DNA of 64,000 nucleotides from Bryobacteraceae bacterium (GTDB lineage Bacteria; Acidobacteriota; Terriglobia; Bryobacterales; Bryobacteraceae), in contig JAIEMJ010000033.1 in NCBI GenBank assembly GCA_019752335.1, positions 1 to 64,000 on the forward strand. The letters run 5' to 3'. The notes beneath the pieces are model-generated. The model searched no databases. It was given only the letters and a program-made list of their open reading frames with translations, and was not told the origin of the DNA. How positions within the stretch are numbered: position 1 is the stretch's first letter; every line of letters begins with the position of its first letter. Position numbers and translations under genes: made by a program. Below, piece by piece: positions 1-64,000 of this stretch.

Positions 1-660
1 CTTCGCCTAAGCGGTCGCCGATCTGTTGGTAGAGGGGCAGCGCCTGCTGATAGAGGTCGAAGGCGTCGGCGTAGCGGGCTTGCCTCAGGGCGACGTCGCC
101 GAGGGCCTTGCCGCAGTTGGCTTCGCCTAAGCGGTCGCCGATCTGTTGGTAGAGCGGCAGCGCCTGCTGATAGAGGTCGAAGGCGTCGGCGTAGCGGGCT
201 TGCATCCGGGCGACGTCGCCGAGGGCCTTGCGGCAGTTGGCTTCGCCTAAGCGGGCGCCGATCTGTTGGTACAGGGGCAGGGCCTGCTGATAGAGGTCGA
301 AGGCGTCGGCGTAGCGGGCTTGCATCCGGGCGACGTCGCCGAGGGACTTGCGGCAGTTGGCTTCGCCTAAGCGGTCGCCGATCTGTTGGTAGAGGGGCAG
401 GGCCTGCTGATAGAGGTCGAAGGCGTCGGCGTAGCGGTCTTGCATCCCGGCGACGTCGCCGAGGGCCTTGCGGCAGTTGGCTTCGCCTAAGCGGTCGCCG
501 ATCTGTTGGTAGAGGGGCAGGGCCTGCTGATAGAGGTCGAAGGCGTCGGCGTAGCGGGCTTGCATCAGGGCGACGTCGCCGAGGGCCTTGCGGCAGTTGG
601 CTTCGCCTAAGCGGGCGCCGATCTGTTGATAGAGCGTTAGGGCCTGCTGATAGAGGGACT
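1..660 (-). repeat. Tandem 120-bp repeat array encoding 40-residue TPR units
   Basis: Five full copies of a 120-bp unit lie at 1-120, 121-240, 241-360, 361-480 and 481-600, followed by a degenerate unit to about 660. Copies differ at only a few positions (for example GGTCGCCG versus GGGCGCCG, AGAGG versus AGAGC or ACAGG, and TGCCTCAGG, TGCATCCGG, TGCATCCCGG or TGCATCAGG). All copies keep the reading frame of the minus-strand TPR gene that contains them; each encodes one 40-residue helix-turn-helix unit carrying the LYQQAL and YQQIGDRLGEA signatures. The array continues off the left edge, so the total copy number is unknown. Confidence 0.95.
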
Positions 661-1345
661 TCGCCCTGTCCTGTTGGCCGCCAAACGAGAGGCCCTGGGC
701 GAGCTTCATCCGGGCGTCCGCTGCCGCCTGGGGATCCGGTGACTCCTCCGCCTCCAACTCCCGCAGGACCCGCTCCAGCAGTTCTTGACGCTCGAGTTTA
801 TCCCGCTGATCCGATGACCAAAAATTCGCATCGTCCAACCGCCGCAACGTCTCCGCTGTCTCTGCCGATCCGCCCGTAAAGTGGAAACTCCCCGACTTCG
901 CCGACCACGTATCCGGCGCTTGCCTCGAGAACTCCACCATGGCGAAGTCCGGGGCCCAGAAGATAATGGGAAACGGGAAGCGCTGGGCCAAATAACCACG
1001 GTTCAAGTTCAGCACCGCCATGGAGTGCGTGTAGCCCGCCGTGAGGTCAAGCATTTTTTCGAGGCCATAGACGAAGAGCGCCGCCGGACGCTGGCCCCCT
1101 AGCGCGATTTCCCACTGCTCAACAAATCCAAAGTCTGCCTGGGGATTCATGGTCACTTCCACTACCGTACCCGTGTGAATCCGCCGCCGCACCTCCGCCG
1201 TCAGGCGCTCCCGCAGCGCCGGATGGTTCACCCAGGCGAAAGCGAGCACGCAACTCTGGGCACGCTCCATCATGCGGCAGACGGCCTGGAGCTCAAGCTC
1301 GTTTTCCGCCGTGATTCCCGCGGGCGTGATGACGCTCGCACTCAC
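1..1345 (-). CDS. TPR-repeat protein with degenerate NTPase-like N-terminus, partner of the adjacent AAA ATPase (C-terminus off window)
   Basis: I read an open frame from a GTG at 1345 to position 1 (at least 448 codons). The GTG overlaps the TGA of the upstream ATPase gene by 4 bp (GTGA), so the two are translationally coupled. Residues 1-160 resemble a STAND/AAA-type fold without a Walker A loop: a Walker-B-like hydrophobic strand ending FVYGLEKML is at about 91-99, and a sensor-like segment with NLNRGYL and the family-like APDTW...FHF pattern is at about 113-157. A charged linker (170-210) follows, then 40-residue TPRs (LYQQAL, GDVALMQARYADAFDLYQQ type). Such NTPase plus near-identical-repeat proteins are known from comparative genomics as candidate biological-conflict systems. 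The role here is inference; no effector domain is visible in the part present. Confidence 0.85.
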   Translation of the reverse strand, partial: MSASVITPAGITAENELELQAVCRMMERAQSCVLAFAWVNHPALRERLTAEVRRRIHTGTVVEVTMNPQADFGFVEQWEIALGGQRPAALFVYGLEKMLDLTAGYTHSMAVLNLNRGYLAQRFPFPIIFWAPDFAMVEFSRQAPDTWSAKSGSFHFTGGSAETAETLRRLDDANFWSSDQRDKLERQELLERVLRELEAEESPDPQAAADARMKLAQGLSFGGQQDRAKSLYQQALTLYQQIGARLGEANCRKALGDVALMQARYADAFDLYQQALPLYQQIGDRLGEANCRKALGDVAGMQDRYADAFDLYQQALPLYQQIGDRLGEANCRKSLGDVARMQARYADAFDLYQQALPLYQQIGARLGEANCRKALGDVARMQARYADAFDLYQQALPLYQQIGDRLGEANCGKALGDVALRQARYADAFDLYQQALPLYQQIGDRLGE

Positions 1346-2604
1346 CTCTTTACCTCACCCAGCAGCGGATTCCAGTCGTACCAGAGGTTCCCGTCACTGT
1401 AGTAGGCGTAGACATAGCGCTCGCGCAGGAAGGTCATCCACTGCTTCGGATCGTCGTTCAGCGGCTCATGATTCTCGTGGACCTGCTTGAGCGCCTGCCA
1501 TTGCTCTGGACTGAGACTCTTGCCGAAGTCGCTGGCTTGGAGCCGGATGGCGCGATCCAGCAACGGCTGGTCCAGCGGGAGGGTGCTCGTACGATCAAGC
1601 GCGGCGCGGATCAGCATGAAGAGTGAACGTGGATGGCCGCCCGAGAGCCGGCAGAGCCGCTCCAGTTGGCCGGGCGAAAAGCCTTCCTCCACTGTTACGC
1701 CAGCCGCCGTGGCGCGGGCGGCCACCATGCGCTGCAGTACGGCGAGGCCACTCTCTTGCGACACGTCGATCATGGGCAGCGTCAGGATTTCGCCGCCGTA
1801 GATGTCGGAGAGGCGGCCGTGGCAATGGCTGTAGGCCAGCTCAATCGGAATCGTGTAGAGAATGTCGCAGGCCAGTGCGCGCAGGATTCCGGCGGAGTTC
1901 AGGAACAGATCCTCGTGGTTCGTGATCTGATTCACCTGCTTCTGCGGAATCCGGTCGAGCTGGTCGACGATGATGAGGATATCGTTATAGCCCTGGTCAT
2001 ACAGGAACTTGCGGGCCGGCCCCAGGATCTCGTTGTTCACCAGGTCATAGATGCGCGGCAAACGATCCTCCAGCAGCTTCCGCAGCCCGGCGCGCGCGCC
2101 GGGAATCTGCTTGATCGCCACGCCGAGTTCAATGGGGTCAGCTTTGAGCTTGAGGTCCTTGAACTCGACGTCGGACTTGAGGATTTCGCCAATTTCGCGA
2201 AAGAAACCGTTGAATTTGTCGTAGCCGACGCCATAGCCCGCCGCCTTCAGGTCGTGTACCAACTGGCGCACCATCTGCAGGACCAGGTCCTGCGGGCTGA
2301 CGTCGTTCAGGTCGAGCAATTGCTCGCACTCCAGGAACGAGACGAAGACCTTGTGCGATTTCTTGCCGTCCATCAGCATCTGCTGGACGCGGTAGAGCTC
2401 CGTGGTTTTGCCCGTGCCGCGATGCCCGGTGAGCAGCCGCGCCATCGGCGCGCCGCCGCTGCGGGCGACCGCGTTTACCAGCCGCAGCTTCACATCGTCG
2501 TAGGGCATCAACTCATGCTGCCAGTCGATGTAGAGGGCGTTTTCGCCCGCCGGCAGGGGCTGCAACGGATCGAACTGCTGGTAGAGAGCGGTGAGGCGGT
2601 CCAT
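1342..2604 (-). CDS. AAA/STAND-like P-loop ATPase
   Basis: This 420-residue protein has a clear Walker A (GHRGTGKTT, about residues 60-68) and Walker B (ILIIVDQLD, about 209-217), followed by sensor and helical regions ending in YDWNPLLGE. It fits the AAA ATPases that pair with TPR proteins in bacterial conflict or signalling cassettes. The start is an ATG directly behind an AAGAAGGA Shine-Dalgarno-like stretch. Its stop overlaps the start of the downstream TPR protein by 4 bp, so the ATPase probably drives or gates that partner. No nuclease, protease or transmembrane segment is fused to it. The substrate is unknown. The P-loop ATPase assignment is firm; the functional class is inferred. Confidence 0.85.
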   Translation of the reverse strand: MDRLTALYQQFDPLQPLPAGENALYIDWQHELMPYDDVKLRLVNAVARSGGAPMARLLTGHRGTGKTTELYRVQQMLMDGKKSHKVFVSFLECEQLLDLNDVSPQDLVLQMVRQLVHDLKAAGYGVGYDKFNGFFREIGEILKSDVEFKDLKLKADPIELGVAIKQIPGARAGLRKLLEDRLPRIYDLVNNEILGPARKFLYDQGYNDILIIVDQLDRIPQKQVNQITNHEDLFLNSAGILRALACDILYTIPIELAYSHCHGRLSDIYGGEILTLPMIDVSQESGLAVLQRMVAARATAAGVTVEEGFSPGQLERLCRLSGGHPRSLFMLIRAALDRTSTLPLDQPLLDRAIRLQASDFGKSLSPEQWQALKQVHENHEPLNDDPKQWMTFLRERYVYAYYSDGNLWYDWNPLLGEVKR

Positions 2605-2629
2605 TTCCTTCTTTATGGTAGTCCAGACT

Positions 2630-3679
2630 CTACGGCTGATTCTCGTACCAGACCAGATTGGCGGTCTCGCCGCCGATGCAGGCTATGTCGATACGGCGGT
2701 CGGCGTTGAGGTCGACCGCGATGCAGGAGTTGGCGCGGATCGGCGGCCCGGTGGGTGTGTGCCGTTGCCAGGCTTTGCCGGCGCGGCGCCAGACGAAGAC
2801 GCCGCCGCCGGGGCCACGGTCGCCGGCGAGGATCTCTTCGCGGCCGTCGCCGTCGAAGTCCGCCACTTCGAGCGTGTGGCCTTCCTTCAGCCCGGTCTCG
2901 ATCACGTGCCGTTGCTTCCCCTCGTAAACGACCACCTGCGCGCCATGCCAAGGCTCAATCGCCGCGATAAAGCGCTTGGCCACCGCGACGTCGCTCGAGC
3001 CGGACTTCGGCCACGGCGCGGGGTCGCCGCGCGTGATCTCCTGGCGCTGCCATTGGCCCTTCGTCCAGCGATAGCGGTGAATGCCCAGGAAACTGGCCGT
3101 GTAAAGCCCGTCCTTCACATAAATGCCGTGCATCACGCCCTCCTCGGCAGTCGACACCGGCTCGCGCTTCCACACGCCGGGGCGGTAGAGCACCAGCGGA
3201 ATGTGGCCGCGATAATCCGGCGGCACGGACTTCGGGTCCGCCAGCGGCGCGTTGATCACCACCGGCTGGCCGTCGAGCGTCATGGTGCGGAGGCGGTGCG
3301 AACTGGGGAGGCGGTCAATCTCGCGCTGGGTCCATTCGGCATTGGCGTCCGGGCCCGGCTCCAGCAGATGCACGCGCCCCTCGCTGTTGGCGGGGTTGTT
3401 GTTGAAGTGCGTCGCGACGACGATGGCCGGTCCGATGACGGTCAGGTTGATCATGCGATTCATGCCGCGCGCGATGACGTGGCGTTGCCAGGTGGGGTTC
3501 TCGAACCAGACCAGCTCAGTCATACCGCTGGCGAGGGCGATCAGGTCCGGGCGGCCATCGTGGTTGAGGTCCGCCGCGACGACCTGGTAGCCGCCTTTGA
3601 GGTCACTGGCGATGGGGTGCGGAGCGAAACGAAGGTCAGCGGCGAGAAGAAGCAGGCACAGCGATAGCATCGCGGCCAC
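2630..3679 (-). CDS. Secreted VCBS/FG-GAP repeat protein
   Basis: A 349-residue protein with a hydrophobic N-terminus (LSLCLLLLAADL) and calcium-binding-like FG-GAP/VCBS blades: DLNHDGRPDLI near the N-terminus, DFDGDGREEIL in the middle and DLNADRRIDIACIG near the C-terminus, each with W-Y-E-N type strands. It probably folds as an integrin-like beta-propeller acting outside the cytoplasm. The longest frame opens with GTG at 3679; an ATG three codons in (3670) is equally possible and neither has a good Shine-Dalgarno. It ends 25 bp upstream of the ATPase start on the same strand, so co-transcription with the ATPase/TPR pair is possible but not shown. No catalytic motif is seen. Confidence 0.8.
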   Translation of the reverse strand: MAAMLSLCLLLLAADLRFAPHPIASDLKGGYQVVAADLNHDGRPDLIALASGMTELVWFENPTWQRHVIARGMNRMINLTVIGPAIVVATHFNNNPANSEGRVHLLEPGPDANAEWTQREIDRLPSSHRLRTMTLDGQPVVINAPLADPKSVPPDYRGHIPLVLYRPGVWKREPVSTAEEGVMHGIYVKDGLYTASFLGIHRYRWTKGQWQRQEITRGDPAPWPKSGSSDVAVAKRFIAAIEPWHGAQVVVYEGKQRHVIETGLKEGHTLEVADFDGDGREEILAGDRGPGGGVFVWRRAGKAWQRHTPTGPPIRANSCIAVDLNADRRIDIACIGGETANLVWYENQP

Positions 3680-3704
3680 GATAGCACGTACAATGAGGGC
3701 GTGT

Positions 3705-3781
3705 GGGGACGTAGCTCAGCTGGATAGAGCGTCCGCCTCCTAAGCGGAAGGTCGGCGGTTCAAATCCGCCCGTCCCTACCA
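3705..3781 (+). tRNA. tRNA-Arg (anticodon CCT)
   Basis: A full cloverleaf can be drawn. The acceptor GGGGACG pairs with CGTCCCT (one G-T pair), the D arm contains AGCTCAGCTGGATAGAGC, and a 5-bp anticodon stem TCCGC/GCGGA encloses the loop CTCCTAA with anticodon CCT at 3739-3741. The T arm GGCGG-TTCAAAT-CCGCC and the 3' CCA are encoded. It decodes AGG arginine codons. It lies between the accessory ATPase/TPR/VCBS block and a small ATPase gene; no duplicated 3' end that would mark an attachment site was found in the window. Confidence 0.97.
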
Positions 3782-3789
3782 CCACACGG

Positions 3790-4389
3790 CTACTGAATCG
3801 TGCTGCCGCCCTGGATGCCCAGGCTCGCGTCGGCGACGTTCTTGTTGATATACCGGTCCAGGTTGATGACGTAGGTCTCCGGCGCGTTGATCAGCACCGG
3901 CGAGTGCGTCGCGCAGATGATGCGGAAGTTCTTCTTCTCCACCAACTCAAAGAGCATTTTCAGAATGCGGCGCTGGTTCGACTGCGACAGGGCCATCTCC
4001 GGCTCGTCGAGCAGCAGAATGGTGCCGTCGGGCAGGCCGGGGAAATTCTCCTGGAACATGGTGAGCATCACTTGGCCATGGCTCGCCATTTGCAGGAACT
4101 CCATCATCTTCGGGTCGTCCTTGAAGAAGTCGAGTTGCATGCGCGGGTTGTGGCTTTCGGCGTCGAAGAGGAAGCTCTTGGGCGCGGTGGGTGCGCCGCC
4201 TTCCCAGCGGTAAATGTAGCCCGGGACGGACTCGCCCTTCAGCGCATAGTAAATCGAATGCAGCAGCGTCGACTTGCCCGAGCCGTTCTCGCCCTCCAGC
4301 ATCACCACGGGATGCGAGAGGTCGACGATGAGGGGCATATGAAAGTTCAGGTTTTGGAAGACCGGGTGGCCGAGGATCTTGAGGAACAT
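3790..4389 (-). CDS. Small ABC-type AAA ATPase (AAA_15/21-like)
   Basis: This 199-residue protein has Walker A EGENGSGKSTLL near residue 35, a Walker B LLLDEPEMALS near 125, and the terminal switch His in CATHSPVLI near 160, the arrangement of single-domain ABC-type ATPases related to RecF/SMC heads and OLD-like proteins. At 199 residues it is a minimal head with no coiled coil or TOPRIM domain. Proteins of this type can be stand-alone or part of defence modules; none of the usual partner genes is adjacent. It begins with ATG at 4389 and ends 9 bp beyond the tRNA 3' end in convergent orientation. The ATPase fold is firm, the role unknown. Confidence 0.8.
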   Translation of the reverse strand: MFLKILGHPVFQNLNFHMPLIVDLSHPVVMLEGENGSGKSTLLHSIYYALKGESVPGYIYRWEGGAPTAPKSFLFDAESHNPRMQLDFFKDDPKMMEFLQMASHGQVMLTMFQENFPGLPDGTILLLDEPEMALSQSNQRRILKMLFELVEKKNFRIICATHSPVLINAPETYVINLDRYINKNVADASLGIQGGSTIQ

Positions 4390-4412
4390 CTAGTCTGATT
4401 GTAACGGTTCAA

Positions 4413-4444
4413 CAACAAAAAGGCCCCGCCGCGATGGCGAGGCC
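4413..4444 (-). terminator. Rho-independent terminator of the di-haem cytochrome gene
   Basis: Read on the minus strand, GGCCTCGCC-ATCGC-GGCGGGGCC forms a 9-bp GC-rich stem with a 5-nt loop, followed at once by TTTTTGTTGTTG. It lies about 35 bp beyond the stop codon of the cytochrome gene at 4479. Confidence 0.85.
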
Positions 4445-4478
4445 CAAAGGTTAAGCCCATTCCCTGCTGAGGATGGAC

Positions 4479-6725
4479 TTAAGGATTGCCCTGTCCGGAC
4501 ATAAACTCCAGCGTGTAAGGGACGGGAACATTGGCTCCGCCGGGCCGGCGGAAGTTGAGTTCCCGCACGATGCTATCACCCGGTTGGAGTACGCCACTGG
4601 GCAGGAAGATGCGTAGGTACGGATTGCCTCCGGTGCGCGTGGTGCCGCTCGAGTTTCGCAGACGGGTGCCACTGGTGAGCCCACGCACGACCATCAGCAG
4701 GTGCGTATCCACCACGGACTGGCTGCGGTTCGTGATGCGAACCCGGTCCGTCTGTAAGCCGCCCTGGAAGGTGGTGGAGATGGTTTCGCGGGTCAGTTGT
4801 CCGGTTACGTCCAGGAATTCGAGGCCCTCGTCGCGGCGCGTCAACGGATCGGCGTTGTCTACGGGCAACCCGCTGGGCATGAAGCCATCGCGGGCACCCA
4901 AGGCCGCCAGGTCAGGACGGTACTTCGAGTAGGTGAGATCGACTTCACTGGGTTGAAACACGTCGGTCGTCGACTTGGGATCGAAGGTGACGAACGCCGG
5001 GTCATACAGGCCGTTTTCGAGGAAGTCCGTCAGGTCGCTCACTTGCCGGGGGGTAAGTCCCAAACCACGCGGGAAGTTCGGCCCGCGGGGAAACGTGAAG
5101 CGCGTGGAAAGTGTGGGGGCGGCGCCCGCGGTTTCATCCTGGGGAATGCCGGCATTGAAGTACTCCACCACGTCGCGCACGGAGGTGAACGAGCCGTTGT
5201 GGAAGAAGCCGCGCGCATCCTTCAGCTGACGCATGGTCAAGCTGCGGAAAGCGAAGCGGTGTTCGGGGCGCCCCGTCACTTCTTCGCGTCCGGTATCTTC
5301 GGCGTGATAGGGGAAGCCATCCGTGCCGAGCCGGTTTGGATTGAGGCGGTTACGGGCTAAGGCGTTCAGCGCTTGCACGGGGTGATCGCCGATACCGAGG
5401 TTGAAGAAGTTTTCTTCCACAAACATGCCGACGCCGGCGACATCCGGATCGTTGGGCTGCTTGTTGAGCATGGGTCCGCTGTGGCAAGTGAAGCAACCGG
5501 CCCCACCGGCCCCGTTGGCGGCGGGCGAGAAGAAGAGACGAGCGCCCCGGCGCTGCGCTTCGGTGAGAGCGCCATTGTCGCCCGCGAGGAAGCGGTCATA
5601 AGGCGTGTTGCGGGTGACGACGGTACGCAGGAAGGTGGCCTGGGCACGGAACTGGGTCTGATCGTTCACCAGTTCGTTCATGTCGCGGCGGGCGTCGGCG
5701 ACGGCCGCCTCTTCGGGGAAGGCTTCGCGGAAGAGCCGCATGTAGGCGGGGATCTTGAGCAGTTCGGCCGACTGGAAGTTGAGCATCCGGTGGGCATCCA
5801 GCAGCAGGAGCGTCATGTTCTCACCAGCCGGATCGCCGAACGGGTTAATGGAGACGGTGGTGCTCGCGGGCTCGCCGCCGAAGCCGCCGAAGAGAAGCCG
5901 GTTATTGAAAGCGAAGCCGATCACGGACGGCGACAGCCGGCCGACGCTATCCAACTGGTCGAGCCGGCCGGTCGCCAGCAGGGCGGTCGGTGCAGGCATG
6001 TGGTACGGGGGGGCCGGGGTGGTGACCTGCCGTTGGCCATTGATCGTGTAGATATCCGTCAACGTAGGAAGCGCGTCCACCAAGGCATCTCCCGGGAAGA
6101 TGGGAGCGGTGCGGAGTTTGGTGAGAATGGACTGGGGACGGCGCCGCGGGACAAAGTTCCCGCGTGCGTCGGTATAGCCGCGGCCCTCGCCGCCGGTGTT
6201 GAAGTTCAGCAGTTGGCCGGCTTTCGTGGCGGCTTCGCCGATGTGGCAGCTACCGCAGGATCCCGTTTGGCGCGTGGCGTTGACGATTTGCTGAAGGCCG
6301 AGCACGTTTTCGCTGACGGTGCCGCCGAAGGCGGTTCCCGCCGGCAGGTCGAGAGGTTGGCCGGTATTGATGTTCACGCGCGCCGTGCGGACGGGGTCGT
6401 GAAAGAGCAATTTGCCGAGATAGCGCTTCGCTTCCGTGGTCTGGAAGCGCGGATTGACGCTGCCATCGGGATTCCGGGGAAGAGGAATGTCCGCATTTCT
6501 CGCCGGTACCCTGAGCTTACTCAGTCCACCTACCTGCCGGTCGATCAGTTGGCGCAATTCACTGGCGCTGAGCGCGCTGGTGTCCTGGGCTAGCAGGGCC
6601 AGGCTGGAAGACGAAATCAGCAGCAGCCCGAGAGCCGCTGAACCTATTCTTCGCTTGTAACTCGGCGCGCAGGGGTTTTCCTGTAACGCACCGGGACGAT
6701 CTGGTGTTTTCATTTTCAACTTCAT
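4479..6725 (-). CDS. Secreted di-haem cytochrome c peroxidase/MauG-like protein
   Basis: The protein carries two c-type haem motifs, CGSCH at about residue 155 and CFTCH at about 410, in the order typical of bacterial di-haem peroxidases and MauG-like oxidases, with conserved FHDP, FFHNGSF and LTDFLENGLYDP segments. A signal sequence (RRIGSAALGLLLISSSSLALLAQ) directs it to the periplasm. At 748 residues it is much longer than classical CcpA (about 330-350); the last 170 residues form an extra beta-rich domain. I chose ATG 6725 because AAGGAG sits 5 bases upstream, although the frame is open to 6791. It is divergent from an OmpR-type two-component system, which may regulate it, and is followed by a strong terminator. 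Substrate: hydrogen peroxide or an organic molecule, undetermined. Confidence 0.85.
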   Translation of the reverse strand: MKLKMKTPDRPGALQENPCAPSYKRRIGSAALGLLLISSSSLALLAQDTSALSASELRQLIDRQVGGLSKLRVPARNADIPLPRNPDGSVNPRFQTTEAKRYLGKLLFHDPVRTARVNINTGQPLDLPAGTAFGGTVSENVLGLQQIVNATRQTGSCGSCHIGEAATKAGQLLNFNTGGEGRGYTDARGNFVPRRRPQSILTKLRTAPIFPGDALVDALPTLTDIYTINGQRQVTTPAPPYHMPAPTALLATGRLDQLDSVGRLSPSVIGFAFNNRLLFGGFGGEPASTTVSINPFGDPAGENMTLLLLDAHRMLNFQSAELLKIPAYMRLFREAFPEEAAVADARRDMNELVNDQTQFRAQATFLRTVVTRNTPYDRFLAGDNGALTEAQRRGARLFFSPAANGAGGAGCFTCHSGPMLNKQPNDPDVAGVGMFVEENFFNLGIGDHPVQALNALARNRLNPNRLGTDGFPYHAEDTGREEVTGRPEHRFAFRSLTMRQLKDARGFFHNGSFTSVRDVVEYFNAGIPQDETAGAAPTLSTRFTFPRGPNFPRGLGLTPRQVSDLTDFLENGLYDPAFVTFDPKSTTDVFQPSEVDLTYSKYRPDLAALGARDGFMPSGLPVDNADPLTRRDEGLEFLDVTGQLTRETISTTFQGGLQTDRVRITNRSQSVVDTHLLMVVRGLTSGTRLRNSSGTTRTGGNPYLRIFLPSGVLQPGDSIVRELNFRRPGGANVPVPYTLEFMSGQGNP

Positions 6726-6780
6726 GACTCCTTGGAGCAAGATTTGGAACTTCTCCCGATGGTCGCTGGCGAACGATATG

Positions 6781-6817
6781 CTTTCGTTCACGAAAGCTTA
6801 AAGATCTTGTAAAGATC
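6781..6817. promoter_or_regulatory. Candidate OmpR-family operator between cytochrome and two-component genes
   Basis: Two exact TAAAGATC copies at 6799-6806 and 6810-6817 are 11 bp apart, one helical turn, as in direct-repeat sites of OmpR/PhoB regulators. Next to them a perfect inverted repeat CTTTCG-TTCA-CGAAAG spans 6781-6796. They lie in the 134-bp intergenic region shared by the divergent cytochrome and response-regulator genes. Confidence 0.5.
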
Positions 6818-6859
6818 GGCTCAGGGAACGAAATCGCCGCCTTCCGCCATATAGAAGAT

Positions 6860-7561
6860 ATGGAAGCTTCAGGCAGAAACATCGTAGTGGTAGAGGACGA
6901 CCGCAAGACGTCAGCCCTGATGGGCTTGTATCTCCAGCGAGAGGGCTTTTGCACTTCCTTCGTCTACGACGGAGCCGAAGCCCTTGGCGCGTTGGAGCGG
7001 CTAATGCCGGACCTGATGATTCTCGACCTGTTGCTGCCAAACGTGGACGGCTGGCAGCTTTGCCGGGAGATTCGCAACCGGTCCAGCCTGCCGATCCTGA
7101 TGGTGACGGCGCGCGGTGAGGAGTCCGAACGAGTGCTTGGTTTCTCCTTGGGTGCGGATGACTACATGGTGAAGCCCTTCAGTCCGCGGGAGATGGTGGA
7201 ACGGGTGAAGGCAGTGCTCCGCAGGGTGCGGCAGCCCGGCTCGACAACGGCCCCGGTGCATGTGTTGGGAGACTTGCGGGTGGATTGCGCCCGGCATCGG
7301 GTTACTTTGTCAGGCGAAACGCTCGCGCTGACGGCCTCCGAGTACCGCATGCTCGCCTTGCTGATTGCGACGCCCGGGCGTTTGTTTACTCGTTCGCAAC
7401 TGCTTCGCCAGTTGTATCCCTCGGGCGAAGAAGTGGTGGAGCGGGTAGTGGATGTGCATATCGGAAAACTTCGCAGCAAGTTGGCCGCGGTTTCGGATCG
7501 CCCGTGGATTCACACCATTCGGGGCACCGGCTATCGCATGGCGGAGGAGCCGGAGCTTTGA
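6860..7561 (+). CDS. OmpR/PhoB-family response regulator
   Basis: This 233-residue protein has an N-terminal receiver domain with acidic residues at VVEDD (about 10-14), phospho-acceptor Asp56 in LMILDLLLPNVDGW, and the conserved Lys of VKPFSPREM near 105. A C-terminal winged-helix DNA-binding domain (about 130-230) follows, including the RTKR-like LFTRSQLLRQLY and VVDVHIGKLRSKL signatures and the terminal GTGYRM. It should bind DNA as a phosphorylated dimer. Its stop overlaps the kinase start (TTGA), so the pair is coupled. The divergent di-haem cytochrome gene is the obvious candidate target, with direct repeats between the two. Confidence 0.95.
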   Translation: MEASGRNIVVVEDDRKTSALMGLYLQREGFCTSFVYDGAEALGALERLMPDLMILDLLLPNVDGWQLCREIRNRSSLPILMVTARGEESERVLGFSLGADDYMVKPFSPREMVERVKAVLRRVRQPGSTTAPVHVLGDLRVDCARHRVTLSGETLALTASEYRMLALLIATPGRLFTRSQLLRQLYPSGEEVVERVVDVHIGKLRSKLAAVSDRPWIHTIRGTGYRMAEEPEL

Positions 7562-8643
7562 AACCGGTTGCGCCTGGCCGGCCGCTGGCCTGGCAAATTT
7601 GGGTTTGGCAATGCGTGGTAACCGCCGTCGCGCTCGCCGTGGTGTCCCTGGCCATCGACGTTTACAGTTCCCAATACCTGATGGGCCTGATGAAGGAGTA
7701 CGACATCGCACCCGCCCAAAGCCATCACCGGTTTACCCAAATGCTCTATCGCGTGGCCTTGGCGGCCGGCTTGGGAGGCGTTGTTTTGTCCGCCGTCCTC
7801 AGCGTTTTTTCCGCGCGGGGAATCATCCGGCCGCTGCAGCAGATTGGCGAGATGATGGCCAGGTTGACGGAGGGCCACGCCGTGCCGCAACTGCCGGTCA
7901 TCGGCCCGCGCGAGGCCCGTCGACTGAGCGGCGCTTTCAATCTTCTGGTCCGCCAACTGAAGGAGCGAGAGGAGCTGCAAAAATCGCTGGTAGCCGACGT
8001 CGCGCACGAGCTGCGGACGCCCCTCAACAACATGCGTGGCTACCTGGAGGCGCTGCGCGACGGTGTGATGCCTCCGTCGCGCGAACTGTTCGATTCTCTG
8101 CATGACGAAGCGCTGCTGTTGTCGGGCGTGGTCGACAATCTGTTCACCCTGGCGGAGAGCAACGCCTCGATTCATCATTTGCAGTTCGAGCGCATTGACC
8201 TGCGCGCGTTAGTCTCTCAAGCCGCTGCCACCTGCCAACCGCGAATCGACGCCAAAGGATTGACCTTGGAACTACGGATCGCGACGGATGCGCAAAGCGT
8301 CATCGCCGACCCCCGCATTCGCCAAGCGGCGCGCAATCTACTGGAAAACGCGGTGGAGCACACCCCGGACCACAGCCGGATCCTGGTGACCACACAGGCT
8401 ATGGGAGTGCGGGTTCGCCTCAGCGTCATCGATCAAGGTCATGGGATTGACGAGCGCGACCTGCCCTTCATCTTCGACCGGTTTTTCCGGGGCAAGCGGC
8501 AGCCTCCGGGCGGCGTGCGGGGGGCCGGCCTGGGGCTCGCCATTGTGAAGGTGTTGGTGGTCGCCAATGGCGGGAGCGTGGGGGCGGAATCGACGCCCAC
8601 CGGCGCCCACGTCTGGTTCGATCTGCCCAGCGCGGACCGCTAG
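7558..8643 (+). CDS. Sensor histidine kinase (HAMP, HisKA, HATPase_c)
   Basis: I place the start at TTG 7558, which overlaps the regulator stop codon and follows a GGAGGAG stretch in the end of that gene. The 361-residue product has two membrane helices (about 11-35 and 62-85) around a short periplasmic loop, a HAMP segment, the H-box DVAHELRTPLNN with His150, N-box LLENAVEHTP, D/F boxes in DQGHGIDERDLPFIFDRFF, and G2 box GAGLGLAIVK. The periplasmic loop is only about 25 residues (YSSQYLMGLMKEYDIAP), so sensing may be membrane-linked. Its 3' end overlaps the convergent M3 peptidase gene by 4 bp. Confidence 0.93.
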   Translation: MKPVAPGRPLAWQIWVWQCVVTAVALAVVSLAIDVYSSQYLMGLMKEYDIAPAQSHHRFTQMLYRVALAAGLGGVVLSAVLSVFSARGIIRPLQQIGEMMARLTEGHAVPQLPVIGPREARRLSGAFNLLVRQLKEREELQKSLVADVAHELRTPLNNMRGYLEALRDGVMPPSRELFDSLHDEALLLSGVVDNLFTLAESNASIHHLQFERIDLRALVSQAAATCQPRIDAKGLTLELRIATDAQSVIADPRIRQAARNLLENAVEHTPDHSRILVTTQAMGVRVRLSVIDQGHGIDERDLPFIFDRFFRGKRQPPGGVRGAGLGLAIVKVLVVANGGSVGAESTPTGAHVWFDLPSADR

Positions 8644-10742
8644 TCCGTTTGTAGCGTTAGCAAACCTTGGCGCTCCAGCAAGGCGCGTTGGTCGGGCTCG
8701 CGGCCGCGGAAGGCGCGGTAGAGGTCGGCCGGGTCTTCGCTGTCGCCCTTCTCCAGGATCTGCTCGCGGAAGGCGCGGCCGGTGGCCGGGTTCAGCACGC
8801 CTTCTTCCCGGAAGCGCCCGAAGGCGTCGGCGTCGAGCACTTCGGCCCACTTATACGAGTAGTAGCCGGAGCCATAGGCCACGGGACTCGAGAAGAGGTG
8901 CGTGAACGAGCAGATGCTGGCGTGTTCCGTGGGGAGTTCGGCCGGCGAGTAGCGCTGCAAGCACTCGCGGGCGTACTGAATCACGTCGCCGCCGGTCTTC
9001 TCGCGGTAGCTCTTCGGGTCAAAGTCGATGTGGAGTTGCAGGTCGACGATGCCGAAGCCGAGTTGGCGCATCTGGCCGTTGGCGGCGCGGTAGGCGCGGG
9101 CGCGTTTCATCTTCGCCAGCAGTTCCGCCGGAATGGTGGCGTTGGTTTCGTGGTGACGGGCGAAGAGGTCGAGCGCTTCTTTCTCCCAGCACCAGTTCTC
9201 CATGATCTGCGACGGCAACTCGACAAAGTCCCAGGCGACGTTGGTGCCGGCCAACGAACGCACTTCCACTCGACTCAGGCAATGGTGCAGCAGGTGGCCG
9301 AACTCATGGAATACCGTCTCCACCTCGCGATGGGTGAGCAGCGCGGGCGCGTCGCCGATGGGGCCCGTCAGGTTGCCGCAGATGATGCCGATGTGAGGCC
9401 GGAAGCCGGCACCTTCCGGGCCCGGGCCTTCCGGGCCGCCTGTGCGGAGCGCATCCATCCAGGCGCCGCCCCGCTTCGTTTCGCGGGGATGCCAGTCCGA
9501 GTAGAAGGAGCCCAGCAGCGTGCCGTCGGCGTCGAGGATGTCGTGGCATTGGACGTCCGGATGCCAGACGGGGACGCCTTCCCGCGGCACGACGCGGATG
9601 CCGAAGAGGCTTTCTGTTAACGCGAACATGCCGCGCACCACCTGGGGCAGCGGGAAGTACGGCCGCAGCTCTTCCTCGTCGAATTCGTAACGTTCGTGGC
9701 GTAGCTTCTCGGCGTAGTAGCCGACGTCCCAGGGCTGGGGTTCGGGCGCGGCGTCGCCTTCCAGCTTGCGGCGGAAGGCGTGCAAGTCGCGGTTTTCGCG
9801 CAGAAAACGATCCTGCGAATGCGAGGCCATTTCGTACAGGAATTCGAGCGCCCGCGCCCCACGCTTGGCCATGCGCTCCTCCAGCACCAGATCAGCAAAG
9901 TTGAAATAACCCAGCAAATGCGCCTTTTGGTGGCGCAAGGTCAGGATGCGCTCCACGAGTTCGCGATTGTCGAAGGGTTCGCTGGCGGCGCGGCGCACGT
10001 TGGCGCGGTAGAAGTGCTCGCGAATGGCGGCGTCGTCGAGATAGGTGAGGATGGCCGAGTAGCTGGGGCCTTGCAAGGTAAAGCGCCAACCGCTTTGTCC
10101 CTTGCTTTCGGCGCTTTGGCGGGCGGCGGCGATGGCCGAGGGCGGCAGGCCGGCGAGTCGGGCCTCGTCCGTAATCAGGTATTCAAAGGCGTTGGTGGAG
10201 TCTAAAACATTTTCCGAGTATTTTGTCGTGATGCGGCTGAGTTCGACCTCTAGCTCCTGCAACCGCCGCTTGCCGTCGTCGTCGAGTTCAGCGCCATGGC
10301 GGCGGAAGCCATCGACGGTCTTCTTGAGAAATCGGCGCCGGACCGGATCCAAGGCCGCCGCCTCCGGGCTGGCGGCAACGGCCTTCACGGCTTTCCACAG
10401 GCCGGGATTTAGCGGAATCGAAGAGAGGAACTCGCTCACCAGGGGCTCGGCCGCGTTGTAGGCGGCGCGCAACTCCGGGCTGGTGCTGACGCCTTCGAGG
10501 TGACGCACGACAGACATCGCCTCTTCCAGACGCTCCGTCGCCTGTTCGAGGGCCGTCAGCGTGTTCGCGAACGTGCGGGCTCCGTAGGACTCACTAGCCA
10601 GGGCATCCACGGCGCGGTTTGCTTCAGCGAGCAGGATCTCCAGGGCCGGCAGAACCTGCGCGGCGTCGATACTTTGGAACTGAATCCGGAAATCGAGATT
10701 CAGCAGCGGATTGTCTTGGGGCAACGAAACAACTTTCCTCAA
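8640..10742 (-). CDS. M3-family zinc metallopeptidase (oligopeptidase A-like)
   Basis: A 700-residue cytosolic protein with no signal peptide and the thimet/oligopeptidase A zinc motif HEFGHLLHH near residue 480, followed downstream by the third-ligand region ELPSQIMENW. The C-terminal AYGSGYYSYKWAEVLDADAF motif of the family is complete. It should cleave short oligopeptides, for example processed signal peptides. Length matches PrlC/OpdA (about 680). The frame opens with TTG 10742; another TTG at 10724, 8-12 nt after a GAGGAAAG stretch, could be the true start. It lies 6 bp behind the threonine aldolase gene on the same strand, so they may form an operon. Confidence 0.92.
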   Translation of the reverse strand: MRKVVSLPQDNPLLNLDFRIQFQSIDAAQVLPALEILLAEANRAVDALASESYGARTFANTLTALEQATERLEEAMSVVRHLEGVSTSPELRAAYNAAEPLVSEFLSSIPLNPGLWKAVKAVAASPEAAALDPVRRRFLKKTVDGFRRHGAELDDDGKRRLQELEVELSRITTKYSENVLDSTNAFEYLITDEARLAGLPPSAIAAARQSAESKGQSGWRFTLQGPSYSAILTYLDDAAIREHFYRANVRRAASEPFDNRELVERILTLRHQKAHLLGYFNFADLVLEERMAKRGARALEFLYEMASHSQDRFLRENRDLHAFRRKLEGDAAPEPQPWDVGYYAEKLRHERYEFDEEELRPYFPLPQVVRGMFALTESLFGIRVVPREGVPVWHPDVQCHDILDADGTLLGSFYSDWHPRETKRGGAWMDALRTGGPEGPGPEGAGFRPHIGIICGNLTGPIGDAPALLTHREVETVFHEFGHLLHHCLSRVEVRSLAGTNVAWDFVELPSQIMENWCWEKEALDLFARHHETNATIPAELLAKMKRARAYRAANGQMRQLGFGIVDLQLHIDFDPKSYREKTGGDVIQYARECLQRYSPAELPTEHASICSFTHLFSSPVAYGSGYYSYKWAEVLDADAFGRFREEGVLNPATGRAFREQILEKGDSEDPADLYRAFRGREPDQRALLERQGLLTLQTD

Positions 10743-10748
10743 CTAGGG

Positions 10749-11789
10749 CTAAACGGGGGGACGCAGACGGCTCACCTCTTGCACGATGGCGAAAGCCGCT
10801 TCGCAATCCACCCTACTTACATCATAGTGGGTCACCAAGCGAATTTCCCGGGCGCCAAAGGCGCTCATGATGAGTCCGCGCTCTTTGAGGGCAGCGCTGA
10901 AGGCGGCCGCTGTCCAGCCGGTGCCGGAGACATCAAAGAAGACGATGTTGGTGCGGACGCGGGCGGGATCCACCTGGATGCCGTCCAGCGTGGCCAGTTG
11001 CGTCGCCAGCCAGCGGGCATTCGCATGGTCCTCGGAGAGGCGCGCGGGCATCTCTTCGAGCGCCAGCAGACCCGCCGCCGCCAAAACTCCCGCCTGCCGC
11101 ATCCCGCCGCCCAACCGCTTACGAAGCAGTCTCCCAGCGTCAATCAGCACCCGCGGACCCGCCAGCATTGAGCCCACCGGCGCGCCCAGGCCCTTCGACA
11201 GGCAGAACATCACCGTGTCTACGGGCGCGGCGATTTTCGCGGCGCTATGTCCACTGGCGGCGACGGCGTTGAACAGCCTGGCGCCGTCCATGTGGACGGG
11301 CAGGCCGAGCCGGTGCGCTTCGTAGCCGATCTCGCGGAGCGTCTCCAGCGGATACACGGTACCGCCGGCCACATTGTGCGTATTCTCCACCGCAATCAGT
11401 CCCGTGGGAGCCGCATGCGGGCTGAGCGGCTTCACCTGCGCGCGAATCTGCTCCCAGGTAAGAATGCCGTCCACGGCGGCGATGGGGCGCCCGACGCAGC
11501 CGGCGAACCAGGCCATCATGGCGAGTTCCCAATCGAGCACGTGCGCACGAGACTCGCAGATCACCTCCTGGCCATGTTGGGTGTGGAGCTTAATGGCGAT
11601 GGTGTTGCCCATCGTGCCGGAGGGTACGAACAGCGCGGCCTCCTTGCCGGTTAGCTCGGCGGCGCGGCGTTCGAGCCGGTTCACCGTGGGGTCCTCGCCG
11701 TAAACGTCGTCGCCGACTTCGGCGTGGGCCATGGCGTGCCGCATGGCGGCGGTGGGTTTGGTGACGGTGTCGCTGCGAAGATCGATCAT
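10749..11789 (-). CDS. ltaE: Low-specificity L-threonine aldolase
   Basis: This 346-residue PLP enzyme of fold type I starts [13 protein letters not shown], the diagnostic N-terminus of L-threonine/L-allo-threonine aldolases. It retains [15 protein letters not shown], the [11 protein letters not shown] motif with the PLP-contacting Asp, and the catalytic Lys in [13 protein letters not shown]. It splits threonine to glycine and acetaldehyde. The initiator ATG is 17 bp from the divergent TTG of a threonine dehydratase gene, placing two threonine-degrading enzymes back to back. Domain content, length and motifs all fit; substrate stereopreference cannot be read from sequence. Confidence 0.93.
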
Positions 11790-11806
11790 AGGCTAGACTC
11801 TTTCCA

Positions 11807-12790
11807 TTGTCTAACGTAAACGCAGTCACTCTCGACGACGTACTCGCCGCACGCGAGCGCATCGCCGGCCGCGTCCATCGGACGAATCTGGTCTCGAGCC
11901 GGACGCTGTCCGAACGCCTGGGCACGCGCGTGCATTTGAAGTTGGAGCTCTTCCAGAAGACAGGCTCATTCAAACCCCGCGGCTCTTTCAACAAGCTGCT
12001 GAGCGCGGGCCTGCCGGCCGGTACCGAGGTGGCCGCTTTCAGCGGCGGCAACCATGCGCAGGCGGTGGCCTACGCCGCTCATGCCCTGGGTCTGCGCGCC
12101 ACCATCTTCATGCCCGTGACGACGCCGCAAAATTACCTGGACGCCACGCGCGGCTACGGCGCGAACGTCGTGCTGATGCCCACCATCGCCGCGGCAATGT
12201 CGGCCATGGCGGAGCGCGAACGCGCTGGCGTCATCACCGTGCATCCCTTCGACGATCCGCTCGTAATCGCCGGGCAGGGCACCGTGGCTTTGGAGATCCT
12301 CGAAGACCTGCCCAGCGTCACCGACATCGTCGTGAGCATTGGGGGCGGCGGGCTCATCGGCGGCGTCGCCGTCGCGGCGAAGGCGCTCAAACCGTCGGTG
12401 CGGATTTGGGGCGTAGAGACCGTGGGCGCCGATGCGATGGCGCAGGCGCTGGCGGCCGGGGCCCCCGTGCCGTTGCCGGCCATCACCTCCATCGCCAAAA
12501 CTCTGGGTGCCCCCGTCGTCACCGAGCGGACGCTCGGCCTGGTCCGCGACCTTACCGAAGGCGTCACCGTGGTGACGGACGCCGAGGCCGTCGCGTCGCT
12601 CGAGTTCCTGCTGGAACGCGTCAAGGTGCTTACCGAACCGGCTTCGGCCTGCACCCTGGCGGCGGCGGAGAAGCTGAGCTTCGGGCCAGAGCGGGAACCA
12701 GATCGGGAAGTGGTGCTGGTTCTTTGCGGGGGCAACGTGTCCGTGGCGGAGTTGCGCGGCTACGCAAGTATTTCGAATCAAAAGGTCTGA
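11807..12790 (+). CDS. Threonine/serine dehydratase (fold-type II PLP enzyme)
   Basis: The 327-residue protein contains FQKTGSFKPRGSFN, where Lys forms the PLP aldimine, the SGGNHAQAVAY substrate loop, and the glycine-rich phosphate-binding SIGGGGLIGG motif, with the terminal LCGGNVS. No C-terminal ACT domain is present, so it matches the short catabolic (TdcB-like) or serine racemase-like class rather than allosteric IlvA. It probably deaminates threonine to 2-oxobutanoate. The start is TTG 11807, preceded by TAGACT at 7 nt, which could give a leaderless message. It overlaps the convergent lhgO gene by 13 bp. Confidence 0.88.
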   Translation: MSNVNAVTLDDVLAARERIAGRVHRTNLVSSRTLSERLGTRVHLKLELFQKTGSFKPRGSFNKLLSAGLPAGTEVAAFSGGNHAQAVAYAAHALGLRATIFMPVTTPQNYLDATRGYGANVVLMPTIAAAMSAMAERERAGVITVHPFDDPLVIAGQGTVALEILEDLPSVTDIVVSIGGGGLIGGVAVAAKALKPSVRIWGVETVGADAMAQALAAGAPVPLPAITSIAKTLGAPVVTERTLGLVRDLTEGVTVVTDAEAVASLEFLLERVKVLTEPASACTLAAAEKLSFGPEREPDREVVLVLCGGNVSVAELRGYASISNQKV

Positions 12791-13992
12791 ATCCGGACCT
12801 GCTCGATCAAGTGATCCGCGATGGCCAACGACGCCGTCGCCCCGGGGCTGGGGGCGTTGATCAGGTGGAGGGCATTGCGGCGGAGGACGAAGTCGAAATC
12901 CTGCAACAGGGTTCCGTCCGGGCCCAACGCCTGCGCGCGGACGCCGGCGCCGCCCGGCAGTAAGTGCCCCTCCTCCAGCGCGGGCACGAGGCGTTGCAGA
13001 CTCCGGCAGAACTCCGCCCGGCTCAGCGACCGCCGGATTTCGTAAAAAGCCATCGACGGATACTTGCGCAGGAAGCGCCAAAAACCGGGGAACGTGAAGA
13101 CGTCAGCCACGTCGCCAGCGGCGAAGTCGCGCCAGGTGTAGCCTTCGCGCGCCGTCGCCAACACCGCGTTCGGACCCGCCTCCACGCCGCCGTGGATCAT
13201 CCTTGTGTAGTGGACCCCCAGGAACGGGAACTTCGGATCCGGCACCGGATAGATCAAATGCCGGACGAGCGCCGCCCCCTCGGGCGCCAAGTGGAAATAT
13301 TCGCCGCGAAAGGGGACGATGCGCGCCGCGCGCGTTTCGCCGGCGAGCTCCAGCACGCGGTCGCACTGCAAGCCAGCGCAGTTGAAGAAGAAGCTGGCCG
13401 TGAATTCGTGCTGTCCCGCCGTCACCGTCCAATCCGGACCCTGCGCCCGCAGACGCGTCACCGCGGATCCCGTCAGCACCCGTCCGCCGTTCGCCCGAAT
13501 CAGCTCTGCCAGCTTGCGGCAGACGGCGCCGTAATCGACGATGCCTTCCTCCGGCACCTCGACCCCGGCGACGCCCGCGACGTGGGGCTCGCGTTCGCGC
13601 ATCTGCTCCGGCAGGCACCAGCGCAGACCTTGCAGGCCGTTGGCTTCGCCCCGCGCGAGCAACTCGCGCAGCCGCGCGGTCTCTTCCGCGTCCGTAGCGA
13701 CAACCAGTTTGCCGCAGCGCTCATAAGGAATGCCGTGCTCCTCACAGAAGGCGATCATGCGCCGGATGCCCGTCGTCGCCAGCTTCGCCTTTAGTGAGCC
13801 GGGCCGGTAATAAAGGCCCGCGTGCAGCACGCCGCTGTTGTGTCCGCTTTGGTGCCGGCCTACCTCCGGCTCCTTTTCGAGCACCGTGACGGAGGCCCCG
13901 GGAAACGTCTGCGTCAGTTGGTAGGCGACCGCCAGGCCGATGATGCCACCCCCGGCAATGGCGTAGGAGGCGTGAGGAGATTTTGGACCCAA
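12778..13992 (-). CDS. lhgO: L-2-hydroxyglutarate oxidase
   Basis: A 404-residue FAD-dependent DAO-superfamily oxidase. The N-terminal dinucleotide-binding loop AIAGGGIIGLAVAYQL is followed by the family hallmark HQSGHNSGVLHAGLYYRPGSLKA and by GRVLTGSAVTRL. The second FAD segment FFNCAGLQCDRV, HYTRMIHGGVEAGPNAVL and the C-terminal GAGVRAQAL...INAPSPGATASL complete the LhgO pattern. It oxidises L-2-hydroxyglutarate to 2-oxoglutarate. The first in-frame start is TTG 13992, with a TACAAA box 7 nt upstream. It is divergent from the DUF507 gene (31 bp between starts). Confidence 0.9.
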   Translation of the reverse strand: MGPKSPHASYAIAGGGIIGLAVAYQLTQTFPGASVTVLEKEPEVGRHQSGHNSGVLHAGLYYRPGSLKAKLATTGIRRMIAFCEEHGIPYERCGKLVVATDAEETARLRELLARGEANGLQGLRWCLPEQMREREPHVAGVAGVEVPEEGIVDYGAVCRKLAELIRANGGRVLTGSAVTRLRAQGPDWTVTAGQHEFTASFFFNCAGLQCDRVLELAGETRAARIVPFRGEYFHLAPEGAALVRHLIYPVPDPKFPFLGVHYTRMIHGGVEAGPNAVLATAREGYTWRDFAAGDVADVFTFPGFWRFLRKYPSMAFYEIRRSLSRAEFCRSLQRLVPALEEGHLLPGGAGVRAQALGPDGTLLQDFDFVLRRNALHLINAPSPGATASLAIADHLIEQVRIQTF

Positions 13993-14022
13993 GCTCTATT
14001 TTGTACACTAAAGTGGAACGCA

Positions 14023-14610
14023 ATGCTTCTTCCACGGGAAATGATCGGCTACCTTTCGCGCCAGCTCGTTAAACGGCTGGCCCAGAAATCCATTGACGCC
14101 GCCAATCCGCCGGCGGTCACGGAGACCATCACGCTGGTTATCACCCAGGAACTGGAGGCCGAAGATAAGCTCAACGATGAAGTCCGCGAGTTGCTCAGTC
14201 AATACGCTGACTACATGCGTCAAGAAGGCATCCCGTACTCGGAGATGTTCCGCAAAATCAAGAACCAACTGGTGATCAAGCACAAGATTGTGCGCGCCAG
14301 CGGACGCGATTCGAACGACAACATGAAGCTCTCGCGCGACAAGGTTACGGACCTGTCGCACAAGATCGTCGCCGAACTGAAGAAGTCCCGCGACATTCGC
14401 GTCAAGCGGCCGGACAACGAAATGCGGCTCGACATCGTCAAAGGCTTCACCGAAGTGCTTCTCGCCGAGGACAAAGCGGACCGCGACGCGCGCGCCAAGG
14501 TCCGTTCCCTGAAGAAAGACATTCCCGAAGGCAGCGAGGAGTTCGACTTGCTGCAGAAGCGCTACTACGGTGAAGAGCTCAAGAAGCTCGGCATCGACTT
14601 TAACGCTTAA
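14023..14610 (+). CDS. DUF507-family protein with internal duplication
   Basis: The 195-residue protein consists of two copies of the DUF507 unit. The first half starts MLLPREMIGYLSRQLVKRL and the second, from about residue 101, starts MKLSRDKVTDLSHKIVAEL; both end in a charged helical segment (KIKNQLVIKHKIV and ELKKLGIDF). The function of DUF507 is unknown. I chose ATG 14023, which restores the family N-terminus and follows a GTGGA stretch; the frame is open upstream but that part overlaps lhgO. It overlaps the convergent glycosyltransferase gene by 11 bp. No membrane or signal segment is seen, so it should be cytoplasmic. Confidence 0.85.
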   Translation: MLLPREMIGYLSRQLVKRLAQKSIDAANPPAVTETITLVITQELEAEDKLNDEVRELLSQYADYMRQEGIPYSEMFRKIKNQLVIKHKIVRASGRDSNDNMKLSRDKVTDLSHKIVAELKKSRDIRVKRPDNEMRLDIVKGFTEVLLAEDKADRDARAKVRSLKKDIPEGSEEFDLLQKRYYGEELKKLGIDFNA

Positions 14611-16102
14611 CCAATTCGAAGAGCTCGTAGACCGGGCGGCCCTGCCGGTCCGCGATCACTTCCAGCACGCGCCGCTCATAGCCCGCTTTCGCCACGGCCT
14701 CCTGTAGATCCTGATTCACGTTAGCGAAGGCTTCAAAGGGCTTCAGCGTGCCGATCCACAAGTCAGCGGGGCGGGCGAAGTTCTCCGCGGCAAAGGGCCG
14801 GTCGTTCCAGGCAATTTCGACGCTGCCGCGCGTCAGCAGCGAGAGGTTGTCGCTCATGCCCCAGTCGTAGACGCGCACGGTCTTCGGGCGCCGCGCGCCA
14901 ATGCGCTCCACCAGGCGGAAAATGGCGTTATTCCAGGAGCCCGGGCTCCCCGTCTCCTCGAGCGCCTGTCGGTAGACATTCACGACGCGCGCATTGTCGA
15001 CCGCCAGCAAAGCGACCACCGCCCACGCCAGCGTAGGTCGAGCGATGCGGGGCGCGGTGAACGCGGCCGCGATCGCCCAGTACGGCAAAGGCCAAATCAG
15101 AATCTGATGATGCACCGCGCCGCCCGCGTTGCGCGTCATCGCCATCAGCAGAAAGATGATCGCGCCTGCGCAGATGGGGAACCACGCCAAGCGCGAGGGC
15201 CAGAAGAGCAACAGGATCATGGCGGCCAGCAGGGCGTGCGGAATGAACGTCCAGCGCAGCGGCCCTTTGGGCTCGTAGGTGAGGTACTCCATCATCGCGT
15301 AGCCCCGCAGCGTCTCGTAAAGCAGTCGCGCCTTGGGCTGAATTTCGGTGGTGGTGAGCTTCACGTTCTCCTGCACGGTGGCCGCCGGCTTGCGGACGTT
15401 GTAGCGCAGGAACGGAAAAGCTCCGATAGCGAAGAAGGCGATGGCTAAACCGAGGCGCCGCGGCGTCAGGTGTTGCCGCAGCAGGCCAGGAAAGAGGATC
15501 AACAGAGGCAACGACAAGCCCACCAGCGTCCACGCGGCCAGCGCTTTGTTCCACAGCGCGAGCCCCAGCAGAAAGAAGGCGAAGCACCAGGCGCGCGTCG
15601 TCTGCCGCAGCAGCAGCACGCCCGCGGCGATAAAGAGGAAATGCTGCAGCGCCACCGGTCCCCAGTCGAACGTCGTGGTCTCGATGAACATCGGGTCCGT
15701 CGCCAGCAGCAGTCCGCCGAACCACGCCGCGCGTTCGCCGTGCAGGCGCGCCAGGAAGAGCGTGAAGAGCCAGACACTCGCCCCGCCCAGGAGCACCATG
15801 GGCAGGCGCAGGCTCCAGACGGTGGGCGCGACGAGTTGGAAGAGCGGATAGTAGAGCCAGGTCTTCAGCGCGCCCAGATACGTCATCAGCATGGTGGGGA
15901 TCTGGTGATGAAAAGCGCGGAAACCATCAATGCTCTCGTAGGGCTGAAAGTAGATGCCCGCGAAAAGCGCTTCATCCGTCTGTACGCCGGGGTAGGGCAA
16001 CATGGTGCAGCACAGGAAGACGAACAAAAGCCCGCACAACGGGCCGCGAAGCAGGGCAAGGGTCACACTGACTATCGTAGTACTTGCGCCGGCTTGTGCC
16101 AT
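14600..16102 (-). CDS. GT39-like membrane glycosyltransferase (ArnT/PMT family)
   Basis: About 500 residues with at least nine hydrophobic helices, and a first periplasmic loop starting YPGVQTDEALFAG, whose Asp-Glu pair matches the catalytic motif of GT39/GT-C glycosyltransferases. HGERAAWFGGLLLATDPMFIE is the typical second-loop region. Such enzymes transfer sugars from lipid-linked donors to proteins or lipids on the outer face of the membrane. The ATG at 16102 is only 9 bp from the divergent ATG at 16112; the frame is open further upstream but that part is antisense to the neighbour. The acceptor is unknown. Confidence 0.8.
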   Translation of the reverse strand: MAQAGASTTIVSVTLALLRGPLCGLLFVFLCCTMLPYPGVQTDEALFAGIYFQPYESIDGFRAFHHQIPTMLMTYLGALKTWLYYPLFQLVAPTVWSLRLPMVLLGGASVWLFTLFLARLHGERAAWFGGLLLATDPMFIETTTFDWGPVALQHFLFIAAGVLLLRQTTRAWCFAFFLLGLALWNKALAAWTLVGLSLPLLILFPGLLRQHLTPRRLGLAIAFFAIGAFPFLRYNVRKPAATVQENVKLTTTEIQPKARLLYETLRGYAMMEYLTYEPKGPLRWTFIPHALLAAMILLLFWPSRLAWFPICAGAIIFLLMAMTRNAGGAVHHQILIWPLPYWAIAAAFTAPRIARPTLAWAVVALLAVDNARVVNVYRQALEETGSPGSWNNAIFRLVERIGARRPKTVRVYDWGMSDNLSLLTRGSVEIAWNDRPFAAENFARPADLWIGTLKPFEAFANVNQDLQEAVAKAGYERRVLEVIADRQGRPVYELFELVKR

Positions 16103-16111
16103 CGTATAGAG

Positions 16112-17119
16112 ATGCGGCACCTGCTGATCTTCTTCTTCACGCTCGAGGCCTGGAGCCAAACCACGCACCGCCTGGCCGCCAACGCGGATACCGTGGTGGT
16201 CGGCCACTACGACGCGTCTACGCCGCCGGTGCTGCGCGTGAAGTCGGGCGACACGGTGATCATTGAGACGCTCGGCGTCGGCGCCGCCGACATGCTGGAG
16301 GCGGCGGGGGTCCCCAAGAGTAAGATCGAGCCAGCCAAGTACGCCATCGCTCAGAGGAGCCCCAAGGCGCGTGGGCACTTCCTCACCGGCCCCGTCTTTA
16401 TCGAAGGCGCCGAGCCCGGCGACGTGCTGGAAGTCGACATCATCGACGTCAAAATGACCCTGGACTACGCCTACAACGGCATGGGCCAGAACGGCGTACT
16501 CGCCGACCTCTTCGCGGATCGCCCGGCCAGCGAGCGGCGGCGCATCATTCCGCTGGACCGACAGCGCCGGCTGGCGCCGTTTGCACCGGGCATCGAAGTT
16601 CCCTTGCGCCCATTCTTCGGCAGCATGGGCGTCGCCCCGCCCAGCGGCGCGGGCCGCGTCAGCAGTTCGCCGCCCGGCCGGCACGCGGGCAATTTGGATA
16701 ACCGCGAGTTGATCGCCGGCACCAAGCTCTTCATTCCGGTCTTCGAAGCTGGCGCGCTCTTCCAGGTCGGCGATGGCCACGCCGCGCAAGCCGATGGCGA
16801 AGCCGATCAAACGGGCCTGGAGACTTCGCTCACCGGCACCTTTCGCTTCACCGTCCGCAAGAATCAGCCATTAACCTGGCCGCGTGGCGAGACGCCCACG
16901 CATTGGATCGCCATGGGCCTGCACCAGGACGTCAACCAGGCCATTCGCCTCGTCGCCGAACAGGCGCTCGAGTTTCTCACCAAGGAAAAGAAGATGAAGG
17001 ACGCCGACGCTTACATGCTGATGAGCGTCGGGGTGGATTTGCGCATTACTCAACTCGTCGATGGCGTCAAAGGCGTGCATGCCATGATTCCGAAGTCGCT
17101 ATTTACTAGCCCTCGTTAA
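16112..17119 (+). CDS. Secreted acetamidase/formamidase-family protein
   Basis: A 335-residue protein with an N-terminal signal peptide (LLIFFFTLEAWSQ) and the FmdA/AmdA pattern: SGDTVIIETLG, the GHFLTGPVFIEGAEPGDVLEVDI motif, GSMGVAPP, a GRHAGNLDNREL segment with conserved Asn-Asp, and GDGHAAQADGE, all typical metal and active-site regions. It should hydrolyse short amides to acid and ammonia. Export is unusual compared with cytosolic formamidases but common for this family in Acidobacteria. The ATG at 16112 is 9 bp from the divergent glycosyltransferase start. The frame is open upstream to 15470, antisense to that gene, and is not credible there. Confidence 0.85.
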   Translation: MRHLLIFFFTLEAWSQTTHRLAANADTVVVGHYDASTPPVLRVKSGDTVIIETLGVGAADMLEAAGVPKSKIEPAKYAIAQRSPKARGHFLTGPVFIEGAEPGDVLEVDIIDVKMTLDYAYNGMGQNGVLADLFADRPASERRRIIPLDRQRRLAPFAPGIEVPLRPFFGSMGVAPPSGAGRVSSSPPGRHAGNLDNRELIAGTKLFIPVFEAGALFQVGDGHAAQADGEADQTGLETSLTGTFRFTVRKNQPLTWPRGETPTHWIAMGLHQDVNQAIRLVAEQALEFLTKEKKMKDADAYMLMSVGVDLRITQLVDGVKGVHAMIPKSLFTSPR

Positions 17120-17132
17120 ACGGTTAAACTGG

Positions 17133-17155
17133 CCTCAGCTAGTTTGCTGAGGGAG
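17133..17155 (+). promoter_or_regulatory. Hairpin overlapping the ribosome-binding site of TonB receptor 1
   Basis: CCTCAGC (17133-17139) and GCTGAGG (17146-17152) form a perfect 7-bp stem with loop TAGTTT. The last two stem bases belong to the GGGAG ribosome-binding site (17151-17155), which precedes ATG 17165 by 9 nt. No T-run follows, so a plain terminator is less likely than an attenuating 5' structure. Confidence 0.4.
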
Positions 17156-17164
17156 TAATTGACC

Positions 17165-20100
17165 ATGAGCTATGTTCGCTTGGCGTGTTTTGCGCTGATG
17201 GCGCTATCTGTCTGGGGCCAGGAATTCCGCTCCACGTTATCGGGACGCGTGCTGGATCCAGCCGGCGCCGCCGTGCCCAATGCCAAAGTAATCGCGACGG
17301 AACGGGAAACCGGCGCCAAGTATGAAACAACGTCGAGCGCCACGGGCGAATATACCCTCCCCTTCCTCGCGCCCGGCCCTTATTCGATTTCGGCCGAAGC
17401 CCCGGGCTTTAAGAAGTTCGTCCAAACCGGCCTCCAGGTCGGCACGAATCAGAAGCTCTCGCAGGACCTCTTGCTGCAAGTGGGCAGCCAGACGGAATCC
17501 GTCAATGTGACCAGCGATGTCGAACTGCTGCAGACCGCCACCGCCAGTGTCGGCCAGGTGATTACCTCGGGCCAGATCGAAAACATGCCGATGAATGGCC
17601 GCACGCCGCTCACCTTGGCCCAACTCGCCTACGGCGTCACGCCGGCCAGCGACCCGCGCTTCACCCGGCCTTTCGACAATGGCGGGCCCGCCGGCTTCTC
17701 CATGGGCGGCGGCCAGAGCCAGTCAAACGAGCTCCTCCTTGATGGCGCCCCGGACATGACGCGCAATCGCCGCGTGGCTTATAACCCGCCCGTCGACGCC
17801 GTCTCCGAAGTAAAGGTAGAAGCCTTCCAGCCCGACGCCGCCTATGGCAATACGTCCGGCGGCACGGTGAACGTCGTCATGAAGGGCGGCACCAACGAGT
17901 TTCATGGCAGTTTGTACGAGTTCAACCAGGTGTCGGCGCTGAAATCGACGCCGTTCTTTACCAACGCCGCGAATCAAATCAAGCCGGTCACCCGCTTTAA
18001 TCAATACGGCGGCTCCATCGGCGGACCCATCTGGATCCCTAAGCTCATCAACGGCAAGAACAAGCTATTCTTCTTCTTTACCTACGAAGGCATCAAACAG
18101 AGCGAGCCCGAGCCTACTTTCGCCACTATCGCCACGGCCGCGCAGCGCAACGGTGACTTCAGCGCTTTGGCGTCGCAGCAGGTGACTATCTTTGACCCGA
18201 GCACCGGCGTGCTCAACAACGGCATTATCACCCGGCAGCCGTTTCCCGGAAATCAGATCCCCAGTAATCGAATTAGTCCGATCGCCAGGAATATCCTGGG
18301 CTTTTTCCCGCAGCCAAACGCGCCCGGCACGTCGCGCGGCGAGAATAACTACTTCAACAATGCCGTGCGCAGCGATAACTTCTCCAGTTACCTCGGCCGC
18401 TTCGATTGGAACGTCAGCGACAAGCACAAGCTCTTCTTCAACATGCGCAACAACGACCGCGTCGAGAACCGGGGCAACGTCTACCAGAACATTCTCACCG
18501 GTAACTTTCTGAGCCGCATCAATTGGGGCGCCACGTTTGACGACGTTTACACTCTCAGCCCGTCCTTGCTGATGAATACCCGCTTGAGCTGGAATCGCTT
18601 CAACGAAGGCAATTCTCGCAGCAGCAATGGCTTCGACTTTACGACTCTGGGTCTGCCTGGCTACCTGAAGGCCAATAGCGCCCGCCAAGTGTTTCCCCGT
18701 ATCGCCTTCCAAAACTATTCCTCCGTGGGCGACTCGGGCGGCGACGTGACGCCTTTCGACACTTTCCAGATCTTCGAGAACTTCACCAAGATCAGTGGAC
18801 GCCATACCCTCAAATTTGGCGCCGACCTGCGCCAACAGCGCGAGAGCTCGAATAGCTTCGGTAATTCTTCGGGTAACTTCGCCTTCAATTCCGATTGGAC
18901 GCGCGCCGCCTCGAATGCCGCCAACGCGCCTATCGGCCAGGACATGGCCGGCTTTCTGCTTGGCTTGCCGACCGGCGGCAATTTCCAGGTAAATGCGACA
19001 CGCACGCAGCAGGCCAAGTACTTCGCGTTTTTCGTGCAGGACGACGTCCGGGCCCGCAAGAATTTGAGCCTGAACGTAGGTTTACGTTACGAAGCTGAGA
19101 CCGGCACCACCGAGCGTTTCAATCGCGCAACCTCGGGCTTTGACCCCACGGCGACGCTCGGCGTCACCGCCGCCGCCCGGGCGGCCTACACCGCGGCGCC
19201 GTCTTCGCCGCTGTTACCTGCATCGGCCTTCAATCCCGTGGGCGGCATCACTTTCGCCCAACCCGGCAAGGCCACTACTTACACGCCCTATAAGTACAAT
19301 TTCTCGCCTCGTTTCGGCTTTAGTTGGACGCCCGAGCGCCTCGGCGGAAAAACCGTGGTCCGCGGCGGTATCGGCCTCTACGTGGCGACCTTTGGCACTG
19401 TCCAGGTACAACAACCCGGCTTCAGCCAACAGACGGACTTAGTCTCCGCCGGCGGCGGTGTCTTCCTGACGCCCGTCGCCACGCTCGCCGACCCTTATCC
19501 GGGGGGCATTCTCCGCCCCGTGGGTAACTCGCGCGGCATCGATACCTTCGTCGGCCAGAACGTGACTTACCAGGAGCGCAAGTTTGGCAGCCCGATTACC
19601 TGGCGCTGGAACTTCAATATCCAACGCGCCGTGGGAAAGAATGGAGTGTTTGAGATCGGCTATATCGGTAGCGACGCCCGCCGCCTGACGGAAAGCCGTG
19701 ACCTCAATTTCGTGCCCAACGCATTTCTCGCGCAAAGCTCCGTGCGGGACCAGGCGACGATTACCCGTCTCACCACTGCCGTGGCAAATCCGTTCCGCAC
19801 CTTGCTGCCCGGTACCAATCTCAACGCCAATACGATTAACCAGGAGAACTTACTCCGCGCGTTTCCGCAATTCAACGGTAACGCCGGTGTGCGGGTAGAG
19901 GGTCAGGCCAACGGCTACTCTCGTTTTCATATGTTGCAAACGCGCTTCGAGCGGCGCTTTTCCTCCGGCTTGCAGTTTCTGGCAAATTATTCATTTAGTA
20001 AGTTCACCGAAGCGACTGATCGTTTGAACCCCGGCGACGCACAGTTACAATACCGCATCGCCGACGAAGACCGGCCCCATCGCTTTGTCTTTAGTGGTAG

Positions 20101-20593
20101 CTATGAATTGCCCTTCGGCAAGGGCAAGACCTTTTTGTCCGGTGTGAACGCGGGTGTGGACCGCGTGGTAAACGGCTGGCAGTTGAATACGATTTATTCA
20201 ACGCAGGCGGGAGCGCCGGTGGATTGGTCAACCAATCTGACTTACCTCGGCGGCAACCTGAATTGGGTAGGCCGCAATCTGACGAATACCTTCGATACCA
20301 CCCGCTTCGAAACCGTGGCCGCTAATCAACCGGACCGGAACGTCCGCACCTTCCAGCGCCGCTACACGGCCTATCGCGCCGATAAGATCAACAACATCGA
20401 CATCAGCATGATCAAGAACATCAAGCTGGTGGAGCGCTTCACCCTGCAATTCCGCGCCGAAGCCTTCAACGCCTTCAACCGCACCAACTTCAACGGCCCG
20501 GAACTGAACCCCACCAATCGCAACTTCGGGAAGATCACCTCCGCCGCCAATCTGCCCCGCGTCTATCAACTGGCCCTGCGTCTCCGCTTCTAG
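17165..20593 (+). CDS. TonB-dependent Oar-like outer-membrane receptor 1
   Basis: About 1,142 residues: signal peptide (LACFALMALSVWGQ), an N-terminal carboxypeptidase-regulatory beta-sandwich (about 20-110, GRVLDPAGAAVPNAKV), a plug domain with SNELLLDGAPDMT and YGNTSGGTVNVVMKGGTNEFHGS, and a long beta-barrel ending in the aromatic-terminal LALRLRF. This is the Acidobacteria/Myxococcus Oar architecture, an outer-membrane transporter or adhesin energised by TonB; the substrate cannot be read. I chose ATG 17165, preceded by GGGAG, over the upstream TTG 17159. No SusD-like partner is adjacent. Confidence 0.9.
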   Translation: MSYVRLACFALMALSVWGQEFRSTLSGRVLDPAGAAVPNAKVIATERETGAKYETTSSATGEYTLPFLAPGPYSISAEAPGFKKFVQTGLQVGTNQKLSQDLLLQVGSQTESVNVTSDVELLQTATASVGQVITSGQIENMPMNGRTPLTLAQLAYGVTPASDPRFTRPFDNGGPAGFSMGGGQSQSNELLLDGAPDMTRNRRVAYNPPVDAVSEVKVEAFQPDAAYGNTSGGTVNVVMKGGTNEFHGSLYEFNQVSALKSTPFFTNAANQIKPVTRFNQYGGSIGGPIWIPKLINGKNKLFFFFTYEGIKQSEPEPTFATIATAAQRNGDFSALASQQVTIFDPSTGVLNNGIITRQPFPGNQIPSNRISPIARNILGFFPQPNAPGTSRGENNYFNNAVRSDNFSSYLGRFDWNVSDKHKLFFNMRNNDRVENRGNVYQNILTGNFLSRINWGATFDDVYTLSPSLLMNTRLSWNRFNEGNSRSSNGFDFTTLGLPGYLKANSARQVFPRIAFQNYSSVGDSGGDVTPFDTFQIFENFTKISGRHTLKFGADLRQQRESSNSFGNSSGNFAFNSDWTRAASNAANAPIGQDMAGFLLGLPTGGNFQVNATRTQQAKYFAFFVQDDVRARKNLSLNVGLRYEAETGTTERFNRATSGFDPTATLGVTAAARAAYTAAPSSPLLPASAFNPVGGITFAQPGKATTYTPYKYNFSPRFGFSWTPERLGGKTVVRGGIGLYVATFGTVQVQQPGFSQQTDLVSAGGGVFLTPVATLADPYPGGILRPVGNSRGIDTFVGQNVTYQERKFGSPITWRWNFNIQRAVGKNGVFEIGYIGSDARRLTESRDLNFVPNAFLAQSSVRDQATITRLTTAVANPFRTLLPGTNLNANTINQENLLRAFPQFNGNAGVRVEGQANGYSRFHMLQTRFERRFSSGLQFLANYSFSKFTEATDRLNPGDAQLQYRIADEDRPHRFVFSGSYELPFGKGKTFLSGVNAGVDRVVNGWQLNTIYSTQAGAPVDWSTNLTYLGGNLNWVGRNLTNTFDTTRFETVAANQPDRNVRTFQRRYTAYRADKINNIDISMIKNIKLVERFTLQFRAEAFNAFNRTNFNGPELNPTNRNFGKITSAANLPRVYQLALRLRF

Positions 20594-20771
20594 CATCCAG
20601 AAAAACAGGCATCTTCTGCTTTCTCAGAAAAATGTCCGCCATGCGGTTTATGGCCCCCTAACGAACCCCGACCGTAAGGGAGGGGATCGCTTCGCCGGTA
20701 CCCAGCGGTCCATTGTCTTGCGGCAAAAAGCTCCGCAAAAGCGGGCGGGCTCTCCTGACCAAAGGCAACCC

Positions 20772-22133
20772 TTACATCGTGAGAACTAAGTTCGGACGCA
20801 GCAAGTAAGGCGGCGCCAGGCCGCAGAGATTCGATAGCGGCAGGACGTCGTCCGGTAGTTCGATGCCCAGGTTGCCCATCATGAAAGCGCGGCGATGGTC
20901 ACAGCGCGCCGCGACTTCGGGAAACTCGGCCCGCAAGGCCAGCCGCAGCTCCAGGTCCGCGACGACGTAAGTATCTTCGAGCCGCGTGGAGCCATAGGTC
21001 TTAGACGCCGGGATGACGTCCGATTGCAGCACCATGCCGCTTTCCAACGGAATCGGCGAGCCGGCGTGCACCGGCGAGCCCGTCCACTCGTCCAGGTGAA
21101 TCAGGTGGCCAGGATTGAGGAAGATGCCGAACTTCTCAAAAGGCAAACTCCGCGCGATGGCGGCGTGAATTTCGCCGCCGGGCGTGCCGACCTCCAGCAG
21201 ACTGAACCATTCGGCCATCGCCGCAAAATACGGCCCCGCGAAATGGTCCACGTAATCGCGCGCCCCGGCCGGCAGGTCTTCCGCGCCGCGCGCCACCCAG
21301 GCGGACCGGCAGCAATTCGCCCCCCAGTAACTGATGTTGGCCGAAAACGGCTGGCCCAGCGCCACCCGCTGCCCCCGCGGACTCGCCAAACTCACCCGCG
21401 CCGGGCCCGTCTTGCACGTCCAGTGGCAGGATTGCGGAAAGCCGTCGAAGCCGGCCCGGGAGAGTGCCTGGCGGTCCGTCTCGCCCAGGGTGAGGCCGAA
21501 TAGGACGCGCTTCATGCCCTCTGAGGCCAAGCCATTGGTGTACTCGAAGAGCGCAATTTCCCGAGCCGTGGCTAGCGTCCGCAGGCCGCGCGCGGTGTCG
21601 ATGAAGAGGCCGGTCGCGTTCACCGTCTGCGCGCCCAGCGCGCGCGCGGCGTCGACGAGGTACGCCGGCAAGTCGATCTCCACCGGTGTGCTGTACGTCT
21701 TCCAGCCCACGCAGCCCAGCGTCGCCCCGCGCGCGATGCCTTCGCTTTGGAAGATCTGGGCGATGGTGCGGCTGGTGTCGCGCGGCTGGTCCGGCAACGA
21801 AAACGGCTGGTAGACCTCGTGCCGCAGTTCCTTCGCCGTGAAGAGCGGGCTGATGGGCAGGTAAGCCTGGCACTCATTGCCGACCAGAATGAGCGGCGAC
21901 TCACCGGCGCGCAAAATCAGCAATGCCTCCTCGAAACGCGGATCGAAGCCGGTCACCCAGGCGAGGTTCGCGAAATGCTCACGGTCGGCGTAGATCAGCA
22001 GGTGCGTCAGTTGCTCCTCGCGCATGCGCTCGCGCAACTGGGCCAGGCGCGGGCGATAGTCCGCGACGGTGAAGACCGGCGGCTCGGCCGCCTGGCCGAA
22101 GGCGGGGTAGTCGATTTCGGTGAGCTCGAACAT
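20772..22133 (-). CDS. M24-fold creatinase/aminopeptidase-P-like protein with degenerate metal site
   Basis: A 453-residue protein with the two-domain layout of M24B enzymes: an N-terminal creatinase-N domain (about 30-180) and a C-terminal pita-bread domain. In the latter, the expected two-Asp segments of aminopeptidase P read ISYWGANCC and RSAWVA, so both Asp ligands are missing. His is kept in NPGHLIHLDEW, the first Glu position reads SDVIPAS, and the last Glu is kept in TRLEDTYVV. The length is normal. It may act without metal, like creatinase, or be non-catalytic. It is divergent from a PLP enzyme gene, 42 bp between starts. There is no signal peptide. Confidence 0.8.
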   Translation of the reverse strand: MFELTEIDYPAFGQAAEPPVFTVADYRPRLAQLRERMREEQLTHLLIYADREHFANLAWVTGFDPRFEEALLILRAGESPLILVGNECQAYLPISPLFTAKELRHEVYQPFSLPDQPRDTSRTIAQIFQSEGIARGATLGCVGWKTYSTPVEIDLPAYLVDAARALGAQTVNATGLFIDTARGLRTLATAREIALFEYTNGLASEGMKRVLFGLTLGETDRQALSRAGFDGFPQSCHWTCKTGPARVSLASPRGQRVALGQPFSANISYWGANCCRSAWVARGAEDLPAGARDYVDHFAGPYFAAMAEWFSLLEVGTPGGEIHAAIARSLPFEKFGIFLNPGHLIHLDEWTGSPVHAGSPIPLESGMVLQSDVIPASKTYGSTRLEDTYVVADLELRLALRAEFPEVAARCDHRRAFMMGNLGIELPDDVLPLSNLCGLAPPYLLRPNLVLTM

Positions 22134-22175
22134 ACAGACTTTGATGGTACCCGGTTAAGATAGAGGTCGCACCAC

Positions 22176-23279
22176 ATGACCCTTTCCGCGAATTCTGAAG
22201 CCCTTGGCCTGCCGTTGGCCGCCCTCGAAACCCCGGCCCTGTGCCTGGATCTTGACCTCTACGAACGCAACGCCCAGCGCATGGTGGATTACATCGTGCG
22301 GCAGCACGGGCTGGCTTGGCGTCCGCACATGAAGGGGCAAAAGGCGCCGGAATTGGCGCAAATGGCCATCGCGGCCGGCGCCATCGGCGTCACTTGCGCG
22401 ACGCTCTACGAGGCGGAAGCCATGGCCGCCGCGGGGGTGGAAAGCATCCTGCTCGCGAATCAGGTGGTGGGCGAACGGAAGCTCGCCCGGCTGGCGCGCC
22501 TGGCTCGCCGCACGCCCGGCCTGATCGTGGCGACCGACAGTGCGGTGCACGCGGGCATGATCGCGGCCGCGGCGGAGCGCGAGGGCGTGATTGTACCGGT
22601 GCTGATTGAGGTGAACGTCGGCATGAATCGCTGTGGCGCGGCGCCGGAGCAAGTGCTCGGGCTCGCGCAGACGGTCTCAGCGCTGCCCGGCCTGCGACTG
22701 GCGGGCCTGATGGGCTGGGAGGGGCACGTGCTCTCCTTCGACGACGCGACGAAGCAGGCGAAGATCGAAGGCGCCATGTCGGCGCTCACCGCCGCCGCCG
22801 CAGAGTGCCGCGCGGCCGGCGTGCCCATCGGCATCGTCTCTTCGAGCGGCAGCGGCACCTTCCGCATGGCCGCGCCCCAGCCCGGCCTCACCGAAGTACA
22901 AGCCGGCGGTGGCGTCTTTTCGGACTTGAATTACCAGAAGTGGGGACTCGAGCATGACTTCGCGCTCACCGTGCTCACCCGCGTCGCCAGCCGGCCGACG
23001 CCCACCCGCGTGATCGTCGATGGCGGCTTCAAGACGATGAGCGTACAGCACGGGCTGCCGCTTCCGTTGGGCTTGGAAGTGACGAGTGTAGCGCTGTCAG
23101 CGGAGCATGGCACGCTGGAGTTGTCCGCACCGTCGGAGTCGCCGGGCGTGGGCGAGTTGGTGGCCTTCATCCCGGGCTACACCGACAGCACGGTTTGTCT
23201 GCATAGCGAAATGTGCGTCTTGCGCGGTGGAAAGCTAACGGGGGTCTGGACAATTCCCGGTCGCAGCGAGAGCCGGTAG
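22176..23279 (+). CDS. D-threonine aldolase/DSD1-family PLP enzyme
   Basis: A 367-residue protein with alanine-racemase-like N-terminal barrel. The HMKGQKAPELAQMAI stretch carries the PLP lysine of the D-threonine aldolase/D-serine dehydratase (DSD1) family, VLIEVNVGMNRCG matches the barrel-strand motif, and VSSSGSGTFRM and VQAGGGVFSD bind the cofactor phosphate. The C-terminal metal-site segment STVCLHSEMCVL has the family His. It cleaves or dehydrates D-3-hydroxyamino acids; which reaction cannot be decided. The start ATG 22176 follows AGAGGT at 8 nt, with TAAGAT upstream. The gene ends at a strong bidirectional terminator. Two other threonine enzymes lie at 10.7-12.8 kb. Confidence 0.85.
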   Translation: MTLSANSEALGLPLAALETPALCLDLDLYERNAQRMVDYIVRQHGLAWRPHMKGQKAPELAQMAIAAGAIGVTCATLYEAEAMAAAGVESILLANQVVGERKLARLARLARRTPGLIVATDSAVHAGMIAAAAEREGVIVPVLIEVNVGMNRCGAAPEQVLGLAQTVSALPGLRLAGLMGWEGHVLSFDDATKQAKIEGAMSALTAAAAECRAAGVPIGIVSSSGSGTFRMAAPQPGLTEVQAGGGVFSDLNYQKWGLEHDFALTVLTRVASRPTPTRVIVDGGFKTMSVQHGLPLPLGLEVTSVALSAEHGTLELSAPSESPGVGELVAFIPGYTDSTVCLHSEMCVLRGGKLTGVWTIPGRSESR

Positions 23280-23292
23280 TATGACGTAGAAA

Positions 23293-23330
23293 GCAAAAGC
23301 CGCCCCGGCGAACCGGGGCGGCTTCTGCTT
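23293..23330. terminator. Bidirectional rho-independent terminator
   Basis: GCCGCCCCGG-CGAA-CCGGGGCGGC is a perfect 10-bp stem with a stable CGAA loop. It extends outward through AAGCA/TGCTT-type flanks with a single mismatch, so U-rich tails occur on both strands. It sits between the convergent PLP-enzyme gene (stop 23279) and the secreted-protein gene (stop 23347), and can terminate both. Confidence 0.9.
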
Positions 23331-23346
23331 TACGACTCGAGTTGAT

Positions 23347-24312
23347 CTAGCGAGCGATGGTGCCGGACGACGTCAGGAACGTCGTAAACGCCGGCGGCGA
23401 AGCCAACAAGGCTTGGCCCGTGACGACGAACGAGATCACGCCGTTCGTCGCAATGCGCGGATAGCCGATGTAGCACATCGGACGCGGCCAATCGAAGTTG
23501 ATCGCGAAACGAACGCGCTGGCAATCCTGCTCCACCATGTACATACCCTCGTCGCCGCTGATGGACGTCGACGGCAGAACGGGGCTAGAGGACGGGGGCG
23601 TGGTGGGCGGAGTGGCGTAGCGTGGCGTCAGGAACGCAGTGAGCGTTCCTGGATTGCCAATTACGATGCTGCCAACCAACGACGCGCCGGAATTGGTCCC
23701 GACCGGAACACCCTGTGCTGAACCGCCAGTAACGTTGGACAACGTGATGGTGTTATAAGTGCCGCTCAAGAAGTTATTCAACGCGCCGATGCCAGCGGGG
23801 CAACCGGTAGGTGCCGGCCACGCGTTTCCAACGGCAGCCGGAGTGAGAGAGCTGGAGAAACCGGGAGGAAGGGTCTGAGGCGGAGTAGCTCCAGGGTTGT
23901 TCGGGGGAAGCGGGAAGCCTCCAGTGGTGCCGGATTGATTGGTGCCGTTCGCGCCGGGAATCGCCGTCGAGAAGAAGTTGATGCGGCGACCGAATGTCGC
24001 ATCGGTCACAATGGTGAAGTCCCACTGGAAGACGTTCGAGGCGGAGTTAAAGAACATGGTTCCGCCGAGGCAATCAGTGTTCAGAATGTAGGAGCCGGTT
24101 CCCCAGTCGTTGTCTTGCAGGTAAGCGCCCGCAGAAGACGTGGTGATCGTCCGGAAATAGCGGCTGCCGACTACAGGCAGAAACTGGCCGGTGAAGGTAC
24201 CGGCCTGGAACGTCCAGCGTCCGGCGAGGACGGTGGAGGGATCCGCGGGGCATTGGGCGAAAGCGGAGCCCGCCAAGCCCAATAAGGAAATACTCAAAAG
24301 TAACTGTCTCAT
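23347..24312 (-). CDS. Secreted protein of unknown function
   Basis: A 321-residue protein with a clear signal peptide (LLLSISLLGLAGSAFAQ, cleavage after AFA-Q). The mature part is rich in Gly, Ser, Thr, Pro and aromatic residues and predicted mostly beta; a proline-rich linker (FPLPPNNPGATPPQTLPPG) separates an N-terminal domain (about 20-130) from a C-terminal one. It has four or five Cys, all in the mature part (CPADP, DCLGG, GCPAG, DCQRV, MCYIG), compatible with disulfides. I do not recognise the family. ATG 24312 follows an AAAGAGA stretch. The region upstream is AT-rich with an AGTACT cluster, suggesting special regulation. Confidence 0.7.
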   Translation of the reverse strand: MRQLLLSISLLGLAGSAFAQCPADPSTVLAGRWTFQAGTFTGQFLPVVGSRYFRTITTSSAGAYLQDNDWGTGSYILNTDCLGGTMFFNSASNVFQWDFTIVTDATFGRRINFFSTAIPGANGTNQSGTTGGFPLPPNNPGATPPQTLPPGFSSSLTPAAVGNAWPAPTGCPAGIGALNNFLSGTYNTITLSNVTGGSAQGVPVGTNSGASLVGSIVIGNPGTLTAFLTPRYATPPTTPPSSSPVLPSTSISGDEGMYMVEQDCQRVRFAINFDWPRPMCYIGYPRIATNGVISFVVTGQALLASPPAFTTFLTSSGTIAR

Positions 24313-24428
24313 ATTGTCTCTTTCTTCCGCCCTCCTTTTTTACTCTGTTGTGCTTCGCACACAACAATATTTAGTGGGTGGCTTCTGGGAGACTAACATA
24401 GATATAGGACTGGATCAAGGAAAGTTAG

Positions 24429-24521
24429 GGTACTTTCTTGGTGCTAGTACTATGACTTTTTTCAGTACTGACTTAGTACTTATGTTACTAACATTATCAC
24501 TTAGTACTAAGAATTAGTACC
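24429..24521. promoter_or_regulatory. AT-rich region with a cluster of AGTACT sites
   Basis: Exact AGTACT palindromes occur at 24446, 24464, 24475 and 24503, with near-copies GGTACT at 24429 and AGTACC at 24516. The 24503 copy is part of the 10-bp palindrome TTAGTACTAA. The surrounding stretch (about 24355-24530) is markedly AT-rich relative to its neighbours. It lies within the 435-bp gene-free interval 24313-24747, the longest such interval in the window, upstream of the secreted-protein gene. I see no coding frame there that resembles a protein. Regulator unknown; a binding-site array is inference. Confidence 0.5.
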
Positions 24522-24590
24522 GCAAATACAAGCCGCACCACACCCGAGGAGCTCAGAGAAATGTATCGCGTCACCGAACTGAAGCGCAAA

Positions 24591-24706
24591 CCGGAGAGCC
24601 CGCCGCGTAAGCGGCGGGGCAACGGAGTCAGAATATGCTTGTTTTCTAGGATTTTCGCCGTAAAGTGGCGGAACGCGCCCCAACGCTTACGCGGCGGGCT
24701 CTCCGG
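24591..24706. repeat. REPIN-like element: two inverted 23-bp arms
   Basis: A 23-bp arm at 24591-24613 (ending CCGCCGCGTAAGCG) is repeated as its exact reverse complement at 24684-24706, enclosing about 70 bp. The left arm itself folds as CCCGCCGC-GTAA-GCGGCGGG. Two inverted GC-rich palindromic units of this size resemble REP doublets (REPINs) mobilised by RAYT transposases; no RAYT gene is in the window. It lies between the AGTACT region and the serine hydrolase gene. Confidence 0.7.
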
Positions 24707-24747
24707 ATCTCGTGGGCTGCTGCTTCTGATACAGTAACGCTGTCGTC

Positions 24748-25977
24748 ATGAAACTCCTCATTCTTGCCCTCTCCGCCTCCCTCTGCTACAGCCAGGCCGT
24801 ACCCGACCCGGCTTTCGATACCGCGCGTTTGGCCCGCATTGATCGACTCCTCGAGCGCTACGTCGACCAGAACAAAATCGCCGGCGCCGTGGCGCTGGTG
24901 CTGCACGACGGCAAGCCTGTCTACGAGCGCGCCGTCGGCTGGGCCGACAAGGAAGGCGGCAGCCGCATGACCGTCAATACCGTATTCCGCATCGCCTCCC
25001 AAACCAAGGCCATCACCAGCGCCGCCGTGTTGACCCTGGTGGAAGAGGGCAAGATCGGCCTACAGGACCCCGTCGGCAACTACATTCCGACTTTCGCCAA
25101 GACCCAAGTCGCCCTCCCCGGCGACTCGGCCCTCGTGCCCGCCAAACGCGCCATCACCATCAAGGACTTACTCACCCACACGGCCGGCATCTCCTACGGC
25201 ACCGACAAGCACGTCGCCGACCTTTACCGTGCCAAAGGCCTAGGCCCAGCGGCGGGCAACGGCTGGTACACGGCCGATAAGGACGAGCCCGTCTGCGAAA
25301 CGATGGAACGCCTGGGAACGCTACCCTTCGTCGCCCAACCGGGCGAGGCTTACGTCTACGGCTACAACACCGACATTCTCGGCTGTGTGGTGGAGAAGGC
25401 CTCCGGCATGCCGCTCGACGAGTTCATTCGCACGCGCATCACGGTGCCGCTCGGCCTGAAAGATACGCGCTTCTATCTACCGGCGGCGGAAAGCGGCCGG
25501 TTGGCGGCGGTGTATGCGAGCGGCCCGGACGGCCTCGCGGTTCGCGCGCCGGAGGGGCCGAAGGGGCAGGGGAACTACATCGAGGGTCCGCGCAAGAGCT
25601 TCTCCGGTGGCGCGGGACTTACTTCCACGGCGCGCGACTACGCGCGCTTTCTGGAGATGATCCGCAATGGCGGCGCCCTGAACGGCGTGCGCATTCTGGC
25701 GCCGCGCACCGTGGAGCTCATGGTGACGAACCAATCGGGCACGCTGCATTCGAATACCGGTTTGGGCTTTGGCCTCGGCTTTCAAACCGTGGACCGCTAC
25801 GGCGCCAGCGGCATGGCCGGCGTCGGCGCCTTCGGCTGGGGCGGGGCGTACGGCACCAATTATCAAGTGGATCGCCAAAGCGGCACGGTAATCGTGCTGA
25901 TGATCCAATTGATGCCGAACGCCACCGACATCAGCAGTAAGTTCTCCACGCTGGTTTACCAGTCGCTGATGAAGTAA
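24748..25977 (+). CDS. Secreted serine hydrolase (class C beta-lactamase family)
   Basis: A 409-residue protein with a signal peptide (KLLILALSASLCYSQ) and penicillin-binding-fold motifs: Ser-x-x-Lys in FRIASQTKAI (Ser about residue 83), Tyr-x-Asn in YVYGYNTDILG, and a C-terminal FGWGGAYGTNY in place of the KTG box (WGG, as in esterase-type members). It most likely hydrolyses esters or D-amino-acid peptides rather than beta-lactams. The N-terminal DRLLERYVDQNKIAGAVALV and LLTHTAGISYG are characteristic of the EstB/class C group. ATG 24748 is the first start after the repeat element. It is transcribed away from the secreted-protein gene. Confidence 0.88.
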   Translation: MKLLILALSASLCYSQAVPDPAFDTARLARIDRLLERYVDQNKIAGAVALVLHDGKPVYERAVGWADKEGGSRMTVNTVFRIASQTKAITSAAVLTLVEEGKIGLQDPVGNYIPTFAKTQVALPGDSALVPAKRAITIKDLLTHTAGISYGTDKHVADLYRAKGLGPAAGNGWYTADKDEPVCETMERLGTLPFVAQPGEAYVYGYNTDILGCVVEKASGMPLDEFIRTRITVPLGLKDTRFYLPAAESGRLAAVYASGPDGLAVRAPEGPKGQGNYIEGPRKSFSGGAGLTSTARDYARFLEMIRNGGALNGVRILAPRTVELMVTNQSGTLHSNTGLGFGLGFQTVDRYGASGMAGVGAFGWGGAYGTNYQVDRQSGTVIVLMIQLMPNATDISSKFSTLVYQSLMK

Positions 25978-26010
25978 CTTACTTGATCAGCCCGCTGCTT
26001 GCAGCTCCGG

Positions 26011-26036
26011 TAGGACCGGCCTCCTGGCCGGTCCAG
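26011..26036. repeat. Dispersed palindromic element (GGACC family), copy 1
   Basis: GGACCGGCC (26013-26021) and GGCCGGTCC (26026-26034) form a perfect 9-bp stem with loop TCCT, preceded by TA. It lies between the convergent serine-hydrolase and peroxiredoxin genes and may also act as a terminator stem, although no T-run follows. Related copies are at 29279, 29977 and 45531. Confidence 0.65.
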
Positions 26037-26052
26037 CGTCTTCAGCAGCCGG

Positions 26053-26622
26053 TTACTTTAGCTTTTTGAGCGCCGCCAGGATCATTTCGTTCGTCGGACG
26101 GACTTTGTAATCCTTCTCCGTGAACTTCCACGTCACCTTGCCTTGCTTATCCAGCACATAGGTGGTGGGATGCGGCAAGAAGCGTCCGCGCGCGGCGGCC
26201 TCCGCATTCAGCAGCCCGTACCGGTCAATCACGGCGTGGTCCGCGTCAGCGAGCAGAGTAATCAGGAACTGGCCATCGGTGCGGGCCTTTACCTTCGGAA
26301 TAATGTCGCCGAGCTTTTCGAGCGGATCGGGCGCGATGGCCACGATGGTGGTGCTCTCCTTCAGGGCGGCGGGTAGCAGGTTGTGCAACTCAACTAGTTG
26401 CGTGGCGCAGTACGGTCACCAGTAGCCGCGATAAAAGACGAGCACGGTATTCTTGCCCCGCAGGGAAGCCAGGCTTACCTTGCCGCCGGCGGCGGAGGGC
26501 AGGTCAAAGGGGAGAGCATCGTCACCGACTTTGACGCGGTCCAGATCAGAGGCCGGAGTCTGGGCTATGGCCGTGCCGGCCATGGCCAGCAACGCGGCCC
26601 TTCTCGAAAAATGAATGTCCAT
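26053..26622 (-). CDS. Exported peroxiredoxin-like protein, probable selenoprotein (in-frame TGA = Sec69)
   Basis: The frame runs from ATG 26622 to the stop ending at 26053 with one internal TGA at 26418-26416 (189 residues counting Sec). The TGA stands between VLVFYRGYW and PYCATQLVEL, exactly where AhpC/TSA-family proteins have the first Cys of the YRGxWCPYC motif, giving a U-x-x-C pair (Sec69, Cys72). Homology continues on both sides in the same frame (GDDALPFDLPS before; FLPHPTTYVLDKQGKVTWKF after). A SECIS-like hairpin follows. The N-terminus (HFSRRAALLAMAGTAIAQ) has a twin-Arg-like export signal. It should reduce peroxides in the periplasm. The gene lies 28 bp behind a thioesterase gene on the same strand. 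A nonsense mutation is the alternative; I consider it less likely. Confidence 0.82.
26385..26401 (-). promoter_or_regulatory. Candidate bacterial SECIS element
   Basis: On the mRNA, bases 15-20 after the UGA (GCAACU) pair perfectly with bases 26-31 (AGUUGC), leaving a 5-nt loop AGUUG with GU at positions 2-3. In E. coli fdhF-type SECIS elements the SelB-binding apical loop lies about 16-37 nt after the UGA and has G within its first two bases, followed by U. This hairpin satisfies that spacing and loop rule while lying inside the coding frame. Confidence 0.65.
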
Positions 26623-26650
26623 AAGACAAGAATGCCACCCCGGCCGGAAT

Positions 26651-27079
26651 TTATTCCCGATTACTTCTCATCACGCTTTGCTGCAAGGCCGCACAGTGCC
26701 GCCGCTGGCCACTTTGCTCCACGTGGACGTCCACCCGGGTGACCACGACGGACTGTCCGGCCCGCAGCACCCGCGCATCGGCGATGATGCGTTCACCCGC
26801 CGCAGGCCGCAGAAAATTGATCTTGTACTCCATCGTCAGCACGTCGCAGCCGGCGGGCAGCGCCGTCAGCGCGGCGTAGCCTCCGGCCGTATCGGCGACC
26901 GCGCCCACCACGCCGCCGTGGAAGAAGCCATTCTGCTGCGTGACCGCCGCGGAGAACGGCACCTCCACGACGCAGCGGCCCTCTTCCATCTCGCCCAGGA
27001 CGGCCCCGAGACTCCGCTGCAGCCCTTGGCTCGCGAAGCTGGCGCGCAGTTCGCTCTCTTTTTCCGGTGTTAGGCTCAC
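26651..27079 (-). CDS. PaaI-type hotdog thioesterase
   Basis: A 142-residue single hotdog-fold protein. QNGFFHGGVVGAVADTAGGYAAL is the signature helix of PaaI/YbgC-type acyl-CoA thioesterases, with catalytic-site HGG and the Asp of ADTAGG; TMEYKINFLRPAAGERIIADARVLRAGQ is the following sheet. It should hydrolyse aryl- or acyl-CoA esters in the cytosol. The start is GTG 27079, with TAGAAT exactly 6 nt upstream and no Shine-Dalgarno, so its mRNA may be leaderless. It is followed after 28 bp by the probable selenoprotein gene and is divergent from the acylase gene, 28 bp between starts. Confidence 0.85.
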   Translation of the reverse strand: MSLTPEKESELRASFASQGLQRSLGAVLGEMEEGRCVVEVPFSAAVTQQNGFFHGGVVGAVADTAGGYAALTALPAGCDVLTMEYKINFLRPAAGERIIADARVLRAGQSVVVTRVDVHVEQSGQRRHCAALQQSVMRSNRE

Positions 27080-27085
27080 TTTCGC

Positions 27086-27101
27086 ATTCTAGCGTTAAGA
27101 T
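27086..27101. promoter_or_regulatory. Divergent -10 boxes of thioesterase and acylase genes
   Basis: On the minus strand TAGAAT (27091-27086) ends 6 nt before GTG 27079. On the plus strand TAAGAT (27096-27101) ends 6 nt before ATG 27108. Both would put the transcription start at the initiator codon. The -35 boxes would lie in the opposite gene's start region; none is clear. Confidence 0.55.
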
Positions 27102-27107
27102 CGAAAG

Positions 27108-29246
27108 ATGCTCCTCGCATTTCTGTTGACGGCCATGGTCTGCGCCGCTGAAGTCCCCGCCGAAATGGCCCGCTGGCAACGCCAGGCGCAAGGCATCCGC
27201 ATCGTGCGGGACGACTGGGGCATCGCCCACGTCTACGGCAAAACCGACGCCGACACCGTCTTCGGCGCCATGTACGCGCAGGCCGAAGACGACTTCAACC
27301 GCGTCGAAACGAACTACCTGAACGCCATGGGCCGCCTGGCTGAAGCCGAGGGCGAAGCGAAGATCTACCAGGATCTGCGCATGAAGCTGTTCATCGATCC
27401 GGCGGAGCTACGTCAGCAATATGCGGCGAGTCCGCTGTGGCTGAAGAAATTGATGAACGCCTACGCCGACGGCTTGAATTACTACTTGGCGAAGCATCCG
27501 GAGGTGAAGCCGCGCGTGATTCAGCGCTTCGAGCCGTGGATGGCCTTGAGCTTCACCGAAGGCAGCATCGGCGGCGACATTGAGAGCATCAATCTGCGCC
27601 AACTGGAAGACTTCTACGGTGGCACGCGCACCGCGCGCGCCGAGTTGGAGACGCTTCCCGCCGAGCCGGGCGGCTCCAACGGCGTGGCGATTGCCCCGGC
27701 GAATACCAAGGGTAAGCACGCTCTTCTCCTGATTAATCCTCATACCTCTTTCTACTTCCGGTCAGAGTTACAGATGGTGAGCCAGGAAGGCTTGAACGCC
27801 TACGGCGCTTCCACTTGGGGGCAGTTCTTTATCTACCAGGGCTTCAACGACCGTGTCGGCTGGATGCATACCACCAGCGGCATCGACACGATTGACGAGT
27901 ATCTGGAAACCATCGAAAAACAAGGCGCGAACTACGTCTATCGCTACGGCGGCGCGACGCGGCCCGTGATTACCAACCGCATCACGATTCCTTATCGCAC
28001 CGCCACGGGCCAAGCGGCCAAAACCTTCACGGTCTACCGCACACACCACGGGCCCGTCATTCGCGGCGCCGACGGCAAATGGGTTACCGTGCGCCTGATG
28101 CACGAACCGGTGAAGGCGCTGTCGCAGTCTTACTTGCGCACCAAGGCGAAGAATTACGCGGAGTACGTCAAGACGATGGAATTGAAAACGAATTCCTCGA
28201 ACAACACCATCTACGCCGACGCCGACGGGAACATCGCTTACTTCCATGGCAATTTCCTGCCGAAGCGCGATCCCCGCTTCGACTGGACGAAACCCGTCGA
28301 TGGCAGCAACCCGGCCACCGAATGGGGCGACTTACACGCGCTCGGTGACTTACCCAGCTTCAAGAATCCTTCGAACGGGTGGCTCTACAACGCGAATAAC
28401 TGGCCCTGGTCCGCCGCCGGTGCGCAGAGCCCGAAGAAAGAGAATTATCCGGCCTACATCGAAAGCGGTATCGAGAATCCGCGCGGCCTGCATGCCCTGC
28501 GCGTGCTCGACAACGTGAAGGACTTCACCGTCGACTCGCTGCTGGCCGCCGCCTACGACTCTTACTTACCCTGGTTCGAGAAAACCATTCCCGCCCTACT
28601 GAAGGCCTACGACGCCAGTCCGCGGCCGGCCCTTGCCGCGCAAATCGACTTACTCCGGGCCTGGAATCTGCGCTGGTCCGTCACCTCGGTACCGACGTCG
28701 CTCGCCGTGTTTTGGGGCGAGGAGTTACGCCGTCAGAATCCCGCCAATCTCCGCGCCGTCAATTTGCCGCTCGCCGACTATGTCGCGACGCAGGCTCCCC
28801 CGGCTTTGTTACTCGACGCGCTGGAGTCCGCGTCCAAAAAACTCACCGCGGACTTCGGACAATGGAAGACGCCCTGGGGTGACATCAATCGCTTCCAGCG
28901 CGTGAACGGCGACATCGTACAACCCTTCAACGACGCCGCGCCCAGCCTGCCCGTGGGCTTCACCTCGGCTACCTGGGGCTCGCTCGCCTCTTTCGGCGCG
29001 CGCGCCTATCCGGGCACCAGGAAGTGGTACGGCACCAGCGGCAATAGCTTCGTCGCGGTGGTGGAGTTCGGCAAGCAGGTAAGAGCACGGGCCATTTCGG
29101 CGGGCGGCGAAAGCGGCCTGGTGAATTCGAAGCACTTCTACGACCAGGCGCAGCGATATTCGGAAGGCAACTTACGCGAAGTTTACTTCTATCCAGCACA
29201 AATTCGCGCGCATACCGAACGCGAGTACCGCCCAGGAATCAACTAG
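27108..29246 (+). CDS. Penicillin-acylase-family N-terminal-nucleophile hydrolase
   Basis: A 712-residue exported protein (signal LLAFLLTAMVCAAEV) organised as an Ntn hydrolase proenzyme: alpha region with IRIVRDDWGIAHVYGKTDADTVFG, spacer to about residue 190, then GGSNGVAIAP, whose Ser would become the nucleophile after self-cleavage. The beta chain keeps LLINPHTSFYF and the TTSGIDTIDEY region. Members cleave amides such as acyl-homoserine lactones, aculeacin-like lipopeptides or penicillins; the substrate is not predictable here. ATG 27108 is preceded by TAAGAT at 6 nt, so a leaderless transcript is likely. The gene is divergent from the thioesterase/peroxiredoxin pair. Confidence 0.88.
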   Translation: MLLAFLLTAMVCAAEVPAEMARWQRQAQGIRIVRDDWGIAHVYGKTDADTVFGAMYAQAEDDFNRVETNYLNAMGRLAEAEGEAKIYQDLRMKLFIDPAELRQQYAASPLWLKKLMNAYADGLNYYLAKHPEVKPRVIQRFEPWMALSFTEGSIGGDIESINLRQLEDFYGGTRTARAELETLPAEPGGSNGVAIAPANTKGKHALLLINPHTSFYFRSELQMVSQEGLNAYGASTWGQFFIYQGFNDRVGWMHTTSGIDTIDEYLETIEKQGANYVYRYGGATRPVITNRITIPYRTATGQAAKTFTVYRTHHGPVIRGADGKWVTVRLMHEPVKALSQSYLRTKAKNYAEYVKTMELKTNSSNNTIYADADGNIAYFHGNFLPKRDPRFDWTKPVDGSNPATEWGDLHALGDLPSFKNPSNGWLYNANNWPWSAAGAQSPKKENYPAYIESGIENPRGLHALRVLDNVKDFTVDSLLAAAYDSYLPWFEKTIPALLKAYDASPRPALAAQIDLLRAWNLRWSVTSVPTSLAVFWGEELRRQNPANLRAVNLPLADYVATQAPPALLLDALESASKKLTADFGQWKTPWGDINRFQRVNGDIVQPFNDAAPSLPVGFTSATWGSLASFGARAYPGTRKWYGTSGNSFVAVVEFGKQVRARAISAGGESGLVNSKHFYDQAQRYSEGNLREVYFYPAQIRAHTEREYRPGIN

Positions 29247-29278
29247 AGCCCAACGCCCTCTGTCCAGCCGGGAAATGG

Positions 29279-29302
29279 TAGGGCGGACCCCCTGGTCCGC
29301 CT
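29279..29302. repeat. Dispersed palindromic element (GGACC family), copy 2
   Basis: GGCGGACC (29282-29289) and GGTCCGCC (29294-29301) pair over 8 bp around loop CCCT, again preceded by TAG. A second, imperfect GGTCCGCC half follows at 29323-29331. It lies between the convergent acylase and 29339 genes. Confidence 0.65.
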
Positions 29303-29338
29303 CAGGGGCCAGTCCAAGACGGTGGTCCGCCGAACTTC

Positions 29339-29905
29339 CTAACGAAAACGGCGCTGCTTGCGGGCGGTTACCGGGGCGACTTCAGGTACCACGTCTGCTA
29401 TGTAGACCCCCATCGTCGCTCCACCGACTTCCAACACCGCATCCACCCGCCCCGTGGGTGCCGGGAGTTTCGTAAGCCACTTCCGGAAGCCCGCCCTTTC
29501 CACGGTCACTTCGCACTTCCCCATAGGCAACCAGGCAAACTCCAAAACGCCCGCATCGTCCGTTTCGCCCCGCTGCGACTTGCGATCCGCCGTCACTACG
29601 TTGACGGCTGCCTTTCCCACTGGCGCCCCGGTCGCGTCCACCACCACAATCCGCAAAGGCTGCGCCTGGGCCGTCAGCGTCGAGATCGTGGTGAGCAAAG
29701 CCGCGGCAAGCACCGTCCGCCGGCTACTCTCGCCGGTCGTATAAGCGCAAACCCGCCCCTTCGCCACGAGCGCCGTCCACTCCTCCTCGGAATAAGCGGC
29801 CATCGCGTGTACGTCATGCCCGCACTCCGCGCAAAACCGCCGCAGGTCATCCCCTGGCAAATCATCCCACGACTTCGGACAAGGATTCGGAATCGATCCG
29901 CGCAT
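29339..29905 (-). CDS. Membrane-anchored protein with Cys-rich N-terminus and carboxypeptidase-regulatory-like domain
   Basis: About 188 residues. The N-terminal 50 carry NPCPKSWDDL...RRFCAECGHDVH, a C-x(n)-C-x2-C pattern with acidic and aromatic residues, resembling a small zinc-binding or redox motif common at the N-terminus of Acidobacteria and Bacteroidota proteins. A hydrophobic segment (VLAAALLTTISTLTAQA) follows. The C-terminal half is a carboxypeptidase-regulatory/transthyretin-like beta-sandwich (IVVVDATGAPVGKAAVNVVTADRKS). I prefer ATG 29905, which follows AGGATGG; the frame is open to 29971. The function is unknown; the topology suggests a cytoplasmic Cys-rich sensor and an exported sandwich domain. 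Confidence 0.65.
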   Translation of the reverse strand: MRGSIPNPCPKSWDDLPGDDLRRFCAECGHDVHAMAAYSEEEWTALVAKGRVCAYTTGESSRRTVLAAALLTTISTLTAQAQPLRIVVVDATGAPVGKAAVNVVTADRKSQRGETDDAGVLEFAWLPMGKCEVTVERAGFRKWLTKLPAPTGRVDAVLEVGGATMGVYIADVVPEVAPVTARKQRRFR

Positions 29906-29976
29906 GGCACCATCCTGCCACACCCGAAACGCCCCGCCCCTGGTCCGCCGCCAAAACTGTCCAACCGGCAACGTGT

Positions 29977-29999
29977 AAGACGGACCCCCTGGTCCGTCA
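29977..29999. repeat. Dispersed palindromic element (GGACC family), copy 3
   Basis: GACGGACC (29979-29986) and GGTCCGTC (29991-29998) pair perfectly over 8 bp with loop CCCT. The arms co-vary with copy 2 (GGC/GCC becomes GAC/GTC), which indicates conservation of the fold rather than of the sequence. Confidence 0.65.
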
Positions 30000-30342
30000 C
30001 CCCGTTTTCATGCCCTGCTGTGGCAACCGTAGGGCCGCCTTGGGGCATTCCTTCGAAACTACTCCAAGGCCACATCGTTGATATCATGTGGGTTAGGCGA
30101 AATAAGACTTCTGTTCTTGTTGCCCTTCACGATTCACCCAGCCACGCACGCTAGTAAGTGGCTCGTTCTCAGCGGTGGTCGCTCTCGCCTAGTTTCATCC
30201 TCCGTTGCCGCGCCGGCGGTGCCCAGTTCACAGCAAATCAGAGCTACTCTAACTCATGCATAAAAAACCACTTACACAAATCTGCTCACCCGGAAGTTAC
30301 CACGCCCTCCCGTAAGCTAAAACTAGAGAGGAATTTCCGAAC
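29999..30342. other. Gene-free interval
   Basis: About 340 bp after the palindromic element and before the gene at 30343. Apart from an 8-bp inverted repeat (GTAAGTGG near 30153 and CCACTTAC near 30269) I see no conserved feature here. Open frames across it have no recognisable protein character. Confidence 0.5.
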
Positions 30343-30906
30343 ATGTCATCCGCCGCTCAACAGGCCGCCAACCAGGCCAACAGCCACTTCTCCACCGGAC
30401 CCCGCACCGAAGCGGGCAAAGCCAAGGTCAGCCAAAACGCCAACCGCCACAACCTCACCGGCCGTCTGCTGCTCAGCGACGAAGAAAAACAGCCGTTCGC
30501 CGACTTCGAACAAACCCACCGCGACCAGATCCAACCCACCGGCCCCCTCGAACTCACCCTCTTCGCTCAATTCATCGCCGCCGCCTGGAATCTCCAACGC
30601 CTCGAAACCCTCGAATCCGAAGCCCTCGCCAACGCCGACTTCCCCCTCCTCGACCGCCTCACCCGCTACCACGGCCGTCACGAGCGCTCCTTCCACCGCG
30701 CCCTCAAAGAACTCAAGGCCCTCCAAACCGCCAGAGAAATCCAAGCGCGCCTCGCCAACCCCAACAAAACAGAATTGCTACCCCTCGCCGACGCCGTCCA
30801 AGTCAAGCGAATTGGCTTTGTTTTGTCAGCGGGCGCAAACGGTGTCGCCCAAATGCTGAAAGACTACCTCTTCGCCCCTCCCCCCGGCCAGTCCGCTACC
30901 GATTAG
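30343..30906 (+). CDS. Conserved hypothetical protein (STGPRT..GK family)
   Basis: A 187-residue cytosolic, strongly helical protein. The N-terminus ANSHFSTGPRTEAGKAKVSQNANRHNLTG is the hallmark of a large, functionally unknown family expanded in Acidobacteria and Planctomycetes. The middle (LTLFAQFIAAAWNLQRLETLESEAL) is amphipathic helical, and RLTRYHGRHERSFHRALKELKALQ could bind nucleic acid. No catalytic motif is visible. The start ATG 30343 has AGAGGA 11 nt upstream. It stands alone between the palindromic-repeat region and the toxin-antitoxin pair. Multi-copy occurrence elsewhere in such genomes is family knowledge, not something seen here. Confidence 0.7.
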   Translation: MSSAAQQAANQANSHFSTGPRTEAGKAKVSQNANRHNLTGRLLLSDEEKQPFADFEQTHRDQIQPTGPLELTLFAQFIAAAWNLQRLETLESEALANADFPLLDRLTRYHGRHERSFHRALKELKALQTAREIQARLANPNKTELLPLADAVQVKRIGFVLSAGANGVAQMLKDYLFAPPPGQSATD

Positions 30907-31010
30907 TCCGAAGTGCGCGACTCGAAAATTCTTCCAAAAGCGACCGTTCAGCCGTAACCGATAAAGCTCGCTTGTAGGACTTTGCATTCACTCTTCTCAC
31001 TTCAATCGCG

Positions 31011-31020
31011 TATCGCGATA
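31011..31020. promoter_or_regulatory. Candidate HigA operator
   Basis: TATCGCGATA is a perfect 10-bp palindrome 15 bp upstream of the higB start, partly repeated as ATCGCG just before it. It overlaps the expected promoter (GATACT at 31024-31029 could be the -10). HigA antitoxins usually repress their own operon through such palindromes; binding is inferred. Confidence 0.5.
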
Positions 31021-31035
31021 TGAGATACTACTCAG

Positions 31036-31332
31036 GTGACGGTGATCAGCCACCGAAATCTCATGCGGGCGGCAGAGCGCCATCCCAATGCCATCGGTAG
31101 CGTCGAACGTTGGTTTCATCTCGCCAGCGGCGCGCACTGCCGCCATCTCTTCGATGTGCGAGCTCTGTTCCCCGGAACGGATCAAGTGGGAACGGCTTTG
31201 GTGTTTAATATCGGCGGGAACAACTATCGCTTGATCTGCTGCGTCGACTTCGAACGCCACTGGCTCTTCTTTCGCGCTCTGCTGACCCATGCCGAATACG
31301 AACGCATCAACGTGAGGACCCTATGCCCGTAA
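31036..31332 (+). CDS. higB: HigB-family mRNA interferase toxin
   Basis: A 98-residue RelE/HigB-fold toxin: VISHRNLMRAAERHPNAIGSVERWFH, then VFNIGGNNYRLICCVDFERHWLFFRALLTHAEYERI, which matches the family pattern of IGGNKYRL and the terminal YDKI/YERI motif. HigB cleaves mRNA on the ribosome. The start is GTG 31036, or GTG 31042 two codons later; GATACT lies 6 nt upstream of the first. It overlaps the antitoxin gene by 10 bp. Toxin-first gene order is characteristic of higBA and supports the assignment. Confidence 0.88.
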   Translation: MTVISHRNLMRAAERHPNAIGSVERWFHLASGAHCRHLFDVRALFPGTDQVGTALVFNIGGNNYRLICCVDFERHWLFFRALLTHAEYERINVRTLCP

Positions 31333-31736
31333 TTGATCGCCTCGACGAGAAAAAGTATGGCCGTCTTTTGGCCAAACATCTCCCCCAAGTCATCGACTCC
31401 GACGCCGAGCAGGATCGGCTCGCCGAAATCCTCCTCCATCTAACGTTGCCGCCGCGCGAGCTTTCCCCGGAAGAAACCAAACTGGCCAACCTGCTGGCAC
31501 GTTTGATCGAGGACTACGAAATCAAATCCCGCGCTGGCCAGGTCAAGCACTTCACGCCCCTCGAAACACTCCAGCATCTGGTGCAGGAGCATGGCCTCAA
31601 GCAAGCCGATCTGGTGGACGTCTTCGGCAGCCAGTCCATCGTGTCCGACGTGTTGAACGGCCGGCGCCGTATCAACCAAACTCACGCCCGCCGCCTCTCC
31701 GCGCGCTTTCGCCTCGCGGTCGACCTGTTTCTCTGA
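31323..31736 (+). CDS. higA: HigA-family antitoxin
   Basis: A 137-residue protein with N-terminal HigA segment (ARLIEDYEIKSRA) and a C-terminal helix-turn-helix: LVQEHGLKQADLVDVFGSQSIVSDVLNGRRRINQTHARRLSARF. It should neutralise HigB and repress the operon. ATG 31323 overlaps the toxin stop by 10 bp. The two genes end 4 bp before the convergent dUTPase gene. The HTH belongs to the Xre type. Complete and apparently intact. Confidence 0.9.
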   Translation: MPVIDRLDEKKYGRLLAKHLPQVIDSDAEQDRLAEILLHLTLPPRELSPEETKLANLLARLIEDYEIKSRAGQVKHFTPLETLQHLVQEHGLKQADLVDVFGSQSIVSDVLNGRRRINQTHARRLSARFRLAVDLFL

Positions 31737-31740
31737 AGCG

Positions 31741-32172
31741 TTACCGGCCCGACGACCCGAAGCCGCCCGCGCCGCGCTCGCTCTCGCTTAAACCAGCTTC
31801 CACCCACTCGACGGCAGTGTACTGTGCGATCACCATTTGCGCAATGCGGTCGCCGGCCGTGATCTGGTAGGTTGTCTTGCCGAGGTTGAGCAGGATCACC
31901 TTGATCTCGCCGCGGTAGCCCGGATCAATCGTGGCGGGTGAATTCGGGATGGTGAGCGCGTGCTTCAGCGCCAAGCCGCTGCGCGGACGGATCTGCGCTT
32001 CGTAGCCCGGCGGGAGCTCGATCGCCAGGCCCGTGGGCACCAGTTGGGGCAGGCCCGGGGCGAGGAGGACGTTCTCCGTCGCGCAGAGGTCCATGCCGGC
32101 GTCTTCCTCCGGACCGTGCGCGTATTTCGGCACGACAGCGGACGGGTGCAGGCGGCTAATCTTCATTTGCAT
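31741..32172 (-). CDS. dut: Deoxyuridine 5'-triphosphate nucleotidohydrolase
   Basis: A trimeric-type dUTPase of about 143 residues with all five motifs: DAGMDLCA (motif 1), PRSGLALKH (2), GTIDPGYRGE-like IDPGYRGEIKV (3), GDRIAQMVI (4) and the C-terminal RGAGGFGSSG (5), which closes over the active site. It converts dUTP to dUMP and diphosphate, supplying ThyX, encoded divergently. The start is ATG 32172 (TTG 32175 and ATG 32166 are also in frame), with TATTCT 7 nt upstream of 32172. Confidence 0.95.
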   Translation of the reverse strand: MQMKISRLHPSAVVPKYAHGPEEDAGMDLCATENVLLAPGLPQLVPTGLAIELPPGYEAQIRPRSGLALKHALTIPNSPATIDPGYRGEIKVILLNLGKTTYQITAGDRIAQMVIAQYTAVEWVEAGLSESERGAGGFGSSGR

Positions 32173-32178
32173 CAACGC

Positions 32179-32185
32179 TAGAATA
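32179..32185. promoter_or_regulatory. Overlapping divergent -10 boxes of dut and thyX
   Basis: Plus-strand TAGAAT (32179-32184) is 7 nt before GTG 32192 of thyX. Minus-strand TATTCT (32185-32180) is 7 nt before ATG 32172 of dut. The two boxes share 5 bp, so the promoters would be mutually exclusive or co-regulated. No Shine-Dalgarno is visible for either gene. Confidence 0.5.
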
Positions 32186-32191
32186 GCGTGA

Positions 32192-33598
32192 GTGTCTCAG
32201 AATCGTGTAATTGCCATTGGACCGATGCCGCCCGAGAAGTCGGCTTACGCGCTCGCCCGCTACAGCCGCTCCGCGGACTCCATCCGCCAATCGATTGACT
32301 GGGTGCGCACGCACGACTCGGCCAAATTCCTCGACAATTTCTACTTCCAGTACGGCCACGCCTCCATCGCCGACCTCGGCCATCTGGCGCTTTGCTTTGA
32401 AGGCATCTCCGAACTCGCCGCCACCGAGATTGAGGACGAGCAGCTTTGGGATGGGCAAGCGAAGTCCACCCGTTATCAGGACTTCTCGCAGCTCGGCGTC
32501 GTTACGCCGCCCGAGTTTACGGCCGAGGAAGCTGGCCGCTACCAAGCCGCCTGCCAGGCGTTGATCGCCACCTATGGCCAGGTGCGCGAGCACGCGCTGG
32601 CCCAGTTGCAGGCCCGCTTGCCGCGACCGGAAGCGATGCCGCAAGCGGCCTATGACCGGAACCTCGCCGCCCGCGCCTTCGACGTCGCCCGTTACCTGCT
32701 GCCCTTCGGCGTGCCGACGAACATCGGGCAAGTCACCAGCATTCGCACGCTGGAGCGGCAGATTCGCCGGATGAAGGCGAGCGCGTATGCCGAACTCCAA
32801 CAAGTGGGCGACGAGACGGCGCTGGCCTGTTCGCGTCCACCCGAGTGCCGTTGGGACGAGGCCTCCGTCGAGCCCATCGCGCCCACCTTGGCCAAGTACG
32901 TCCACGCCGACGAGCATCTGGCGCAGTCCCGGCGCGATCTGGCGCTGTGGGCGAGCCAGAATCTGCCGCGGCTTGCTGAAGCTGCGGACGAAGTCGACTT
33001 GCTGCGGCCGGCGGAACTCGCCGCCGACGTCGTCGCGACGCTGCTCTATCCGGTGACGCACGCGCCCTATCGCGCTTTGTATGAGCTAGCCGCAGGCTGG
33101 AGCGCGGCGCGGCGCGCCGAAGTGATTGGCGTGGCGCTGCAGTCGCGCGGCCGGCACGACGAACTGCTCGCCAATTTCCGGGGCGGCCTCTACGTCTACG
33201 ACATCGTCATGGACATCGGCGCCTACCGCGATCTGCACCGCCATCGCCGTTGCCAGCAGTTCCGCCAAGCCTACGATGGCCGCCTCGGCTGGGCCACTCC
33301 GGATCTGGCGCCGCCCTACTACGATGCGGCCATGGAGCAGGCTTGGGCGGCTATGCGCGCCTTGCCCGAACCGGGGTCGCACTACCTGCTGCCCTTCGCC
33401 GCCCGCGGCCGTTTCCTCTTCAAGATGGACTTCGCCGAAGCCCAGTACATCGCCCGATTGCGCAGCGGCGTCAAAGGCCACTTCAGCTATCGCCGCATCG
33501 CCTGGGCCATGAAGGAGCGCATGGAGAAGCTGGAGCCGGAGCTCGCCCACCTGATGGCCGGCACGCCGCCTTGGGAGGAGGATCCGTTGACGCGATGA
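32192..33598 (+). CDS. thyX: Double-length FAD-dependent thymidylate synthase (ThyX family)
   Basis: A 468-residue protein, about twice the size of ThyX (about 220-250), with two ThyX-like halves. The N-terminal half has FQYGHASIADLGHLALCFEG and, instead of the RHRxxSxNExSxRY motif, LWDGQAKSTRYQDF, keeping only the STRY end. The C-terminal half has YRDLHRHRRCQQFRQAY, keeping the RHR end. The motif is thus divided between two copies, so a shared active site is possible. It should methylate dUMP to dTMP, using FAD. The start is GTG 32192, divergent from dut; the stop overlaps the following oxidase by 4 bp. Confidence 0.82.
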   Translation: MSQNRVIAIGPMPPEKSAYALARYSRSADSIRQSIDWVRTHDSAKFLDNFYFQYGHASIADLGHLALCFEGISELAATEIEDEQLWDGQAKSTRYQDFSQLGVVTPPEFTAEEAGRYQAACQALIATYGQVREHALAQLQARLPRPEAMPQAAYDRNLAARAFDVARYLLPFGVPTNIGQVTSIRTLERQIRRMKASAYAELQQVGDETALACSRPPECRWDEASVEPIAPTLAKYVHADEHLAQSRRDLALWASQNLPRLAEAADEVDLLRPAELAADVVATLLYPVTHAPYRALYELAAGWSAARRAEVIGVALQSRGRHDELLANFRGGLYVYDIVMDIGAYRDLHRHRRCQQFRQAYDGRLGWATPDLAPPYYDAAMEQAWAAMRALPEPGSHYLLPFAARGRFLFKMDFAEAQYIARLRSGVKGHFSYRRIAWAMKERMEKLEPELAHLMAGTPPWEEDPLTR

Positions 33599-34923
33599 GT
33601 TGGGGCTACCTTGAGGACGCCAGCGGCCTCAGCGGCCACGCCGACCGCATCTGCGTGCCGCGCGACGAGGCCGAGTTAGTCGAGCTCCTGCGCAACTCCC
33701 AGGCCGCTATCACCATCGCCGGCGGCGGCAGCGGCGTTACCGCCGGGCGCGTGCCGCAAGGCGGCTGGCTGGTGTCGATGGAGAAGTTCCGCCGCCTGGA
33801 GATCGGCGCCGGCGTGGCGACCGTGGGCGCCGGCGTCACCCTGCAGGACCTGCACGCCGCGGCCAAGGCCACCGGCCAGTTCTACCCGCCGGACCCCACC
33901 GAGACCCTGGCCTTCGTGGGCGGCACGATTGCCTGCAATTCTAGCGGTTCGCGCAGCTTTCTGTATGGCGCGACGCGCCGCTGGGTGCGCCGTTTGCGCG
34001 TCGCGCTCGTGGATGGCACGGTGCTCGATCTGCGGCGCGGCCAGCCGATTCCATTCGACGTGCCCTTGGTCCCGCAGCCGCGCGCAAAACACTCCTGCGG
34101 CTACGCGCTCGCGCCCGGCATGGACTTCGTCGATCTCTTCATCGGCTCCGAAGGCACGCTGGGGCTGATCCTCGAAGCCGAACTCGCGTTGCTGCCGAAT
34201 CCGCCGGGCCTGCTGAACGGCGTCGTCATGTTTGCGACGGACGACGCGTGCCAGGAGGCGCTCGAAGCCTGGCGGGCCGTGCCGGGTCTGCGCATGCTCG
34301 AATACGTTGACGAAGCCGGCCTGCGCCTGATCGCCGCGCGCTATCCCACCGAGGCGCGCGCCGCCCTGATCATCGAGCAGATCGCCGAGTCGGACACGGT
34401 GGAAGCCTGGACGCGCCGGCTCGCCGAAGCTCATGCGCTCGAAAGCCAAAGCTGGTTCGGCACCACCGACGCGGACCGCGAGCGCTTCCGTCAATTCCGG
34501 CATGCGTTGCCCGAAACCGCCCTGGCCCTCAGCAAGCGCCACGGCCACCCGACCCTGCTGACGGACTTCTCCGTCCCCATCCCGCGCCACCGCGAGATGC
34601 TCGCCTTCTACCGCCAGCAACTGGACGCCGTGATGCCCGGCGAATACTGCATCATCGGCCACGTCGGCGACGCGCATGCGCACGTGCTGATGATGCCCTC
34701 GTCGCAAGCGCGCTACGACGCCGGAGTTGCCCTGCTGCCACACTTCGCGGCGCAAGCGGTGTCGTTCGGCGGCAGCGTCGCCGCCGAGCACGGCTTGGGC
34801 AAGACGAAAGCCAAGCTCCTCGCGCTGCAGTACCGCGCGCAGGATATCGAAGCGATGCTGGCGGTGAAGCGTCGCTTCGACCCCGATCATCGTCTCGGGC
34901 GCGGCACGCTCTTTGCGGCATAG
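33595..34923 (+). CDS. FAD-binding GlcD-like 2-hydroxyacid oxidase
   Basis: A 442-residue VAO-family flavoprotein. The N-terminal FAD domain has ITIAGGGSGVTAGRVPQGGW and AFVGGTIACNSSGSRSFLYG, a central FGSEGTLG-like FIGSEGTLGLILEAEL binds the pyrophosphate, and the C-terminal substrate domain has GHVGDAHAHVLMMP and AAEHGLGKTK, typical of glycolate oxidase subunit D and D-lactate dehydrogenases. No 4Fe-4S or GlcF-like domain is fused. The ATG overlaps the thyX stop (ATGA) and a GGAGGAG stretch lies upstream. Length (442) is normal. The upstream extension of the frame is antisense-like overlap with thyX and is rejected. Confidence 0.87.
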   Translation: MSWGYLEDASGLSGHADRICVPRDEAELVELLRNSQAAITIAGGGSGVTAGRVPQGGWLVSMEKFRRLEIGAGVATVGAGVTLQDLHAAAKATGQFYPPDPTETLAFVGGTIACNSSGSRSFLYGATRRWVRRLRVALVDGTVLDLRRGQPIPFDVPLVPQPRAKHSCGYALAPGMDFVDLFIGSEGTLGLILEAELALLPNPPGLLNGVVMFATDDACQEALEAWRAVPGLRMLEYVDEAGLRLIAARYPTEARAALIIEQIAESDTVEAWTRRLAEAHALESQSWFGTTDADRERFRQFRHALPETALALSKRHGHPTLLTDFSVPIPRHREMLAFYRQQLDAVMPGEYCIIGHVGDAHAHVLMMPSSQARYDAGVALLPHFAAQAVSFGGSVAAEHGLGKTKAKLLALQYRAQDIEAMLAVKRRFDPDHRLGRGTLFAA

Positions 34924-34925
34924 AC

Positions 34926-36518
<1,593 letters not shown>

Positions 36519-36524
36519 GGGCCG

Positions 36525-36530
36525 ATTGTA
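36525..36530 (-). promoter_or_regulatory. -10 box of the sigma-54 activator gene
   Basis: TACAAT (5 of 6 to TATAAT) lies 6 nt before the ATG, so the transcript would begin at or next to the start codon. The 36533-36565 inverted repeat overlaps the expected -35 region, which would allow autorepression. Confidence 0.5.
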
Positions 36531-36532
36531 TC

Positions 36533-36586
36533 GTGATAATTCGTGGATCGCTCATGAATTATCACAAGTCATGAAAATTCATGACT
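36533..36586. promoter_or_regulatory. Candidate upstream activator sites: two inverted repeats
   Basis: GTGATAATTC (36533-36542) and GAATTATCAC (36556-36565) are perfect 10-bp arms 13 bp apart. AGTCATGAA (36567-36575) and TTCATGACT (36578-36586) are perfect 9-bp arms 2 bp apart. Both contain TCATGAA-like halves. They lie between the activator gene and the sigma-54 promoter, 55-110 bp upstream of it, the usual enhancer distance. Confidence 0.7.
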
Positions 36587-36640
36587 ATAGATGGGGATGG
36601 AAAATACAATCGTTTCAAGGTATTAGCAGACTTTTCCGCT

Positions 36641-36655
36641 TGGCAAGCCAATTGC
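36641..36655 (+). promoter_or_regulatory. Sigma-54 (-24/-12) promoter of the AhpD operon
   Basis: TGGCA (36641-36645) and TTGC (36652-36655) place GG and GC exactly 10 nt apart, the sigma-54 spacing. The transcript would start near 36667, giving a leader of about 28 nt with an AAGGA ribosome-binding site before ATG 36695. Confidence 0.8.
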
Positions 36656-36694
36656 ATTTCTTGAGTCGTCGATCACGACAGAAAAGGAACACAA

Positions 36695-37240
36695 ATGCAA
36701 AGACTCACTTCCGTCAACCCCGCTGAAGCTACCGGGAAGGCCAAGCAGCTTCTCGATGGCGTTCAGGCCAAGCTCGGGATGACACCCAACCTGATGAAGA
36801 CCTTGGCTACGGCGCCCGCCGCTCTGGAAGCTTACTTGAGCTTCTCTGGTGCACTCGGCACGGGTACGCTCGACGCCAAGCTTCGGGAGCAGATCGCGCT
36901 CACCGTGGCGCAGGCTAACGCCTGCGAGTACTGCCTGTCGGCGCACTCGACGATCGGCAAGATGGTTGGCCTCAAACCCGAAGAGATCGCCGCCAGCCGC
37001 CAGGCGCACTCGTCCGACCCGAAGCGCGAAGCTGGCCTGAAGTTCGCGCAGACGGTGGTCGTCGCGCGCGGCGAAGTCTCCGATGACGCCCTGACGCTGG
37101 TCCGCGGCGCCGGTTACAGCGACGGCGAGATCACCGAGATCGTCGCCAACGTCGCCATCAACATCTTCACCAACTACTTCAACCACGTCGCCCGTACCGA
37201 CGTCGACTTCCCGCGCGTGGCCGTCACGCTGGCGGAGTAA
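36695..37240 (+). CDS. AhpD-like carboxymuconolactone-decarboxylase-family peroxidase
   Basis: A 181-residue protein of the AhpD/CMD helical family. The redox pair is CEYC followed by LSAHS, the alkylhydroperoxidase core pattern with Cys-x-x-Cys and His; [21 protein letters not shown] and the C-terminal FTNYFNHVA complete the fold. It should reduce peroxides with electrons from a thiol partner. AAAAGGA precedes the ATG by 6 nt. It is the first gene behind the -24/-12 promoter, so its expression probably depends on the divergent activator under an oxidative or solvent-type signal; the signal is inference. Confidence 0.88.
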
Positions 37241-37244
37241 GCTC

Positions 37245-37646
37245 ATGCTCAAGCCACCCTTCACTCACGAGACCGCGCTCCAGAAAGTGCAACTGGCCGA
37301 GGACGCCTGGAACTCGCGCGATCCGGAGCGCGTGGCGATGGCCTACTCGCCCGATTCCGAGTGGCGTAATCGGGCTGAGTTCCTGCGCGGGCGGGAAGCG
37401 ATCCGCGCCTTTCTCGCCCGCAAATGGGCCAAGGAACTGGACTACCGCCTCAAGAAGACCCTATGGACGCATGGCGAGGACCGCATCGCCGTCACGTTCG
37501 AATACGAGTGGCACGACGCCGCCGGCCAATGGCATCGCTCCTACGGCAATGAGCTGTGGGAGTTCGATTCCGAAGGCCTGATGCGGCGGCGGTTGGCCAG
37601 CATCAATGACGCGGAAATCGCAGAAGCGGAGCGGCGCCTCCGCTAG
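37245..37646 (+). CDS. DUF1348 SnoaL-like protein
   Basis: A 133-residue protein of the NTF2/SnoaL-like superfamily, DUF1348: [40 protein letters not shown] is the diagnostic stretch, and [10 protein letters not shown] ends the cone-shaped sheet. Function is unknown; some relatives are small-molecule hydrolases or isomerases. ATG 37245 lies 4 bp after the previous stop and follows GGAG. It belongs to the sigma-54 cluster; 28 bp separate it from the hydrolase gene. It contains no signal peptide. Confidence 0.88.
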
Positions 37647-37674
37647 AGTTCGAGAGAAAGAAAGAAGGAAGAGT

Positions 37675-38598
37675 ATGAACCACACCCTGAAAACCATGGT
37701 CCTTTGGGCCTTTGCAACATCGGCCTTTGCCGCCAACCCGACCACCTACCACTACCAAAAGGTAGGCGGCGTGAACATTTTCTACCGTGAGGCGGGCTCT
37801 CCCACCAAGCCCACGGTGGTGCTGTTGCACGGCTATCCGTCGTCCTCGCACATGTACCGGGACCTGATTCCGAAGTTGGCGGACCGCTACCATGTCATTG
37901 CCGCGGACATGCCAGGCTTTGGCTATAGCGACCAGCCATCGCCCGCAAACTTCGAGTACACCTTTGCTCATCTCACGGACGTGATGGACGAGCTACTCGA
38001 CACCCTTGGCGTCAAGAAGTACAGCGTCTACGTGATGGACTATGGCTCGCCGGTGGGCTTCCGCCTCTTCGTGAAGCATCCCGAACGGATCCAGGCGATC
38101 ATCTCGCAGAGCGGCAATGCCTATTCCGAAGGGTTGAGCCCCTTCTGGGCGGAGTTCCTCGTGCCTTACTGGAAAGAACGCAATCCGCAGACCGAGAAGA
38201 AAGCCCGCCAAATCCTGACGCTCGACCTGACGAAGTTTCAATACTCGAAAGGGTTTCGGCATCCGGAGAAGGTGAACCCGGACAGCTACATGTTCGACCA
38301 ACTGGGCCTGGACCGGCCGGGCAACGATGAGATCCAACTAGCCCTGTTTACCGACTACCAAAGCAATATCGACCAGTATCCGCAATGGCACGCCGCGTTG
38401 CGCAAGGCGCAGCCGCCGGTGCTGTGCGTGTGGGGCAAGAACGACCCCATCTTCATTCCCGCCGGCGCCGAGGCCTTCCGCGCCGATGTGCCCAAGGTGG
38501 AGATTCAGTATCTCGACACCGGGCACTTTGCGCTGGAAGAGGATCTCGAGGCCGTGGCGGCCAGCATGCTCACCTTCCTGGCGAAACACGTTCGCTAA
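37675..38598 (+). CDS. Secreted alpha/beta hydrolase (epoxide hydrolase/haloalkane dehalogenase-like)
   Basis: A 307-residue protein with a signal peptide (MVLWAFATSAFAANP). HGYPSSSHMYRDLIPKL supplies the oxyanion region, the nucleophile elbow reads VMDYGSPVG with Asp as nucleophile as in epoxide hydrolases and haloalkane dehalogenases, and DTGHFALEE carries the catalytic His with an acidic residue at GKNDPIF. The lid is rich in Trp and Tyr. AAGGAAG stands before ATG 37675; the frame is open to 37606 without support. Part of the sigma-54 cluster, suggesting detoxification. Confidence 0.85.
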   Translation: MNHTLKTMVLWAFATSAFAANPTTYHYQKVGGVNIFYREAGSPTKPTVVLLHGYPSSSHMYRDLIPKLADRYHVIAADMPGFGYSDQPSPANFEYTFAHLTDVMDELLDTLGVKKYSVYVMDYGSPVGFRLFVKHPERIQAIISQSGNAYSEGLSPFWAEFLVPYWKERNPQTEKKARQILTLDLTKFQYSKGFRHPEKVNPDSYMFDQLGLDRPGNDEIQLALFTDYQSNIDQYPQWHAALRKAQPPVLCVWGKNDPIFIPAGAEAFRADVPKVEIQYLDTGHFALEEDLEAVAASMLTFLAKHVR

Positions 38599-38627
38599 AG
38601 AGAGCCGCTGCCCAAGGAGAAAGAACT

Positions 38628-39263
38628 ATGTACGTGAAAGAGATTTGGCGGTATCCGGTGAAGTCGATGGCGGGCGAGCGGCTGGAGCGGGCTACGCTTA
38701 CGCCGCTGGGCATCGCCGGCGACCGCGTGGTGCGCGTGGTGAATCAACTGGGCCGCGTGGTTACTTCGCGGACGCACGCGGCGCTGCTGGGCCACCACGG
38801 CAGCACTTCTCCCACGGGCGAACCGCTCGTCGATGGCCTATTCTGGGATCACCCTAGCGTGCTGGCCCAGGTCCGGAACATTGCCGGACCTGGCGTCCGG
38901 CTGATACATGACGAGTCCGCCGCGCGCTTCGACATCCTGCCGCTGCTGGTCGCGACCGATGGCGCCATCGCCGCCTTCGGCCGCGACGGCCGGCGGCTGC
39001 GGCCGAACCTGGTGATCGGCGGCGTCGAGGGACTCGACGAGCGCCAGTGGCCCGGCCGTCAACTGCGTATTGGCAAGGTCATCATCGACCTCGACAGCCT
39101 CCGCGGGCGCTGCGTGATGACCACCTATGACCCGGACACCCTGGTGCAGGATCCAAACGTGCTGCGTGACATCGTCCAACGCTTCGCCGGCGAGCTGGCG
39201 CTCAACTCGGCGGTGGTCCAAGGCGGTGAGATTGAGCTCAATCAACCGGTGGAATTGGGGTGA
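38628..39263 (+). CDS. MOSC-domain protein
   Basis: A 211-residue protein: VKEIWRYPVKSMAGERLERATLTPLGIAGDR is the MOSC N-terminal beta-barrel (MOSC_N) hallmark, and the C-terminal half has FGRDGRRLRPNLVIGG, typical of molybdenum-cofactor sulfurase C-terminal domains. Such proteins carry sulfur or bind molybdopterin and reduce N-hydroxylated compounds. The usual conserved Cys of the sulfur-transfer site appears in RGRCVMTTYDP. ATG 38628 follows AAGGAG at 8 nt. The next gene overlaps its stop by 4 bp (GTGA), so translation is coupled. Confidence 0.85.
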   Translation: MYVKEIWRYPVKSMAGERLERATLTPLGIAGDRVVRVVNQLGRVVTSRTHAALLGHHGSTSPTGEPLVDGLFWDHPSVLAQVRNIAGPGVRLIHDESAARFDILPLLVATDGAIAAFGRDGRRLRPNLVIGGVEGLDERQWPGRQLRIGKVIIDLDSLRGRCVMTTYDPDTLVQDPNVLRDIVQRFAGELALNSAVVQGGEIELNQPVELG

Positions 39264-39733
39264 GCACCGCGTATCGTCCCGAAGCCGTCCGATTGCTCTT
39301 TATCGGAGAATCGCCGCCGGCCTCGGGACGTTGTTTTTATCAGCGAGATTCCGGCCTCTATCGCGCCATGCTCGAAGCCTTCCGGGCGGCCGACCCGAGG
39401 CTTGACGGCGATTGCTTCCTCGAAGTCTTTCAATCCTCCGGCTGCTACTTAGTCGACCTCTGCCCGGAACCGGTGGACCACCTGCCCACCCCGGTACGGC
39501 GAGCCCGGTGCCGGGAGGGCGAGGCGTTGCTGGCCAAGGCGATCGCCGAGTTGCAACCCAAAATGATCGCGACGGTCGTTCGCTCCATTGAGACGAACGC
39601 CGCCCGGGCCGCTGCCGCAGCGGCCTATCACGGACCCCTCCTGCATCTGCCTTATCCTGGCAGATGGTCACGCTTCCGGCGCGTCTTTGTCGCTAAGTTG
39701 GCGCCGGTGATTGAGGGTTTGGCGAGGGCTTGA
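39260..39733 (+). CDS. Uracil-DNA-glycosylase-superfamily-like hypothetical protein
   Basis: A 157-residue protein starting at GTG 39260, overlapping the MOSC stop. RLLFIGESPPASGRCFYQRD resembles motif A of the UDG superfamily (GEaPG with a phenylalanine stacking residue), and VDLCPEPVDHLP is similarly placed to the motif B strand. A clear catalytic Asp/Asn and the final His-Pro-Ser loop are not recognisable, although LLHLPYPGR could be its counterpart. It may be a divergent glycosylase or a relative that lost activity. Last gene of the sigma-54 cluster, 55 bp before receptor 2. Confidence 0.55.
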   Translation: MSTAYRPEAVRLLFIGESPPASGRCFYQRDSGLYRAMLEAFRAADPRLDGDCFLEVFQSSGCYLVDLCPEPVDHLPTPVRRARCREGEALLAKAIAELQPKMIATVVRSIETNAARAAAAAAYHGPLLHLPYPGRWSRFRRVFVAKLAPVIEGLARA

Positions 39734-39776
39734 AGGCTGGGTGAGCGACGTCATACCGCTGAAATCTATCTTGCTG

Positions 39777-39782
39777 TATAAT
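39777..39782 (+). promoter_or_regulatory. -10 box of TonB receptor 2 (leaderless)
   Basis: A perfect TATAAT ends 6 nt before ATG 39789 with no Shine-Dalgarno in between. Transcription would start at the ATG. No good -35 box is present at 17 nt, so the -10 may be used with an alternative factor or activator. Confidence 0.65.
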
Positions 39783-39788
39783 CACGCG

Positions 39789-42700
39789 ATGACTCGCTAC
39801 CAATGTTTCGCGCTAGGGACCATTCTGAGCTTGGCCGTTTTGGCCGCCCAGGAAACGACAGGCAGCATTACTGGATTGGTGAAAGACCCCACCGGCGGAC
39901 TGATTGTCGGGGCCACGGTATCGGCCAGCAACCTGGCAACGGGCGGAGAATTTCGCACGGTATCCGATGAGTCGGGCAATTATCAGTTCCCCCTCTTACG
40001 GTCGGGAACCTACCGGATGGCCGTGGAGAGCAAGGGCTTTCAGCGGGTGGTGCAAGCGAACGTGATCGTCAATACCAGCGAGCGCGTGCGCATCGACTTT
40101 ACGATGAGTGTCGGCCAGGTGACCGACACCATCAATGTGACGGCGGAGACGCCTTTGCTCCAAAGCGAAAAAGCCACCATCGGGCAAGTGGTGGAGCAGC
40201 GGACTATTCAATCGATTCCGCTCGCGACCCGCAACTTCACACAGATTCTGGGAACTTCCGCGGGTGTGGTGGGCGACGTCTTCAACGCGGACAATCCTGG
40301 CACGGGCAGCGCGAGTGTCAGCGTGAATGGAGCGCGGCGCGGTAGTAACAATCTGCTGGTGGACGGTGTCCCGACGACGAACCCGCTGAATAATGCGCCG
40401 GACGGTGACGGTACCCCTTCGATCGAATTCCTGAGCGAATTCAAGGTGATGACGAGTCTGTTTAGCGCCGAGTATGGCCGCAACCTGGGTTCGGCGATCA
40501 ACGTCACCACCCGCAGCGGAACCAACCAGCTTCACGGCGCGGCCTACGAATTCCTGCGCAACACGAAGTTGAACGCCCGCCCGTTCTTCAATCCGGTACG
40601 CGGCCAGAACAACCAGAACCAGTTTGGAGGCAACATCGGCGGCCCCGTGATCATTCCGAAAATCTACAACGGCAAGGACCGGACGTTCTTTTTCGTGGGC
40701 CTCGAAAGTTCGCGGCAGCGCAACGCCAACTCCTCTGGCGCGGCGATCCAGCGCATTGTGCCCACCGTCGCGATGCGCAACGGCGATTTCTCGCAACGGC
40801 GGGCCATCAACGATCCGCTCACCGGCCAACCCTTTCCGGGCGCTTTGATTCCCCCGTCGCGGATCAACCCGATCTCCAAGGCGATTCAGGATAAGTTCAT
40901 TCCGTCGCCCAACTTCTCCTTAGGCGCGAATAACTTTTTTGCCGCGCAATCCATTGCCACCGATATCGACATGTGGACGGTGAAGTTCGACCATCGCTTC
41001 GGCGAGAAAGATACGATTTCCGGCCGTTGGTTTAAGAGCAAGCAAGGCGATCTGTCGCCCTTCGGCCAGGGTTTGCCAGGCTTCGGCAACATCGCGAACC
41101 GGCAAAAGGATTCCGGCAATGTCACCTACACCCACCTGTTCAGCCCCACCCAGGTGCTGGAAGCAAGGTTTGGCTTTGACGACTCCTCGCAGTTTTTGCA
41201 GATGCAGAACCAGGATGCTCCGACCAGCGTCGGCCTGAAGCCCCTGTCGATTACGAACCTGGACGGGATGCCGCGCATCAATATCCTCAATTACACGCAA
41301 TTCGGCAACCAGGCGAACTGGTCGGACTTCATCAAGCGCTACACCATGGGGGCCACCATGACCTGGATCCGTGGCAAACACAATATCAAGTACGGGGTGG
41401 AAAGCCAGGTTTCCAATTACAACCCGCGGAATGCTCTAGTGAGCCGCGGCCTGTGGCAGTTTAACGGCCAAGCAAGCGGCGACGAGTATGCCGACTTCCT
41501 GCTGAGCCACGCGCGCTTAAAGCAGTTCGGCGCACCCGGGATTGGCGGCGAGTTGAAGATGCGCGACAACCTGATGAGCGGCTTCGTCAACGATGACTGG
41601 AAAGTGAACTCGCGGCTGACTTTGAATTACGGCGTGCGGTATGAGTATCACTTTCAGCCGGCGGCCTACAACCTGGGCATGGTGAACTGGTGGCCGGACC
41701 GGTACACCGGAGTCGGCACTTTGGAAAGCTCGGGGATTGTGCAGGGCGGGGTGAACGGCGTGCCGAAGGCCGCCGTCTACAACGACGCCAACAACTTCGC
41801 TCCCCGGTTGGGCCTCGCCTACCGGTTGAGCGATAAGTGGGTGATTCGCGCGGGCGCCGGACTTTACTACGATACCCGGACGGGCCAGATTGCTCAGCAG
41901 GCGTTCAACAACCCGCCCACCTTTGCTCAGGTGGAAGCTGACTGTGCCGCGCCGGGCAGTCCCTGCGCGTTGAACGCGCCGGACAACTGGACGTATCTGG
42001 ATCCGGGCTACGATCCGAAGCGGATTCCATTCCCCACGCGCACCACCGATCAGCAGCAGGTTTGGGGTACGGAAAAGAATACCAAGTACGACAACGCCTG
42101 GCAGTACAATTTCAGCGTGCAGCGGCAGTTGCCTGGCAACGTCCTGATCGAGTCGGCCTATGTCGGTACGAAGGGCACCAACCTGATGGCTCGCCGGAAC
42201 TTCAACCCGATCATTCCGCAGGCCGACGGGAGCGCGGTTCGCCGTTACCCGGGCTTCGGCACGCTGCTGGTCACCGCGCAGAACGGCTCTTCTTCTTACC
42301 ATTCGTTCCAGACCACGGTGAAGAAACGCAGCAAACTGACGACGATGCAGAGCGCCTACACCTGGGGCAAAACACTCGGCAACGGCGACGAGAGCGCGCG
42401 CTTTTTCACGAGCCTCTTTCCGACGCCGTGGAATGACTTCAGCCGTGCCAAGGGGCCGGCCAACTTCGACCGCACGCACCGCTTAACGATCGTGTTGAAT
42501 CAGGATCTGCCGAACAAGTTCACGGGTGGAGCCGGCAAGTTCCTGCTCAACAACTGGAGCCTGAACGCCTTCTTTGTCGCCCAGGGCGGAACGCCGATCA
42601 CGGTGTTCAACCGCGATAGCGGTCAGGGACTGGGCGGCATTGCCACCGATCCGGCGGCCCCGTTCTTTGCCAATGTAAACGCGGGCGTTCCCCTGGTGAC

Positions 42701-43019
42701 GCCGGGGGACGTGAAGAGCAATCTGCGCAACTACATCAACCCGGCGGCGTTCTTCCGGGCGCCGCGCGGCACCTACGGCAATTCCGGCCGTGGCATGTTG
42801 CGCGGGCCGGGACAGAGCACGGTGGACTTCTCGGTCTTCAAAGACTTCCGGTTCGCCGAGCGCGTCAACCTGCAGTTCCGGACAGAGATGTTCAATTTGC
42901 TGAACAAGGCCAACTTCGGCAACCCGGGTAACAACATCGACAACACGGGATACGGCCAGATCACCTCCACGTCCGTGAATGCGCGACTGGTGCAAATGGC
43001 GTTGAAGCTCACCTTCTAA
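39789..43019 (+). CDS. TonB-dependent Oar-like outer-membrane receptor 2
   Basis: About 1,076 residues: signal (FALGTILSLAVLAAQ), carboxypeptidase-regulatory domain (SITGLVKDPTGGLIVGATV) to about residue 110, plug with NNLLVDGVPTTNPLNNAPDG and AEYGRNLGSAINVTTRSGTN, and barrel ending VQMALKLTF. It belongs to the same family as receptor 1. The start is ATG 39789 directly behind a TATAAT box; upstream frame (to 39711) is not supported. The CRTAC1 protein (10 bp later) and a TPR protein follow, an arrangement suggesting an uptake or adhesion system. Confidence 0.9.
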   Translation: MTRYQCFALGTILSLAVLAAQETTGSITGLVKDPTGGLIVGATVSASNLATGGEFRTVSDESGNYQFPLLRSGTYRMAVESKGFQRVVQANVIVNTSERVRIDFTMSVGQVTDTINVTAETPLLQSEKATIGQVVEQRTIQSIPLATRNFTQILGTSAGVVGDVFNADNPGTGSASVSVNGARRGSNNLLVDGVPTTNPLNNAPDGDGTPSIEFLSEFKVMTSLFSAEYGRNLGSAINVTTRSGTNQLHGAAYEFLRNTKLNARPFFNPVRGQNNQNQFGGNIGGPVIIPKIYNGKDRTFFFVGLESSRQRNANSSGAAIQRIVPTVAMRNGDFSQRRAINDPLTGQPFPGALIPPSRINPISKAIQDKFIPSPNFSLGANNFFAAQSIATDIDMWTVKFDHRFGEKDTISGRWFKSKQGDLSPFGQGLPGFGNIANRQKDSGNVTYTHLFSPTQVLEARFGFDDSSQFLQMQNQDAPTSVGLKPLSITNLDGMPRINILNYTQFGNQANWSDFIKRYTMGATMTWIRGKHNIKYGVESQVSNYNPRNALVSRGLWQFNGQASGDEYADFLLSHARLKQFGAPGIGGELKMRDNLMSGFVNDDWKVNSRLTLNYGVRYEYHFQPAAYNLGMVNWWPDRYTGVGTLESSGIVQGGVNGVPKAAVYNDANNFAPRLGLAYRLSDKWVIRAGAGLYYDTRTGQIAQQAFNNPPTFAQVEADCAAPGSPCALNAPDNWTYLDPGYDPKRIPFPTRTTDQQQVWGTEKNTKYDNAWQYNFSVQRQLPGNVLIESAYVGTKGTNLMARRNFNPIIPQADGSAVRRYPGFGTLLVTAQNGSSSYHSFQTTVKKRSKLTTMQSAYTWGKTLGNGDESARFFTSLFPTPWNDFSRAKGPANFDRTHRLTIVLNQDLPNKFTGGAGKFLLNNWSLNAFFVAQGGTPITVFNRDSGQGLGGIATDPAAPFFANVNAGVPLVTPGDVKSNLRNYINPAAFFRAPRGTYGNSGRGMLRGPGQSTVDFSVFKDFRFAERVNLQFRTEMFNLLNKANFGNPGNNIDNTGYGQITSTSVNARLVQMALKLTF

Positions 43020-43028
43020 ACTGAAAGG

Positions 43029-44669
43029 ATGAACGAATGGCTACTTGCGGGACTGCTGCTCTTCCAGGGAATGGGCGGCGGTCCCCGAGCGGCGAAAACG
43101 GCGGGCGGGCCGAAGGTGGCCTCGCCCGCTTTTACTTTGCGCGAGCTGCCGCTGGGTCTGACGGCGCGGCACCGCTACGGAGATGGTAGCTCGAAGTACA
43201 TTCTGAGCATGACCGGTAACGGCGTCGCGATCATCGATTTCGACCACGATGGCAAACCCGATCTTCTGTTCGCCGACGGCGTGGCTCCGGTTCTATACCG
43301 GAACACGGGCAAGGCGTGGGTAGACGTCTCGGCCGGAAGCGGACTCCAGGCGCGGCCGTGGGGCCAAGGCGTCTGTGCGGGAGACTTTGACAACGACGGG
43401 TGGACCGACGTGTTGCTCACCTACTATGGGGCGAGCCGGCTGTATCGCAACGAGCAAGGTAAGTTTCGCGATGTGACGGCGGCGGCCGGCCTGCCGGAGA
43501 GCGGGAAACGGTTTGCCACCGGCTGCGCCTTTGTCGACTACGACCGGGACGGGCGGTTGGACCTGGTGGTCTCGAACTATGTGAGCTTCGATCTCGCCAC
43601 GGCGTCAGCGCCCGGGGCGACGAAGTACTGCACCTGGCTGGGCCTGGATGTCTTCTGCGGGCCGCGCGGATTCCCCACGGACGGGCCAATTCTGTACCGC
43701 AATGAAGGGGCGGGAAAGTTCCGGGATGTCAGCCGGACCGCGCTGCAGGGCATCAGCGGGCTGCACTACGGGCTCGGCGTGGTGACCGCCGACTTTGACG
43801 GCGATGGGTGGATGGATGTCTATATCGCTTGCGATTCCACGCCGGGGATTCTGCTCCGGAACAACCGGGATGGCACCCTTACCGATGTGGCCGTGGAGGC
43901 CGGAGCCGCTTACGGGGCCGACGGCGAGGAGTTGGGGAGCATGGGCGTGGCGGCGGTGGATGTGGATGGCGACGGCCGCCTGGACCTGGTAAAGACGAAC
44001 TTCATCGACGAGTCGCCGAGCCTGTACCGGAATCTGGGGGACTGGTTTTTCGTCGATGCGACGCAGGAGACGGGCTTCGCCCGCGATGCGACGGCCGTGG
44101 GCTGGGGAGTCGGGGTGATGGATTTTGATCTGGACGGCCGGCCCGATATGGTGATGGCGAACGGGCACATCTATCCCGAATTAAAGGCCGCCTATCGACA
44201 GAGCAAGAGCCTGTACTGGAACGGGGGAGGGGTCTTTGCGACGCTGCGCACCGGTACCCCGATGGCCTCCCGGGGGCTGGCGGTGGGGGATTTGGATGGC
44301 GACGGCGTGGCCGAGGTGGTGGTGGCGAATATGAACGCGGCGCCTTCGGTGTATCGGGTGGAGGGCCGCCGGGGGAGCAGTTTCGGAGTTCAGTTGGAAG
44401 GGACGCGGAGCAATCGGAGCGCGATCGGGGCGCGGGTGAAAGTCACCGTGGAAGGCCATACGCAGACCGATGAGGTACGCAGCGGCGGGAGTTATGGGTC
44501 ACAGCATGACTTCACTCTGCTTTTTGGCCTGGGGCCGGCGAAGGAGGCCGGGCGGGTGGAGGTTCGCTGGCCCAATGGGGAGACCGAGGTGATCGGGAAG
44601 CTGGAGGCGGGAGCGCTGTACCGGATCAAGGAGGGGGCCGGGGTGGTGGGGCGGGTGCCGTGGCGCTAG
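43029..44669 (+). CDS. CRTAC1-family protein (VCBS repeats plus ASPIC/UnbV)
   Basis: A 546-residue exported protein. After a short N-terminal hydrophobic stretch, six or more FG-GAP/VCBS blades with Asp-rich calcium loops follow (IDFDHDGKPDLL, DFDNDGWTDVLL, DYDRDGRLDLVV, DFDGDGWMDVYI, DVDGDGRLDLV, DFDLDGRPDMV, DLDGDGVAEVV). The C-terminal about 70 residues form the ASPIC/UnbV domain (GARVKVTVEGHTQTDEVRSGGSYGSQ, VEVRWPNG). It likely folds as a calcium-dependent propeller at the cell surface. ATG 43029 is 10 bp after the receptor; AAAGG is immediately upstream. A TPR protein overlaps its end. Confidence 0.88.
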   Translation: MNEWLLAGLLLFQGMGGGPRAAKTAGGPKVASPAFTLRELPLGLTARHRYGDGSSKYILSMTGNGVAIIDFDHDGKPDLLFADGVAPVLYRNTGKAWVDVSAGSGLQARPWGQGVCAGDFDNDGWTDVLLTYYGASRLYRNEQGKFRDVTAAAGLPESGKRFATGCAFVDYDRDGRLDLVVSNYVSFDLATASAPGATKYCTWLGLDVFCGPRGFPTDGPILYRNEGAGKFRDVSRTALQGISGLHYGLGVVTADFDGDGWMDVYIACDSTPGILLRNNRDGTLTDVAVEAGAAYGADGEELGSMGVAAVDVDGDGRLDLVKTNFIDESPSLYRNLGDWFFVDATQETGFARDATAVGWGVGVMDFDLDGRPDMVMANGHIYPELKAAYRQSKSLYWNGGGVFATLRTGTPMASRGLAVGDLDGDGVAEVVVANMNAAPSVYRVEGRRGSSFGVQLEGTRSNRSAIGARVKVTVEGHTQTDEVRSGGSYGSQHDFTLLFGLGPAKEAGRVEVRWPNGETEVIGKLEAGALYRIKEGAGVVGRVPWR

Positions 44670-45514
44670 TTCTGGTCCTGTTGCTGCTGGGCGCTGAGCC
44701 TTGGCCCGAGCAGGGGCTCGAGAAGGGGCTGGCGGCGTTAAAGGCGGGTCGCGTGGCTGAGGCGCGGGCGGCGCTGGAAGAAGCGGCCAAGTTGACGCCC
44801 GGTGAGCCGGTGGTGTGGCTGGCCCTGGCCGACGCGCGGCTGCGCAGCGGGGAGGCGGCCTTGGCGGTGGCGGCGATGCAGCAGGCGCGGAAGCTGGCGG
44901 CGGGGTCGCCGCTGGTGGAGCGCGCCCGGGGCATGTTCGCCCGGCGGATGGGCGAGGCCGGGAAGGCGCTGCTGGATGCGCGCCAGGAGAAGCGGGCGGA
45001 GACGCTGCTGCGGGCGGCGCTGCTCGAGTTCCCGAAGGAAGCGGAACTGTGGCGGTTGTTGGGGTTGGCGCTGTATGCGCAGGGCCGGAACCCGGCGGCT
45101 GTGACCGCGTTTATGGCGGCGATTGATTTGGCGCCCGAGGACGAGACTTTATACGCGGGCTTAGAGACGCTGCTGCCGGCGGGCAAGGCGGTGGAGACAA
45201 GGCTGGCGCAGTACGCGGCTGCGCATGCGGAGTCGGCGTTGGGCTGGTATTTGCTAGGCCTGGAGCGGGGCGACGCGGCCCTGTGGGAGAAGGCTTTGGC
45301 GCTGGACGGCAAGTTTTGGCCCGCGGCGTTTGCGCTGCACAGACAGGCGGAGCCGGCGCGAGCCGTAGCACTACTGGAGCGCGTGGTGGAGCTGAACGCT
45401 GAATACGCGCCGGCCTACTATTCGCTGGCGCAACTCTACGGCAGGCTGGGGGAACGGGAGAAGGCGCTCGCGGCGCGGAGGCGGCATCATGAATTGGTGC
45501 GCGAGGCGCCGTGA
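44660..45514 (+). CDS. Tetratricopeptide-repeat protein
   Basis: A 284-residue protein: a short hydrophobic N-terminus (LVLVLLLLGAEPW) followed by TPR helices (GLEKGLAALKAGRVAEARAALEEA, PVVWLALADARLRSGEAALAV, AELWRLLGLALYAQGRNPAAV, APAYYSLAQLYGRLGEREKAL). It probably scaffolds a complex in the periplasm. Start GTG 44660 overlaps the CRTAC1 stop by 10 bp. TPR proteins often follow CRTAC1 genes in Acidobacteria. It ends 68 bp before the convergent receptor 3 gene. Confidence 0.8.
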   Translation: MALVLVLLLLGAEPWPEQGLEKGLAALKAGRVAEARAALEEAAKLTPGEPVVWLALADARLRSGEAALAVAAMQQARKLAAGSPLVERARGMFARRMGEAGKALLDARQEKRAETLLRAALLEFPKEAELWRLLGLALYAQGRNPAAVTAFMAAIDLAPEDETLYAGLETLLPAGKAVETRLAQYAAAHAESALGWYLLGLERGDAALWEKALALDGKFWPAAFALHRQAEPARAVALLERVVELNAEYAPAYYSLAQLYGRLGEREKALAARRRHHELVREAP

Positions 45515-45530
45515 GGCTTGGTGAAAAACG

Positions 45531-45557
45531 TAGGACCGGCCTGGAAGACCGGTCCTG
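45531..45557. repeat. Dispersed palindromic element (GGACC family), copy 4
   Basis: GGACCGG (45533-45539) and CCGGTCC (45549-45555) pair over 7 bp around a 9-nt loop, preceded by GTA as in the other copies. It separates two convergent genes and may act as a terminator stem on the plus strand (TCTTTT follows at about 15 nt). Confidence 0.6.
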
Positions 45558-45582
45558 CGGAGTGGTCTTTTCAGCAGAGTGT

Positions 45583-48500
45583 CTAGAACGAAAGGCGCGC
45601 CGTGAATTGTACCTGACGCGGCGTCCAGAAGGATTGCTGCAACTGCACCAAGCCGTCGGAGGCGTTGGGATTGTTGAGTCCTTGGATGTTAAAGGCGTTG
45701 AAGGCGTCCACGTTGAAACGGAGGCGCCAACGTTCGGCGATGGCGAACTCCTTGTAGAGCGAGATGTCGCTTTGGAAGTTCTTCGGCCCCTGCAGCACCA
45801 ACGCGTTATACGGCTGGGGGCCCGCCGGACCGGGGTTGAAGCCGGTGAGCACCTGCTGTCCGTTGGCCAGGCTCATGGTGATGTTGTTGTTGCCGAATTG
45901 CGTCGTACCCGGTGTATTGTTGATCGGCGCGAGATAGGCCCGGTAGTCAGACGGAATGCCCTGGACGCCGCGCGTGGTGGCGTTGACGAGATTCGGCGGA
46001 ATGTAGCCGTTGAACCACTGGTACGCCGGACGGCAAACGCCGGAGCGGCAATCGGTGACCGGCTGGGACGTCTTTGAGAGTTTGATCGGATTGGTTTCGC
46101 CCCAGTTGCTATTGCCGACCTGGAAAGCCTGCGAGACTACCGTGCCGACAAAGGCCATCTGATAGCCGCCAACCAAAGCGTTGACGAATTTGTTGCTGTT
46201 GCCCAGGAAGCGCTTGCCCTTACCAAAAGGCACGTCCACAATGCCGTTGAAGGAAATCCGGTTCCGGGGAATCGCCGTATCGAGGCGGTAGTTCTGCCAA
46301 CGGTTGAATGCCTCGCTCGGTTCGAGCGGGGTGCCTACATCCAGGCCGCGCGGAATCGCGCCCGCGGCATAATTCTGGGCCGGGTAGAGCGAGTTATCGC
46401 GGAAAGTATTGCCACCGACGCGGAAAGCGCGGGAATGCACGTAGAAGACCTGGTAGCCGAAGCCCTTGCGGAAGGGCCGCTGATAGTTCAGTTGGAAGGC
46501 GGTGTTGTTCGAGAAGCCAAGCTTCGTCGATTGGGTGATGGAGCCCCAAGTCCGCTGATCGTAGGGCCGGGTGGCGACGCCGGCCAGCGGGCCGGTGGGA
46601 GGAGTGGTCCCCGTGGCGGCCTGCCAAACGTAGGTGGAGGGCGCGTTGTTCAGCAGGAAGTTTTGATCGAGGTTATTTCCGTGCGTATAGATCAAGGACG
46701 AGCGCAGCACCGAGCCGTCGCGGAAGGGCTGCTCCAAGGTGAAGTTCGCCTCGCGCACGCGGGCGGGCGGGTAGTTGGGGCTGAGCACGGTGCCGGTGCC
46801 GATGCCGGGCAGCAGGGCGGTGGTGGAGTTGGTATTCACCACTCCGGCGCTGTTGAGGCCGGTGATGACGTTAAGCGGCGAACGGAGCAGCAGGTTGGGT
46901 AGTCCGTCCGGCGCTTGGGCCGCTGACGTATAGCTTTGGGAATAGCCGGCGGTGAAGGGGTAACTGGCCGTTAGGTAGCGGATGGAGTTGCGCACGGGCA
47001 CCGGGTAGATGTACTCACCGAAGCCGCCACGAATCACCGTTCCGTTCCGGCCGAAGGACGGGGTGTAGGCAAAGCCCAGCCGCGGCATGATGTTCCAGTT
47101 GGCGGAGTTGACGCCCCGCGACGGCATGCCGCCCTCTTGTAACGTTTCAAACTTCACGCCGAGGTTGCGCAAATTGGTGAGGAGAGTTTCTTGCGTGAGG
47201 CCCTGCTGGACGTAGTAATCGAGCGAGCGCGGCAGCGAGAGGGCATTATTCTTCGGGTTAAACGCCACCAGATAATCATTGGCGGCCACCGGCCCCGGAT
47301 GCGCTTCCCAGCGGACGCCGGCATTGATGGTGAGACGCTGGCTCACCCGCCAGTTGTCCTGCACGTAGGAGTCGAATTCGATCAGCCAGCAGTTATTGAA
47401 GGGCGCATTGCGATTCTGGCTGAAGCTGGAGGCGGCGCCGAGGAAGAAGTCGGCGTCGGCGAAACCGGAGTTTGGCCGGTTGCCGAAGTTGATACCGGTG
47501 CTGGGGTCGTAGAGGCCGGTGGCCTGATTGCTGTAGGCGATGGTGTTGGGCGAACGGTCCGACATGTAGCCGAACTTCTCGTGACGGATACGGGCGCCAA
47601 AGGCGAACTGATGTTTGCCGGCGATTTTGTTGAAATTCTGATCGAGCGTGCTGACGCGTTGGCTCATGCCGTAGTTCCACTGCGAACCACCGTAGGGCAT
47701 CAGCAGGTTCGCGCCGATGGCCGGGAAGCCGATCTGGCCGAAGTTATTGGGCAGGCCGAACTGTTTTTCAAAATTCTTGCGCGAGGCATCGTTGCCTTCC
47801 ACGTACATGCGCTGCCACTGGATGGAGAGGATGGTCTCGGAGAAGAAGGTGGGCGAATAGGTGCGGGTCCAGCCCAGCGCGCCGCTGATGGTTTGGATGG
47901 GAATCCGCCGGAAGCCGGTGGAACCGGCCTCCAGTTCCGGGCTGGCGATGTTCGCCGGAGAGTTGGAGGGGAAGTTACGCAAAGCCTGCTGCTGCTGGTC
48001 GATTTCCGTGAAGCGGAAGTAGGCGCGGTTCTTGTCGTTGAAGACGTGGTCCAGGCGCGTGGTGTAGTTGGGCACCGTCTGTTCGGTGCGGTTCTGGCCG
48101 TTCAGATTGAAGTTGACCAGGGGATTATCGTTCGAGGTGGGCAACGGCGTGGCGGCGTAGAGCGTTTTCGCCAAGGGGCTGATGCGATTCAACGGAATCT
48201 GATTGTTGCTGAAGGGCAGACGGGAGTAGTTGTTCTCGCGGCTTTGCGTGGTGTTGGGGTCGTAGAGTTGCTGGAGCAGATTGGCCCCATTCACCAGGCC
48301 CGAGAAATCGCCGTTGCGCATGGCCACGGTGGGAACGTACATCAGTTGCTGGGCGCTGCGCCGCAGGGAGAAGCGCTCGAAGGCGACGAAGAAGAACGTG
48401 CGGTTTCGTCCGTTGTAGAGCTTCGGAATCCAGATGGGGCCGCCGATGGAGAGGCCGAACTCATTGCGCACCAAGGGCGGAGCCTTAAAGTTGGCGGGAT

Positions 48501-49269
48501 CCTGCCGGGCACGCGCGATACCAAAGTAGTTGTTCCGGGCGGTTTCAAACAGGCTGCCGTGGAACTGGTTGGTGCCGGACTTGGTGGTGAGAATCACCGT
48601 GGCGGGCGTCGCGAACTGAGCGCTGGAATTCAGCGTTTCAAAGCGCGCCTCCTGTACCGAATCCGGATCCGGCAGGATCGCTTGTGAGGAGTTCGCGGGG
48701 CTGCCGAAGTTGCGGTTGGTCATGGGCGCCCCGTCCTGCGAGTATTCCATGCCTTCGCCCATCAGGCCGTTGGCGCGGGTGCCGCCGGCTTCGAGGCCCG
48801 GCACGGTATTCTGGGCGAGGCCCAGAATGTTGCGGCCATTCTGCGGCAGTTGGCTGATGCGCGCCGCGTCGAGTTGGGTGTTCACCGTGCCGCTATCGTA
48901 AGTCGCTAACTGCAGCGTCTCACCGCTCACGGTCACCTTCTCGTTGACATCACCCACGCTGAGTTTGGGATTCAGCACCAGCACCTGGCCGTTCTGCAAG
49001 GTAATCACCTGCTCGGATTTTTTCATGCCGGGCGCGGCGAACGTCAAACGATAGCTGCCGGCGAAGAGGCCCCGGAGTGAATAGAAGCCATTGGCGCCCG
49101 CGGTGGTGCTGGTGACCACGCCAGTGGCCTGGTTCAGCGCTTCGACGCTACAGCCGGGAATGGTTGCGTCCGTGGAATCCTGGACGGTGCCTTGGATGGT
49201 GGCGGCGCCACTCTGCGCCAGTAGCGCCGGTGTCGCGAGGAGAAACAGAAATAGTTGAAGCAATTTCAC
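45583..49269 (-). CDS. TonB-dependent Oar-like outer-membrane receptor 3
   Basis: A 1,228-residue receptor, the longest complete one here. Signal (LLQLFLFLLATPALLAQ), carboxypeptidase-regulatory domain (TIQGTVQDSTDATIPGCSV), plug (EYSQDGAPMTNRNFGSPAN, FATPATVILTTKSGTNQFHGS) and barrel ending VQFTARLSF. The GTG 49269 start follows AAGGGG at 10 nt. It is divergent from the cytochrome-TPR gene (111 bp apart). Substrate unknown. Confidence 0.9.
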   Translation of the reverse strand: MKLLQLFLFLLATPALLAQSGAATIQGTVQDSTDATIPGCSVEALNQATGVVTSTTAGANGFYSLRGLFAGSYRLTFAAPGMKKSEQVITLQNGQVLVLNPKLSVGDVNEKVTVSGETLQLATYDSGTVNTQLDAARISQLPQNGRNILGLAQNTVPGLEAGGTRANGLMGEGMEYSQDGAPMTNRNFGSPANSSQAILPDPDSVQEARFETLNSSAQFATPATVILTTKSGTNQFHGSLFETARNNYFGIARARQDPANFKAPPLVRNEFGLSIGGPIWIPKLYNGRNRTFFFVAFERFSLRRSAQQLMYVPTVAMRNGDFSGLVNGANLLQQLYDPNTTQSRENNYSRLPFSNNQIPLNRISPLAKTLYAATPLPTSNDNPLVNFNLNGQNRTEQTVPNYTTRLDHVFNDKNRAYFRFTEIDQQQQALRNFPSNSPANIASPELEAGSTGFRRIPIQTISGALGWTRTYSPTFFSETILSIQWQRMYVEGNDASRKNFEKQFGLPNNFGQIGFPAIGANLLMPYGGSQWNYGMSQRVSTLDQNFNKIAGKHQFAFGARIRHEKFGYMSDRSPNTIAYSNQATGLYDPSTGINFGNRPNSGFADADFFLGAASSFSQNRNAPFNNCWLIEFDSYVQDNWRVSQRLTINAGVRWEAHPGPVAANDYLVAFNPKNNALSLPRSLDYYVQQGLTQETLLTNLRNLGVKFETLQEGGMPSRGVNSANWNIMPRLGFAYTPSFGRNGTVIRGGFGEYIYPVPVRNSIRYLTASYPFTAGYSQSYTSAAQAPDGLPNLLLRSPLNVITGLNSAGVVNTNSTTALLPGIGTGTVLSPNYPPARVREANFTLEQPFRDGSVLRSSLIYTHGNNLDQNFLLNNAPSTYVWQAATGTTPPTGPLAGVATRPYDQRTWGSITQSTKLGFSNNTAFQLNYQRPFRKGFGYQVFYVHSRAFRVGGNTFRDNSLYPAQNYAAGAIPRGLDVGTPLEPSEAFNRWQNYRLDTAIPRNRISFNGIVDVPFGKGKRFLGNSNKFVNALVGGYQMAFVGTVVSQAFQVGNSNWGETNPIKLSKTSQPVTDCRSGVCRPAYQWFNGYIPPNLVNATTRGVQGIPSDYRAYLAPINNTPGTTQFGNNNITMSLANGQQVLTGFNPGPAGPQPYNALVLQGPKNFQSDISLYKEFAIAERWRLRFNVDAFNAFNIQGLNNPNASDGLVQLQQSFWTPRQVQFTARLSF

Positions 49270-49380
49270 AGGTGGAGCCCCTTAAAGCTGATTCGTGGCG
49301 TCAGGACAACTACGAGAACCTGCCGCCAATAGACTTGGTAGAGTATCACAAAAGTGCTCTACTAACCTTCAGGATCTTTC

Positions 49381-51516
49381 ATGAAAACATGGTGGCTACT
49401 GCTGTTACTTACTGTCGCTGACGCGCGGCCCGAGGACTCCCGCGTCTGCGCGGGCTGCCACCGGAGCATTTGGGAAACCTATCAGCGCACCGGCATGGGC
49501 CGCTCGTTCGCGGCGGCCTCTGCGGCCAATACCGGCGAGGGCACTTACTACCATGCGCCGTCGGAAAGCTGGTTTCGTAACCTCACCCGAGACGGTAACC
49601 ACTTCCAGCGGCGCTGGCAACTGGATGACGCTGGCCGCGAAATCAACGTCATGGAGAAACAGATCCACTTTGTGATGGGCTCCGGCCATCTGGCGCGAAC
49701 CTTTCTGCATCGCACACCGGCGGGCGCGCTGTTCGAGCTGCCGTTAGGTTGGTACGCCGAGAAGGGCGGGCTGTGGGCGATGAATCCTGGATACGACCGT
49801 CCCGATCACGAGGGCTTCCGCCGCCCCATCACCTACGACTGCATGTTCTGCCACAATGCCTACCCCAGCATCCCCACCGCACGAGTTTCGGATTCCGTCT
49901 ACGCCGGCGCGCTGCCGCAAGGCATCGATTGCGCGCGCTGCCACGGGCCCGGGCAGCGCCACGCGCAACTCGCGGGCGTCCCCGCGACGCCACGCGCGCT
50001 GATCCGTCAGGCGATCGTCAATCCCAAGCGACTTCCCGCCGAGCGGCAACTCGAAGTCTGCATGGCCTGTCATCTCGAAACGACGAGCTTCCCGCTGCCC
50101 AACGCCATCCAGCGTCTGGGGCGCGGCCCCTTCTCCTTCCGCCCCGGTGAGCCGCTGGGTGACTTTATCCTCAATTTTGACCATGCCCCCAGCGCTGGAC
50201 GTGAGGATAAGTTCGAGATCGTGAACTCGGCCTATCGTCTGCGCCGCTCCGCTTGCTTCGTGAAGAGCGCCGGCAAAATGCTCTGCACCACGTGTCACGA
50301 TCCGCACGCGGCGCCGCGCGGGGCGGACGCCGTCCGGCACTACGACGCCGCATGCCGGCAGTGTCATGCTACAGGCGATCATGTGGCCGCCCAGGAGAAC
50401 TGCGCAGGCTGCCACCTGCCGAAGCGCCGCACCGAAGATGTCATCCACGCTGTCGCGACGGACCACTTTATCCAGCGCCGTCCGCCCGCCGGCGATCCGC
50501 TGGCCGCGCGCCAGGAGATCCGCGATCACTATCGCGGACCCGTCGCCTTGTACTATCCCGAAAAGCTGCCCGCCTCGCCCGAAAGTGAGCTCTACCTGGC
50601 AGCCGCGCAGGTGAAGCAGAAGAGCAATCTGACGGAGGGCATCGCCCGGCTCACGCGGGCCATCCAGCGCTTCGCCCCGCCGCGCGCGGAGTGGTACCTC
50701 GATCTGGCGGAGGCCCTCGAAAACAGCGGCCGCCTGGCGGAGGCGCTGCCTTGGTACCGGACGGCGGCGCGGCGGGATCCGGCGTCGGCCGAACTGACGC
50801 AGAAGCTGGGCACGGCGCTGCGAAGGTCCGGCGCTCATGCGGAGGCTGTCGAGGTGTTGGGGCGCGCGGCGGCTTTGCAGCCTGGACGAGCGTTGACGTG
50901 GCATGAGCTGGGCCTCGCCTACACTTCGCTCGACCGCCGGACCGATGCCGCCGCCTCGCTGCGGCGCGCGCTCGTGCAGGATCCGGAGTTGCCGGAAGCG
51001 CACAACAATCTGGGGATTCTGGAGCTATCCGAAACCGCGTTCCGCGAGGCCATCCGCATCAAGCCGGACTACGCCGACGCCCACGCCAACCTCGCCAGTC
51101 TGCTGAGTGGCGCCGGACGAACGGCTGAGGCGCGCGAGGCTTTCGCGCGGGCCCTTCGCCTGCGTCCGAAAGATGCCCGGACGCGCTTCAACTACGCGCT
51201 GCTGCTGGGGCGGGAGAACCGTTACGACGACGCGCAGCGCGAGCTGGAGTCCTGCATCGGCGCCGATCCTTCCTTCGCGGACGCCTTTGAATTGCTGGGA
51301 GATCTGCTGCTGGCGCGCGGCCAGACCCCGGCGGCGGTGGAGCGCTACCGCGCCGCGGTGCTCCTGCGTCCGGCATCCGCAAGCGCGAACCTTGGCCTGG
51401 GGCTGGCGCTGCTGGCCGCCGGTGATACGGCCGCTGCTCGGCCGTATCTCGAAAGGGCGGCCGCCGCCGGCGACGCCAAAGTCCGCTCCCGGGCGCTGGC
51501 GGCGCTGGGGGGTTAG
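49381..51516 (+). CDS. Secreted seven-haem cytochrome c fused to TPR repeats
   Basis: A 711-residue protein. The N-terminal half has seven CxxCH motifs: CAGCH, CMFCH, CARCH, CMACH, CTTCH, CRQCH and CAGCH, in the cytochrome c554/NrfA-like multihaem style, after a signal sequence (WWLLLLLTVADA). From about residue 410 the protein is a TPR superhelix (EWYLDLAEALENSGRLAEALPWY, RALTWHELGLAYTSLDRRTDAAASL, DYADAHANLASLLSGAGRTAEA). This fusion suggests an exported electron-transfer or nitrite/hydroxylamine-type enzyme with a protein-binding arm. ATG 49381 follows CAGGA. Haem count is from motifs only. Confidence 0.88.
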   Translation: MKTWWLLLLLTVADARPEDSRVCAGCHRSIWETYQRTGMGRSFAAASAANTGEGTYYHAPSESWFRNLTRDGNHFQRRWQLDDAGREINVMEKQIHFVMGSGHLARTFLHRTPAGALFELPLGWYAEKGGLWAMNPGYDRPDHEGFRRPITYDCMFCHNAYPSIPTARVSDSVYAGALPQGIDCARCHGPGQRHAQLAGVPATPRALIRQAIVNPKRLPAERQLEVCMACHLETTSFPLPNAIQRLGRGPFSFRPGEPLGDFILNFDHAPSAGREDKFEIVNSAYRLRRSACFVKSAGKMLCTTCHDPHAAPRGADAVRHYDAACRQCHATGDHVAAQENCAGCHLPKRRTEDVIHAVATDHFIQRRPPAGDPLAARQEIRDHYRGPVALYYPEKLPASPESELYLAAAQVKQKSNLTEGIARLTRAIQRFAPPRAEWYLDLAEALENSGRLAEALPWYRTAARRDPASAELTQKLGTALRRSGAHAEAVEVLGRAAALQPGRALTWHELGLAYTSLDRRTDAAASLRRALVQDPELPEAHNNLGILELSETAFREAIRIKPDYADAHANLASLLSGAGRTAEAREAFARALRLRPKDARTRFNYALLLGRENRYDDAQRELESCIGADPSFADAFELLGDLLLARGQTPAAVERYRAAVLLRPASASANLGLGLALLAAGDTAAARPYLERAAAAGDAKVRSRALAALGG

Positions 51517-51623
51517 GCGCAAGCTCGAACGAAGGAAGGTGGGTGCGGGAACGGCGCAACTAGCTAGACCAGAGTTTTCCACTACTGGACAGCCGCCATA
51601 AATCCCCTATGTCTAAGCGGCCC

Positions 51624-52667
51624 TCAGCCGCCTAAGGTCACCAATTCCTCGCTCGCCATCCGCTTCAATTGGCCGCAAGCGGCGTAGATATCGCGGCCGC
51701 GGGGCTTGCGCAAGTAGCACGGCACCTGAGCGCGGACGATGCGCTGAAAAGATGCGACGCGCTCCGGCGTAGGGGTGCCGAACGGGATTCCCGGCCCTGG
51801 ATTTAGCGCGATCAGGTTCACCTTACAATTCAGCTTGCCGACGAGTTGCACGACGCGGCGCGCGTCTTCGTCGGTGTCGTTTACGTCTTTCAGGAGCACG
51901 TACTCAAACGTGAGGTGCTCGTCCTTGCGCAAGGGGTACTGGCGGCAGGTCTCCATCAGGTCCGCCAGATGGTACTTCTTGGTGATCGGCATCAGTTCGC
52001 GCCGTTGCGCCTCGTAGCTGGCGTTCAACGAAATCGCGAGGCGCGGACGCACTTCGGCTTGGCCAAGCTCGATCATCTTCGGAATGATGCCCGATGTCGA
52101 GAGCGTGATGCGCTTCGGCGCGATGCCGATGACGCCGGTGAGCAGGCGGGTGGCCTTCAGCACGTTCGGCAGGTTCAGTAGTGGCTCGCCCATGCCCATG
52201 AGGACGAGGTTCAAGCGCCGGTCAGTGGGCGAAAGGCCGTTGTGCTCCATCACCAGCAGCACCTGGGCGACGATCTCGCCGGCGGTGAGATTGCGCTCCA
52301 GGCCCATCAGGGCGGTAAGGCAGAACTTGCAGTCCACCGGGCAGCCCACTTGGGAGGAGATGCAGATAGTGTCGCGATCGTCCTGCGGCATGAGGACGGT
52401 TTCGACGGTGCGTTGGTCGGCGAGGTCCAGCAGATAGCGCCGCGTGCCGTCGCTGGAGTCGTAGCGATGCTGCACGGTGGGCATGCCCACGGGTAGTTCG
52501 GCGGCGAGGCGTTGGCGCAGAGTCGCCGGGAGGGACGTCATGCGGTCCAAGGTCAAGATGCGCTTCGTGTAGACGTAGTCGAACACCTGGCGGGCGCGGT
52601 AGGCGGGCTCCGGCCGGAGCGCCTGTTCGAGTTCGGCCAGTTCCAAGCCGACGATGGCCTTCGTCAT
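51624..52667 (-). CDS. rlmN: Dual-specificity rRNA/tRNA adenosine C2-methyltransferase RlmN
   Basis: A 347-residue radical-SAM enzyme with [11 protein letters not shown] carrying the CxxxCxxC 4Fe-4S cluster, the methyl-carrying Cys near the C-terminus in [15 protein letters not shown], and ITLSTSGI. It methylates A2503 of 23S rRNA and A37 of certain tRNAs. ATG 52667 overlaps the stop of a small coupled ORF by 4 bp. Length and motifs are typical. It is transcribed away from the bacilliredoxin-thiG operon. Confidence 0.96.
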
Positions 52668-52840
52668 GTCTGGTCCTCCTCGGGCTCGTCGAAGCTCTCC
52701 GAGGTGAAATTGGTAATCTCCACCTCGCGTACGCCGTGGATGCGCTTCAACATGCGTTGCATCTCCGTCGCGAGCTTTTCGGTGCGTTCGTCGTCATCGG
52801 CTTCCACCACCACTTTGAGATAGACCTGGATTCGCTGCAT
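52664..52840 (-). CDS. Small 58-residue protein coupled to rlmN
   Basis: A short frame upstream of rlm[17 protein letters not shown]...[20 protein letters not shown], 58 residues, ending in TGA that overlaps the rlmN ATG (ATGA). It has an alternation of beta-strand, helix and strand like an ACT or ferredoxin-like fold (strand VYLKVVVEA, helix [15 protein letters not shown], strand VREVEIT). The coupling and codon structure argue that it is real. Function unknown. No convincing Shine-Dalgarno. I recognise no family. Confidence 0.7.
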
Positions 52841-52893
52841 ACTAGAAGTAGCCGGACGTTGTAGCCCGGAAGAACCAGTGTAGGGGAATCACC

Positions 52894-53325
52894 ATGGCAT
52901 ATCCAGAGATGTTAATCGCCGCCATGCGGCAGGACTTAACGAAGTACGGCGTTGACGAGGCGCGTACCCCGGCCGAAGTGGACGCCGCGCTCACTCCTGA
53001 CAGCGGCACCGTGCTGGTGGTGGTGAACTCCGTTTGCGGGTGCGCCGCCGGGAAAGCCCGCCCTGCTGTGGGCATGGCCCTGCAGGGAGCGCACAAGCCG
53101 ACCCGCACCGTTACCGTCTTTGCAGGCGGCGACGTCGACGCGACGGATCATCTGCGCGATCAGCATTTGGGCCAGTTCCCGCCCTCCTCGCCATCGATGG
53201 CCATTTTCCAGGACGGCAAGCCCGTTTACTACATGCACCGACACGACATTGAGCGCCGGCAGGCTCCCGAAATCGCCCAGTTGCTCGCCGAAGCGCTCGG
53301 CCGCCTCACCCCGACCCACCAGTAA
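52894..53325 (+). CDS. Bacilliredoxin BrxA/BrxB-family protein
   Basis: A 143-residue protein of the YphP/YqiW family with the CGC active site in VNSVCGCAAGKARP and the conserved N-terminus YPEMLIAAMRQDLTKYGVDE; KPVYYMHRHDIERRQAPEIA is the characteristic C-terminus. Bacilliredoxins remove bacillithiol from oxidised proteins, although the family also occurs in organisms that do not make bacillithiol. AGGGGA precedes the ATG. thiG starts 3 bp after its stop. Confidence 0.9.
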   Translation: MAYPEMLIAAMRQDLTKYGVDEARTPAEVDAALTPDSGTVLVVVNSVCGCAAGKARPAVGMALQGAHKPTRTVTVFAGGDVDATDHLRDQHLGQFPPSSPSMAIFQDGKPVYYMHRHDIERRQAPEIAQLLAEALGRLTPTHQ

Positions 53326-53328
53326 GTT

Positions 53329-54111
53329 ATGGAAGATACGTTTCGCATCGCCGGACGGGAATTCCGTTCGCGCCTGATGATTGGCACCGGCAAGTACCGC
53401 AGCTTTCCGGAGATGGCCCGCTGCCATGAAGCGAGCGGCGCCGAAGTAGTCACCGTCGCCGTGCGGCGCGTGAATCTGCACGACAAGACCAAAGAGAGCC
53501 TGCTCGACTTCATTGACCGCGACCGCTACTTCCTGCTGCCCAACACCGCGGCCTGCTACACGGCCGACGACGCCATCCGCACGGCGCGCCTGGGCCGCGA
53601 AGTGGGCCTTTCGCACTGGGTGAAGCTCGAAGTGATCGGCGACCCGGAGACGCTCTTCCCGGACAATACCGGCTTGCTCGAAGCTACCACCGTGCTGGTG
53701 AAGGAAGGCTTCGTGGTGCTACCGTACACCACGGATGACCTGATCAACGCGCGCCGCCTGATCGACGCTGGCGCGGCGGCCGTGATGCCGCTCGGCGCGC
53801 CGATTGGCTCGGGGCTGGGCATTCAGAATCTGACGAATCTGCGCATCTTGCGCGAGAAGATTCACACCGTGCCTCTGATTGTCGACGCGGGCGTTGGCAC
53901 GGCATCTGATGCTGCCTTGGCGATGGAACTTGGCTACGACGGCGTGCTGATGAACACCGCGGTGGCCGAGGCTGAGGACGCCGAGCGCATGGCCGAGGCC
54001 ATGAAACATGCCGTCATCGCCGGACGCTTGGCCTATCGCGCTGGACGCATGCCGAAACGCTTGTATGCGTCGGCGAGTTCGCCGCTGACGGGTGTCGTGG
54101 GAGCGAAATAG
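53329..54111 (+). CDS. thiG: Thiazole synthase ThiG
   Basis: A 260-residue TIM-barrel enzyme: the start [20 protein letters not shown], the catalytic Lys in WVKLEVIGD, and the phosphate loop [31 protein letters not shown] are all present. It builds the thiazole ring of thiamine from 1-deoxyxylulose 5-phosphate, dehydroglycine and ThiS-thiocarboxylate. ThiS, ThiF and ThiH are not adjacent. It lies 3 bp behind brx and 1 bp before a lipoprotein-like gene, so the three probably share a transcript. Confidence 0.96.
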
Positions 54112-54112
54112 C

Positions 54113-54745
54113 ATGCGCGCGCTGCTGGTGCTCTGGAGCGCCCAGCTTCTCAATGCCTGTTCTTGCCTTTCGGTGCCCATCTGCATGCGGGTAAGCCCCG
54201 AAATGGTGGCCTTCACCGGTGTCGCGCAAGCGGACTCCGGCTTCCTCGTGGAGCGCGTGTTGGCCGGGCTCCCCGCAGGCACTCGCCAAGTGAAGCTCGC
54301 CCCGGACGATACTACCTGCGCGATTACTTTCCCGCGCGGCCAACGCTTTCTGGTGCTTGCGCGGCGCCTGGACGACGGCAGCCTCGCTACCAGCATTTGC
54401 GATGGCTCGCGGCCCATCGCCGAAGCCGCGGCCGATATTCGCTTCCTCGCCGACTGGGCCGCTGGCCGGACGCCCACCGTGCTGGAGGGCGACGTTAGCC
54501 TGGAAAACGTCGCCAAACCGAATCTAGCCGGCCTGACAGTGATCGCCAAGAGCAGTGAAGGCCGCACCTTTCAAGGCCGGGTGAACCAGAAGAATCATTA
54601 CCGCATTGGGCCGGTCGCGCCAGGCACTTACCAGCTTAGTACCGGCTCGCCGAAGTTTTCCGTCCTCATCCCCCGGGGACCGGTATCGGTGCCCAAAGGC
54701 GGATGTGGCGCCGGTGTGCTGGTGCTCAAACCCGGAACGCCGTGA
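54113..54745 (+). CDS. Putative lipoprotein with beta-sandwich C-terminus
   Basis: A 210-residue protein whose N-terminus ends in LLNACSCLS, compatible with a lipobox at Cys16 and a second nearby Cys. The middle has a catalytically featureless region with FPRGQRFLVLARRLDDGS, and the C-terminal 90 residues form a beta-sandwich (VLEGDVSLENVAKPNLAGL, YRIGPVAPGTYQLSTGSP) resembling a carboxypeptidase-regulatory-like fold. No homology is recognised beyond that. ATG 54113 follows the thiG stop by 1 bp, the operon arrangement. Function unknown. Confidence 0.65.
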   Translation: MRALLVLWSAQLLNACSCLSVPICMRVSPEMVAFTGVAQADSGFLVERVLAGLPAGTRQVKLAPDDTTCAITFPRGQRFLVLARRLDDGSLATSICDGSRPIAEAAADIRFLADWAAGRTPTVLEGDVSLENVAKPNLAGLTVIAKSSEGRTFQGRVNQKNHYRIGPVAPGTYQLSTGSPKFSVLIPRGPVSVPKGGCGAGVLVLKPGTP

Positions 54746-54767
54746 CAAGGTGATTTGGCCCGTCTTA

Positions 54768-54863
54768 CAGATTCGACGGAGTGAATCTGGCCCTTGCACC
54801 GTGACGAATATGCAGAACTTCAACTCTCTGCTGCTTTTCTACGACGCGGTGGTTCACCACCGC
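54768..54863. promoter_or_regulatory. Two stem-loops downstream of the brx-thiG operon
   Basis: CAGATTC (54768-54774) pairs with GAATCTG (54783-54789), and GCGGTGG (54846-54852) pairs with CCACCGC (54857-54863) around TTCA. Neither is followed by a T-run. They may be operon-end structures or operators in the 204-bp gap before the amine oxidase gene. Confidence 0.35.
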
Positions 54864-54937
54864 CTGACGCAGCCGGCGGGCCTCTTCCGGATACCCGCGA
54901 ACATATACCCGGAGCATAGCAAATCCCGATCTTCTGC

Positions 54938-54943
54938 TACCCT
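54938..54943 (+). promoter_or_regulatory. Possible -10 box of the amine oxidase gene
   Basis: TACCCT (TANNNT pattern) stands exactly 6 nt before ATG 54950 and no Shine-Dalgarno is visible. It fits the leaderless arrangement seen at other genes in this window, but the box is only a weak match to TATAAT. Confidence 0.35.
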
Positions 54944-54949
54944 ACGGCA

Positions 54950-56890
54950 ATGAGTTTCTGCCGCATCTTCTTTGCCCTGGCGCTGCCTGTGCTTGCCCAA
55001 CACCATCCGCTCGACGGACTCACCACCAGCGAGTATTGGGCCGTCTACGACACCATTCAGAAAGCGGGCCACGCCACGCCCGACAGTTACTTCCCCAGTA
55101 TCCTCCTGCGCGCCCCTGCCAAGGACGCCGCGCTCGCCTGGCGGCCTGGCCAGCCGATGCCGCGCGAGGCCGACGTGATCATGCTGGAAAAAGAAGTGAC
55201 TTACGAAGCCCGCGTGGATATCACCGGCAAGAAGTTAGTCAGTTGGAAAGAAATGAAGGGCGTGCAAGCGCCGTTTCTCGATAGCGAAATGTCCGGCGCC
55301 GGCGAAGCGATGAAGAAGGATCCTCGCATCGTGGAGGCTTTGAAAAAACGCGGCATCACGGACTTGAATCTGGTGCGCTGCAGCGGACTCCCGGTCTCCT
55401 ATGTCTCCGTGCCCGCGCAAGCGACGGCGCGAATCGGCTTTGGCGGGTGTACCGAAATTCATGGTAGTTATCATGGCTGGGGCCGTTCCATTGAAGGGCT
55501 CACCGCGCGCATTGATGTCGTGAACAAGAAGGTACTCGAAGTCATCGATACCGGCGCCGTTCCGGTGGGCGCAGGGGCGATTAATTATGAGGAACTACCG
55601 GAGAATCCCCGCGCCGGCACCACGCCGATCTTAATGACGCAGCCGATGGGAGCTGCTTACAAGATCGATAAGGGCGAAGTCTCCTGGCAGAATTGGCGCT
55701 TTCGTTTTCGGATTGATCAACGCTTGGGCGTGGTGCTGAACTTAGTCCGCTATACGGACGGTGCGCGGCAACGCTCCGTGATGTATGAGGGGTCGATCTC
55801 GGAACTTTTCGTGCCTTACATGGATCCGGCGAACGGCTGGAATAATCGCGTCTTTATTGACGCGGGCGAATTCTATGCCGACGGCGGCTTATTGCAGCCC
55901 TTGAAGGCCGGCCTGGATTGCCCCGCCACGGCGACTTACTTCGATGCGCTGATGGCCGGGGAACGTGGCACGCCGAAAGTCGGCACGCAACGCGCCTGCC
56001 TGTTTGAGCGCGCCAGTAGCGATCCGGCTTGGCGGCACGGCCAAGGCCCGGAAGTTTATGGCCGGCCGTCACGTGAGTTAGTGCTACGCTCCGCCGCCGT
56101 GATCGGCAACTACGACTACATCATGGACTGGCGTTTTCTGCAGGATGGCACGATCGACGTCGCCGTGGGTGCAACGGGCGTGATTGAGACGAAGTCCGTC
56201 GCGGAGAAGACGGTCGCCGCACATGGCGATACTCATGCGGAGCCGGAGTATGGCAAGTTAGTCGCGCCGGGCACTTTGGGCGTTAACCATGATCACTTTT
56301 TCTCTTACCGGCTGGATCTCGATGTGGACGGTGCGCGCAATAGCTTCATGGCGGAGCGCTTAGTGCAGAAGTTACTGCCTAATGATCCGATGCGCAAGAG
56401 TATCTGGGTGGTGGAGCCGTCGATGGCCAAGACCGAGCAGGAAGCGATTCTCGATATCAAGCTGGATCGCCCGGCGATGTGGATGTTCGTCAATCCGAAT
56501 GTGAAGGGTCCGCTGGGCTATCCCACGGGGTACGAGATCATGGCCGGCGCTACGGCGACGTCCTTACTTTCGCCCGATGATCCGCCGCAGAAGCTCGGCG
56601 CTTTTTCGGCGCACCAATTCTGGGTGACGCCTTATGACACCAACCAACGTTACGCTTCTGGCGTTTATCCTACCGCCAGCCAAGGCAACGACGGGCTCGC
56701 CGATTGGACCAAGGCTAACCGGCCGATCAGCAATACCGATATTGTGGGCTGGTACACACTCGGCTTTCATCACGTGCCTCGCGCCGAGGATTGGCCGGTG
56801 ATGCCGACCATGTGGCATAGCTTCCAGATCCGGCCATTTCATTTCTTCGGCAAGAATCCGGTTCTCGACCTACCGAAGTCGCTGCAGTAA
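54950..56890 (+). CDS. Secreted copper amine oxidase
   Basis: A 646-residue exported protein (signal FFALALPVLAQ). The C-terminal catalytic domain keeps the topaquinone motif NYD (VIGNYDYIMDW), where the Tyr is converted to the cofactor, the copper His pair in NHDHFFSYRLDLDVDG and the third His region in GFHHVPRAEDWPVMP, and the catalytic Asp in FIDAGEFYADGG. It oxidises primary amines to aldehydes with hydrogen peroxide and ammonia. It resembles the eukaryotic-like class in size (about 620-680). The start is ATG 54950. The gene ends 3 bp before the convergent receptor 4. Confidence 0.92.
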   Translation: MSFCRIFFALALPVLAQHHPLDGLTTSEYWAVYDTIQKAGHATPDSYFPSILLRAPAKDAALAWRPGQPMPREADVIMLEKEVTYEARVDITGKKLVSWKEMKGVQAPFLDSEMSGAGEAMKKDPRIVEALKKRGITDLNLVRCSGLPVSYVSVPAQATARIGFGGCTEIHGSYHGWGRSIEGLTARIDVVNKKVLEVIDTGAVPVGAGAINYEELPENPRAGTTPILMTQPMGAAYKIDKGEVSWQNWRFRFRIDQRLGVVLNLVRYTDGARQRSVMYEGSISELFVPYMDPANGWNNRVFIDAGEFYADGGLLQPLKAGLDCPATATYFDALMAGERGTPKVGTQRACLFERASSDPAWRHGQGPEVYGRPSRELVLRSAAVIGNYDYIMDWRFLQDGTIDVAVGATGVIETKSVAEKTVAAHGDTHAEPEYGKLVAPGTLGVNHDHFFSYRLDLDVDGARNSFMAERLVQKLLPNDPMRKSIWVVEPSMAKTEQEAILDIKLDRPAMWMFVNPNVKGPLGYPTGYEIMAGATATSLLSPDDPPQKLGAFSAHQFWVTPYDTNQRYASGVYPTASQGNDGLADWTKANRPISNTDIVGWYTLGFHHVPRAEDWPVMPTMWHSFQIRPFHFFGKNPVLDLPKSLQ

Positions 56891-56893
56891 AGC

Positions 56894-59800
56894 TTAGAAG
56901 GTTACGCGAATTGCGATTTGCACGCGGCGTTGGTTGCGCGCGCTGGTGGGCTCTAAGAACAAAGGGTCAATCTGTTCCGTGGCTCCTGCGTTGTTGAAAC
57001 GCGTGCCGGTGGAGAGCCCCGAGAATTGCGTGTGGTTGAGCGTGTTGTAGGTCTCAAACCGCAATTGGGTCGACAGGCGCTCCCACTTGAAGTTGCGGTA
57101 GAGCGACAGGTCGTGATTGAGGAATCCTGGGCCCCGGAAGACATTGGTGCCGACGTTGCCGAGTTCGCCGCGGAAGGGTGCGCGGAAACGCTCTTCCCGC
57201 GGCAGCGACGGGTCCGCCACCATGAGGCGCGTCGCGAAGGACGCGCTGCCGGTGATGTCGCCGCCGTTCACCAGCGTGATGCCGGGCGTAAACGGCGCGC
57301 CCGTCTGTCCGCGCGTGATGCCCGCGAACTGCCAGCCCCGCGCCAGACGGTTCTTCCAGGGCAGCGTCCAGTTGTAGTTAATGCCCAGCACCTGCGAACG
57401 GTCATAGTTCAGCGGCCCGTAGTTCCAAGCGCGTGGGCTGAAGGTTGGACTTACCGAGGCGCCGTCGCTCGACGCCGTGCCCAGTGCCTTGCTAAAGGTG
57501 TAACTTAGGCCCCAGTTGAAATTCCGACTCAGGCGCTGCGTGAAGCGGGCTTGCAGGGAATTGTAATTCGAAGCGGCGGCGAATTCGTAGAGGAAGATGT
57601 CGCCGTGCCCTTGGATGGGCCGCAGAAAATTATTCGCCAAGGCAGCCGTGGGACGCGCGGGGTTCCGGTTCTGCGGATTGATATCGAGATGCGTGGACGC
57701 CAAAGGAATCGCATTGATATTGCGCTGCCACAACTGATGGCGGCTGAGCGAGCCCACATAGGAGATATCCAGCATGAGTGTCTTGCCGACTTGTTGCTGC
57801 ACGCCCAGCGAAAAATTGTAAGTCGTCGGCATCGGGTTATTCCCAAAAATCGCGCGCACCGTACCGGAAGGCGCCAGCACGCCCTTGCCGCTCGTCTCCG
57901 CCAAACCGTCCAACGTGCCGAAGTAAACCGTCGGACTAAAGATGGCCGGAGGATTCGGCAGCATGTTGTAAGTCATATTGCCCTGGATGCGGTCAAAGAA
58001 GACGCCGCCCCCGCCGCGAATCGCCGTGCGGCCGCGACGGAAAGGATCCCAGGCAAAGCCCAAGCGCGGCGCCGCCATCACCTTCGGAACTTCGTACAGG
58101 CCGCGTGGCAAGCCGTTCTTTCCGGCCTGAATCATGCCAATGGCGGGGTTGCCGAAGCCAGGCGCGAACGTACCGATAAAGCCCTCCGGATAGTTCCTGC
58201 CGTCCGGCGCCTGGGCCACCGTGCGCCGGTTCGCGTCCAGCGCGGGACGCAGCAAGGCAGGGGCCCTCGCTGGGTCATAGGCGTTGGGCGAAAACGTATA
58301 GAGCTGATTCAATTTGTCGTAAGTCGGCTGATTGGCGTAGAAACGAACACCATAGTCGAGGAGTAAGTTCGGCTTGACGCGCCAGGCGTCCTGCGCGTAG
58401 AACTCCAGGTTGGTGAAATAGTAGTACCCGCGCGGCCTCGCCGAAGCCTCCGTGTAGGAGTTATACGAGCCGAGAATAGCATTGGAATAGGCGAAATTCG
58501 TATCGTACTCGCTCAGTGCGTTCACCCCGAAGTCCAGCGTGCCGCGAGTGGCGGCGTTGGCGCTCTGGTCCTTACGCGCGCGCTCATAGTAGACACCAAA
58601 ACGGAAAGTATGCGTCTTGTAGATTTTGCTTACGTTCTCCACCAGCGACAGAATCAGGTTGGAATTGTCATAAGGCACGCCGTCGCTCATATTGACACTC
58701 GCCGCGTTTTGCACGCCGCCGAAGGCGAAGTTCGGAATCAGGTTGCCGGCGTTGAGGCTGGGATTAAACTGCGGCACGTTGATGCCAAGCTTGGTGCGAT
58801 CAACGCGATCCGGGTAGACCGGCTGGTAAGTGAGATGATTCTGGCTCACCCCGAGGATCAGCTCGTTGAAGATAGTGGGAGAAACCGTGTAAGTGGTATG
58901 CAGTGTTGCACCGCGCCCCGGTTGGCGAAAGTCAATCGGGGTTAATGGGATATTCATGGCGCCATTCACCCACAATCCCCAGGGGACTTCCTGCCGGTCC
59001 TGCGTGTTGCTTACGCGCAAGTAAGTCTGCAGCTTTGTGAAGGGCTGATAGTCCAGCCTCAGGATATCGGTCCGTCGCGGATAGTTGCCGCTCTGGGCGG
59101 AGATGAAGTTCCACTGGTTCACGCGATTCGGAATCGGATCGACAAAATTCGGCATGGGGAAGATTCCCAGGATCTTCTGGCCCAGCGGATGCAGACGATT
59201 CGGCGGAATGATGTTACCGGGGAAGGGCAGCTTGTTATTGGCGGCATCGCGCTCCGTTAGCGGATCTCGCACCACCCGCGCGCGCCCGTTCGTGTCGAGG
59301 CTCTTCGAAAAGTTGCCGGCCCGTTCGAGCGCGGTCGGCACGGTAACCGTCCGGGAGCCGTACTCAATAAACTGGCTCTGAAATTCCTGGCTCCAAAAGA
59401 AGAACAACTTGCTGCGGTCACGATTCCACTTACCAGGAATACATACCGGCCCGTTGAGTTGGTAGTTGCCAATGTTATAACGGTACGGCTGCCGCGCGAC
59501 ACCGCGCTGGTTATTGAAGAAGCTATTCGCTGAGTACCGTTCGTGACGGTTGAAGTAACTGCCGCTGCCATGGAAGCGCTTGCCGCCGCCCCGCGTAATG
59601 ATGGTGATCGCCCCACCGGAGTTACGGCCATACTCGGCCGCGTAGTTCGAGAGCAAGACCTTCACTTCACCCACTGAATCCATCGAAGGCATCGAATGCA
59701 CGCCGCCGTTGGAACCCGTGTCCAAGGTCGTCACGCCATCCACACTCACGTTCTTCGCGTTGTCGCGGCCACCCGAAAGAAACAGGCCGCCGGTGCCATT

Positions 59801-60307
59801 GTTCGAAGGCGCTTCGCGCCCGTCGCTGGTATCGATCACTCCCGGCAACAGGCCTACGGCGTCCATCACATCGCGGCCGCGCAGCGCAAGATTCTGCAAG
59901 TCTTCCTGGTTAATCGACGCCGACTTCTCGCTGGAACCCAACTGTACCTGCGCCGCCGACGCTTCCACGGTGACCGTCTCCGCCGTCTCGCCAATCTGCA
60001 GCCGAATCCGCCCCAACGAACGCTGCTCGCCCGAGTTCAGCGCGACGCCCGTCTGCTGGTACTTGCGAAAGCCGTTCTGCTGAATGGTGAGCGTGTATTC
60101 GCCAGACGTAAGATCCGGAAAGGAAAAGTACCCGGTTTCGTTGCTGACCGTAGTCTTCTCAAAGCCAGTCCGCACCTGGCGGGCCACCACCTTGACCCCG
60201 GGAATAATCGAGTCAGTCGTATCGACCACGGTGCCGGAAAGACCGGAGGAAACGTTCTGGCCCAAGGCGGCGACCGTAAGGCAAAAGACAAGGATGACCC
60301 GACGCAT
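56894..60307 (-). CDS. TonB-dependent Oar-like outer-membrane receptor 4
   Basis: About 1,137 residues: signal (VILVFCLTVAALGQ), carboxypeptidase-regulatory domain (LSGTVVDTTDSIIPGVKVV), plug (GRDNAKNVSVDGVTTLDTGS, AAEYGRNSGGAITIITRGGGKRFHGS), and barrel ending RVQIAIRVTF. I place the start at ATG 60307, immediately behind a TATAGT box; the frame is open to 60403 but that part is non-typical (RKLYSSG). It is divergent from receptor 5, 150 bp between starts. Confidence 0.9.
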   Translation of the reverse strand: MRRVILVFCLTVAALGQNVSSGLSGTVVDTTDSIIPGVKVVARQVRTGFEKTTVSNETGYFSFPDLTSGEYTLTIQQNGFRKYQQTGVALNSGEQRSLGRIRLQIGETAETVTVEASAAQVQLGSSEKSASINQEDLQNLALRGRDVMDAVGLLPGVIDTSDGREAPSNNGTGGLFLSGGRDNAKNVSVDGVTTLDTGSNGGVHSMPSMDSVGEVKVLLSNYAAEYGRNSGGAITIITRGGGKRFHGSGSYFNRHERYSANSFFNNQRGVARQPYRYNIGNYQLNGPVCIPGKWNRDRSKLFFFWSQEFQSQFIEYGSRTVTVPTALERAGNFSKSLDTNGRARVVRDPLTERDAANNKLPFPGNIIPPNRLHPLGQKILGIFPMPNFVDPIPNRVNQWNFISAQSGNYPRRTDILRLDYQPFTKLQTYLRVSNTQDRQEVPWGLWVNGAMNIPLTPIDFRQPGRGATLHTTYTVSPTIFNELILGVSQNHLTYQPVYPDRVDRTKLGINVPQFNPSLNAGNLIPNFAFGGVQNAASVNMSDGVPYDNSNLILSLVENVSKIYKTHTFRFGVYYERARKDQSANAATRGTLDFGVNALSEYDTNFAYSNAILGSYNSYTEASARPRGYYYFTNLEFYAQDAWRVKPNLLLDYGVRFYANQPTYDKLNQLYTFSPNAYDPARAPALLRPALDANRRTVAQAPDGRNYPEGFIGTFAPGFGNPAIGMIQAGKNGLPRGLYEVPKVMAAPRLGFAWDPFRRGRTAIRGGGGVFFDRIQGNMTYNMLPNPPAIFSPTVYFGTLDGLAETSGKGVLAPSGTVRAIFGNNPMPTTYNFSLGVQQQVGKTLMLDISYVGSLSRHQLWQRNINAIPLASTHLDINPQNRNPARPTAALANNFLRPIQGHGDIFLYEFAAASNYNSLQARFTQRLSRNFNWGLSYTFSKALGTASSDGASVSPTFSPRAWNYGPLNYDRSQVLGINYNWTLPWKNRLARGWQFAGITRGQTGAPFTPGITLVNGGDITGSASFATRLMVADPSLPREERFRAPFRGELGNVGTNVFRGPGFLNHDLSLYRNFKWERLSTQLRFETYNTLNHTQFSGLSTGTRFNNAGATEQIDPLFLEPTSARNQRRVQIAIRVTF

Positions 60308-60313
60308 CCCGCT

Positions 60314-60319
60314 ACTATA
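60314..60319 (-). promoter_or_regulatory. -10 box of TonB receptor 4 (leaderless)
   Basis: TATAGT (5 of 6 to TATAAT) lies 6 nt before ATG 60307 with no ribosome-binding site between. It is the same spacing as receptor 2. Confidence 0.6.
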
Positions 60320-60457
60320 TAACTTCCTTTCCGTCCGAGCCACCCCGGTGATTGGTCCGAACAGGAATCCAGTTCGTCCCCGAAAAGTGCCGCTTTGCCT
60401 CAAGCGAATTGCTCTGCCCGGCTAACGACCCCACACTGGACACCAAGGGGTTCGTCC

Positions 60458-63400
60458 ATGTCTCGTATCTTCTGCTTCCTTTTCCTCGCTAGCGTCTCCG
60501 CCTGGGCGCAGGCGCTCAGTTCTTTGAATGGCGCCGTCAGCGACGGCTCTGGGGCGGCCGTGCCCAACGCGAAGCTGGAGCTAACGAGCCTGGAAAACGG
60601 CGTGAAACGCGAAGCCGTTACCGGCCGTGAAGGCACCTACGCTTTCCCGCAGATACAACCTGGACGCTACCGCCTCACCGTCCAAGCCTCCGGCTTTTCC
60701 GCGAAGAGCTTCAACGACTTACTCCTCGCCGTCGCCACGCCTACCACGCAGAACGTGCAACTGGAGGTGGGCGTAGTCACCGAAGTCGTCTCGGTGGAAG
60801 CGGCGGCCACCCAGGTGAACATCCGCGACGCTTCGCTCGGCAATCATTTCGGCCCTAAGGCGATTCTCGAACTGCCGATGGAAGGCCGCAATATCATTGG
60901 CCTGCTCGCTTTGCAGCCGGGCGTCACTTACTACGGTGAGAATGGCAATAGCTATCGTTCGGGCAATGTCAACGGCGGTAAGTCCGACCAGGCGAACATC
61001 ACCCTGGATGGCGTCGACGTGAATGACCAGCAGGATCGGACCTCTTTCACCGCGGCCATCCGCTTGCCCCTCGACACCGTGCAGGAGTTCCGCATCCAAA
61101 CTACCGGCGTCTCCGCCGACTTCGGCCGTACCTCCGGCGCCCAGATCACCTTGGCTTCGCGCAGTGGCACCAACGATCTGCATGGCTCCGCCTATTGGTT
61201 TCTGCGCAACAAGGCCACCAACGCCAATAGCTTCTTCAATAACCTGAACGGCGTGCCGTTGGCCAAACTGAATCGCAACATCTACGGTGGCACCATTGGC
61301 GGACCCATCCAACGGAACCGTCTCTTCTTCTTCGGCAACTTCGAAGGCCGGCAGGACCGTCGCGAAGATAGCATCCTGCGCCTGGTGCCCACGGCCAGCC
61401 TCCGCCGGGGCGAGGTGCAGTATTTGAGGACTGACCGGTCAGTCGGCTTGCTCACTCCTGCCGACCTGCGCACCCGCATTGACCCGCTGGGCCTGGGGCC
61501 GTCCACGGCCGCCCTCAACCTGCTGAGCTCTTACCCCCTGCCGAATGACTTCTCCACGGGCGACGGCCTGAATACGGCCGGCTTCCGCTTTAACGCGCCG
61601 ATCCGGCTCCACTGGAAGTCCTATATGACGCGGCTCGACTATACGCTGGACAAGGCCTCGCGCCACACCGTCTTCCTGCGCGGGCAACTACAGGACGACA
61701 CCGACATCACCGCGCCGCAGTTTCCCGGCCTCTCACCAAACAACACCAACCTGAACGGTAGCCGCGCCCTCGGCGCGGGGCTGAACTCGGTGCTCTCGCC
61801 CACGCAGATCAACAGCTTCCGCTTCGGCCTCACCCGCGCGAGCCAGGAGAGCACCGGCGTGTTGTTGGGCCCGTTCGTGAGTATTCGCGGCTTGGCGGAC
61901 CGCTTCGGCACCGCGCGGCCCATCATTCGCAAGACGCCCGTCTATACCTTCTCTGACGACTTCACCTGGCTAAAGGGCAACCACGAGTGGAAGATCGGCG
62001 GGATCGCGCGCATGATCCGGAACAACCGGGTGAACTTCGCGAAGTCCTTCAACGACGCTTCGGTAAACTCCAGTTGGTTGGCGAATACCGGCGCCGACAT
62101 CAACGCGCCGATCACGGATTTGGCGACGACCTTCCGCACGGCTTTCCGGGACGCGGCGCTGGCCACGCTGGGCGTCATCTCGCAGGTGAACGCCTACTAC
62201 AACTACGACAAGTCCGGGCGGCCGCTGGCCCCGGGCGCGGCCGTCGCGCGCCAGTTCAACAACGACGAGTACGAGCTCTATGCGGCGGACACGTGGAAGG
62301 TGACCCGCAATCTGACGGCGTCGTTCGGCCTGCGCTGGTCCTTAATGCCGCCGATTCACGAGGGTACGGGTTTGCAAACCAGCACCCGGCAGCCGTTGAG
62401 CGAGTTTTTCGCGCAACGCGCGTCGCTGGCGGGCGCGGGCTTGCCGCAATCGCAGACTCCGCCCGTCGAGTACCTGTTGAAGGAGAATGGCGGCCGCGAC
62501 CTGTATAGCTTCAACAAGAAGAACTTCGGCCCCCGCGCGTCACTGGCGTACTCGCCGCAAATACGCGGCGGCTTGGGCAAGCTGCTCTTCGGCGCGCCGG
62601 GGCGCTCCGTGGTCCGCGCCGGTTGGGGGCTCTACTATGACCTTTTCGGGAGCGGCCTGATCACCACCTTCGATGCCGTGGCCCTCGGTTTGGCGACGAA
62701 CCTGACGAACCCCTCAGGCAGCCAGACGCTCTCCAGCGCTCCCCGGTACACCGGCTTCAACAACATCCCGGCGCAGTTGACGCAGCCCGCGCCCACCGCC
62801 GGCTTCCCGCAGACCGCCCCGGCGATTCAGGACATCACCACCGCCGTCGATGACCGGATTCGCGCGCCCTATTCCATGAACTTCAATCTCTCCGTAGGCC
62901 GCGACTTGGACCACGGCTGGTTCGTCGAAACCTCCTACGTCGGCCGCGAGAGCCGCCGCTCGCTGATCTACGAAGATATGGCGCAGCCCACTAACCTCCG
63001 GGACCCCGCCTCCGGCGCCACCTACTTCGAGGCTGCCACGCAGTTGATGCAGCTTTCGCGGGCCCGCACGCCCGTCGCGAATGTGGGCCGCATTCCCTAC
63101 TGGGAGAATCTGTTCCCGGGGGCCGCCAGTGCCACGCAATCCGCCACCCAGCGCATTTATCAGGTCTTTGACGCCAATGGCCCGGACACGACGAACGCGC
63201 TCTACAGCGTGGACGTCAATTGCCGGCCGTCGTGCTCGAAGTTCGGCCGCTTCGCCTACTTCAACGAGCAGTACAGCTTCCTGCGCGCCCTGCGTAGCGT
63301 GGGCTCCGGGAGTTACCACGGCTTCCAGATGACGGTGCGCAAGCGCTTCACGAACGGCGACCAGATCCACTTCAATTACACGCTGTCGAAGTCGATCGAC

Positions 63401-64000
63401 TTGGGCTCGCGGCCAGAGTCCTCCACGGCTTCGAATGGCACCATCATCAACTCCTGGAATCGCTCGCAGTTCCGCGCGGTTTCTGATTTCGATGCCCGCC
63501 ACCAGTTGAACGCCAACCTCGTTTACGGTCTGCCCTTCGGGAAGGGCAAGCCCTTCTTGCACGAAGGCCGCCTGATGAATCGCGTCTTCGGCGGCTGGCA
63601 GTTGGGGGCTTTGTACCGGCAGCAATCCGGCCTGCCGATCTCGGTAAGCCCGGGCCGCAACTATCCGACGAACTGGAATGCGGTTGGCTACGCTACCCCG
63701 ACGGGCATTCCCTTCGCCGATGGCACGAACAAGAATGCGCAGGGTCCGGTGGCCGGTGGCGCGTCCGGCCCGAACATCTTCCAGGATCCCCGCGCGGCGC
63801 TCAACTCGTGGGACTTCACCTTTCCCGGCCAATCCGGCAGCCGCAACTCCATCCGGGGCGACGGCAATTTCAATATCGATATGAATCTATCGAAGTCCGT
63901 GGCCATGCCGTGGAGCGAGAACCACACGGTGCAACTGCGCTGGGACGTCTTCAACGTGACCAACTCTACCCGGTTTGACCCGTTCTTCACCAGCCTCTCG
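60458..64000 (+). CDS. TonB-dependent Oar-like outer-membrane receptor 5 (3' end off window)
   Basis: A frame of 1,181 codons is open to the right edge. Signal (IFCFLFLASVSAWAQ), carboxypeptidase-regulatory domain (LNGAVSDGSGAAVPNAKLEL), plug (QANITLDGVDVNDQQDRTS, DFGRTSGAQITLASRSGTNDLHGS), and barrel segments. ATG 60458 has AAGGGG at 8 nt, unlike receptor 4. The C-terminal strand is not in the window, so completeness cannot be judged. Confidence 0.9.
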   Translation, partial: MSRIFCFLFLASVSAWAQALSSLNGAVSDGSGAAVPNAKLELTSLENGVKREAVTGREGTYAFPQIQPGRYRLTVQASGFSAKSFNDLLLAVATPTTQNVQLEVGVVTEVVSVEAAATQVNIRDASLGNHFGPKAILELPMEGRNIIGLLALQPGVTYYGENGNSYRSGNVNGGKSDQANITLDGVDVNDQQDRTSFTAAIRLPLDTVQEFRIQTTGVSADFGRTSGAQITLASRSGTNDLHGSAYWFLRNKATNANSFFNNLNGVPLAKLNRNIYGGTIGGPIQRNRLFFFGNFEGRQDRREDSILRLVPTASLRRGEVQYLRTDRSVGLLTPADLRTRIDPLGLGPSTAALNLLSSYPLPNDFSTGDGLNTAGFRFNAPIRLHWKSYMTRLDYTLDKASRHTVFLRGQLQDDTDITAPQFPGLSPNNTNLNGSRALGAGLNSVLSPTQINSFRFGLTRASQESTGVLLGPFVSIRGLADRFGTARPIIRKTPVYTFSDDFTWLKGNHEWKIGGIARMIRNNRVNFAKSFNDASVNSSWLANTGADINAPITDLATTFRTAFRDAALATLGVISQVNAYYNYDKSGRPLAPGAAVARQFNNDEYELYAADTWKVTRNLTASFGLRWSLMPPIHEGTGLQTSTRQPLSEFFAQRASLAGAGLPQSQTPPVEYLLKENGGRDLYSFNKKNFGPRASLAYSPQIRGGLGKLLFGAPGRSVVRAGWGLYYDLFGSGLITTFDAVALGLATNLTNPSGSQTLSSAPRYTGFNNIPAQLTQPAPTAGFPQTAPAIQDITTAVDDRIRAPYSMNFNLSVGRDLDHGWFVETSYVGRESRRSLIYEDMAQPTNLRDPASGATYFEAATQLMQLSRARTPVANVGRIPYWENLFPGAASATQSATQRIYQVFDANGPDTTNALYSVDVNCRPSCSKFGRFAYFNEQYSFLRALRSVGSGSYHGFQMTVRKRFTNGDQIHFNYTLSKSIDLGSRPESSTASNGTIINSWNRSQFRAVSDFDARHQLNANLVYGLPFGKGKPFLHEGRLMNRVFGGWQLGALYRQQSGLPISVSPGRNYPTNWNAVGYATPTGIPFADGTNKNAQGPVAGGASGPNIFQDPRAALNSWDFTFPGQSGSRNSIRGDGNFNIDMNLSKSVAMPWSENHTVQLRWDVFNVTNSTRFDPFFTSLS

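Follow-up and report, generated by a model that had tools for sequence, protein, structure and literature searches.

Known peroxiredoxin-like selenoproteins and the present gene

Peroxiredoxin-like (Prx-like) proteins in which selenocysteine (Sec) is the first residue of a UxxC motif were already published by 2005 at the latest, and the gene analysed here therefore does not found a new family. Passages of the 2005 Sargasso Sea survey place 'Prx-like' UxxC selenoproteins among the known families (PMC1088965), and part of the 2008 Global Ocean Sampling survey gives 225 sequences for Prx-like 1, a pfam00578 group with the UxxC motif (PMC2398784). Prx-like thiol:disulfide oxidoreductase selenoproteins are also reported from bacterial genomes in sections of two other papers (PMC1794560, PMC5029168), and Prx-like UxxC proteins appear in the available portion of a 2026 catalogue (PMC13188914). 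Homologues with cysteine in place of Sec exist, according to passages of three of these sources (PMC1088965, PMC2398784, PMC13188914). As for the host phylum, an excerpt of a 2006 study credits Acidobacteria with 4 selenoproteins of 3 families (PMC1794560), and an excerpt of a 2025 study scores one acidobacterium with 3 known selenoproteins (PMC12013277). Among the open-licence papers listed by our searches, few dealt with the selenoproteins of Acidobacteriota and none with the present acidobacterial clade.

The gene lies at 26053..26622 on the minus strand of the stretch of 64,000 nucleotides that we analysed (the window), which belongs to a member of the Bryobacteraceae. When TGA is translated as Sec (U), positions 26622 to 26053 encode 189 residues, MDIHFSRRAALLAMAGTAIAQ...LVFYRGYWUPYCATQL...KKLK, followed by TAA, and the sole TGA in this frame is codon 69 (26416..26418, minus strand). 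A preliminary description, made from the DNA sequence, had proposed a new selenoprotein here. Its coordinates and details proved correct, and the strand, which it left unstated, is minus. The word 'new' holds for the gene itself and not for the kind of protein, since Prx-like UxxC selenoproteins are already described in the passages available to us of earlier papers (PMC1088965, PMC2398784, PMC13188914). The product matches PF00578 (AhpC/TSA) with an E-value of 2e-25 and 89.6 bits, against a cut-off of 26, and this match together with the predicted fold identifies it as a peroxiredoxin-like protein. The TGA, in the context FYRGYW-U-PYC, stands just where the first Cys of the YRGxWCPYC motif was said to be replaced; the translation and an alignment with the PrxQ-type structure 2ywn place the resulting redox motif, Sec69-Pro70-Tyr71-Cys72, at 26407..26418 (minus strand). 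Under the standard code (table 11), the gene falls into two fragments, as anticipated, one of 68 amino acids (26622-26416) and one of 111 (26388-26053). It is thus a clear and well-conserved case of one gene cut in two by the standard reading, and it leaves the picture of what selenoproteins are unchanged.

Several described groups resemble the protein in part. With the Prx-like UxxC selenoproteins, whose published members (e.g. WP_010940744.1) were compared by description only, it has in common PF00578, a UxxC motif that begins with Sec, and the existence of Cys homologues; it differs from them in being acidobacterial, in its probable export signal, and in belonging to a clade in which 14 of the 14 loci read have TGA. 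Sec-containing peroxiredoxins of the TxxU kind (Prx) share PF00578 and the peroxiredoxin fold, but their Sec occupies the fourth, peroxidatic place, whereas Sec in the present protein is at the Thr position (UPYC), which is not a TxxU arrangement. Proteins of the PrxQ/BCP type (2ywn, 4g2e and Bcp4, 3hjp) are alike in fold (Z 20.5-21.7) and the second Cys aligns with theirs, but the identity is 22-27%, and 2ywn has Thr where our protein has Sec. SelL proper has the motif UxxU. The model for SelL-related redox proteins (NF040769) gives a weak match of 30.7 bits, far under its curated cut-off of 120. The cd02970 peroxiredoxin-like selenoprotein, compared by motif, has UxxS, unlike the UPYC found here. 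No NCBIfam model scored above its cut-off on the window protein, the best being the thiol peroxidase model PRK09437 with 50.8 of the 140 bits needed.

Conservation of the TGA codon among homologues

Protein searches at E <= 1e-15 gave matches in 79 of 396 genomes of the phylum, with a TGA-interrupted match in 67, and in 63 of 257 genomes of the order, with a TGA-interrupted match in 55. The 68 loci that we read are the better-scoring matches, namely the best 30 of the phylum search, 29 more from the order and nine from a contig scan, and the Sec-protein query favours Sec relatives among them. Nine of these loci, eight of them from the contig scan, are second copies, which leaves 59 distinct rows. 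For matches whose locus was not fetched, TGA was tallied as an internal stop with its position unread; these matches are included in the comparison with selA below.

Among the 68 best-scoring loci, copies included, the codon aligned with residue 69 is TGA in 59, TGC in five, TGT in three and ACC in one. Hence TGA or a Cys codon, which the preliminary description had proposed to look for in homologues, is present in 67 of 68. Counting distinct best-scoring loci (n=59), the residue is encoded by TGA in 50, and is Cys in eight and Thr in one. All 14 rows of the window's own clade (support 99/99) have TGA, one of them being frameshifted downstream. As was also claimed, protein is conserved in the same frame on both sides of the TGA, with identities of 60-77% for the eight rows nearest in the alignment. 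Two kinds of relative had been named as evidence against a selenoprotein. A residue other than Cys or Sec occurs in one distant homologue only (L085, BCP-type, 32% identity, with the Thr codon ACC), but an additional frame break does exist in one relative. This relative is a Bryobacterales MAG, represented by a locus and its copy (L056 and L069), in which the frame changes about 18-20 codons past the TGA, through either an assembly error or decay of the copy.

On the tree of the homologues, the distribution of Sec and Cys requires four changes, at least two of which are forced by well-supported branches; the two residues have therefore been exchanged more than once, whichever of them came first. 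None of the plasmid homologues (87 records) reaches 60% identity, and the one that was opened, from Rhizobium, has Cys. A related branch of 14 rows with support 100/100 (L043, L070, L071, L073-L076 and L078-L084) has TGA in every row read. Its motif is mostly RSADWUP(Y/F)C, with 266-285 residues following the TGA, and it may be a separate, longer group of Sec-containing redoxins with a C-terminal extension.

A conserved hairpin downstream of the TGA

Bases 15-31 past the TGA (26385..26401, minus strand) can form the hairpin GCAACU-AGUUG-AGUUGC, with the perfect 6-bp stem and the AGUUG loop that the preliminary description gave for this place. The loop has 5 nt and begins 20 nt from the UGA, and its second position is G, followed by U. 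According to the portion available of the 2026 catalogue, bacterial SECIS elements have a stem of 4-16 bp, a loop of 3-9 nt with G as its first or second base, a distance of 16-37 nt from the UGA and a minimum free energy of at most -7.5 kcal/mol (PMC13188914). The candidate element agrees with all of these published values (5 nt, 6 bp, G, 20 nt), in energy barely so, at -7.6 kcal/mol for the UGA plus 51 nt, and the earlier claim about its distance and GU rule is borne out. At the gathering thresholds of Rfam, tRNA is the sole match in the window.

In this one gene the hairpin is unremarkable. Compared with dinucleotide shuffles it has a z-score of +1.0, with 166 of 200 shuffles folding as well, and 12% of synonymous recodings (n=300) give an equally good SECIS-like hairpin. 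Taken together, though, the homologues place it far outside what chance would give. For the 20 nearest TGA loci, every one of the 120 cells is paired, and 18 cells are compensatory against a shuffle mean of 5.3, with 0 of 500 shuffles as high (the loci are kin, so these and the following shuffle counts are not probabilities); slid controls on the same loci are 14-38% paired. Pair 18-34 is variously G-C, C-G or U-A there, pair 21-31 is either A-U or G-C, and pair 22-30 is either C-G or U-A; the remaining pairs, three in number, are invariant. When all 49 distinct TGA slices are taken, 94.2% of cells are paired and 42 are compensatory, again with 0 of 500 shuffles as high. No excess over shuffles was found in the number of pairs with double changes (50/500 for the 20 loci, 99/500 for the 49 slices) or in further pair types (434/500 and 186/500, respectively).

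The eight Cys slices, by comparison, have 66.7% of cells paired, a value equalled or exceeded in 247 of 500 shuffles. Compensatory conservation is thus found in the UGA homologues and absent in the Cys homologues, the latter being a small set (n=8). This set retains some pairing, since two measures lean that way (covariation, 36/500; double-changed cells, 49/500). L085, the row with Thr, does not enter this pairing test but is included in the comparison with recodings, where the non-TGA set has nine members. At a threshold of -5 kcal/mol, 48 of 49 TGA slices have a SECIS-like hairpin, versus two of nine non-TGA slices. The mean hairpin energy of the TGA slices is -7.8 kcal/mol versus -2.6 for a synonymous-codon null, and that of the non-TGA slices is -2.8 versus -2.7. 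Taken one by one, 24 of 49 TGA slices and one of nine non-TGA slices fall below 5% of the recoding null.

Selenocysteine decoding in the host genome and its relatives

The host assembly (7.2 Mb in 55 contigs, 97% complete) contains all four of selA, selB, selC and selD, the genes whose presence the preliminary description had suggested checking. The protein profiles match above their curated cut-offs, with 375.6 bits for SelB, 468.4 for SelA and 350.1 for SelD. A match of 69.1 bits to the tRNA-Sec model of Rfam lies at a place that ARAGORN also calls tRNA-Sec, with anticodon TCA (UCA in the RNA); another place in the genome scores 47 bits, equal to the cut-off, and is called tRNA-Ser by ARAGORN. 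The host's SelD gene is interrupted by TGA too, at GUASKL (C9:243525-244424; L015 1435-2415, minus strand), and is a second probable selenoprotein gene. Selenophosphate synthetase is catalogued as a selenoprotein with the motif UxxK in the available part of one source (PMC13188914), which the SelD motif fits. Given this TGA in SelD, codon 69 of the present gene is probably not the sole Sec codon of the genome.

We also compared the occurrence of the gene with that of selA. Across the phylum (n=396), selA is found at E <= 1e-50 in 64 of 67 genomes with a TGA-interrupted match versus 188 of 329 others (Fisher p 4e-11, with kinship ignored), so that three of the 67 are without it. Within the order, where the base rate of selA at this threshold is 208 of 257, 48 of 55 TGA genomes have it; the seven that do not have completeness values of 71, 73, 83, 88, 91, 94 and 99%, and the 99% assembly carries 10% contamination. 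The gene is patchy in its distribution, because the other sampled genome of the host genus has selA yet no match to the protein at E <= 1e-15. By the criterion of a score above its cut-off, selA is present in 250 of the 396 sampled phylum genomes and in 206 of the 257 from the order, so that the capacity to decode Sec is frequent. Sec decoding, and probably exported Sec-containing redox enzymes, are thus common in Acidobacteriota.

Alternative readings of the TGA

The conservation of the TGA, the conserved hairpin, the Sec machinery of the genome and the co-occurrence with selA together make a selenoprotein very probable, and we put the probability that this is a functional gene in which the UGA at codon 69 is decoded as Sec at about 95%. 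A Cys codon that mutated to TGA, or was miscalled as such, is one alternative; TGA is one base from TGC, the standard reading gives two pieces, and one relative is frameshifted. However, 50 of 59 distinct loci, spread over many genera and families, have TGA at the same codon, on which ground we rejected a pseudogene or sequencing error, and the frame is kept on both sides (60-77% identity in the eight nearest rows) along with the hairpin, so such an origin is extremely improbable. An in-frame TGA by itself names no residue, and suppression or an altered code could in principle insert Trp or another amino acid. Where distinct loci lack TGA, though, the residue is Cys in eight of nine and Thr in one of nine, never Trp, which led us to reject this reading; tRNA-Sec, selA and selB are present and the hairpin is at the distance of a SECIS element, and we give decoding as anything but Sec hardly any credence. 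The UGA might also be a true stop that separates a short N-terminal piece from a re-initiated C-terminal one, and a TTG codon does lie ten codons 3' of it. The break would then cut through the active-site motif, where a helix begins that the structural model places at residues 70-82, and the frames of the Cys homologues are uninterrupted. Two separate polypeptides were rejected on these grounds and are highly unlikely.

Predicted structure, export and activity

Under the selenoprotein reading, SelB bound to the hairpin just 3' of the UGA would deliver Sec-tRNA(UCA) to codon 69, and the product would be an exported protein of the peroxiredoxin fold with a Sec-Pro-Tyr-Cys active site. An AlphaFold2 model, for which 33 sequences were aligned, has this fold, with a mean pLDDT of 91.4. 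Its highest-scoring structural matches, with which Foldseek agrees, are the peroxiredoxins Bcp4 (Z 21.7), 2ywn (20.6) and AhpE (20.6). When the protein is aligned with 2ywn, residue 69 falls on a Thr and Cys72 on a Cys, which we take to be the active-site Thr and the peroxidatic Cys of the family. Invariant positions in the 33 sequences, with Sec written as Cys, are L41, F63, R65, residue 69, C72, L79, L124 and R175.

A probable export signal, MDIHFSRRAALLAMAGTAIA (26563..26622, minus strand), was read by eye from the sequence. The N-terminus has SRR, a short hydrophobic stretch and A-I-A before Gln21, and the confidence of the model is low at residues 1-20. The preliminary description saw a twin-Arg-like signal here. 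The window protein does have an Arg-Arg pair within an export-like start, but the pair is present in only four of nine rows at >=60% identity, with SRR or NRR also in L057, L058 and L061. L060, L062, L063, L064 and L066 are without it and start with hydrophobic residues. Export is therefore likely, by either the Tat or the Sec secretion pathway, and the Tat route for the putative signal is uncertain.

Judging from motif and fold, the protein is most likely an extracytoplasmic enzyme, either a thiol:disulfide oxidoreductase or a thiol peroxidase. The selenolate of Sec69 would be the nucleophile and attack a disulfide or a peroxide, Cys72 would resolve the intermediate to give a selenenyl-sulfide, and a thioredoxin-like partner would then reduce this bond again. 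A rival view, which accepts Sec and concerns the chemistry alone, is that the protein is chiefly a peroxidase, in which Cys72 or Sec69 attacks peroxide, and not a thiol:disulfide oxidoreductase. The peroxiredoxin fold with its closeness to Bcp4, 2ywn and AhpE, the placement of Cys72 on the Cys of the PrxQ/BCP position and of residue 69 on the Thr of 2ywn, the distant BCP-type homologue with Thr at residue 69, and the match of the thiol peroxidase model PRK09437 to 33 of 33 members all speak for it. Yet CxxC or UxxC in place of TxxC is the arrangement of thioredoxin and ResA, and the model for ResA recognises 31 of the 33 members; both models are far under cut-off for the window protein itself. 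On balance we would give a predominantly peroxidatic role somewhat less than even odds.

A broader proposal, which we advance as speculative and rather unlikely, is that the protein belongs to an acidobacterial branch of the peroxiredoxin fold, exported and Sec-dominant, that is a regular Sec user in the phylum. Sec would there have taken the place of the catalytic Thr while the Cys of the peroxidatic position was kept, reduction of peroxides or disulfides in the periplasm would proceed through the Sec-Cys selenenyl-sulfide, and Cys forms might be later replacements.

Eight proteins encoded near the gene in the window had no match at E <= 1e-8 beside the orthologues L048-L067, whose flanks cover at most about 3 kb. 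The gene's neighbours in the window are a hydrolase of the beta-lactamase family (24748-25977, plus strand), a 4HBT thioesterase (26651-27079, minus strand) and a protein of the penicillin amidase family (27108-29246, plus strand).
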